This document shows positions 1 through 40,069 of a stretch of DNA of 40,069 nt, piece after piece. The translations under genes and the position numbers were made by a program. Every line of letters begins with the position of its first letter. Within the stretch, counting starts at the first letter, position 1. The notes beneath the pieces were generated by a model that was given only the letters and a program-made list of their open reading frames with translations, made no database searches and had not been told where the DNA came from. This DNA comes from Chloroflexota bacterium (GTDB taxonomy: Bacteria; Chloroflexota; Anaerolineae; Anaerolineales; Villigracilaceae): assembly GCA_016191955.1 (NCBI GenBank), contig JACPVC010000152.1, positions 1 through 40,069 on the forward strand, read 5' to 3'.

Positions 1-263
1 CTCTTGCCTCGCGACCTGTTTGGCAGACACAAACGGCTCAATCATTTCCTTCGCCACACGTTGTTGGCTATTCAAGCATGCCTTTGGCTGTTTGATTTTC
101 TCTCAGGGTTCAACTCATTTGAAACACACCCAAATCATTTAAACTCATTAAACAAAACCAAGCAAAGAACATTCTTTGGGGAACAACATACAAAGAAACA
201 AAAAAGAAGGCCGAATCGAATTTATATGAAAAACTTATATCCCAGCTTTTTGCAATTTACAAT

Positions 264-625
264 ATGCGATCAGGCGTAGCAAAAAGGTCGATAAAATATT
301 TTTTGTTGAATTCTACAATAAACGAAGTGTTTTCTTTCGCCGAATCTTTAGATTTTGACGGACGATTTACCACTGAACTTAATACGATCAAAGGCAATAG
401 ATTGATTGACATTCAGATTTATCCAGAATCGCCGAATGGAAATACGAATATCGATTCAGCATAATTCCCAGCGCCGATAAATCTATTACTTTATATATAG
501 ACTGGGATAATTCACCCGACCTGTCTCTTGTTATTCCAACAATCCCTTCGCAATCAACCCTGATATTTCTTCATTATAAGCAAAGAAGATATCTGTATCA
601 TTTGTATGTTTACAAACTCCGATAA
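264..625 (+). pseudogene. possible frameshifted hypothetical ORF
   Basis: ORF 264-464 (..NRLIDIQIYPESP) appears to continue in a shifted frame as EWKYEYRFSIIPSADKSITLYIDWDNSPDLSLVIPTIPSQSTLIFLHYKQRRYLYHLYVYKLR, stop at 623-625; no family recognised. Confidence 0.3.
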
Positions 626-740
626 AAGAAGTTGTTGCAAAAATTTCCACTCAATAAGTTGTATTCCATAGTGTGAAGTGCTAGAATAAACAACGAAGAG
701 GGTGTAGATAATTGCAGCACCAACATCAGACCTATACCTT

Positions 741-923
741 TTGAAGGAAGCTACGATGATTGCGATCAATGACATCTCTCACCACCAAGATGCTTGCGAC
801 TTCAAGAAATTAAAGACAAAGTCCCATGGGGTCATCCTAAAAACAGGACAGGGTCCGTGGGTGGACGAAAAATTCAAGGAATTCAGAAATGGTGCCATCC
901 GGGAAGGAGTGTTATTCGGAACG
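741..923 (+). pseudogene. N-terminal fragment of GH25-type lysozyme, interrupted after FGT
   Basis: MIAINDISHHQDACDFKKLKTKSHGVILKTGQG..FKEFRNGAIREGVLFGT is a GH25 N-terminus; it resumes at YWFYDERYDP at 4521. Confidence 0.75.
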
Positions 924-934
924 TGTTAGCATCT

Positions 935-1205
935 GAACACCTTGGCCGCCGGGTCGGGTGAGTGTTGAAAGCCAAGGCGTTCTGGTGGATAATGATTCTG
1001 GTGAGTGAACGGAGCGTTTCCACCGGTGCGTGACGTTGGGGCCAGCCGTCTACGCGTATGGGATTTCGTTTTTAGAAAAGCCCGCGAGCGTGTTTGGCTG
1101 ACCGTTCGGATCCGCTCACCTGAGATGTCCTTCAGGACAAGCTCGTATCCGTGTGTGATGTCCTGCTCCCAAAAGAACGCGCCCGGCCTGGCTGGCCAGG
1201 CTTTG
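935..1205 (+). ncRNA. candidate IS110 bridge RNA / structured left-end region
   Basis: Stems CCTTGGC(940-946)/GCCAAGG(971-977), CTGGTGGA(982-989)/TCCACCGG(1019-1026), TGTCC-TTCA-GGACA(1126-1139), GCCTGGC-TG-GCCAGGC(1186-1201) upstream of the transposase. Confidence 0.45.
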
Positions 1206-1212
1206 CCAGAGC

Positions 1213-2499
1213 ATGAAAAAGGAGATCGTCATGCAAACGGAACAAGTTCCCAAACGTTTCATCGGGCTGGATATTCACAGGAAGTACTTCGTGGCGGCAG
1301 GCGTGGACTCGAAACAGAATCCTGTTCTCGGTCCGCATGAAGCGCCGATGCGTCAGATCGAAAAGTGGGCGAAGAAGAATCTCACACCCGCAGATGCGGT
1401 CGTGGTGGAGATGACCACTAACACCTATGCAGTCTATGATGCCTTGAAGCCGCTGGTACATTCAGTGACCGTGGTGCATCCGCCGCACGTGGCGCTGATC
1501 GTGCGGGCGCAGGTCAAGACGGATAAGAAGGCAGCATTCACATTGGCGCAACTGCACGCGGCGGGACTCTTGCCCGCCGTGTGGATTCCGCCCATCGAAG
1601 TGCGCGAGATGCGGGCTTTGGTGGCGCATCGCAGAAAGATGGTGAAGTTGTCTTCCATCGCAAAATGCAGATTACATGCCCTGCTGCATCGTCACGATAT
1701 CGAAGAACCCGAAGGCTTTGAACTGTTCACGGAGGATATGCAGGCCTGGTGGAAAAGCATGAAGGTCAGTCCGCTGGAGAAGCAGTGTATGCTCTCGGAC
1801 ATGGCAACGCTGGAGTTTGCCCGTGAACAGGTCAAGCAGATCGAAGCAGCCCTGAACATCGAGATCGCCAAAGATGCACGCGCTCCATTGCTGGTGCAGA
1901 TCACGGGCATCGGCCTGCTGACAGCGGTCACGATCCTTTCGGCCATTGGGGATATTCGACGCTTTCCCACAGCCAAACAGTTGGTGGGTTATACGGGGCT
2001 GGGAGCCAGAGTCCATGCGAGCGGGATGACATATTCCACCGGGCGCATCACCAAGAGCGGACGCAAAGACCTGCGTTGGGCAATGGTGCAGGCGGCGCGG
2101 CAGGCTGTTGCGCATCATCCACATTTCAAGGTCGAGTATGAACGGCTCTCAAAAAGGATCGGCACAAAGAAGGCGATTGTGGCGGTGGCCAGGAAACTGC
2201 TGGTGGTGGTCTGGCAGGTGTTGACGAAGGAAACCGCGGACAAGTTCGCCAACCCGACCCAGGTGGCCTGCGGACTGTTTGCTTTTGCACATCGAGCGCG
2301 GGCGAAGAACCTGCCGAATGGGCAGCGTGCTTTGGAGTTTGTGCGCGAACAAATGGACAGGCTCGGCATTGGCGAGGATGTGGCTGTGATCCCCTGGGGT
2401 ACGAAGACCTTCAAGCTGCCAAAGAGTAAACTAAAGCAGGATGAAGAGCCTGAACTTCATCCCTTCGACCTTGCTCAGGACAAGCCCGCTTCTACCTAA
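1213..2499 (+). CDS. IS110 family transposase (DEDD N-terminal and Transposase_20 domains)
   Basis: RFIGLDIHRKYFV and GIGLLTAVTILSAIGDIRRFPTAKQLVGYTGLGARVHASG..GRITKSGRKDLRWAMVQAA; start may be 1231. Confidence 0.92.
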   Translation: MKKEIVMQTEQVPKRFIGLDIHRKYFVAAGVDSKQNPVLGPHEAPMRQIEKWAKKNLTPADAVVVEMTTNTYAVYDALKPLVHSVTVVHPPHVALIVRAQVKTDKKAAFTLAQLHAAGLLPAVWIPPIEVREMRALVAHRRKMVKLSSIAKCRLHALLHRHDIEEPEGFELFTEDMQAWWKSMKVSPLEKQCMLSDMATLEFAREQVKQIEAALNIEIAKDARAPLLVQITGIGLLTAVTILSAIGDIRRFPTAKQLVGYTGLGARVHASGMTYSTGRITKSGRKDLRWAMVQAARQAVAHHPHFKVEYERLSKRIGTKKAIVAVARKLLVVVWQVLTKETADKFANPTQVACGLFAFAHRARAKNLPNGQRALEFVREQMDRLGIGEDVAVIPWGTKTFKLPKSKLKQDEEPELHPFDLAQDKPAST

Positions 2500-2525
2500 A
2501 AGGCTATATCCTGAGCCTGTCGAAG
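2463..2525. repeat. REP-like imperfect palindrome overlapping the transposase 3' end
   Basis: CTTCGACCTTGCTCAGGA (2463-2480) vs TCCTGAGCCTGTCGAAG (2509-2525). Confidence 0.75.
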
Positions 2526-2527
2526 AA

Positions 2528-2614
2528 GTGAGCGGCTTCCCAAACAGATAACTCTGTGAACTCCGCACTTGCGCGGGAGACCCTGAAACAGGGTTTTGCG
2601 GGCTGGCCGCTCAC
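2528..2614. other. multi-hairpin structured non-coding element downstream of the transposase
   Basis: Closing stem GTGAGCGGC(2528-2536)/GCCGCTCAC(2606-2614) enclosing ACAGA-TAAC-TCTGT, CCGC/GCGG and CCCTG-AAA-CAGGG hairpins. Confidence 0.5.
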
Positions 2615-2720
2615 AATTAATTATACATCCGCTGTCAAGCGCGCCGAAAGGCGCGAGGATATTTTGTTTTTAATGTGCGAGAGACGACGGGAGGGTACAA
2701 TACAAGTACCCCCAAAGCCA

Positions 2721-2756
2721 AGACGGACTGAGCCTTTCGGTTTGGTTCGTCTTTTT
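2721..2756 (+). terminator. intrinsic terminator-like hairpin
   Basis: AGACGGACTGAGCC-TTTC-GGTTTGGTTCGTCT followed by a T run (14 pairs including wobbles). Confidence 0.6.
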
Positions 2757-2771
2757 AGTTGGAAATTTGTA

Positions 2772-3743
2772 TCAATCTGGTATTGGCCATAGGTTTGCAG
2801 GGGTTAATATACATTCATCTATTGATTGGCTGAAAATTCGATAAAAATCCTCTGGCGACATTGATGTTGCCTCATCAAGTGGTTTATAAGTCTTTTGAAT
2901 GATTTGTGTCCAACCCGAAGGTTCCAATAAATTAAAAAATGAATCGGCTTGCCCGGAAGGATACAATTCAAGCTCCACATGCGCATTTAACGGGCAGCCC
3001 ATGATGTTTTCACCAATTACCTGCATTTGCATGGTGTAATTCACTAACATACCTTGTTCTGGATATAAAAGCAGTAGCTTGAATCCTCCAGAAACACCAG
3101 AACTTGGAAGTTTTGCCATCGTGGATACCATTATGGTTGTTGGATTGCCATATTCTGTGAGAATGTTAGGCAACATGTAATAGCTGAGATGTTCTTTAAA
3201 AAAAGGGGAACCAAACACTTCAGTAAATCCGTTTTCTGTTTTTTTCAATTCGCTTGCTTGAAAACCAACCCTATTGACAGTTTGTTTAGCAGGAAGTGGG
3301 TATACACTGAAGTCTATAACCGTGTTTAGAATCAAATCGCCGTCGGTATAAAGCGGAAAGATCGCACCTCCCTCCGATATAAAACTGGTCAATGTTGAGA
3401 GGGCACTAAACGGGATAAAACTGGCTTGCGCATCCTGGTATGTACTCTTCTCTGGCATGATCCCCAATAAACAGGGTAAGCGGCAACCACCATTATTTGC
3501 TAATAACGCTAACAATCTTTTGCCAGCCTCCTCTATTGGCAAAGTTGCACTTACTAATGGGGATGGTATAGGAGTTGGAATATCGGTAGCAACAGACACT
3601 CGTGTAGATGTGGCAATATTGGCGGGTATTGTAGATTCTGTTGGAGGCAGAGTCGTCGCGTTTTTAGTGGAAGGCACACAACCGGAAACGAGTATTATGA
3701 AAAACAATAACCTGAATCTTAGAACTATCTTCCGAATTCTCAT
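2772..3743 (-). CDS. putative lipoprotein of unknown function
   Basis: Signal peptide and lipobox (FFIILVSGC), Thr/Pro-rich linker, LLALLANNGGCRLPCLLGI motif. Confidence 0.75.
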   Translation of the reverse strand: MRIRKIVLRFRLLFFIILVSGCVPSTKNATTLPPTESTIPANIATSTRVSVATDIPTPIPSPLVSATLPIEEAGKRLLALLANNGGCRLPCLLGIMPEKSTYQDAQASFIPFSALSTLTSFISEGGAIFPLYTDGDLILNTVIDFSVYPLPAKQTVNRVGFQASELKKTENGFTEVFGSPFFKEHLSYYMLPNILTEYGNPTTIMVSTMAKLPSSGVSGGFKLLLLYPEQGMLVNYTMQMQVIGENIMGCPLNAHVELELYPSGQADSFFNLLEPSGWTQIIQKTYKPLDEATSMSPEDFYRIFSQSIDECILTPANLWPIPD

Positions 3744-3766
3744 ATTATGCCTCTGGAAATGTCATC

Positions 3767-4520
3767 TCAGGGATTGTGAGGAAGCCAGTTGTTCAGCCAA
3801 GACTGAGCATTGTCAACAGCTAATACATTTTTTGGATCGGTGCTGGTATTCCAAGCATCATACGTCCAAGCAACGAACATGTCTGCAAAAGTCTCCGTTG
3901 CAGTCATGTCTCTATTGAATTGCCAATAATAACAGTCATCACATTCAGGGTTTGTTCGCAATATTAATCTTCGGTTTAGTACAATGGATGTCCAATTCGT
4001 CCACTTAGCAAGGTCTTTTTCAGGTGCTTTACCCAGCCCGTTATTATAGGCATGGCCAAGTTCGTGAATCACATTCCCCGTCATTGCGAACATATCATCA
4101 CCATCACCAGCCATTGACCAGAAATTTATTTGATGCCCGTTTGATGTACATCCGCCCGACATGACGATGGCACAGTCACCCGTAGCATGTTCTGAACCCC
4201 AAGTGAAATTTACACCCTCATCATAAATGGAACGAAAAGCACTGGTTGCTGTATGATGATTACCAATTTCAGTCGCAAATCTGTCTCCGACTAGTTGAAC
4301 ACCTCTGGCAACCGCCTGTTTACGTTCTGATGTCCAACTACCATCAAAGGTAACGCCATACATTGCAAAATTGGCATCCATATCATTAGATTGTGTCACG
4401 CCAGCAGCGGCATTCGTACCAGTCAAACCAGCCCACCATAAGCAACCGCTGGAGCCACCCATAACACAAACTGGGGTATGCCCGGAGGGGTCCGTATACC
4501 TTGACGGGTTGTTCAATCCG
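3767..4520 (-). pseudogene. RHS-repeat core C-terminal fragment with HExxH zinc metallopeptidase-like tip domain
   Basis: NNPSRYTDPSGH is an RHS core-end motif; the tip contains VIHELGHAYNNGLG and ETFADMFVAW; N-terminus abruptly lost at the GH25 junction. Confidence 0.75.
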
Positions 4521-5906
4521 TATTGGTTTTACGATGAAAGGTATGACCCCAAAGAACAGGCGCAATTATGGGTTGAGACGATAAAAGACAACCCCGGAGT
4601 CCTCGGCGCATGGCTGGACCTGGAAGAATGGAAACCCGGTCCATACAATACATGGAGCCATTGGAAGGAATGTATGCAAGAATTTGAGGCACTCCTCCCG
4701 AAAGTAATATTGGGCGTTTACACTCGAAAAAATTATTTCGATAAGCATGTGGGAAATAATTATGCCTACTTCGTCAAACATCCCGTATGGGTCGCTCATT
4801 ACACCACAGACCCCAAGCCCCTGATCCCAACCGGTTGGACCGATTGGACGATCTGGCAATTTTCCCAAAGCGGGGATGGGAAAGCCCATGGCGTGAAGTC
4901 GGATAACATCGACATGGACCGGTACAATTTGGACGAAGCCACATTCAAACAACGTTTCGGGGTCATCAACGTGCCGACGGGTAACAAATTTAAAGTGACC
5001 GCCGATCCGTTCCTCTTTGTGCGCGAAGGTCCCGACAGGTCGCGTAAAGACATCGGCAGAGTCAACTTCAATGATGTCGTCGAAAAGCTGGAGGAAAACG
5101 GGGATAAAACCTGGTTCAAGATCCGTAACGCTGAGAGCACACTCACAGGTTGGTCTTCCGCTACGTTTCTTGAGAAAACCGATGAATCCATTTCACATGA
5201 CGACGAACATCATGAATCATCTGAAACCAGGACGACGAACCCTGCCAAGGGAGTGACCCGTGTGGAAGGCGAACAACATGGGACGCGGTATTATCTGACC
5301 ATGTGCAACCCTGCCGATGTCACGATTGAGGTTGTACACGAGGATAGCAGGCCATCAGTCATAGCAAAGAAGAGAGGCGCAAAATTCGCCTTCAACGGCG
5401 ACGACTGGCAGCGCAACACCCGCAAGGTCAAAGGGACGGAAATATGTAACGGCAAGGTGTATCAAAAACGCAAGCTCGCTGAACCGTCGCTAATCGTCAC
5501 CAAGGACGGCAAGGTGTATATCAGTCATAAAGATATTCAGGGACAGTGGAACGTCACAAGCGGGCTTCGTTATCTTGTACAGAACGGCATTAACAAAATA
5601 CCTCCCAATGGAACAGAACTTAAATATACAGAGAGACACGCCCGCTCTGTACGTGGCATTCATGGTGATGGACGTATTATGTTCCTGACCGTGGATGGCG
5701 ATTACGTCCACAAAGGCATGACCTTGTGGGAAGCGGCTGAACTGATGATAAAGTTTGGGTGTTTCGTAGCCTATGACGGCGGAGGCGGAGGCGATAGCGT
5801 AGACGTAGTCGATGGCGCGGTGGTCAATGTCCCGGACGATGAAGATAATGGCACACCCGTCGAGCGAAAAGTACCTCAGACTATCCTGGTGTTCACCAAG
5901 CCATAA
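4521..5906 (+). pseudogene. C-terminal part of split GH25 lysozyme, followed by SH3-like and phosphodiester glycosidase (NAGPA-like) domains
   Basis: GAWLDLEEWKP..WHYTTDP-like GH25 core (VWVAHYTTDPKPLIPTGWTDWTIWQFSQSG), then SH3-like VREGPDRSRKDIGRV, then HGDGRIMFLTVDGDYVHKGMTLWEAAELMIKFGCFVAYDGGGGG. Confidence 0.75.
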
Positions 5907-5915
5907 GATCAACTC

Positions 5916-5959
5916 AACAACAAAGAGGTCTTGGAGAATTCCAAGACCTCTTTGTTGTT
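5916..5959. terminator. bidirectional terminator between convergent genes
   Basis: Perfect 20-bp stem AACAACAAAGAGGTCTTGGA-GAAT-TCCAAGACCTCTTTGTTGTT. Confidence 0.9.
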
Positions 5960-7354
5960 TTACACATCCACACTATCGTGCATTTCAGGATAATGCACCC
6001 GATCCATCCCCTGCTCTTTCAACAACCCTTTCAACGTCATCGCCTGCTTCTCTTCGCCGTGGACGAGGAACACATCCTTCACGCTGTCTTTGACGGCAGT
6101 TGCATAATTCACCAGCAAATCCTGCCCGGCATGACCGGACAAGCCGCCGATGGTCGCCACGCCGCATTTGCGTTTGTATATCTCGCCAAAGATGCGCACC
6201 TCCGGCTCGCGGTCTGCTAGCCTACGTCCCAGCGTTTCGGGCGCCTGCCACGAGACGATACAAATCGTATTGCGCGGATTCTCGATATTGTTGCGAATGT
6301 GATGGACAATCCGCCCTGTTTCTGCCATGCCCGAAGCTGAGATGATAACCATCGGGTCTTTGCGTTCGTTCAACGCCTTCGACTCTTCCACTGAACGGAC
6401 ATAAAATAACATTTTGAAATCCAACGCCGGGTGGCGCGACTCTGCTACAAATTTGCGGGTTTCTTCGTCAAAGCACTCGAGATGATTTCTGAAAATATCC
6501 GAAGCCTTCACCGCCAGCGGGCTGTCCACATAGACGGGCACACGCGGCACATCGCCGTTGTGCATCATCTGGTTCAGGTGGTAGACGATCTCCTGCGTGC
6601 GTCCCACTGCGAAGGCAGGCACGATCACCTTGCCGCCACCTTCCACCGTGCGCTTGACCGCATCTCGAAACTCAAGGAACGCCAGTTCGGGGTCGTCATG
6701 TTTCTTGTCGCCGTACGTACTTTCCATAATCAAATAATCGGCATGCGGCGGCAGGACCGGGTCGCGCAAGAGCGGTAGTTTGTAACGTCCAATGTCGCCC
6801 GAAAACCAAAGGTGAATCTTCCTCCCTTTTTCCTCGATCTCCAACGAGACCCCGGCAGAGCCTAAAATATGACCCGCTTCATAAAAGCGCGCCACCACAC
6901 CGGGGATCGGCTCGAACGCCTCTTCGTAATTCACACCTGCGAACATCCCCGCCACATCTTCCGCATCTTCTTGCGTATAAAGCGGCACCACGGGCGGTTC
7001 ACCGCGTCGGGCACGTTTCTTGTTCACGAACTCCGCATCCGACTCTTGAATGCGCCCCGAGTCCGCGAGCATGATACTGGTAATATCCTTCGTGGCATGT
7101 GTGACGTAGATGTTGCCTTCATATCCCCTCTTGACCAGATTTGGAAGATTGCCCGAATGATCAATGTGTGCGTGCGAAAGGATGACTGCATCCACGCTCT
7201 GCGGGTCGTAATGAAAATTCAAATTGCGCGAATAAGCCTCTGCGCGCTTGCCCTGGTATATCCCGCAATCCAGTAAAAGTTTATGACCGTTGATCTCCAG
7301 CAAATGCTGACTGCCCGTCACCGTATGCGCTGCGCCATGAAAGTTAATTCGCAT
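5960..7354 (-). CDS. MBL-fold beta-CASP RNA-processing metallo-hydrolase
   Basis: LSHAHIDHSGNLPNLV, AGHILGSAGVSLE, FSGDIGR, SGMAETGRIVHHI, VHGEE. Confidence 0.93.
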   Translation of the reverse strand: MRINFHGAAHTVTGSQHLLEINGHKLLLDCGIYQGKRAEAYSRNLNFHYDPQSVDAVILSHAHIDHSGNLPNLVKRGYEGNIYVTHATKDITSIMLADSGRIQESDAEFVNKKRARRGEPPVVPLYTQEDAEDVAGMFAGVNYEEAFEPIPGVVARFYEAGHILGSAGVSLEIEEKGRKIHLWFSGDIGRYKLPLLRDPVLPPHADYLIMESTYGDKKHDDPELAFLEFRDAVKRTVEGGGKVIVPAFAVGRTQEIVYHLNQMMHNGDVPRVPVYVDSPLAVKASDIFRNHLECFDEETRKFVAESRHPALDFKMLFYVRSVEESKALNERKDPMVIISASGMAETGRIVHHIRNNIENPRNTICIVSWQAPETLGRRLADREPEVRIFGEIYKRKCGVATIGGLSGHAGQDLLVNYATAVKDSVKDVFLVHGEEKQAMTLKGLLKEQGMDRVHYPEMHDSVDV

Positions 7355-8480
7355 GCTTCACTCCCAGGGTCTTCAGAATCTGCACGCCGAACTTCTCAAA
7401 GCGTGCCGGGGCATCCTTCATTAAGTCTCCCAACTCCGCCATATCCTTCGGCGGGTTCTCAGAAAGCACCGCCAGATACGGCTTAGGCAGGATGATATCG
7501 GACTCGACCTTCATATCCATCCCAAGTTTCTTTCTCCACACTTTGAGCTTTTCCAGCCTTCTCAGCACCGCATCATTCTTACGTTCAGCCTGTTTCCGTT
7601 CCACAAGCGGAGCCTCCGCCCCATGCTTGATCGCACTTAAAACCATGTCGCCCCACAAGCGGATCTGCTTCTCGCTTAATCCCGCCGCCGAAAGGTCCAC
7701 CTTCGCTTCAGGCGGATTCTTCGCCAGCAGGATCAACACATCATCCATCATCACCTTATACGGCGGGCGGTCTAACCGTTCCGCTTCCTTATCGCGCCAT
7801 TTGCAGAGAGAAGCGATCACCGTCAACTCGCGCAGAGATAAATCCTTGCGCCCGGCAAACCGTTCCCATGAAGCGCCGTTCAATCTCGATTTGGCTTCGT
7901 CAAAACGGCAGGCGCGTTGGAAATCCTCTGCTGCAAAATGCAGGCGTTCCTTTTCCTTCAATTCCTCTTCAAGGACATTCCGCAGGTCGAATAGATAATG
8001 CGTATCGAGCCGCGCATAATGGATCTGCTCTTTGGTCAACGGACGCGTCGCCCAGTCGGCTTTCTGATGGCGCTTATCCATTTTGATGCCGAATTTATCG
8101 CCCAACAATTTATCCAGCCCAACGGCGGGGTATCCCAGCACGCGCGCGGCATGCATGGTATCAAAGAGGTTCGCAAATGAAAATTGAAAGTCGCGGCGCA
8201 GGCAGATCAAGTCGTACTCTGCGGCATGAAAGACCTTTTCGATATTCGGGTTTGAAAAAATCGAGGCAAGGGAACTAAGGTCGCGCAGGGCGAGCGGGTC
8301 AACGAGATAGTCTGCTTTTACGGAAGAAAATTGTAGCAGGCAGACCTGCTCACGGAACGCATGCAGGCTGTTCGATTCGGTGTCCACCGCCACACGGGGT
8401 TGTGAAGCGAGGTCTTGGACCATCTTGCTTAATAGCTCGGTTGTATTGACCCAAATGGGCGGCGGTAAAACTTCGGACAT
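7344..8480 (-). CDS. rnd: ribonuclease D (DEDD 3'-5' exonuclease with HRDC region)
   Basis: VAVDTESNSLHAFREQVCLLQ, KVFHAAEYDLICLRRDF, DKRHQKADWATRPLTKEQIHYARLDTHYL. Confidence 0.9.
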   Translation of the reverse strand: MSEVLPPPIWVNTTELLSKMVQDLASQPRVAVDTESNSLHAFREQVCLLQFSSVKADYLVDPLALRDLSSLASIFSNPNIEKVFHAAEYDLICLRRDFQFSFANLFDTMHAARVLGYPAVGLDKLLGDKFGIKMDKRHQKADWATRPLTKEQIHYARLDTHYLFDLRNVLEEELKEKERLHFAAEDFQRACRFDEAKSRLNGASWERFAGRKDLSLRELTVIASLCKWRDKEAERLDRPPYKVMMDDVLILLAKNPPEAKVDLSAAGLSEKQIRLWGDMVLSAIKHGAEAPLVERKQAERKNDAVLRRLEKLKVWRKKLGMDMKVESDIILPKPYLAVLSENPPKDMAELGDLMKDAPARFEKFGVQILKTLGVKHAN

Positions 8481-8536
8481 ATCGGCAGATTATAAACCCG
8501 ATGTAAAAAGATGGAATAAATCCATCTCTTGCATCA

Positions 8537-9535
8537 TCATTTCAGGCGCAGCACAGCCAGCAGTCGGTCGTAGCCAAGCTGGAGATAATAAGAAACGATC
8601 AAGACAAGAATGGAGGCGGGAACTGCATTGAAGGCGATCTCTCCTCCAAATACCGCAGGGTCCACTACCAACCCTAATCCATACCACATAGGGCGATGCA
8701 ACAAATAGGCAAAATAAGAAGCCACGGAGAGGAACGCCCATATCTTCCAGCTACCGATCTTTGTACGGAAGATCGCAAGCCACATCAAGACCCAGGTAAG
8801 GATGAAAAAATTATCCGCAAGGATATACAACCCGTTTCGCCATTCCAATTCGGCAACTTGAACCAACCAGAAGACCCATGCCGCCAAAGCCGCAAGAAGT
8901 GCCTTATAAGTAAAAGAGAGGCGAAACAAACGCTCTCGAAAATCCTCAAACCGAAAAAAATAAACACCTGATAAAAATACGAAAAAATATACAAAAAAAC
9001 GCTGATCGAAAAGACCGCTGAACAAGTGTATTACATATAAGATCAAAAAGATAACGGATGAAGTAACAAACAACACCAGGTTCGATTTTATTCTCCAAAG
9101 CAGGGGACCAAAGACGATATAAAAAACAAAAAGCAAACTAATATACCAAAGCGTCAATAACGGCTTGACGAACGTTGGAGAAAAAACGACCTGTAAATTC
9201 AAGATATAAACAATCATATCGAATCTCTTGAGCGTGTACATCAAGGTAAAAGACCAAAAAGCAAACCAATAAGGTGGAAACACACGGACAAACCGTGACC
9301 TAATAAACAGCACAATGCCTTTCGAATATCTTTGGATTGACATGTCGAAAAAATAGCCGGCTAAAAAGAAAAAGGCACCCAACAAAAAAGCCCCAACAAA
9401 AGCAGACACCGGGTTGAGCGCAAACCAACCAAACACAGACAGTCCAAATACATGCGCGTGTAAAAACAATAGCAAGACAATGCTCAAGCCGCGCAGGGCT
9501 TCGAATTCAATTAATCGATTCTTGGTTTCGGTCAT
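8537..9535 (-). CDS. acyltransferase family 3 membrane protein
   Basis: EALRGLSIVLLLFLHA N-terminus and multiple TM helices. Confidence 0.85.
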   Translation of the reverse strand: MTETKNRLIEFEALRGLSIVLLLFLHAHVFGLSVFGWFALNPVSAFVGAFLLGAFFFLAGYFFDMSIQRYSKGIVLFIRSRFVRVFPPYWFAFWSFTLMYTLKRFDMIVYILNLQVVFSPTFVKPLLTLWYISLLFVFYIVFGPLLWRIKSNLVLFVTSSVIFLILYVIHLFSGLFDQRFFVYFFVFLSGVYFFRFEDFRERLFRLSFTYKALLAALAAWVFWLVQVAELEWRNGLYILADNFFILTWVLMWLAIFRTKIGSWKIWAFLSVASYFAYLLHRPMWYGLGLVVDPAVFGGEIAFNAVPASILVLIVSYYLQLGYDRLLAVLRLK

Positions 9536-9963
9536 AACGTCTTCTCCATGACGATTGCATCTTCCCCGTCATTATAGTATGCCTTCCATACATCAGTGGT
9601 CTGATAGCCTTCCCGTTCGTACATGGTGATCGCCCCCCGGTTGGAGGTCCGTACCGTCAGGCGTGACTTTGGGACGCCAAGTCTTTTTTCACACGCATGC
9701 AGCAAGGCGGTGCCGATTCCATGCCGCCTAAAGTTTGTATCCACTGCAATGGTGGCGATCCAGCCCCACCCGTCGCGCGGACGCGGGTCGCCGGCAACGA
9801 AGCCGATCATGCGGTCATCTTCCACAGCTTTGAGTCGTACCACATCGGGAAACGTCAACACGGCGATCAGATCAATAATGGGCCAGGCGTCGCGCTCGAA
9901 ACTTTCTCTCTCAAGCTTGCGCAGCGCGTTCAAGTCGAAGATATTGGCGGGTATGATTTCCAT
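9532..9963 (-). CDS. GNAT family N-acetyltransferase (RimI-like)
   Basis: IATIAVDTNFRRHGIGTALLHACEKR..VRTSNRGAITMYEREGYQ. Confidence 0.9.
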   Translation of the reverse strand: MEIIPANIFDLNALRKLERESFERDAWPIIDLIAVLTFPDVVRLKAVEDDRMIGFVAGDPRPRDGWGWIATIAVDTNFRRHGIGTALLHACEKRLGVPKSRLTVRTSNRGAITMYEREGYQTTDVWKAYYNDGEDAIVMEKTL

Positions 9964-9967
9964 AAAA

Positions 9968-9998
9968 AATAAGGTCCCTCAGAACGAGAGACCTTATT
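9968..9998 (-). terminator. hairpin terminator downstream of the SPFH gene
   Basis: AATAAGGTC ... GACCTTATT 9-bp inverted repeat. Confidence 0.5.
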
Positions 9999-10013
9999 GT
10001 ATTACAAATCGTT

Positions 10014-10919
10014 TTACTTCTTTGAATCTTTGCCGAGGAAGTTATCCAGCATGCTGGTGAATTCCATCGGGAAGATGTACTTGGTGGAAGGACTCATGCC
10101 CATCGACTTGAGGGTTTCGAAATATTGCAGGGTCATGGTCTTCTGGTCGACCTTGTTAGCAGCGGTGAAGATCGTTTCGAGCGCCTGGGCAAAACCCTGG
10201 GCTCGCAGCAACTGAGCCTGGCGTTCGCCTTCCGCCGCAAGGATCGCGGACTGCTTCTGACCTTCAGCACGCAAGATGTTGGATTGCTTCTCGCCTTCCG
10301 CCACGTTGACCGCGGCTTCGCGCGTACCGGTCGATTCGGTCACCACAGCACGGCGGATGCGTTCCGCAGACATTTGGCGGTTCATCGCGTCTTGCACATC
10401 GCGCGGCGGGATGATCTCGCGGATTTCCACGTTGGTCACTTTTACGCCCCAACGTTCGGTCACTTCATCAAGACGGGTGCGCAGCATGTTGTTGATGTGT
10501 TCGCGTTCCGAAAGCACATCGTCAAGCGGAATACCGCCGATGACAGCGCGCAGGGTTGTCGCTGCAATGCCCGCCGCAGCCGATTCAAAGTTACCCACTT
10601 GCAACACAGACTCGCGGGGGTTCAACACCTTGTAATACCAAAGGAAATCGATGGAAATGGGAGCATTATCCTTGGTAATCGAAGTCTGGTGCGGCACTTC
10701 ACGTACCTGCTCGCGCAGGTCCACTTTTACGGCACGATCCACGACGGGGATCAAGAGGACAATACCCGGTCCCTTCGGAATCTCCAAAGCGCGCCCGAGC
10801 CGAAACACAACCAGACGCTGATACTCTGGCACGATGCGGATCGAATTTGCCAAAAAGATAAAGCCGACGAGAAGTACTGCGCCAACGATACAAACTAAAC
10901 TACCGCCTAGAAAATCCAT
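10014..10919 (-). CDS. SPFH-domain stomatin/slipin-like protein
   Basis: IRIVPEYQRLVVFRLGRALEIPKGPGIVLLIPVVDRAVKVDLREQV. Confidence 0.93.
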   Translation of the reverse strand: MDFLGGSLVCIVGAVLLVGFIFLANSIRIVPEYQRLVVFRLGRALEIPKGPGIVLLIPVVDRAVKVDLREQVREVPHQTSITKDNAPISIDFLWYYKVLNPRESVLQVGNFESAAAGIAATTLRAVIGGIPLDDVLSEREHINNMLRTRLDEVTERWGVKVTNVEIREIIPPRDVQDAMNRQMSAERIRRAVVTESTGTREAAVNVAEGEKQSNILRAEGQKQSAILAAEGERQAQLLRAQGFAQALETIFTAANKVDQKTMTLQYFETLKSMGMSPSTKYIFPMEFTSMLDNFLGKDSKK

Positions 10920-10936
10920 GGTTTCTCCTTTTTGAT

Positions 10937-11542
10937 TTAGCCTTTTTCAGTCTTTTCTTTTTCAACAACGAGGACAAATCCCTCGCGGCGAACCACACGA
11001 ACATGACTTCCCGCGGGAATTTCGCTCCCGCTTTTTGCCGACCATAATTCCCCGTTTACATAAACACTGCCGTCATCATGAATTTTTGTACGCGCCTCTC
11101 CCAACTGCCCCACTAAAACTTCAAGATCATGCAGTGGACGCACAGCCGCCGCCTGCACCGACTTGCGGACGATGATCCAGAGGAAGGCGGATACCATGCC
11201 GGAAGAAAGTAAAGCCACCAGCGGGTTGACAGCCGGTTTCCAACCATCTACAACAAAGAGGAAAACCGAGCCAAGCACCAGCAACAAAATGGAAAGACCC
11301 AGGTACATTTCCCGTTTGGGTCGCTGAACTGCGTAAAGAAAAGGCGCAACGCTCAACACCAGCACGAGCAGCGCCCACCAGTTGATCGACAGGTTATATA
11401 CGGCATAGCCTGCCAATGACACGCAGATGAACGCCCCTACTTCCAACAACCCCGTTCCCGGTGTGACAATGGCAAGAAAGCCAAGCAAGATTCCGCCCAA
11501 CAGGATCAAATAGGCAATGTTCGGGTCCAATAAGAAATCCAT
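10937..11542 (-). CDS. NfeD-like membrane protein
   Basis: TM N-terminus and OB-like C-terminus GQLGEARTKIHDDGSVYVNGELWSAKSGSEIPAGSHVRVVRREGFVLVVE; paired with SPFH. Confidence 0.88.
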   Translation of the reverse strand: MDFLLDPNIAYLILLGGILLGFLAIVTPGTGLLEVGAFICVSLAGYAVYNLSINWWALLVLVLSVAPFLYAVQRPKREMYLGLSILLLVLGSVFLFVVDGWKPAVNPLVALLSSGMVSAFLWIIVRKSVQAAAVRPLHDLEVLVGQLGEARTKIHDDGSVYVNGELWSAKSGSEIPAGSHVRVVRREGFVLVVEKEKTEKG

Positions 11543-11672
11543 CTTGTTCCTCCAAATAATTATACAACACCATTTTCATGAAAGACTTACGATTTGTGCC
11601 TCCGGGCGTTGCAAAACGATTTCTCCAGCGGTTGTATAATGGTCGGCACAAACTACTCCCATAGGAGACAAC

Positions 11673-12986
11673 GTGAAATACAACAAGATATGCGTTATTG
11701 GGTTGGGATACATCGGTCTACCTACCGCATCCACATTTGCCATGAATGGCATCGATGTTATCGGCGTGGACATCAGCCCAGCCATCATCGATACCCTCAA
11801 CCGGGGCGAGATTCACATCCATGAGCCTGGCTTGCGCGAAGCCTTCAATAAGGCGCTGCAAAGCGGCAAGTTCAAAGCCGCCCTCAAACCCGAAGAAGCC
11901 GACGCCTTCATCATCGCCGTTCCCACGCCGTTCAAAGATAACGAGACCGGCAATTACAACGGCGCGACCTACAAACTGGCGGATATGCGCGCCGTGTCCT
12001 CTGCCGCCGAATCGATTGTGCCATATTTGAGGAAGGGCAATATCGTCATCCTCGAATCGACGTCGCCGCCTCGCACGACCTTTGACCTGGTTGCCCCCAT
12101 TTTAGAAAAATCTAATCTGAAAGCGGGTACCGACTTCCACCTCTGCTATTCACCGGAACGCGTGCTGCCCGGACAAATCTTGCGCGAGTTGATCGAGAAC
12201 TCCCGTGTCATCGGTGGCGTGACTCCCGAATCCGCCCAAGCAGGCGCGGATTTATATTCCATCTTCGTCAAAGGACAGATCATTCAAACCGACGCGACCA
12301 CCGCCGAGATGGTCAAGCTGATGGAGAATACCCACCGCGACGTCAACATCGCTATTGCCAACGAGTTCTCGCGCCTCGCGGATAAATTCGGCGTGGATAT
12401 TTGGGAAGCCATACCCATTGCCAACCTGCACCCGCGCATCAAAATCCTCAACCCCGGACCCGGCGTCGGCGGTCACTGCATCAGCGTGGATCCGTGGTTC
12501 TTCGTCGAAGCCGCGCCTGAACTGACCCCACTCATCTATCACTCAAGACAGGTCAACGATGCGCAGCCTAAATTTGTCGTGGATGTTGCCAAACGTACGC
12601 TTGGCTCATTGAAAGGCAAAAAAATCGCCGCCCTTGGTCTTGCCTACAAACCAGATGTCGACGATTTACGCGAAAGCCCTGCCGTTGAAGTCGTGCATTT
12701 CCTTCAAAAGGAAGGCGCGCAAGTGTTGGCTTGTGAACCCTTCAAGCCGGATGCGAACATGTCCGGCATCACCATCGCCCCCACCTTCGATGACGCCATT
12801 CGAGACGCTGATGCGATAATCTTCCTTGTAAAACACACCGAGTTTACAGAACTCGCCCCTGAAGAGGTCGCAAAGAAAACCAAAGCCCGCATTGCCATAG
12901 ACACCGTCAATGGATGGAGTTCCTCTCTGTGGCAGAAAGCCGGTTTTCGCGTTGTTAAACTGGGGTCGGGCAAACCGTCTGCATAA
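11673..12986 (+). CDS. wecC: UDP-N-acetyl-D-mannosamine dehydrogenase
   Basis: ICVIGLGYIGLPTAS, YSPERVLPGQIL, GVGGHCISVDPWF, GLAYKPDVDDLRESP. Confidence 0.93.
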   Translation: MKYNKICVIGLGYIGLPTASTFAMNGIDVIGVDISPAIIDTLNRGEIHIHEPGLREAFNKALQSGKFKAALKPEEADAFIIAVPTPFKDNETGNYNGATYKLADMRAVSSAAESIVPYLRKGNIVILESTSPPRTTFDLVAPILEKSNLKAGTDFHLCYSPERVLPGQILRELIENSRVIGGVTPESAQAGADLYSIFVKGQIIQTDATTAEMVKLMENTHRDVNIAIANEFSRLADKFGVDIWEAIPIANLHPRIKILNPGPGVGGHCISVDPWFFVEAAPELTPLIYHSRQVNDAQPKFVVDVAKRTLGSLKGKKIAALGLAYKPDVDDLRESPAVEVVHFLQKEGAQVLACEPFKPDANMSGITIAPTFDDAIRDADAIIFLVKHTEFTELAPEEVAKKTKARIAIDTVNGWSSSLWQKAGFRVVKLGSGKPSA

Positions 12987-13133
12987 CTACTCCCCTGTTG
13001 GGGTTTCTTCGCAGTATTGTGCCCCTCCTGCTACTGCCTGCATACTGCATGAAGAAGAGATGCAGGCAGACAGCAAAAATACCAGGCATGTGTAGATCAA
13101 GATGATTTGCAGCACACGATCTAACTTTTTCAT
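12987..13133 (-). CDS. small putative lipoprotein
   Basis: MKKLDRVLQIILIYTCLVFLLSACISSSCSMQAVAGGAQYCEETPTGE: basic N-terminus, hydrophobic helix, lipobox LLSAC. Confidence 0.5.
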   Translation of the reverse strand: MKKLDRVLQIILIYTCLVFLLSACISSSCSMQAVAGGAQYCEETPTGE

Positions 13134-13233
13134 TACGAACATGGCATAAGCCTCCATATACCTGGTCATCAACAAAGCAATTTAGCAAATTGCCCTACAT
13201 TCTTAAGTAGGAAATTTGTAGCATAAAGGAACT

Positions 13234-14388
13234 ATGAGAATCCTTACAGTTTTTGGAACCCGCCCCGAAGCCGTCAAAATGGCGCCCGTGGTAAAGCATC
13301 TCGCCGCTACACCGGGCATCGAAGCGCTGGTTTGTGTCACCGCCCAACACCGCCAGATGCTCGATCAGGTGCTTGACCTTTTCAATATCCAGCCAGACTA
13401 TGACCTGAACCTGATGCGCGATGGACAGTCCCTCGCCCAACTTAGCGCAGACATCTTCACCCACCTCGACCCCGTCCTCGAAGGCTTCAAGCCAGATTGG
13501 GTGCTCGGGCAGGGCGATACCACCACCGTTGCCATCACCTCAATGCTCTGCTTCTACCGCCGCATCCGCTTCGGGCACGTGGAGGCGGGTCTGCGCACCC
13601 ACGACAAGTGGCAGCCATTCCCGGAAGAAGTCAACCGCCGCATCGTCAGCGTCGTCGCGGACTTGCACTTCGCCCCCACGGATTGGTCGAAGAACAACCT
13701 GCTCCGCGAAGGAATCGATGAAGATACGATCAAGGTCACAGGCAATACGGTCATCGATGCGCTGCAATTCGTGGCAAAACAAGCGGAGCCGGAGGAAGTC
13801 AAAACACTGCTTAAAAAATTAGAAATAAGTAACGAGAAAAGAGAAACGAGAAAAGACTCATCGCTCGCTTCTCGTCGCTTGGTTCTTGTCACTGCCCACA
13901 GGCGGGAGAATTTCGGCGAGCCGATGGAAAATATCTGTAAGGCGTTGATCCAACTGGCAAGCCGCGGCGACGTGGAAATCGTGTATCCCGTTCACTTGAA
14001 CCCGAACGTTCAGGAACCTGTCAACCGTTTACTAAAGGGCGTGGAGCATATCACCCTGTTACCGCCGTTGGATTACCTGCCGCTCGTCCATTTGATGAAA
14101 CATGCGCACATCATCCTGACCGACTCAGGCGGCATTCAAGAAGAAGCCCCGGCGTTTGGCATCCCGACCCTTGTGCTACGCGAAGTGACAGAACGCCCCG
14201 AGGGCGTGGAAGCAGGGACGCTCAAACTCGCTGGAACAGACACCAGCCGCGTCGTCGAAGAAGCGAGGCGGCTTTTGGAGGACACGTCTGCATACGAGAA
14301 GATGGCGCTGTCCGCCAATCCATACGGAGACGGACATGCGGCGGAGAAAATCGTCCAGGCATTGCTCACCGGTAGGGTAAACCCGTAA
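13234..14388 (+). CDS. wecB: UDP-N-acetylglucosamine 2-epimerase (non-hydrolyzing)
   Basis: FGTRPEAVKMAPVV, GQGDTTTVAI, HVEAGLRTHDKWQPFPEEVNRRI, VTAHRRENFGEP, LTDSGGIQEEAP. Confidence 0.95.
   Translation: MRILTVFGTRPEAVKMAPVVKHLAATPGIEALVCVTAQHRQMLDQVLDLFNIQPDYDLNLMRDGQSLAQLSADIFTHLDPVLEGFKPDWVLGQGDTTTVAITSMLCFYRRIRFGHVEAGLRTHDKWQPFPEEVNRRIVSVVADLHFAPTDWSKNNLLREGIDEDTIKVTGNTVIDALQFVAKQAEPEEVKTLLKKLEISNEKRETRKDSSLASRRLVLVTAHRRENFGEPMENICKALIQLASRGDVEIVYPVHLNPNVQEPVNRLLKGVEHITLLPPLDYLPLVHLMKHAHIILTDSGGIQEEAPAFGIPTLVLREVTERPEGVEAGTLKLAGTDTSRVVEEARRLLEDTSAYEKMALSANPYGDGHAAEKIVQALLTGRVNP
13825..13882 (+). repeat. palindromic repeat within the wecB reading frame
   Basis: ATAAGTAACGAGAAAAGAGAAACGAG..GACTCATCGCTCGCTTCTCGTCGCTTGG; translated ISNEKRETRKDSSLASRRL; related to 35684-35757. 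Confidence 0.65.
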
Positions 14389-14458
14389 TTTTTTCTCGGA
14401 TAACTGTTTGTAATGTCTTGCATGATGTTTCTGAGTATAATGACGATGGAATTAGTTA

Positions 14459-15397
14459 ATGAAGAAATTTTTCGCGCTCATCGTCCTCGCCCTCCTGCTC
14501 CAAACTACATGGAGTCCTGTTCACGCTCAATCTGAAGAGACCCAATATTTCAGTGAGACCGGTCATAACGTATCTGGTGATTTCCTTAGTTTCTACAACA
14601 GCAACCCCAACGCCGCCTACTTGTACGGCTACCCCATCACCGAACAATTTACCAGCCGTGACGGAAAGAACGTCCAATATTTCCAACGCGCGCGCTTTGA
14701 ATATCGCACCGACCTGCCGGAAGGGCAGCGCGTTCAACTCACCCAGCTTGGGCGCGAAACGTTCACTTCCACCGGTCTACTGGATGTTGGCAATTCCTTC
14801 GCCTGCCGCTTATACGCCGAGACCGGTTTCTCAGTGTGTTTTGCCTTCCTTGAGTTTTTCGATGCCAACGGCGGCGTGACCCAATTCGGTTACCCCATCT
14901 CCGGTTTTGAATATCACGAGAACAAGATCGTGCAATACTTCGAACGGGCACGGCTCGAATGGCAGCCCTGGCGGGCCGAGGGTTACCGCGTGGTGATCTC
15001 AGACCTGGGGCGCGCTTACTTCGACAGCCTTGGTGAAGACCCCGCCCTGCTGGCGCCGGCAAGCCCGCTCAACAACGCGCCGCGTATCATCACAGAATTA
15101 CGCGTGCGCGCTTTTGTGTGGAAAGCCGTCACCCTGGCAAACGACGACCAGATGTTCTTTGTGATCGTGCAAGACCAAAACATGCAGCCCGTGCCGGGCG
15201 CATCCTGCACTGCTGAAGTCAACTGGCCCAACGGCGCAAAAGACTCGACCATCATCAACAGCGACACAAACGGCGTGGGCATCATCTCACTTGCGTTCCA
15301 GAACCAGCCCTATGGCAGCCTCATCTACACAGACATCACCTGTACATACAACGACCTGACGGGGAAAACCACAACGTCGTTCAGAATTTGGTACTAA
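14459..15397 (+). CDS. secreted protein with two ETGHN..F..YGYPI..QYFQRARFEY-type repeats
   Basis: Signal peptide; YFSETGHNVSGDFLSFY..YPITEQF..VQYFQRARFEYRTD and second copy FGYPISGFEYHENKIVQYFERARLEW. Confidence 0.8.
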   Translation: MKKFFALIVLALLLQTTWSPVHAQSEETQYFSETGHNVSGDFLSFYNSNPNAAYLYGYPITEQFTSRDGKNVQYFQRARFEYRTDLPEGQRVQLTQLGRETFTSTGLLDVGNSFACRLYAETGFSVCFAFLEFFDANGGVTQFGYPISGFEYHENKIVQYFERARLEWQPWRAEGYRVVISDLGRAYFDSLGEDPALLAPASPLNNAPRIITELRVRAFVWKAVTLANDDQMFFVIVQDQNMQPVPGASCTAEVNWPNGAKDSTIINSDTNGVGIISLAFQNQPYGSLIYTDITCTYNDLTGKTTTSFRIWY

Positions 15398-15422
15398 AAA
15401 CCTCCCGGCTTCGGGAGGTTTT
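15397..15422. terminator. intrinsic terminator
   Basis: AAAACCTCCCG-GCTT-CGGGAGGTTTT. Confidence 0.85.
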
Positions 15423-16150
15423 CATAACAAGTCCTTCAACTCGAAAACCGGACCATCTTTACAAACCATCTTCCAATCATGATGAAAGGTCAACGCGCAG
15501 ACCCCGCAATCAGCGAGCGCGCCGCATGGCATTGGCGCGCGGATGAGGACCTGCGCCTCGATCTTCGCCGTGATCTGATCCTTCCCTGCCAGCCTTTCTC
15601 TTAACTGATTCAGATTCTCTCTACTCACATCCATCGCGGCATAATCTGCCCATTGAAGCGCGCCGATCAATCCCTTCAACGGCTGGACTTCGACCACTTC
15701 GGGCAGGTCGTCGGTTTGCAAATTGGAGACCAGGACCACTTCGGCTTTTTGTTTCAATGCGAGAGAGATCAAGCCCAACAACCGCGCAGGTGACTCATCG
15801 AAGGCGACCAGCACAATCTTTCGCGCGGCAGGCGGAAGGGTAAAGCCGTGCCCAATCGGTCCGCGCAGGGTGAGGGATTCGCCGGGGCGCCATGAAGATG
15901 GCAGCGGGGGCGCGGAGCGAAATCCGCTTGAGGGGAGGATAAGGCTGGAGAAAAGTGGGACAGGCAAAGGCGCGCCCCCTCCGGGGATAAAATCTGAACC
16001 GTCTGCATGGGCGAGGAGGTATTGCCCGGGAGTCGGAGTCAGCTCGGGCGGGCAAGTGATGCGGGCGGAGCCATCCAAAAAAGTTTCTTCGAGTTTGCCT
16101 TTTGCAATTTTCATTTGAAAAATCTTAACATGCTTCAGGGGTGTAGGCAA
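15422..16150 (-). CDS. dihydroorotate dehydrogenase electron transfer subunit-like (PyrK-type) protein
   Basis: C-terminal iron-sulfur motif CGALADCGVCALTFHHDWKMVCKDGPVF; FAD-binding-like N-terminus; start uncertain (internal Met possible). Confidence 0.75.
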   Translation of the reverse strand: MPTPLKHVKIFQMKIAKGKLEETFLDGSARITCPPELTPTPGQYLLAHADGSDFIPGGGAPLPVPLFSSLILPSSGFRSAPPLPSSWRPGESLTLRGPIGHGFTLPPAARKIVLVAFDESPARLLGLISLALKQKAEVVLVSNLQTDDLPEVVEVQPLKGLIGALQWADYAAMDVSRENLNQLRERLAGKDQITAKIEAQVLIRAPMPCGALADCGVCALTFHHDWKMVCKDGPVFELKDLL

Positions 16151-16186
16151 GACGGTTATAATCTCCTCAACATAATTGGAGGAACC

Positions 16187-17203
16187 ATGAACATTTCAAG
16201 TTTACTGCAAGGCATTGCTTCGTTTGCTTGGATCGGTTTTATAGGCATTTTGGTGACGATTTCGGTTCGCGCCAGCCGAAAACAGGCCATTGGTGGGTTG
16301 GGCACAGCCGCCATTGTTTTGGTAGTGGTGGCATTGTTATTAACGACGGTTGGTGCTGGCATTGTGTTCATCGAGCCAGATGAACTCGCAGTGGTTGTGA
16401 CCGTGCTCGGCGAGGGCGGTATTCGACCTGACCCATTGTTATCTGGTCTGCATTGGATCATCCCGTTTGCGGAACGCGTGGAACGCTACCCAAAGGTCAA
16501 CCAAAATTACACCATGTCATCGACCCCGGATGAAGGCTCGGTGTCTGGCGATGACTCCATCCAGGTGCGCACCAAGGACGGGCAGCAGGTGTATATCGAC
16601 GCCACTGTGCTCTACGCGGTGGACCCGAACAAGGTAGTCCAACTTTACTCCACCTGGCGCTTCGAGTACGAAGACCAGTTGGTGCGCACGCAGGCGCGCG
16701 GCGTCATCCGCGAGGTGGCATCACAGTATGGTGTGGAAGAGATCGTCAGCACCAAACGCGCCGAAATGGAACAACAGATCACCGACCAGTTGTTGGAGAT
16801 CTTTAGCGAGAATAACCTGATCATGCGCGACTTCGTCCTGCGCAACATCCGTTTCAGTGATGAATATGCGGCGGCAGTGGAACAGAAGCAGATATCCGAG
16901 CAACAGGCGCAGCAGGCGGCTTTCGTGGTCGAGCAGAAAAAACAGGAAGCTGAGCAAGCGCGGCAAGTCGCTCAAGGCGCAGCGGATGCGGCAGTGATTG
17001 CGGCGAAGGGTGAAGCCGAGGCGTTGTTGATCCAGGCGCAGGCGCAGGCGGAAGCGAACTTGGTCATCGCTCAGTCGCTGACGCCGGAATTGGTGCAATA
17101 TCAATATGTACAGAAACTTGCGCCGAACGTCCAGACCATCTTCATCCCCAGCGGAAATCAATTCATTCTGCCCTTGCCGGGTTCGGCAGCGATAGGACAG
17201 TAA
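16187..17203 (+). CDS. SPFH/prohibitin-family membrane protein
   Basis: TM N-terminus, GGIRPDPLLSGLHWIIPFAERVERYP, Ala/Glu/Gln-rich coiled coil; ATG at 16187 after GGAGGA. Confidence 0.88.
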   Translation: MNISSLLQGIASFAWIGFIGILVTISVRASRKQAIGGLGTAAIVLVVVALLLTTVGAGIVFIEPDELAVVVTVLGEGGIRPDPLLSGLHWIIPFAERVERYPKVNQNYTMSSTPDEGSVSGDDSIQVRTKDGQQVYIDATVLYAVDPNKVVQLYSTWRFEYEDQLVRTQARGVIREVASQYGVEEIVSTKRAEMEQQITDQLLEIFSENNLIMRDFVLRNIRFSDEYAAAVEQKQISEQQAQQAAFVVEQKKQEAEQARQVAQGAADAAVIAAKGEAEALLIQAQAQAEANLVIAQSLTPELVQYQYVQKLAPNVQTIFIPSGNQFILPLPGSAAIGQ

Positions 17204-17211
17204 TTAATTTC

Positions 17212-17244
17212 AGGTGACAGTCACTTCGAAAGTGACTGTCACCT
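17212..17244. repeat. perfect 15-bp palindromic hairpin
   Basis: AGGTGACAGTCACTT-CGA-AAGTGACTGTCACCT. Confidence 0.85.
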
Positions 17245-17261
17245 CCTCTTTACGAGAAAAC

Positions 17262-18320
17262 ATGCCCATTCCACAAACCGGACGCGAAGTTCGCCTGACG
17301 ACTCTTTCCGCCTGCGCGGGTTGAGCGTCCAAACTAAGCGCGGATGCGCTAGCGCAGGTTCTGCGCCCCATCAAAGATATCTTCGACCCAGCCGCATATC
17401 CCGACTTGATGATCGGACTCGAGTCACCGGATGATGCGGCAGTTTGGCGTTTAAGCGACGAGCAAGCCATTGTAGTCACGACGGATTTCTTCACGCCGGT
17501 TGTGGATACTCCCTATGAATACGGCTCGATTGCCGCCGCAAACAGCCTCTCGGATGTGTACGCGATGGGCGGACGACCTTTCCTTGCGTTGAACATCGCG
17601 GCACTGCCGGATAATCTCCCGCCGGAAATCTCCAGCGAAATTTTACGCGGTGGAGCAGAGAAGGCACGCGAGGCGGGCGTGGTCATTGCCGGTGGGCATA
17701 CGGTCAAGGACAAGGAACCCAAGTACGGTTTGGTGGCGATTGGGTTTGTGCATCCGCAGAAGATCATCAGCAAAAGCGGACTTAAAGCAGGCGATGTGCT
17801 TGTGTTGACCAAACGGCTTGGAACAGGCGTTACGACCACGGCGATCAAGCAGGAAAAAGCGGAAGAGGCACATATCAAGGAAGTTATCGAGTGGATGTCG
17901 CGCTTAAATAAAGCGGCGGGCGAACTTGCCGTGGAGTTTGGCGTGCGCGGCGGCACAGACATTACCGGCTTCGGTTTTCTCGGTCATGCCGCAGAGATGG
18001 CAGAAGCATCAGGTGTCGCTTTGCATTTCGAGTTTTCGAAAATCCCCTTCCTGAGCGGCGCACGCGGATATGCAGAACGCGGTATCTTCCCCGGCGGCGC
18101 GTTCGATAACAAAGGTCACTTCGAGAAGGTTGTGAACTTCCCTGTCAATTTTAGCGAGCCTTCGCAGATGCTGTTATTCGACCCGCAGACCAGCGGCGGG
18201 TTGTTGTTCGGCATGGCGCAGGAAAAACTATCCGCGTTCGAAGCGCGCGCGAAGGAATTGAACCAGCCTTATTGGATCGTCGGCGAGGTGCGTGAGGGCA
18301 AAGGCATTGAGGTTCGGTAG
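17262..18320 (+). CDS. selD: selenide, water dikinase with in-frame UGA (putative selenocysteine) at 17322-17324
   Basis: Reading through TGA: [82 protein letters not shown]...; the ORF track only calls 17406-18320. Confidence 0.9.
17325..17355 (+). promoter_or_regulatory. candidate bacterial SECIS hairpin
   Basis: CTaAGCGC-GGAT-GCGCTAG hairpin just 3' of UGA; apical loop 18 nt after UGA. Confidence 0.5.
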
Positions 18321-18323
18321 ACC

Positions 18324-18470
18324 ATGTTCCGCATTGGCGTTTTGGAACTTGGTCTCACTTGTGCCCTGGTCGCATTAGCCATCGTCATTCCGTTGATCGT
18401 CACACGCGGATATGCGCGTTTGAACAAGCGATTGAAGAAGATCGAAGACAATCTTACAAAAAAGAGGTAA
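18324..18470 (+). CDS. small single-TM protein (48 aa)
   Basis: MFRIGVLELGLTCALVALAIVIPLIVTRGYARLNKRLKKIEDNLTKKR, starts 3 bp after the selD stop. Confidence 0.55.
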   Translation: MFRIGVLELGLTCALVALAIVIPLIVTRGYARLNKRLKKIEDNLTKKR

Positions 18471-18657
18471 CTTTCAGGTACAATAAGGGCGAGTTATTTA
18501 GCACGAAACATCATGTCCGACATTCCCATAGAACCAGACCTTAGTTCCCCCCGCCCCTCTCTATTAACTTGGTGGAAATCTCTACACCGCGAGTCAGTTG
18601 ACACGCGGTTTAAAATCATTTAATCCCCTATGAATTTTGTGAACCCAACAGGAATCA

Positions 18658-19950
18658 ATGAGCATTAGTAGTGAAATATTTACCATCCTTGTGTTGATCG
18701 TCATCAACGGAATTTTGGCGATGTCCGAAGCTGCCCTGCTTGCTTCACGCAAGGCGAAATTGCAGCAACTGGCAAATGAAGGCGACAAGACCGCCGCATC
18801 GACATTGGAATTACTGAAAAGCCCGAACATCTTCTTGTCGACCATTCAGATTGGCATCACATTGATCGGTGTCCTCGCGGGCGCAGTCGGCGGTGCTACG
18901 ATTTCAAAGGCGCTCGCCGTCGCCTTGCAAAACGTTCCTTATGTGGGCGTTCATAGTGAATCCATCTCGCTTGGGATCGTAGTCGTCGTCATCACGGTCC
19001 TCACCATCTGGTTGGGAGAACTTGTCCCAAAACGAATAGGCATTCACAGCCCCGAACAGATCGCCAAGGTGGTCGCCGGACCGATGGTCTTTATTTCCAC
19101 ACTTTTCTCGCCGCTGGTCAAGCTGATGAGCGGTGCGACCGAACTCGTGCTTGCCTTATTCGGCATCAAACATACCGAAGAGCCGCCCATCACAGAAGAG
19201 GAATTGCAGGTACTGATCGACCAGGGCACGCAGGCGGGCATCTTCGAAGAAGCGGAACAGGACATGGTCGAGGGCATTTTCAGCCTCGGCGATACGCGCG
19301 TCTATTCAGTGATGACCCCGCGTACCGAGATCGTCTGGCTGGATGTAAGCGACACGATGGAAGAGATCCTTGAAAAGATGAGCGGAAGTCCATATTCACG
19401 CTTTCCTCTCCGGCAGGACTCGCTGGAGACCATCGTTGGCATCGTCAAATCACGTGATTTACTCGTGACAATCCTTTCACAAAAAGAGATCAACCTCAAA
19501 GAATTGGCAAAACCCGCCTACTTTATTCCCGAAACCATGCTCGCCTCGCGCGCTTTGGAAGTATTGAAGAAAAACAACACCGAGGTGTTACTGGTGGTCG
19601 ATGAGTTTGGCGGCGTGCAGGGTTTGATGACCATCAACGATATTCTCGAGGAGATCGTCGGCGTAATGGAAGGCGAGGAACCACAAGCCACTCAACGACA
19701 GGACGGTTCATGGCTGCTGGATGGCATGCTCGAAGTGGATGAGTTCAAAGAGATATTCAACTTGAATGAACTGCCGCATGAAGCCGAATACGAAACCCTG
19801 AGCGGATTCATCATGACCTCCCTCGGTCGCCTCCCGCAAACTGCCGACCATTTCGAATGGAATAACCTGCGCTTCGAAGTCATCGATATGGATGGACGCC
19901 GCGTGGATAAAGTGTTGGTCACATCCAAACCGAAGCCGGTCACCGAATAA
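18658..19950 (+). CDS. hemolysin/CorC family protein (CNNM TM, CBS pair, CorC-HlyC domain)
   Basis: ILAMSEAALLASRKAKLQQLA, IWLGELVPKRIGI, YSVMTPRTEIVWLD, VVDEFGGVQGLMTINDILEEIVG. Confidence 0.93.
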   Translation: MSISSEIFTILVLIVINGILAMSEAALLASRKAKLQQLANEGDKTAASTLELLKSPNIFLSTIQIGITLIGVLAGAVGGATISKALAVALQNVPYVGVHSESISLGIVVVVITVLTIWLGELVPKRIGIHSPEQIAKVVAGPMVFISTLFSPLVKLMSGATELVLALFGIKHTEEPPITEEELQVLIDQGTQAGIFEEAEQDMVEGIFSLGDTRVYSVMTPRTEIVWLDVSDTMEEILEKMSGSPYSRFPLRQDSLETIVGIVKSRDLLVTILSQKEINLKELAKPAYFIPETMLASRALEVLKKNNTEVLLVVDEFGGVQGLMTINDILEEIVGVMEGEEPQATQRQDGSWLLDGMLEVDEFKEIFNLNELPHEAEYETLSGFIMTSLGRLPQTADHFEWNNLRFEVIDMDGRRVDKVLVTSKPKPVTE

Positions 19951-20015
19951 TAACTGCATCGTAGCCAAAACGCCTAAAAAACGCATAATTGTTCGATGGT
20001 ATAATCCCCGCCCGT

Positions 20016-21179
20016 ATGACTTCAGAATCATCTCCCAGTAAAACAAAGGTTTGTCCCACCTGCGGAACGCGCCTGAGCGAGAATGCCGTGCGTTGTTTGG
20101 TATGCGGAACGGAATTCGGCGCACAGCCAGCGCCCAAGGCGGCAAAGAAAACAGAAAAATCTGTTCAAGCCGCCAGCATGCCGCAGGTGACGTTAAGCCT
20201 CCCCGCAGCCATCGGCTCGCTTCTGGCTGTGATCGCAGTCGCCGCAGGTCTCACCTTCTTCCTGGTGCCAAAAGACCCCGAAACATTTTCGACCGCCGAG
20301 ACCTCCACACCCACGGAGACACCAACGCCGTCGCTCACCGCAACGTCAACGCTGCCATCCACCGATACGCCCACACCTACTCTGCAACCTCCATTCGAAT
20401 ACACCGTTTCTGCGAATGACGGTTCGTGTTCGCAAATTGCGTTCAACTTTAATGTCTCTGTTCAAAGCATCATTATTGCCAACAACCTTGCATCCAGTTG
20501 CCCGATCTCGGTGGGGCAAGTACTGAAGATTCCGTACCCCACGCCCACCATCCCACCGCCACCAACCAACACTTCACTACCAGACGTAGCCACACAACAA
20601 GCATGCGAAACCGTGCAAATCACTGTTCAGGAGAACGACACACTTTCCAGTATCGCCGCCAACTACGCCGTCTCGATGGATGCGATCAAGGAATTCAACG
20701 GTCTCACCACCGATAACGTTTTCCTTGGGCAGACGATTCAGATTCCGCTTTGCGAACGCGCGCCAGACCCAAACAAACCGACCCCCACGGCGACGCTTCC
20801 GCCTCCTTACCCCGCCCCGAACCTGCTCCTGCCTGCGGATGGCGCTGCCTTCACCCTGGCAAATGACGTGGTCACCTTGCAATGGGCATCCGTCGGCGTG
20901 TTGCGTGACGGTGAAGCCTATCAGGTCGTCGTGGAAGATGTGACCGCCAACCAGACCCGCCGCGTCACCGATTACGTGACCGACACAAAGTACATCGTGC
21001 CAACTTCCTTCCGCCCGAAAGATAATGTGGCGCACGTAATGCGCTGGTGGGTTGTGCCCGTCCTGCAATCTGGCGTGGACGAGCAAGGTAAGCCCATTTG
21101 GATTGCCTCCGGTGCGACGAGCGAGAAGCGCGTCTTCACCTGGGTGGGGGTCGCCGTCGAAGGCACGCCGAACCCGTAA
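20016..21179 (+). CDS. zinc-ribbon, TM and double LysM domain protein
   Basis: KVCPTCGTRLSENAVRCLVCGTEF, TM helix, EYTVSANDGSCSQIAFNFNVSVQSIIIANNL and ITVQENDTLSSIAANYAVSMDAIKEFNGL. Confidence 0.85.
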   Translation: MTSESSPSKTKVCPTCGTRLSENAVRCLVCGTEFGAQPAPKAAKKTEKSVQAASMPQVTLSLPAAIGSLLAVIAVAAGLTFFLVPKDPETFSTAETSTPTETPTPSLTATSTLPSTDTPTPTLQPPFEYTVSANDGSCSQIAFNFNVSVQSIIIANNLASSCPISVGQVLKIPYPTPTIPPPPTNTSLPDVATQQACETVQITVQENDTLSSIAANYAVSMDAIKEFNGLTTDNVFLGQTIQIPLCERAPDPNKPTPTATLPPPYPAPNLLLPADGAAFTLANDVVTLQWASVGVLRDGEAYQVVVEDVTANQTRRVTDYVTDTKYIVPTSFRPKDNVAHVMRWWVVPVLQSGVDEQGKPIWIASGATSEKRVFTWVGVAVEGTPNP

Positions 21180-21207
21180 CGGGTCCAAAACGAAGCGAAG
21201 AAATATC

Positions 21208-21236
21208 AACTCCCTGTCCGCGCGGCAGGGAGTTTT
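21208..21236 (+). terminator. intrinsic terminator
   Basis: AACTCCCTG-TCCGCGCGG-CAGGGAGTTTT. Confidence 0.8.
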
Positions 21237-21257
21237 ATAAATAATCAAGGAATTATC

Positions 21258-21446
21258 ATGTTCAAAACCATCTTCAAGATCGTCGCATTTCTTCTGATCG
21301 CCACCGGCGTCGTTTGGATTTTACAAGGCGTCAATATCCTGCCTGGCAGCTATATGACCGGCGACCCGCAATGGGCAGTCAACGGCGCAATCACCGTCGC
21401 AATTGGAGCCGGTTTGTTTTGGTTCGCTTCCCGCAAAAACCAATGA
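21258..21446 (+). CDS. small membrane protein
   Basis: MFKTIFKIVAFLLIATGVVWILQGVNILPGSYMTGDPQWAVNGAITVAIGAGLFWFASRKNQ, two TM helices. Confidence 0.75.
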   Translation: MFKTIFKIVAFLLIATGVVWILQGVNILPGSYMTGDPQWAVNGAITVAIGAGLFWFASRKNQ

Positions 21447-21661
21447 CCGCAGCGATTCGAATCGGTGACCGGGTTCAGATCCGCCTCGACTCCAAATTCG
21501 GAGAGAAGCAAGGCTGGTATACAGGCACGGTCGTGCGCATCGACCCATATTCCGAGCATCGCAGTTTTTATTGGGTGCAGTTGGACGCCGAAGCGCAGTC
21601 TGCTTTGAAGGTGCGCGAAATCTCGGTCTTCAACCCGAAAAACATCAGGAAGACCGGTTGA
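21443..21661 (+). CDS. conserved hypothetical protein, translationally coupled
   Basis: MTAAIRIGDRVQIRLDSKFGEKQGWYTGTVVRIDPYSEHRSFYWVQLD; ATGA overlap with the upstream gene. Confidence 0.65.
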   Translation: MTAAIRIGDRVQIRLDSKFGEKQGWYTGTVVRIDPYSEHRSFYWVQLDAEAQSALKVREISVFNPKNIRKTG

Positions 21662-21741
21662 AAATTTCCTCTTCCCCGGAATACTTTCAACAATGCTCCC
21701 GCAACCCTGTCAATTCGCAATCAAGTTGTATAATTAACAAA

Positions 21742-23538
21742 ATGCAGCCCACTCCACTCCTATACCTTTGGCTATTATCTGTCACATTGACCTTCCTGAT
21801 GGGGCTTTACGCGTTCCGTTATCGAAGGCATGTCGCCGCCATCCCGTTCATTGCAATGTGTTTCTTCGCCTCATTGTGGGCGCTCTGCTATATCTTTGAG
21901 TTTGGCAGCACCAGCCTTGCCGTAAAAATATGGGGTGTAAAGTTCGGCTACATTGGTGTGATCGGTGTACCCTTATCATGGACGGCGTTCGCGCTCGCCT
22001 ATTCGGGTCACGCAAACTGGCTCACAAAACGTAACATCCTGCTGGCACTTATCTTTCCCATCGTCACCCTGATCGTTATCTTCACAAACGAATATCACCA
22101 TTGGTTCTTCACTGAATACGGCTTACAAACGGACGAGGTCTCCGGGTTGATCCTGATTAAGAATCCGCTCGGGTGGTGGTTCTGGCTGCATGCCGTTTAT
22201 GTTTACGGCTCTTTGATAGTCGGCTCCTATTTTTTGATGCGCGAATATTGGGAAAAACGCGATGTCTACCGCTCACAAATCGTAATCAACATGACAGCCA
22301 TCCTGCTGCCGTGGATATCGAACGGGATTGTCTTGAGCGGGCTGCTGCCCATTCGTATCGACATTACCTCGGTCATGTTCTCACTCTCCATCCTGATTCT
22401 CGGATGGGGCTTTCTCCGCTATCAACTGCTGGATATTCTGCCCGTCGCGCATCGCGCCGTGTTCGAAAGCATTTCAGATGCGGTGATCGTGCTCGACTCT
22501 GACCTGCGGGTCGTTGAACTCAACCCCGCCGCACAAGAGTTGTTCGATCTGCGTCCCAACGCTGTGATCGGCAGTTCCTTCCAAACCGTCTTCAGACCGT
22601 GGGTGCAATTGAACGACCAAGCCTTGAGGACTCATGGCTATCACAGGGAAGTCGTCCTCGAAAATGAGGGGGAACCGATACGCTGGCTTCATCTTTTCGT
22701 CAGCATGCTGCGCAATGGCTCGCAGGAGAGTGACGGGCAGATCATCACCCTGCGCGACGTGACCAGCATCAAGGAGAATGAATCCGCCCTTGCCATCGCG
22801 CGCGACGAAGCTCAACGCGCAAACAGTTTCAAATCGCAACTGCTTGCCAACGTCAGCCACGAGCTGCGGACTCCGCTTGGCATCATCCTCGGTTATACCG
22901 ATTTGATCGTGCGAAAATCCTACGGTGACCTCACCGAGAAACAAGTCAACATCCTCGGGCGTATCAAAGACAGCACGCAATATCTCGATGGTCTGGTCTC
23001 CGAACTGCTCGACCAGTCGCAGCTCGACAGCGGCAAGCTGCAACTTTCCGCAAGGTCCTTCGAACCGCGTGAAGTGCTTGGCTCAGTTTGCAATCAACTC
23101 AGCGTCCTGGCAGAGGCGAAAAACCTCGATTTCAATTTTTCGATCTCAGAGGATATGCCCGTTTCCATTATCGGCGACAGCCAGCGCCTCAAACAAATCC
23201 TTGTCAACCTCATCAGCAATGCCATCAAATTCACCGAGGCGGGCAGTATTGCCGTCCAAATTGCAGTAACTCCCCAAAAAACGGAATGGATAATGCGGGT
23301 AATAGATACGGGTCCTGGCATCCCAACAGAGTCGTTGAGTACCATATTTGAACCATTCAAACAACTCGCCGATGCGCACAAGTCCCTGCGCAAAGGATAT
23401 GGTCTGGGTCTCTCCATCACAAGGCAGCTCATTCGACTCATGGGCGGCAACATATCCATTGAAAGCAGGGTAGGCAAAGGCACCACCTTCACTGTCACAC
23501 TACCTCTCATCACAGAAGCGGGACCCATAAATGAGTAA
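21742..23538 (+). CDS. 7TM-PAS sensor histidine kinase
   Basis: Multi-TM N-terminus, PAS (ISDAVIVLDSDLRVVELNPAAQELF), H-box NVSHELRTPLGIILGYT, N/G boxes. Confidence 0.93.
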   Translation: MQPTPLLYLWLLSVTLTFLMGLYAFRYRRHVAAIPFIAMCFFASLWALCYIFEFGSTSLAVKIWGVKFGYIGVIGVPLSWTAFALAYSGHANWLTKRNILLALIFPIVTLIVIFTNEYHHWFFTEYGLQTDEVSGLILIKNPLGWWFWLHAVYVYGSLIVGSYFLMREYWEKRDVYRSQIVINMTAILLPWISNGIVLSGLLPIRIDITSVMFSLSILILGWGFLRYQLLDILPVAHRAVFESISDAVIVLDSDLRVVELNPAAQELFDLRPNAVIGSSFQTVFRPWVQLNDQALRTHGYHREVVLENEGEPIRWLHLFVSMLRNGSQESDGQIITLRDVTSIKENESALAIARDEAQRANSFKSQLLANVSHELRTPLGIILGYTDLIVRKSYGDLTEKQVNILGRIKDSTQYLDGLVSELLDQSQLDSGKLQLSARSFEPREVLGSVCNQLSVLAEAKNLDFNFSISEDMPVSIIGDSQRLKQILVNLISNAIKFTEAGSIAVQIAVTPQKTEWIMRVIDTGPGIPTESLSTIFEPFKQLADAHKSLRKGYGLGLSITRQLIRLMGGNISIESRVGKGTTFTVTLPLITEAGPINE

Positions 23539-23914
23539 CTCACCTCTTGCCATCGTCGTAGAAGATGACCCCTATCTTTCCGAGATCTATACCGACACTT
23601 TACGCAGCATTGGCATCACCGTGGAAAGTTATCACGACGGCGAAAGCGCCATGCAAAGACTCAAGACCGTCACGCCGGACCTCGTCATCCTCGATCTGAA
23701 CCTCCCCAAATATTCCGGCATCGAAATCTTTCATGACCTGCGCAACCAGCCGCAGACCGCGGAGACCTGGGTGCTGATCGTCACCGCCAACCCGGCGCAA
23801 GCCGCCGAACTCACCGAAGCCGAGATCGAAAGCCAGAACCTGCTCGTACTCACCAAACCGATCAGCGTGGATCAGCTCGACCAACTCGCCCAGCGGCTTA
23901 TCTTTCGTAAATAA
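23531..23914 (+). CDS. response regulator receiver protein
   Basis: VVEDDPYLSEIYTDTLRSIG..PDLVILDLNLPKYSGIEIF..LTKPI; overlaps the kinase gene. Confidence 0.92.
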   Translation: MSNSPLAIVVEDDPYLSEIYTDTLRSIGITVESYHDGESAMQRLKTVTPDLVILDLNLPKYSGIEIFHDLRNQPQTAETWVLIVTANPAQAAELTEAEIESQNLLVLTKPISVDQLDQLAQRLIFRK

Positions 23915-23951
23915 TCCCCACAAACTTACAAGCAGGATACAATCATCCAAT

Positions 23952-24944
23952 ATGGATATGACTTTTGATTCCCTGCGCCCCCTGCTTGACCAAGCCCTCG
24001 CCTCTCACCAGACTTTGAGCGGGTCTGGCCACGAAGAAACGTTTCGCCTCTTCAACGGATTCTATGAAGGCTTTCCCGACCTCGTGTTGGACATCTATGG
24101 ACAAACATTGGTCGTCCATGATTATTCAGAAAATCCCAATTCAACTTTCATTCAAGATATCACCAATCACATCCACACTTCGATAAACTGGCTACGCGCA
24201 GGTATACTCAAAACGCGAAGTGGGGCGACCCAAAAAGAGAAACGCGGCACGCTGCTCTTTGGCGACAGCCCCGACCGCAAGATCAAGGAGCATGGCATCT
24301 GGTATGCCCTCGACCTGACCATGAACCGCGATGCCAGCTTCTATCTCGATACAAGCAACCTGCGTAAGTGGCTTCTTGAAAATATACAAGGCAAATCTGT
24401 GCTCAATACGTTTGCCTACACCGGCAGTTTGGGCGTCGCCGCAGTTGCAGGCGGAGCCTCCAACGTCATACAGACCGACCTTAATCGTCAATTTCTGAAT
24501 CTTGGAAAAGAGTCGTTCACCCTCAACGGTTTCCCCATTCAAAAACAAAATTTCATCGCGCAGGATTTCTTCTCTGTTGCGGCACGCTTCAAAGCCGGCA
24601 AACAAACCTTCGACTGCGTCATCATCGACCCGCCCTTCTTCTCCACCACCTCGCGCGGCAAAGTGGACCTGGAACACGAAAGCGAACGGCTTATCAATAA
24701 AGTCCGCCCGCTGATTAACGATGGTGGGATTCTCATCGCCATCAACAACGCCGTCTTCTTCAGCGGGAAGGAATACATGCAAACGCTGGATGAACTCTGC
24801 AAAGGCGGCTATCTCAGCATTCGCGAGTTAATCCCTGTGCCAGAAGATTTCATCGGCATGAACCGGGTTGGCAACCCCATCACGGACCCTGCGCCATTCA
24901 ATCACTCCACCAAAATTGCAATCTTGGATGTGAAACGAAAATGA
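23952..24944 (+). CDS. class I SAM-dependent rRNA methyltransferase (RlmI/RlmK-like)
   Basis: RLFNGFYEGFPDLVLDIYGQTLVVHDY; VLNTFAYTGSLGVAAVAGGASNVIQTDLN; CVIIDPPFFS. Confidence 0.88.
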   Translation: MDMTFDSLRPLLDQALASHQTLSGSGHEETFRLFNGFYEGFPDLVLDIYGQTLVVHDYSENPNSTFIQDITNHIHTSINWLRAGILKTRSGATQKEKRGTLLFGDSPDRKIKEHGIWYALDLTMNRDASFYLDTSNLRKWLLENIQGKSVLNTFAYTGSLGVAAVAGGASNVIQTDLNRQFLNLGKESFTLNGFPIQKQNFIAQDFFSVAARFKAGKQTFDCVIIDPPFFSTTSRGKVDLEHESERLINKVRPLINDGGILIAINNAVFFSGKEYMQTLDELCKGGYLSIRELIPVPEDFIGMNRVGNPITDPAPFNHSTKIAILDVKRK

Positions 24945-25000
24945 CCGGACTTCGTCCCCGTCAAAGATACGGAGCGGGCAATGAGTGGAAAAGATCCAGG

Positions 25001-26038
25001 TCAAACTTCCTTTTTGTGAGCCATCACTGCAAAGACCCCCGCAAGAAATAACGCCGAAATAATAATTGCGACTACGCCAAACGCAGAGCCTGGCTGTTCT
25101 TGAAGACTTTGTGGTGTTGCCGTTACAGGAAATGGAGTTTGCGATGGCGTCCCTGTTTGAATAATAGGAAGATCGATTACTTGAGTTGTCGTACCTGGCA
25201 CAGCGGGTGCGGGTAGAGTGGCATCCGTGCGTACGAGTAAGGTCTGCCCTTCATAAACTGTTGTCGATTCCCCCAAGTTATTCAGTCCTTGAATCTGTTT
25301 GATCGTGATCCCATAAGCGACGGCGATGCTCCATAACGTCTGCCCGTATAGCGCCTCGTGATAGACCCTGCCGTCCGGAAAGGGCGTGTTCAATACCACA
25401 GGGATGGAATACTGCGGCAAAACCCCGTTGATCGCTGCCTGTGTTTCCATTTGTGAATATGCCATTTGAGTTTGAGGAATACCCGCGAGAATGGACGCGG
25501 CATTCGACTGCATTTGTCCGCTGCGGGTTTGAAGGGCGGTCTCGATCACTATAACAAATTGACCATCCCAAACCGCGACTCCCGCGCCGATGTCGCTGCG
25601 ATATATAGAGAGCATGGTATTCTCGTGCAGATCATCGCCAAGCCACATTTGAATAGCATCTTCCGCCGTTTGAGCGGATCCCCAATTCTCGGAACGATAG
25701 CCATCCAGGGTGAGGTCGCCAGAAAGCGGATAGCCCAACGACATCATCCACTGACCTAATGTCATGCCACTTGGTCGCCAGTGACCGGGCAAGCCGGAGG
25801 CGATTCCGTTGGCTTGTTCCTGCGCGATCTGCATCAGCACAGGGTGGGCATACAAAGCGGGCAACCCATAAGACAAACGCAGGTTATTGACCGCGTTGAT
25901 AATATCCGCTGGAGAGGGCGGCGCGCCCAGGGTTGGGGTAGGTCCGATATCCTGTGCTTCGGCGGGGGAAGAGAAAATCAAAAACGAAAGAATCAATAGA
26001 GCAAGAAGGAGTGCGATTTTTAGTTTCATCCCATACAT
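25001..26038 (-). CDS. CAP/SCP-domain and LysM-domain secreted/membrane protein
   Basis: Signal peptide; IINAVNNLRLSYGLPAL..HENTMLSIYRSDIGAGVAV; YGQTLWSIAVAYGITIKQIQGLNNL; C-terminal TM. Confidence 0.88.
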   Translation of the reverse strand: MYGMKLKIALLLALLILSFLIFSSPAEAQDIGPTPTLGAPPSPADIINAVNNLRLSYGLPALYAHPVLMQIAQEQANGIASGLPGHWRPSGMTLGQWMMSLGYPLSGDLTLDGYRSENWGSAQTAEDAIQMWLGDDLHENTMLSIYRSDIGAGVAVWDGQFVIVIETALQTRSGQMQSNAASILAGIPQTQMAYSQMETQAAINGVLPQYSIPVVLNTPFPDGRVYHEALYGQTLWSIAVAYGITIKQIQGLNNLGESTTVYEGQTLLVRTDATLPAPAVPGTTTQVIDLPIIQTGTPSQTPFPVTATPQSLQEQPGSAFGVVAIIISALFLAGVFAVMAHKKEV

Positions 26039-26290
26039 ATAGTTGCATATCCCGCCTAAATCATAACAGGGAAAAATGAAACTATGTCACTGTGAGCAAG
26101 GTTGTTAGAAAATGGCTCAAAGCCGCCATCCTTTGCGAAGCATCCTGTGGACGGCAGCGTTTGGTGAGCAAATCCTTCGCCGAGGACAGCGAAGGGAGCA
26201 AACTCATCTACAAACATTTTAGTACATCCTTGCGGTATAAGAGATGCTTCGCTTCGTTACTAAGAAACAAGGATTTTCAAACCCTTTTTT

Positions 26291-26356
26291 GCCGCGAATT
26301 TCGCGAATTCACACTGATTTTAAAACCAATTCGCGAAAATTCGCGTAATCCGCGGC
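26291..26356. repeat. palindromic intergenic repeat
   Basis: GCCGCGAATTTCGCGAATT ... AATTCGCGAAAATTCGCGTAATCCGCGGC. Confidence 0.7.
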
Positions 26357-26434
26357 TGAAGCTCTTGTTTCTTTGGCTTGGAACAGCGATCCCTTTCCGT
26401 CGTGGCTTTACTCAGAATGACATAATGACTTTAA

Positions 26435-27799
26435 TTATTCCCTTCTACCCTTCAATACAATGCGAATGGGCGTGCCGAGGAAGCCGTACTCCGCGCGGAT
26501 TTGATTCTCCAAATAGCGCATGTAGGTGAAGTGCATCAGCGACGGTTCGTTGACATAGATCATGAAGGTCGGTGGGTCGCTGCGGACCTGGGTGCCGTAA
26601 TACATTCTGAGCGCGCGCCCGGCATGCGTAGGGTGCGGATGTGCATCCTGTGCAGCATGGATGATCTCATTGATCTTGGAAGTTGTCAGGCGTGCGAGGC
26701 GTTCTTCCTGAACGCGCAATGCCAGCGGCATCACCTGATCCACCCGCTGACCGGTCTTGGCGGAGATGTACAGAATGGGGACGTAGGAGACGAAATTCAG
26801 GTCGTTCAGAATTTTCTCGGTATAGGCATCCATGGTGGTGTTGTCTTTTTCGATGGCGTCCCATTTGTTGACCAGCACCACGCATGACTTCCATTCATCT
26901 TTAATGAAGCCTGCGATGTGTGCGTCTTGGGATGTGATGCCCGTCGTGGCGTCGATCATTAATAAGGAAACGTCTGCGCGTTCGATGGCTTTGAAAGAAC
27001 GGATAACGCTGTATTCTTCCACGCCTTTTTCGATCTTCCCGCGCCGACGGATGCCCGCCGTATCGATCAGGGTGATGGGCAGCCCGCCGAACTCGATGTT
27101 CATGTCGATGGCGTCGCGGGTCGTCCCAGCAATGGGGCTGACGATCACACGTTCCTCGCCGACCAGCTTATTAAGCAGGCTGGATTTCCCCGCATTCGGT
27201 TTACCGACGATGGCGATCTTGATGTTATTGTCTTCTTCATCCTCTTTTTGTTCGGGGAAGGCAGATACGAGTGCATCAAGCAGGTCGCCGGTGCTGGTTC
27301 CATGAATGGCAGAGATGGCGTAAGGTTCGCCCAAGCCAAGTTCGTAAAACTCTGGAGCCCGCTCGCGGCGCTCTCTTGATTCGCATTTGTTTACGACCAA
27401 AAAGATGGGCGGCAGGAAGGAGCCATCTGGCTGTTTCCTCTGCATGCGGCGCAAAATATCCGCCACTTCGCGGTCGGGTTCGGTGACACCCGTCTCGACA
27501 TCGACAACAAAAAGGATGGCGTCGGCTTCTTGAATGGCAGCTTGAGCCTGTCGGCGTATGTCCCCGATAAAATCAACGGAACCAGTCGAGAGCGGAGTCC
27601 GACCGCCGTGAGTCGGGTCGATGCCGCCTGTGTCAACGACAGTAAAAGCGCGAGCGTTCCACTCCGCATCGCCGAAGAGTCGGTCCCGGGTTGTGCCAGG
27701 GGTGTCGTCAACAATTGCCATCCGTTCGCCAACAAGGCGGTTGAACAGCGTGGATTTACCGACGTTCGGTCGGCCTACAAGTGCAACAATAGGTTTCAT
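26435..27799 (-). CDS. der: ribosome biogenesis GTPase Der (EngA)
   Basis: Two GTPase domains: VALVGRPNVGKSTLFNRLVG and IAIVGKPNAGKSSLLNKLVGEERVIVSPIAGTTRDAID; KH-like C-terminus. Confidence 0.97.
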   Translation of the reverse strand: MKPIVALVGRPNVGKSTLFNRLVGERMAIVDDTPGTTRDRLFGDAEWNARAFTVVDTGGIDPTHGGRTPLSTGSVDFIGDIRRQAQAAIQEADAILFVVDVETGVTEPDREVADILRRMQRKQPDGSFLPPIFLVVNKCESRERRERAPEFYELGLGEPYAISAIHGTSTGDLLDALVSAFPEQKEDEEDNNIKIAIVGKPNAGKSSLLNKLVGEERVIVSPIAGTTRDAIDMNIEFGGLPITLIDTAGIRRRGKIEKGVEEYSVIRSFKAIERADVSLLMIDATTGITSQDAHIAGFIKDEWKSCVVLVNKWDAIEKDNTTMDAYTEKILNDLNFVSYVPILYISAKTGQRVDQVMPLALRVQEERLARLTTSKINEIIHAAQDAHPHPTHAGRALRMYYGTQVRSDPPTFMIYVNEPSLMHFTYMRYLENQIRAEYGFLGTPIRIVLKGRRE

Positions 27800-27813
27800 G
27801 GGTTTATTTTACT

Positions 27814-29073
27814 TTATGGTTTGGGGGTTGGCGTGGGTGTGGGCGTTACCGCGTCGAGCGGGGTCAGCGCCACTTCGATGGTATTCGGCAGGATCGACTC
27901 CACGACGACGTTTGCGACAAGCACTTCCACATTCGGTGTTAGTTGATACTTGCCCGCAGTAAGCCCGCTCAAGTCTACTGTAACGCGGACGGATTGGCGC
28001 GTGAGTTTTTCCAACAATGGCAGCGGGCCGGAAAGGATGATGTCGACGTTGGATGGCGAGATATGTACATTCAAGTCCTTATCCAAACCGACGATCTCGA
28101 TGCGTTCGCTGGATATTGTGACGCTGCTTTCTATCGGTGAGACGCCCGCCTGCACCAGCACCGTCTGTTCGCCAATGACGGAGATGCCTGCGGGCAGGCT
28201 AAGTTTCAGGCGCGTGGTGATATCGTCCTGTGCGTTTTGCAAATCTAATGGCTGAGTCTCCAGCACACCGGGCAGGCTGTTGACGATCTCCGGGTCGGTG
28301 GAATAGATTGTGACTACGGGCGGTGAGACTGATATATCGGTGAGACGGTATCCGCTTGCCACACGTCCGAGCGTTGTGACCTTCACTGCCACATCGCGAT
28401 ACCCGCCCTGCTGAATCACCGGCAGAACAACATGTACGGTTTCGGGAGATACCGTCACGCCGTTCACCACCTGACCGCGCTCATCAAGCACTTCTACTTT
28501 GACGGATTGGTCAAAGTTTTCCCGGATGCGGTTCAAGTCGATGGATACCCGCGTGCGGATCACTTTCTCGACCTGCGACTGGGCGCCAGACACGATAACG
28601 GTCACCGGGTCGAGGCTGACATCTCCTACCTGATAACCAACGGCGGACTCGCCTGCAACGCGAAGATCCACATCCATAGACTTTGTAATAAGCGGTTCGA
28701 GGGCGAAGGTGAACGTCTTTGGTGAAATGGAAACGATCTGAACCGGGCGAGCGGCGACCTGAATTTGCAAGTCGAGAGAATGCTCGCCCGAACTCAAGCC
28801 GGATATATCCAAAATGGCGCTGACGATGCTTGGGTCATCTTCGATCAACGCCCAAACTGAGCTTGGCGCGCGCAAGGTCACTGCCACTTCTTCTGGGATG
28901 GACTCGCTGAAGACCAGGTTCGAAGGTTGACCGATGACCTGCACAGGCACAGGAGCATCCAGGGTGCGGGTCTGGTCGGGGTCGGCGGAGGTGACCGAAG
29001 AGATCCACACGGCGACAGCCAGCGCCAATGCCCAAAAGAATGTGCGGTAATTCTCGACGATCCAGCGAATCAT
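27814..29073 (-). CDS. YbbR-like domain protein (CdaR-type)
   Basis: N-terminal TM then repeated YbbR-like units; directly downstream of cdaA. Confidence 0.85.
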   Translation of the reverse strand: MIRWIVENYRTFFWALALAVAVWISSVTSADPDQTRTLDAPVPVQVIGQPSNLVFSESIPEEVAVTLRAPSSVWALIEDDPSIVSAILDISGLSSGEHSLDLQIQVAARPVQIVSISPKTFTFALEPLITKSMDVDLRVAGESAVGYQVGDVSLDPVTVIVSGAQSQVEKVIRTRVSIDLNRIRENFDQSVKVEVLDERGQVVNGVTVSPETVHVVLPVIQQGGYRDVAVKVTTLGRVASGYRLTDISVSPPVVTIYSTDPEIVNSLPGVLETQPLDLQNAQDDITTRLKLSLPAGISVIGEQTVLVQAGVSPIESSVTISSERIEIVGLDKDLNVHISPSNVDIILSGPLPLLEKLTRQSVRVTVDLSGLTAGKYQLTPNVEVLVANVVVESILPNTIEVALTPLDAVTPTPTPTPKP

Positions 29074-29082
29074 TTTAATTTT

Positions 29083-29982
29083 CTACTTTTCTTCCTTCCG
29101 GCGAATCCTGCCGGAAAATAACCTGCCGATAAACCCGGCTCTCTGTTCCGCGCCGCTTGGGCGGAAGAACGCCGTCAAAATATTCTCAAGCCGTTCGGGG
29201 TCGAGGCGGCGCAGCATCCTACCGGAATGCGCGATGGAGATGGCGCCGGTTTCCTCAGAGACCACAATGGCAATCGCATCGCTTACTTCCGAGATACCGA
29301 GCGAGGCGCGGTGACGTAAGCCCATCTGGCGTTCGGGGGTGCGGTTCAAAATTCCGCTTGCCGATAAGGGTAACACACAAGATGCGGCGGCAACTTGCGA
29401 ATCCACGATAATGACGCCGCCATCGTGCAGGGGAGTGTTGGGATAAAAAACTTGCAGCAATAATTCCGGTGTGACTTTTGCATTCAATTGCACACCGGTC
29501 TGAGTGTAATCATCGAGATGATCCAGCCGCTGCATGACGATCAATGCGCCATGCTTGCGCGCCGAGAGTCTTGCCGCGGCTCCCACCACTGCGCGGATGG
29601 TCTCTTCGAGGGCGGAATCGGCTGGTTTCGACGTGACAGGCAAAAAGGTCCCGGCACGACCGATGCGTTCCAACGTGCGGCGAATCTCTGGCGCGAAGAT
29701 CACCGGCAGGGCAAGTAACATCGCTGGAAGGGCGTTCCTTGCGAACCAGGAGAAGGCAGGCAGTTCAACCAGGCTTGTTATCAACGTGATCGCCACGATC
29801 AGCATAATCATGCCGCGCAACAATGCCATGGCTTGCGTATCCCGCAGGGAATATAGCAGCACAAAGAAAATCAGCGTGACGAGCATGATGTCCAGCACGC
29901 TCAGCCAGCTGACACGTTGAAAGATAAAGAAGAGGTTGTTCAGAAATTCAGTCACGTGTAATTGGGACGGATTCTCCGTCAC
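29083..29982 (-). CDS. cdaA: diadenylate cyclase CdaA
   Basis: Three TM N-terminus; NTPLHDGGVIIVDSQVAAASCVLPLS; GLRHRASLGISEVSDAIAIVVSEETGAISIA. Confidence 0.95.
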   Translation of the reverse strand: MTENPSQLHVTEFLNNLFFIFQRVSWLSVLDIMLVTLIFFVLLYSLRDTQAMALLRGMIMLIVAITLITSLVELPAFSWFARNALPAMLLALPVIFAPEIRRTLERIGRAGTFLPVTSKPADSALEETIRAVVGAAARLSARKHGALIVMQRLDHLDDYTQTGVQLNAKVTPELLLQVFYPNTPLHDGGVIIVDSQVAAASCVLPLSASGILNRTPERQMGLRHRASLGISEVSDAIAIVVSEETGAISIAHSGRMLRRLDPERLENILTAFFRPSGAEQRAGFIGRLFSGRIRRKEEK

Positions 29983-30030
29983 GGCTGTCAGTTATGGATG
30001 TGCCCCAAATCCACCTTGATTGGGTCCAGC

Positions 30031-31239
30031 CTAGATCGGACGGAGAACGCGGTCCTGCCTTAATTGTTTAAAGTAAAGCATGCTGCCAGCCGGTGACGCT
30101 TCTTCGGCGGCTTCCTGCCATGCCTGCACACCGAGGGTTTCAGGCGTGCGTTTTTCGTATCCAAGTTTTTGCCAGATGGCATCCTGAGCGGCGAGGTTAT
30201 CCATGGCGAAGATCAATGAGGCTTCGCTTTGCAATTCGCCCGATGCGCTTTCCACGCCCTTGACGAGAGTCTCGAGCGCCTTGGAGACATCGATGTTGTC
30301 TTCGAGGAAAATATCGGTCGTGCGCGTGACAAGGTTCTCCACCTGCCAGCCCGCCACACCGACTACCTGACCGTCCATTTGCAGGAGCATGTAGGCTTTA
30401 TCGCCAAAGCTTTCCATGACTTCGCCCACGTTCATCTTGCGCTTGCCTTTGCTCAAGCGAGTCACCAGCTCTGCGATGGAGGATGCATGTTTTGGTTTGC
30501 CGCGCTGGGCTGAAAGTTCGCCGGTGGGCTTTTTGATGGTGAGCGTATCCGGCAGAGCATCCTTTGCGCCGGGGATGATTTCCTTCCACGCTTCGTTGAC
30601 CTGCTTCCATAGTTCATCATACGAACCCGTGTTCGTGATGACCATGTTTGCCATATTCACTTTTGCGCTCTGTGCCGACTGTGCGCGGATGCGTTCCTGT
30701 GCCTGGTCACGAGTGAAGCCGCGCTTGCGCATCAGCCGTTCCACCTGGATGACTTCCGGCGCGTTCGCAACCCAGATCGAATCGCATGTCTTGCGCAAAT
30801 CGCCTTCGAGGAGTTTGATCGCTTCGATGACGATCACAGGCTGGGTGGCGCGTTTGATGAGCATCTCTGTTGCCTGCCGCACCAACGGGTGGACGATCTC
30901 TTCCAACTGGCTCATGGCTTCCGCATCGCTGAAGACCAGGTTACCGAGTTTTTGGCGGTCGATCTCGCCTTCGCGGTTGAGCAGCCACTTCCCGAATTTA
31001 TCGATCACCTGCTGGTAGCCGGGCGCACCCTTGGCGTACGCGCGATGGGTTAACGCGTCGGCGTCGATGGTGTACGCGCCCAAGTGTTCCAACATGCGGC
31101 GCACCACGCTCTTGCCGGTGGCGATGTTTCCAGTCAGACCGATGACAAATTTTCCGGGTATGTTGCTCAAGGGGATTCCTCTGGGAAATGCTGAAATGTA
31201 CGACTTGTCAATTTTAATGTCTTTTCCAGAAATGTCCAC
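30031..31239 (-). CDS. coaE: dephospho-CoA kinase with C-terminal GNAT-like extension
   Basis: FVIGLTGNIATGKSVVRRMLEHLGAYTIDADALTH; C-terminal ~200 aa LLQMDGQVVGVAGWQVENLVTRTTDIFLE..AQDAIWQKLGYEKRTPE resembles an acetyltransferase fold. Confidence 0.88.
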   Translation of the reverse strand: MDISGKDIKIDKSYISAFPRGIPLSNIPGKFVIGLTGNIATGKSVVRRMLEHLGAYTIDADALTHRAYAKGAPGYQQVIDKFGKWLLNREGEIDRQKLGNLVFSDAEAMSQLEEIVHPLVRQATEMLIKRATQPVIVIEAIKLLEGDLRKTCDSIWVANAPEVIQVERLMRKRGFTRDQAQERIRAQSAQSAKVNMANMVITNTGSYDELWKQVNEAWKEIIPGAKDALPDTLTIKKPTGELSAQRGKPKHASSIAELVTRLSKGKRKMNVGEVMESFGDKAYMLLQMDGQVVGVAGWQVENLVTRTTDIFLEDNIDVSKALETLVKGVESASGELQSEASLIFAMDNLAAQDAIWQKLGYEKRTPETLGVQAWQEAAEEASPAGSMLYFKQLRQDRVLRPI

Positions 31240-31354
31240 CTTTGCGCGTTGAATCTCCGTGACTTTTGCAAAGTTGTAAAAGAAAATCGAAAATAAAGTA
31301 TAAATTGCTTCCCTTATGGTTGACTCTCCCTCCTTCCGCGGGTATCATGAAAAT

Positions 31355-31814
31355 GCTTCAGGTTGGTCGGGCAGTCGCGGTCCTGCGTTGACGGGATCGA
31401 GGAAAGTCCGCACTCCTATAGAGCACGGCGTCGGATAGCACCCGGGGCGGGGAAGTCCGTCATTCGTTGACGGGAAGATCGCCGAAAGGCGTGAACCTGC
31501 CGGAAAAGGGCCACAGAAACAAACAGCCCCGCGTTTCGCGGGGTGATGGTGAAAAGGTGGTGTAAGAGACCACCGGCGCGCACAGTAATGTGTGTGGCCA
31601 GGTAACCCCCGCCGGGAGCAAGGCCAAGCAGGGACGATTTCGTCTGTGGACGATGGGAGGCTGCTCGCCTCCATACGCGCCCATCCCTCTTGTGGGATGA
31701 GTCAGTCCCGGGTAGGCTGCATCGAGCGGCGCGGTGACGCACCGCCCAGAGAGATGACTGCCCAATGGCGCATTGCGTCATGGACAGAATGCGGCTTATA
31801 GACCAGCCTGAAGC
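31355..31814 (+). ncRNA. rnpB: RNase P RNA (bacterial class A)
   Basis: GAGGAAAGTCCGCACTC, ACAGAAA, GGTGAAAAGGTGGTGTAAGAGACCACC, AGGTAACCCCCGCCGGGAGCAAG, GGCTTATAGACCAG; P1 GCTTCAGGTTGGTC/GACCAGCCTGAAGC. Confidence 0.97.
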
Positions 31815-31863
31815 TTTTTTTGTTTGAAGCAGTTTGGACATTCACCCCCATTAAGGGGGCTTT

Positions 31864-31887
31864 GCGACTTATAGACCAACCTGAAGC
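31864..31887 (+). repeat. duplicate of the rnpB 3' P1-strand region
   Basis: GCGACTTATAGACCAACCTGAAGC vs 31791-31814 GCGGCTTATAGACCAGCCTGAAGC (22/24 identical). Confidence 0.85.
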
Positions 31888-31899
31888 ACTTTTATCGGT

Positions 31900-32211
31900 A
31901 TGAAAAATTCGCGCCTTTCATCCATCGTTCAACAACTTCTTGCGCAAGAATCGCCGCGCGAATCCATTCAACTTGCCGTGGGCGAGTTGCTCCATAATGA
32001 AGCGCAGTTGCAAACCGAATGGGCTGAACTTACAAAACGAACACCCCTAGCCAAAACAAAATTGAACGTTCGCATCATCCCTGCCGAACAGCAGTGTATG
32101 TGGTGCTTCCTCATCTATCGCCCCCAGCAAAAAGAAACCGCCTGCCCGCAATGCCGAAGCGTGGGAGCAAAAATCCTATCGGGCGAGGAGTTCTATCTTG
32201 AAGAGGATTAA
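31900..32211 (+). CDS. HypA-like zinc-ribbon protein
   Basis: CMWCFLIYRPQQKETACPQCRSVGAKILSGEEFYLEE resembles the HypA zinc domain. Confidence 0.6.
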   Translation: MKNSRLSSIVQQLLAQESPRESIQLAVGELLHNEAQLQTEWAELTKRTPLAKTKLNVRIIPAEQQCMWCFLIYRPQQKETACPQCRSVGAKILSGEEFYLEED

Positions 32212-33202
32212 GCGGACTCGCCCTGCCTGGTTGTTGATAATTGCATTGGCATGGACGCTTGCCTGCAATGTCCCTTCCGCCTCGACCCCGACCCCAGACC
32301 TGCTTGCCACTCTAGCAGCCATCACTCCGCTCTCATCGGACTCTACTCCCCAACCCAATAGCCCAATATCATCCACCAGCGAACCGACCGGCAAGATCGT
32401 TTATGTCTGCCAGATATTCAAAGTACAGGCGAGCAATCAAATTTGCATCATCAACGCCGACGGCTCCGGTTTTCGACGCTTAACTACCGATGACAACCGC
32501 CAGCATTATTACCCGTCTCTTTCTCCAGATGGGAACAGTGTGGTGCATGCCTCCTTTCGTGAGCCCAACATTTACGAGATCTACGAAATGGACATCGCCA
32601 GCGGAAACGTCAGCCAACTGACCGACCGCCTCGGCAACATCAACGGACCAGAAATCTCCCCGGATGGTTCGACCATCGCCTTCAAACTTTCCACGGCAAA
32701 CTCAAATCAGATTTGGCTGATGAATCGCGATGGGACCAATCCCCATCCGATACCGAATGCCTCCGGCTGGGACCCAACTTGGTCACCGGATGGAGCATAC
32801 ATTTTGTTTGCATCTGACATGCAAGGTGGTGTACAGTTATATAGGATCAAGCCTGACGGGAGTGAACTGCTAAAGATCAGCGACCTGACCGCGATACGGG
32901 GAAGAAGCGATTGGTCACCGAACGGGCAGTTCATCGTCACCTATTCCGGCGAGTCGTGGAAGCGCGATGTCTATGTCATGAATGCAGACGGCTCGAATGC
33001 CCGCATGTTGACTCCGACTGGCGGCAACTCGCAAGGACCGTCCATCTCGCCCGATGGGCAGTGGGTGGCGTTCACATCATATTATGATAACTACGGCGAC
33101 GACCACGGCTGCGAGATTTACATTATGCGAATAGACGGCACGGATGTACGTCGGTTAACAGATAATGACTATTGTGATTACCAACCCCGCTGGGGTCCGT
33201 AA
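32198..33202 (+). CDS. TolB/PD40 beta-propeller lipoprotein
   Basis: Lipobox LACN; repeated NADGSGFRRLTTD, SPDGNSVVHASF, NRDGTNPHPI, SPDGQWVAFTS motifs. Confidence 0.9.
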   Translation: MKRIKRTRPAWLLIIALAWTLACNVPSASTPTPDLLATLAAITPLSSDSTPQPNSPISSTSEPTGKIVYVCQIFKVQASNQICIINADGSGFRRLTTDDNRQHYYPSLSPDGNSVVHASFREPNIYEIYEMDIASGNVSQLTDRLGNINGPEISPDGSTIAFKLSTANSNQIWLMNRDGTNPHPIPNASGWDPTWSPDGAYILFASDMQGGVQLYRIKPDGSELLKISDLTAIRGRSDWSPNGQFIVTYSGESWKRDVYVMNADGSNARMLTPTGGNSQGPSISPDGQWVAFTSYYDNYGDDHGCEIYIMRIDGTDVRRLTDNDYCDYQPRWGP

Positions 33203-33287
33203 CCAACCGAGTGCGTCGCACTTGATGAGTTGAATTGTCTTGTTTAGGCGGGTGCGACGCACCCTCTTTGTGAAAAAGGAGAAAACA

Positions 33288-34112
33288 ATGGACATTAAAG
33301 GTAAAGTCGTGATCGTGACTGGCGCTTCATCGGGGATCGGAGAAGCCACTGCCCGTGAGTTTGGGCGTGAAGGCGCAAAGGTGGTGCTCGCCGCTCGACG
33401 TGTGGATAAATTGCAAACGCTCGCGCAAGAGATCGATGCCATGAGCACCAGCGCCCAAGCCTATGTGGTACAAGCCGACCTCTCCAAACTTGAAGATATT
33501 CAAAAGCTTGTCTCACAAACTCTTGAGATTTTCGGGCGCATCGATGTGTTGGTGAATAACGCCGGCTTTGGTCGATTAGATTGGCTGGAGAATCTCGACC
33601 CTGTCAAAGATATTCAAGCGCAGATCGATGTCAACGTGATGGGAGTCATTCAAACCACGCGCCAGGTCTTGCCAGTGATGATCCGGCAAAGAAGCGGAAG
33701 CGTCATCAATATGTGTTCGATGGCGGGCTTGGTTGCAACACCGACCTACACGATCTATGCGGCTTCCAAACACGCCGTGCATGGATTCTCCGAAGCCTTA
33801 CGGCGCGAAGTCAAACCATGGGGGATCGATGTGTCGCTTGTGTATCCGGGTGGGGTGGTGACTGAGTTCACTCAGCATGCGGGTATTAAAAGAAAGACCA
33901 ATGCCTCCACGCCGAAATTCATGCTGTTGACGGCTGAACAAGTTGGTAAAGCTGTGGTAAAACTGGTGCGCCATCCGCGCCGGATGTGGGTTATTCCCTG
34001 GCTTTGGAGCGTCACTGTCTTTATGAATCGTTTCCTGCCCGGGTTGGTAGACCGAACCACCATCAATAATTTCACGATCCCCGAACGGGCGGATGAGTTG
34101 AATAGGAAGTAA
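33288..34112 (+). CDS. SDR family oxidoreductase
   Basis: VVIVTGASSGIGEATAREFGREGAKVVLAAR; NNAGFG; YAASKHAV. Confidence 0.95.
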   Translation: MDIKGKVVIVTGASSGIGEATAREFGREGAKVVLAARRVDKLQTLAQEIDAMSTSAQAYVVQADLSKLEDIQKLVSQTLEIFGRIDVLVNNAGFGRLDWLENLDPVKDIQAQIDVNVMGVIQTTRQVLPVMIRQRSGSVINMCSMAGLVATPTYTIYAASKHAVHGFSEALRREVKPWGIDVSLVYPGGVVTEFTQHAGIKRKTNASTPKFMLLTAEQVGKAVVKLVRHPRRMWVIPWLWSVTVFMNRFLPGLVDRTTINNFTIPERADELNRK

Positions 34113-34118
34113 ATTCCG

Positions 34119-34234
34119 TCATTGCGAGGAGGGCGACAGCCCGACGAAGCAATCTCCAAGCATATTCATGAGATTGCTTCGGGCGAAAAAGCACACCGCA
34201 CTGGCGTACGGCGCAAGTGTCGCCCTCGCAATGA
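34119..34234. repeat. MITE/REP-like palindromic element
   Basis: TCATTGCGAGG ... CCTCGCAATGA ends; internal AAGCAATCTC / GAGATTGCTT inverted repeat. Confidence 0.8.
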
Positions 34235-34269
34235 CAGAATAATATTTATGCCACGGAGGGCAGTGTTGT

Positions 34270-34611
34270 ATGGGATTTCTATCCAGTCTTTTTGGTCCGT
34301 CGGTGCCGAGCATTAGCGCGACGGAGTTGAGCGAAAAACTAAAGTTCGGAAAACATCCACTCGTGGTGGATGTGCGCCAGCCGGAGGAATTTCACACTGG
34401 TCACATCAGCGGCGCAAAGTTGATTCCGCTCAATGAATTGCATAGTAAGATGAAGGACTTGCCGAAAGGGCGTGAGATCGTCTGCGTTTGTGCGAGCGGC
34501 AATCGCAGCACGAGCGCATCGAAGATGCTGGCGAAAGAAGGCTTCAACGTGCTCAATGTGCAAGGCGGAATGCTCGCCTGGCGGCGCGCAAAACTGCCAG
34601 TGCAGAAATAA
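34270..34611 (+). CDS. rhodanese-like domain protein
   Basis: LVVDVRQPEEFHTGHISGAKLIPLNEL..VCVCASGNRSTSASKML. Confidence 0.93.
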   Translation: MGFLSSLFGPSVPSISATELSEKLKFGKHPLVVDVRQPEEFHTGHISGAKLIPLNELHSKMKDLPKGREIVCVCASGNRSTSASKMLAKEGFNVLNVQGGMLAWRRAKLPVQK

Positions 34612-34651
34612 CTAAACGAAGAGACAGCCAAGTGGCTGTCTCTTCGTTTAG
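34612..34651. terminator. bidirectional terminator
   Basis: CTAAACGAAGAGACAGCC-AAGT-GGCTGTCTCTTCGTTTAG perfect 18-bp stem between convergent genes. Confidence 0.9.
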
Positions 34652-36381
34652 CGTCCGTTTGTTGCTTTCAAATCTTTCAAATTCAACTGGTAGGTCACAC
34701 GCCCGTTGTATTCGTTTGGCTCGTAGGTGAACAACACATCCACGCGCGCGGGCATCGATTTATGCCAGTCGCCGAGCCTGAACCCGATGGCGTCGTGGAC
34801 GATGCCTTTTTCGTCTTCAAGCGATATCTTCAAGTGCTTGCCGTCTGACCCCACAATGCGAGAGTTCTTAACTTTGACATTGCGTGCCACAAACGATGCT
34901 TCGCGATTTCCATACCCGGTCGGTTCGAGATACTTCAAGCCTTTCTCGTACACTTCGGGGCGCATCTCGGAGAGGGACACTTCCGCATCTGCCGTAACGG
35001 TGGGCTTGAGTTCTGTTCCCGATAGTTTTTCCTCGGCGATGGCTTTTAAGCGTGCGACGAGCGCATCAACGTTCTCATTCTTAACCGTAAACCCCGCCGC
35101 TGCGGCATGACCGCCGTGGCGGACGAGCAAGTCTGCACATTGGTCGAGCGCATCGGTGATGTGGAATTCAGGAATGGAGCGACACGAACCGCGTGTTTCA
35201 TCTTCGCCTTTGGAGGCGACAATGGCAGGGCGGTAATATTTTTCAGTGAGGCGTGAGGCGGCGAGCCCCACCACGCCGGAGTTGAAGTCTTCATGGGCGG
35301 CAAAGAAGAGATATGCATTCGGGTCTTCGCTGATGACCATTTCTTCGGCGCGGGCTTGCATATCGCGCGTAATACGTTGACGTTCGCGGTTCTGCATATC
35401 CAATTGCTGGGCGAGTTCGCCAGCCTTGAAGACATCGTTCGTAGTCAACAACTCGAAAGCTGCCAGGGCTTCTTTTAATCGTCCTGCCGCGTTCAAGCGC
35501 GGACCGAGCATAAAGCCGATGTGCCCAGCATTGACCTTGGGCATGGCGACGTCAGATACTGCCGCCAGTGAGAACAATCCCTGGCGTGTGGTTTGATGCA
35601 TTTGGCGCAGTCCCTTTTTGACGAGGACCCGATTTTCGCCGACAAGCGGAGCAAGGTCAGCGACAGTTCCGAGGGCGACTAAATCAAGTAGCGAGTTAAG
35701 AGTTGCGAGTGACGAGTCATATTTCTCGTTACTCGTTTCTTGTCTCTCATTACTTGAAAGAGCTTCGGCGATCTTGTAAGCAATCCCTACGCCAGCCAAG
35801 TCTTTATCGGGGTAGAGGTCGCCGTGGCGTTTGGGGTTGATAACGGCGAGGGCGGAGGGGAGGTTTTCATCGTCGGGGTGGTGGTGGTCGCTGATAATGA
35901 GGTCCAAGCCCACGCTCCGCGCATGAAGCGCTTCGGCGGGCGAGCGGATGCCGCAATCTACGGTGATGACCAGTTTGACTCCATCCGCTTTCAATTCATC
36001 CAGCGCGTTGTTGTTGAGACCGTACCCTTCGTCGAAGCGGTTGGGGATGTAGCCGCGCACATCCGCGCCGAGTCTTTTCAATGTTTCAACGAGCAGGGCG
36101 GTGGCAGTGACTCCGTCCACATCGTAGTCGCCGTAAATGGCGATGGGTTCATGGTTCGAAATCGCGTAACGGATACGGTCGATTGCTGCGCGCATATCCG
36201 TCATTTGGAAGGGGTCGGTGTTGATGTTCGGTTCGCCGCGCAGGTAGGCGCGCGCGCTGGGGTCGTCGGCGAAACCGCGATTGAAGAGCACCTGCCGCAA
36301 CAGCGGAGGAAAGGCTGATAAGGCTGAATCAGCTTCGGGCGAGATGCGAGGCGAGATGTTCCAATGTTTGTCTTGTGCCAT
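34648..36381 (-). CDS. recJ: single-stranded-DNA-specific exonuclease RecJ
   Basis: IAIYGDYDVDGVTATALL, ISDHHHPD, LLDLVALGTVADLAPLVGENR, GHIGFMLGPRLNAAGR, VRHGGHAAAAGFTV. Confidence 0.96.
   Translation of the reverse strand: MAQDKHWNISPRISPEADSALSAFPPLLRQVLFNRGFADDPSARAYLRGEPNINTDPFQMTDMRAAIDRIRYAISNHEPIAIYGDYDVDGVTATALLVETLKRLGADVRGYIPNRFDEGYGLNNNALDELKADGVKLVITVDCGIRSPAEALHARSVGLDLIISDHHHPDDENLPSALAVINPKRHGDLYPDKDLAGVGIAYKIAEALSSNERQETSNEKYDSSLATLNSLLDLVALGTVADLAPLVGENRVLVKKGLRQMHQTTRQGLFSLAAVSDVAMPKVNAGHIGFMLGPRLNAAGRLKEALAAFELLTTNDVFKAGELAQQLDMQNRERQRITRDMQARAEEMVISEDPNAYLFFAAHEDFNSGVVGLAASRLTEKYYRPAIVASKGEDETRGSCRSIPEFHITDALDQCADLLVRHGGHAAAAGFTVKNENVDALVARLKAIAEEKLSGTELKPTVTADAEVSLSEMRPEVYEKGLKYLEPTGYGNREASFVARNVKVKNSRIVGSDGKHLKISLEDEKGIVHDAIGFRLGDWHKSMPARVDVLFTYEPNEYNGRVTYQLNLKDLKATNGR
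35684..35757 (-). repeat. palindromic repeat within the recJ reading frame
   Basis: TCAAGTAGCGAG ... CTCATTACTTGA terminal inverted repeats; translated SSNERQETSNEKYDSSLATLNSL; related to 13825-13882. Confidence 0.7.
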
Positions 36382-36454
36382 AGTAAAGTGTGCGGAGTAT
36401 AAACGAGTCCGGAGTCAACAGGAAGGGTGATGTATAATTTAAACAGGAGTTGTT

Positions 36455-36967
36455 ATGAGAACATTGCTGCCCGATGAGAAAGCATCCACTGTCTTCGTCT
36501 ATACCGAATCGATGTTGATTCGCGGCGACTTGATCCTGCGGGAAAATATGCGCGTGAGCATCTGGCTACGTACGCAAGGGGTGCCGAATTTCCTCCATCT
36601 TAATAATGTTCAAATGATCCAACTCGCAGGCTCGCCGCCCAAGAACTTCACAAAGAATGAAGCATTCATCCCAACGCCGGAGATCATCGGTTTTCATCTT
36701 GCGCCGCCTGCGCATGACCCGCTGGATTATGATGCCTCGGAATCGAATCGCAAGATGGAACCTGTGCATCTACTGGCAGGTTCCTTTGAGTTGACGGCGA
36801 AGCTGCGCGTTTCAACTTCGGCTGATTTCGCTGCCAGCTTGGATGTGATGAATGCCAGTTGGATGTCTTTGTACGAGGCGGAGATCACCAACCCGCATCT
36901 GCCGCAATTGAAGGTGACCGTGCCGATGCTGTTGGTGCGCCCGAACAAGGTGACGATCAGCCTATAA
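36455..36967 (+). CDS. conserved hypothetical protein
   Basis: 170-aa ORF, RBS-like AGGAG upstream, no recognised family. Confidence 0.7.
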   Translation: MRTLLPDEKASTVFVYTESMLIRGDLILRENMRVSIWLRTQGVPNFLHLNNVQMIQLAGSPPKNFTKNEAFIPTPEIIGFHLAPPAHDPLDYDASESNRKMEPVHLLAGSFELTAKLRVSTSADFAASLDVMNASWMSLYEAEITNPHLPQLKVTVPMLLVRPNKVTISL

Positions 36968-36998
36968 TGGATTTGGCGGCACGCGCCGCCTTTTTCTT

Positions 36999-37421
36999 TT
37001 GCCCATGGAAGAAATGTCTTTAACTACACCCGCTTTGTTGTTCCCAACGGTGTCGCTGTTGATGCTGGCGTATACCAATCGGTTTCTGACACTTGCCACC
37101 ATCATCCGCAACCTGAACGACCGTTACCATGAAAGCCGGGATGATAATCTTCTGGCTCAGATCGACAACCTGCGTTATCGCGTCTATCTGATTCGGAATA
37201 TGCAGATCGTTGGGGTGCTGAGCCTGTTGATGTGTGTGGTGAGCATGTTCGCGTTGTTCGCCGGATGGTTGGACGGCGGCGTGTGGAGTTTTGGGATTGC
37301 GCTGATCTTGATGATCGTCTCGCTGGGAATTTCTCTGCGCGAGTTACAGATCTCAGTGGGGGCGCTGGATCTGTTGTTGACGAACTTGGAAGAGCACGAG
37401 GATAAGAAATTCGGACTCTAA
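36999..37421 (+). CDS. DUF2721-like membrane protein
   Basis: PALLFPTVSLLMLAYTNRFLTLATIIRNLNDRY and TM helices. Confidence 0.75.
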   Translation: MPMEEMSLTTPALLFPTVSLLMLAYTNRFLTLATIIRNLNDRYHESRDDNLLAQIDNLRYRVYLIRNMQIVGVLSLLMCVVSMFALFAGWLDGGVWSFGIALILMIVSLGISLRELQISVGALDLLLTNLEEHEDKKFGL

Positions 37422-37448
37422 AATCTTAGAGCTACAAGGAGATGTCTA

Positions 37449-37844
37449 ATGCAGAAAACTTTATCTTTAGTATTGTTCGCCCTGATTATTGTGGGGTGCA
37501 GCCCTAGTTCTCCGATTCAAGTGAATACGCCCGTTCCAGAAGATACGGTCCCTAATTCTGAAGTTACCGTGCCAGGAGTGACGATTCGCATCAACGCGCC
37601 AGGACCGAATCCAGAGGAGGATACGCCGAACGAGTTGGGCAATGTGGCTGGCATTTTGATGGGTATTTGGCACGGATTTATCGCGCCGGTCACGTTGGCG
37701 ATCTCGTTCTTCAACCCGCAGGTGCAGATGTACGAAGTCCATAACGACGGTAATATGTACAATTTGGGTTTTATGTTGGGGTTGATCCTATTCTGTGTCG
37801 CCGTCTTCCTAATCAGCCGCCGCCGTCGCGCGAGGAGTAAATAA
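37449..37844 (+). CDS. putative lipoprotein with C-terminal TM
   Basis: FALIIVGCSPSS lipobox; C-terminal TM and RRRRARSK. Confidence 0.7.
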   Translation: MQKTLSLVLFALIIVGCSPSSPIQVNTPVPEDTVPNSEVTVPGVTIRINAPGPNPEEDTPNELGNVAGILMGIWHGFIAPVTLAISFFNPQVQMYEVHNDGNMYNLGFMLGLILFCVAVFLISRRRRARSK

Positions 37845-37968
37845 GCGAATCGTTACGCAGTCTCACGCAGTCCCTCACGGGATGCGACGGTGGAGTTTGT
37901 GGCGGTTTGAGATAAACTTGTATAATGTCGATTATCGAAAACAAAAACTAAAGTAATAGGAGGATGAA

Positions 37969-38697
37969 ATGAAAAAAACAATCTCACTTCCACTAATTGC
38001 TTTTGCAGTCACTGCATTAGCTGGTCTTGCATGTAGTGCGCTCACCCCTAGGGTAACTACAGAAGTAATTTCGACAACTGCGCCTGTATTAAGCGCATCC
38101 CCTACTCCAAAATCTCAAATAAACCTAGAGGCAGGAAACTATACAAATTACAGAGATTCAATTGATTCCTTGTGGTTTGTTGGTGAAGTATTGAACACCG
38201 GAGAAGCCTCTGCTCAAAATGTACAGGTTGTAATATCCCTTATTGATGACAATGGTAGTGTGATTGGTACTGGGTCAGAAACATTGTTATATGTAGGGGC
38301 AAATGGGAAGTTCCCATACAAAATATTAATATTCAATGCTCCTAGTGAATGGTCGGAAGTAAAAATACAAATTCAAGGAGAATCTTATTCAGAAAACGCC
38401 TTGTTTGCTCCATATATAAAATTGCAAATTGATAATGTTTCAGGGAAACCAGGTGATTTTGGAGGATATAACCTAACTGGTGTCGTAAAAAATACAGGTG
38501 ATAAAACGGCATCACTCGTTTATATTTCCGCTATAGCGTACGACGAACAAGGTCAAGTAATTGATGCTGGATGGACATTTGCGACATTAGATCAGATTGC
38601 GCCCGGCAGCGATTCACCTTTTACCCTTGATTTTAGTAATCTCAAAAACGCTCCGGCATCTTATGAGATATTCTCAGTGTCCTCACTTTCTGAATAA
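37969..38697 (+). CDS. putative lipoprotein with FxLYD-like domain pair
   Basis: LAGLACSAL lipobox; SLWFVGEVLNTGEASAQNVQVVISLIDDNGSVIGTGS and NLTGVVKNTGDKTASLVYISAIAYDEQGQVID. Confidence 0.7.
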   Translation: MKKTISLPLIAFAVTALAGLACSALTPRVTTEVISTTAPVLSASPTPKSQINLEAGNYTNYRDSIDSLWFVGEVLNTGEASAQNVQVVISLIDDNGSVIGTGSETLLYVGANGKFPYKILIFNAPSEWSEVKIQIQGESYSENALFAPYIKLQIDNVSGKPGDFGGYNLTGVVKNTGDKTASLVYISAIAYDEQGQVIDAGWTFATLDQIAPGSDSPFTLDFSNLKNAPASYEIFSVSSLSE

Positions 38698-38781
38698 ATA
38701 CATCGTAAACGAAGTTCTTTGAAGTTTTCGCCTTGTGAAATTATGCAATTACTTTCTTTACGGTGTAATAAAGATCATTAG

Positions 38782-38899
38782 TTATTTACTCACCTTACGC
38801 AGTGTCGTTCTGAGCGGAGCGAAGAACCTCTACGATTGTCTCAGAGACCCTTCGCTACCGCTCAGGGTGACACGTTGGGTGCGTAAGGTGAGTTATTTA
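38782..38899. mobile_element. MITE-like element (38789-38892) with TSD
   Basis: TIR CTCACCTTACGCA/TGCGTAAGGTGAG perfect 13 bp; flanking TTATTTA direct repeats (38782-38788, 38893-38899). Confidence 0.8.
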
Positions 38900-38997
38900 A
38901 GCAGAATAATAATGTGTAGTCCAATAGGAACAAAGCCTAAAATCACTTGGCTGTGAGTCTGAGTTCTATTGGGCAACCTTAATAAAGTGAACAAAAG

Positions 38998-39030
38998 AAA
39001 AATCCTCAGAGGAAGGTTCTGAGGATTTTT
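38998..39030. terminator. intrinsic terminator
   Basis: AAAAATCCTCAGA-GGAAGGT-TCTGAGGATTTTT. Confidence 0.85.
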
Positions 39031-39031
39031 C

Positions 39032-40069
39032 TTACTCTAACAACCTCCCAATCTCCATCACCGCCCTAGTCAACACATCCTCTGGATAATGAGAAAACGC
39101 AAGCCGAAAAGCATTTTGCGGGCAGGGACCGGGATAAAAAATATTCGCGGGGGCGATGCTGATTCCTTTTTTCAACGTTCGATAGAACAAGTCAATCGCC
39201 GAGATGCGCTCGGGCAGCCAGATCCACACGAAGAAGCCGCCACTAGGATGTGTCCAACGCAAGTCGGCGGGGAAGTAGGTTTGCATGGTGTTCAGTAATG
39301 CGTCGCGCCGCGAACGATAGACCGGGATAATGCGTTCGAGGTGACGTTCATATTCGCCCGTGGAAAGAAAATCTGCCAATGCGCGTTGGTTGAGCGTTTC
39401 GACGGGTCCGCTGGAGATGGCTTTGAGGCGTTCGATGTGGTCACGTAAACGTCCGCGGCAGAGCACGAATCCGATACGGAGACCGGGCATCAGCGAATGA
39501 GAGAACGTCCCAACATAGATCACATCCGGGTCGAGGGCACGAAGCGGAGTGTGCGGCATCCCATCGTAGGTCAGGTCGCGATAAGTCGCATCTTCTACGA
39601 CGGGCACATCGTACTTGTTCATCATCTTTAAAAATTCATGCCGGGCGGGCATCGTCCAGCAGGTGCCGAGCGGGTTTTGATGATCGGCAGTGACGAAGGC
39701 GAATCTAGGTCGGTCATTTTCATCTTGAAGCTGTGCTTCGAGCGACGCCCAATCGGGTCCGCTTTCGAGCAGGTCGAAGCCGCGCACATTCAGACCGAGA
39801 TACGAAAAATTTGTCCAGTTGCCAAAGTACTGCGGCAATTCGGTCAAGACCGTATCGCCGGGAGCAGCCATCGCGCGACTGACGAGCGAGACTCCTTCCA
39901 ACACGCCATTCGTGATGAGGATGTCATCCGGGTCCGCTTGAATGCCCTGCTTGATGAGGTCCGCGCAGATGGCTTGGCGCAGTGGATAGTAACCCTGCGG
40001 ATGTTCGTAGTTGGCTGTCTTTTTTCCATCGCGCCTCAACACCCGCTGGCGTGAGCGGTCGAAGTCCTC
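39032..40069 (-). CDS. PLP-dependent aminotransferase-fold protein (MocR/LysN-like class I), 5' end beyond the window; catalytic Lys replaced by His
   Basis: HPQGYYPLRQAICADLIKQG, HQNPLGTCWTMPARHEFL, VVEDATYRDLTYDG, YVGTFSHSLMPGLRIGF; frame open to the window edge. Confidence 0.88.
   Translation of the reverse strand, partial: EDFDRSRQRVLRRDGKKTANYEHPQGYYPLRQAICADLIKQGIQADPDDILITNGVLEGVSLVSRAMAAPGDTVLTELPQYFGNWTNFSYLGLNVRGFDLLESGPDWASLEAQLQDENDRPRFAFVTADHQNPLGTCWTMPARHEFLKMMNKYDVPVVEDATYRDLTYDGMPHTPLRALDPDVIYVGTFSHSLMPGLRIGFVLCRGRLRDHIERLKAISSGPVETLNQRALADFLSTGEYERHLERIIPVYRSRRDALLNTMQTYFPADLRWTHPSGGFFVWIWLPERISAIDLFYRTLKKGISIAPANIFYPGPCPQNAFRLAFSHYPEDVLTRAVMEIGRLLE

Follow-up and report, generated by a model that had tools for sequence, protein, structure and literature searches.

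A predicted selenocysteine codon at the active site of SelD in a Villigracilaceae genome (Chloroflexota)

The selD locus

The window, i.e. the whole stretch of 40,069 nucleotides that was analysed, encodes a selenide, water dikinase (SelD) whose reading frame runs from an ATG to a terminal TAG (18318-18320) and is interrupted only once, by an in-frame TGA (Table 1). A first-pass annotation, made from the letters alone, had proposed an open frame leading from this ATG through the TGA into selD, and this frame was confirmed up to the TAG. The predicted protein scores 366.2 bits against the TIGR00476 (selD) model, whose curated cut-off is 125, with a match from residue 11 on, and it is homologous to the E. 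coli SelD structure (PDB 3u0o) over residues 8-348 (E=1.3e-68). Indeed (i) residue U21 aligns with the Cys of the AGCGCK motif of E. coli SelD (Cys17 in E. coli numbering), (ii) the same residue aligns with the GC of Aquifex SelD (2yye), and (iii) K24 aligns with the conserved Lys of the E. coli protein (K20). The UGA thus lies at the catalytic Cys/Sec position of SelD, as the first-pass annotation had it. The protein of the window reads U-A-S-K at this place, with a Ser where E. coli SelD has the second Cys of its Cys-x-Cys motif.

Table 1. Features of the selD locus, in window coordinates
Feature	Position	Strand	Basis
Perfect hairpin directly 5' of the selD start, dispersed repeat	17212..17244	+	Fold z-score -6.9; 20 genome copies
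selD, interrupted by a single TGA; selenide, water dikinase of 352 aa, Sec21 predicted	17262..18320	+	TIGR00476, PDB 3u0o
N-terminal coding segment 5' of the UGA, left out when ORFs are called with the plain code	17262..17321	+	Conserved peptide, third-position differences
Predicted selenocysteine UGA codon at the catalytic position (corresponding to Cys17 of E. coli SelD)	17322..17324	+	3u0o/2yye alignment; TGA in family and phylum
Predicted SECIS hairpin of the bacterial type, GCGCAG-GUU-CUGCGC; its loop G lies 33 nt 3' of the UGA	17352..17366	+	bSECIS criteria, compensatory pairs, synonymous constraint

Read with the plain code, the selD ORF begins at 17406 and loses the catalytic segment, as had been claimed before; the codon at 17406, previously given as an internal Met, is however a TTG, and the in-frame ATG follows at 17409. 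The corrected gene model restores 48 residues, including the catalytic loop, and the same truncation probably occurs in many related genomes.

The hairpin directly upstream of the gene (GTGACAGTCACTT-CGA-AAGTGACTGTCAC) is present with exact arms in 20 copies in the window's genome and in 0-30 copies in congeners, its variable inner bases still pairing; it is absent from 2.28 Mb of the congener G044, and many relatives have unrelated sequence at its position. A regulatory or SECIS-like role was weighed for this hairpin and dropped, since it is a dispersed repeat that many relatives replace with unrelated sequence. It looks like a dispersed intergenic element of the REP or terminator type and probably stands outside Sec decoding. 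Elsewhere in the window, a class A RNase P RNA is encoded at 31359-31814 (236.8 bits).

Conservation of the TGA codon and of the SECIS element

The TGA is not a peculiarity of one assembly. It recurs in 57/57 full-strength SelD matches, which come from 56 of the 61 Villigracilaceae genomes searched, and across the Chloroflexota exactly one TGA was found in 108 of the 124 SelD matches and none in the other 16, one of which stops short of the active site. This is the outcome of the alignment with SelD homologues that the first-pass annotation had recommended. When SelD loci were read individually, the TGA stood at the catalytic position in 126/129; all Chloroflexota loci read have it, including that of a cultured species, Bellilinea caldifistulae (L244), and the three loci with a Cys codon are those of Ruminococcus-type Firmicutes. 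Predicted Sec use in SelD is therefore near-universal in the family and frequent across the sampled phylum.

These counts bear directly on the possibility that the true codon is TGC or TGT and the gene an ordinary Cys-SelD, altered by a sequencing or assembly error. A single base change would turn the TGA into a Cys codon, and the assembly is a fragmented draft of 370 contigs; however, the same TGA is found in 56 independently assembled genomes of the family and in 108/124 matches of the phylum, and it is accompanied by a conserved SECIS. Because the TGA is conserved in this way across family and phylum, such an error is excluded for the family, and for the window's own gene it appears extremely improbable.

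The published bSECIS model, as given in a review (PMC13188914), has a loop of 3-9 nt, a stem of 4-16 bp, a G at loop position 1 or 2, a spacing of 16-37 nt from the UGA and an MFE of at most -7.5 kcal/mol. The hairpin 3' of the UGA in the window conforms to this model, with a 6-bp stem, a GUU loop, a spacing of 33 nt and -8.0 kcal/mol, so that the check for a bacterial SECIS suggested in the first-pass annotation came out in its favour, and nearly all family members read also conform. Taken alone, the hairpin of the window is unexceptional: 16% of synonymous shuffles give an equally good fold, and the 51 nt after the UGA, folded by themselves, give z = -1.2 with a competing hairpin. Since so many shuffles fold equally well, the case for the element rests on its conservation.

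In 104 distinct sequences, 91.5% of the cells of seven stem pairs are paired (666/728), whereas sliding the pairing partner by 1-3 nt lowers this share to 26-60%. The maximum among 1000 column shuffles was 639 paired cells, a comparison that is supportive and is not to be read as a probability, as the shuffles ignore relatedness. Among these sequences, the basal pair swaps between A-U, G-C and G-U, the closing pair swaps between G-C and A-U, and nearly all have a GUN loop. Furthermore, in 60 family-level sequences, synonymous variation at the SECIS codons (+8 to +13) falls to 0.25 of the expected value, lower than anywhere else in the gene (median 0.94); the codon of the GUN loop, with its free third base, lies closer to normal (0.75). 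A SECIS hairpin was sought at the same place in three Cys-SelD homologues and none was found, and in some homologues outside the family the strongest candidate hairpin lies elsewhere nearby. For this predicted element, it is the compensatory changes and the synonymous constraint, and not single-sequence folding, that are decisive, and the SECIS is clear enough to annotate by.

The same data weigh on a second alternative, in which translation truly starts at TTG 17406 or ATG 17409, the product lacks the catalytic segment, and the frame ahead of that start has decayed or goes untranslated. The plain-code ORF does begin at 17406. The peptide encoded before the UGA is nevertheless kept across species, with its differences concentrated at third codon positions; the upstream segment holds the catalytic residue of known SelD; and synonymous change is strongly restricted in the SECIS codons, which lie between the UGA and 17406. 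An internal start is hardly credible against this evidence. By contrast, we consider it about 97% probable that selD in the window encodes a selenoprotein, its UGA being read as Sec via the SECIS; Sec is almost certainly inserted at SelD's own active site through a stop-like TGA.

Selenoproteins of the SelD type are known in bacteria, and a few Chloroflexi selenoproteins have been listed (PMC1794560). The known bacterial Sec-SelD share the catalytic Sec position, a SECIS just 3' of it and a tRNA-Sec/SelB/SelA machinery, and the SECIS of the window does not differ in kind from the bSECISearch model (PMC13188914). The protein of the window differs from the known Sec-SelD in the Ser of U-A-S-K, and in that the predicted Sec codon and the SECIS are conserved throughout a family. 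The arrangement is thus well known and ordinary in kind; what is added is that it holds generally in this family and in most genomes of the phylum that were sampled. No paper on SelD in Anaerolineae was found in the collection of literature searched, which is weak evidence of novelty.

Sec-decoding machinery and proposed mechanism

The genome to which the window belongs encodes a tRNA-Sec with the anticodon TCA (68.5 bits, cut-off 47) and a full-length SelB (339.6 bits, cut-off 242). Both components, whose absence the first-pass annotation had named as evidence against its proposal, are therefore present above cut-off. The complete Sec system that it had expected was recovered in part: SelA was not found in this genome (92.7% complete, 370 contigs), yet 57/61 genomes of the family score above cut-off for it, the four congeners searched among them. 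A comparison of the DNA around selA of the relative G054 with the window's genome revealed no broken selA locus. The natural reading of the missing SelA is a gap in the assembly, presumably between contigs.

In a congener, the DNA 3' of selA (L048:3309-3401) holds another dispersed inverted repeat (CGCGAATTTCACGAATT...AATTCGTGAAATTCGCGG). This repeat yields most of the 73 matches of the query in the window's genome, many of them within ~100 bases of contig ends, and it may be a cause of the fragmented assembly.

We infer both Sec decoding at the UGA and catalysis by SelD from homology and sequence. By homology, SelB carrying Sec-tRNA-Sec would bind the SECIS, and the ribosome would then read the UGA as Sec. 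A Sec-type SelD depends on its own product. The selenophosphate that SelD would make from selenide and ATP would pass through SelA to Sec-tRNA, serving SelD itself, formate dehydrogenase and other Sec proteins. In known SelD, the Sec sits in the N-terminal Se-binding loop (PMC13188914), and the selenol of Sec21 would likewise act in the selenide-binding N-terminal loop.

Uses of selenophosphate and other candidate selenoproteins

The tRNA selenouridine synthase MnmH was sought in the 61 family genomes, and no candidate reaches the cut-off, in agreement with reports of Chloroflexi without the selenouridine trait (PMC1794560; PMC5322559). Because MnmH is absent from the family genomes searched, selenophosphate would not be routed to MnmH-type tRNA selenouridine there and would go mainly to Sec. 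Its uses in the family would be narrowed to selenoproteins, or to some other pathway.

The window's genome encodes a formate dehydrogenase alpha subunit, FdhA (L105:894-3860), with a TGA at the classical site HCARL-U-HSSTVAGL, and a DsbA-like candidate (C44:6563-7126) with one TGA, based on a match of 29% identity. The congener G044 and the family member G018 both encode SelA and Sec-SelD, and searches for a Sec-type FdhA and for MnmH in these two genomes gave no match in either. Furthermore, a coding-potential scan for TGA-interrupted frames, covering 2.28 Mb or ~86% of G044, returned a handful of coding frames, several with the TGA at redox motifs. In brief, the frames recovered include: SelD; two rhodanese-like frames (ITYCT-U) at L146:8989-9474 and L193:8716-9240 (minus strand), where each TGA is followed, 21 nt on, by the same 19-nt hairpin (GAGCGCCCGTGCGGCGTTC); and two DsbA-like frames with an active-site TGA (U-PWCY) at L164:16679-17359 and L194:7602-8228. 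The idea that SelD is the only selenoprotein of G044 was rejected in view of the four other TGA-containing redox candidates. One further candidate of the congener, C2:826660 (VIC-TGA-KEAAM), was discarded as a normal termination codon ahead of the following gene, since it is without a SECIS and an ATG stands a few codons on.

A general reassignment of UGA in the lineage (e.g. to Trp or Gly), under which the TGA of selD would not be Sec, found nothing in its favour and has next to no chance of being right, as TGA is the terminal stop of 6/34 genes in the window, TGA-interrupted frames are few in the scanned part of G044, and tRNA-Sec and SelB are encoded in the window's genome.

Rhodanese-like homologues with one TGA are encoded in many family genomes. 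The DsbA-like TGA is present in 3/4 other close relatives, and the relative G058 is without it; predicted Sec forms of the DsbA-like protein and forms without TGA thus coexist in the family. Together with SelD, the candidate Sec proteins (FdhA, DsbA-like, rhodanese-like) show, as far as their sequences tell, that the Sec trait is in use. One tentative proposal, which we hold to be possible but somewhat short of an even chance, is that the Sec trait of Anaerolineales is kept by a self-requiring SelD and by thiol-redox clients (DsbA- and rhodanese-like), and not by FdhA or tRNA selenouridine. Since related '(seleno)protein' models exist in NCBIfam (rhodanese; the Rcas_1661 thioredoxin-like lipoprotein family), the rhodanese-like and DsbA-like candidates are of known kinds.
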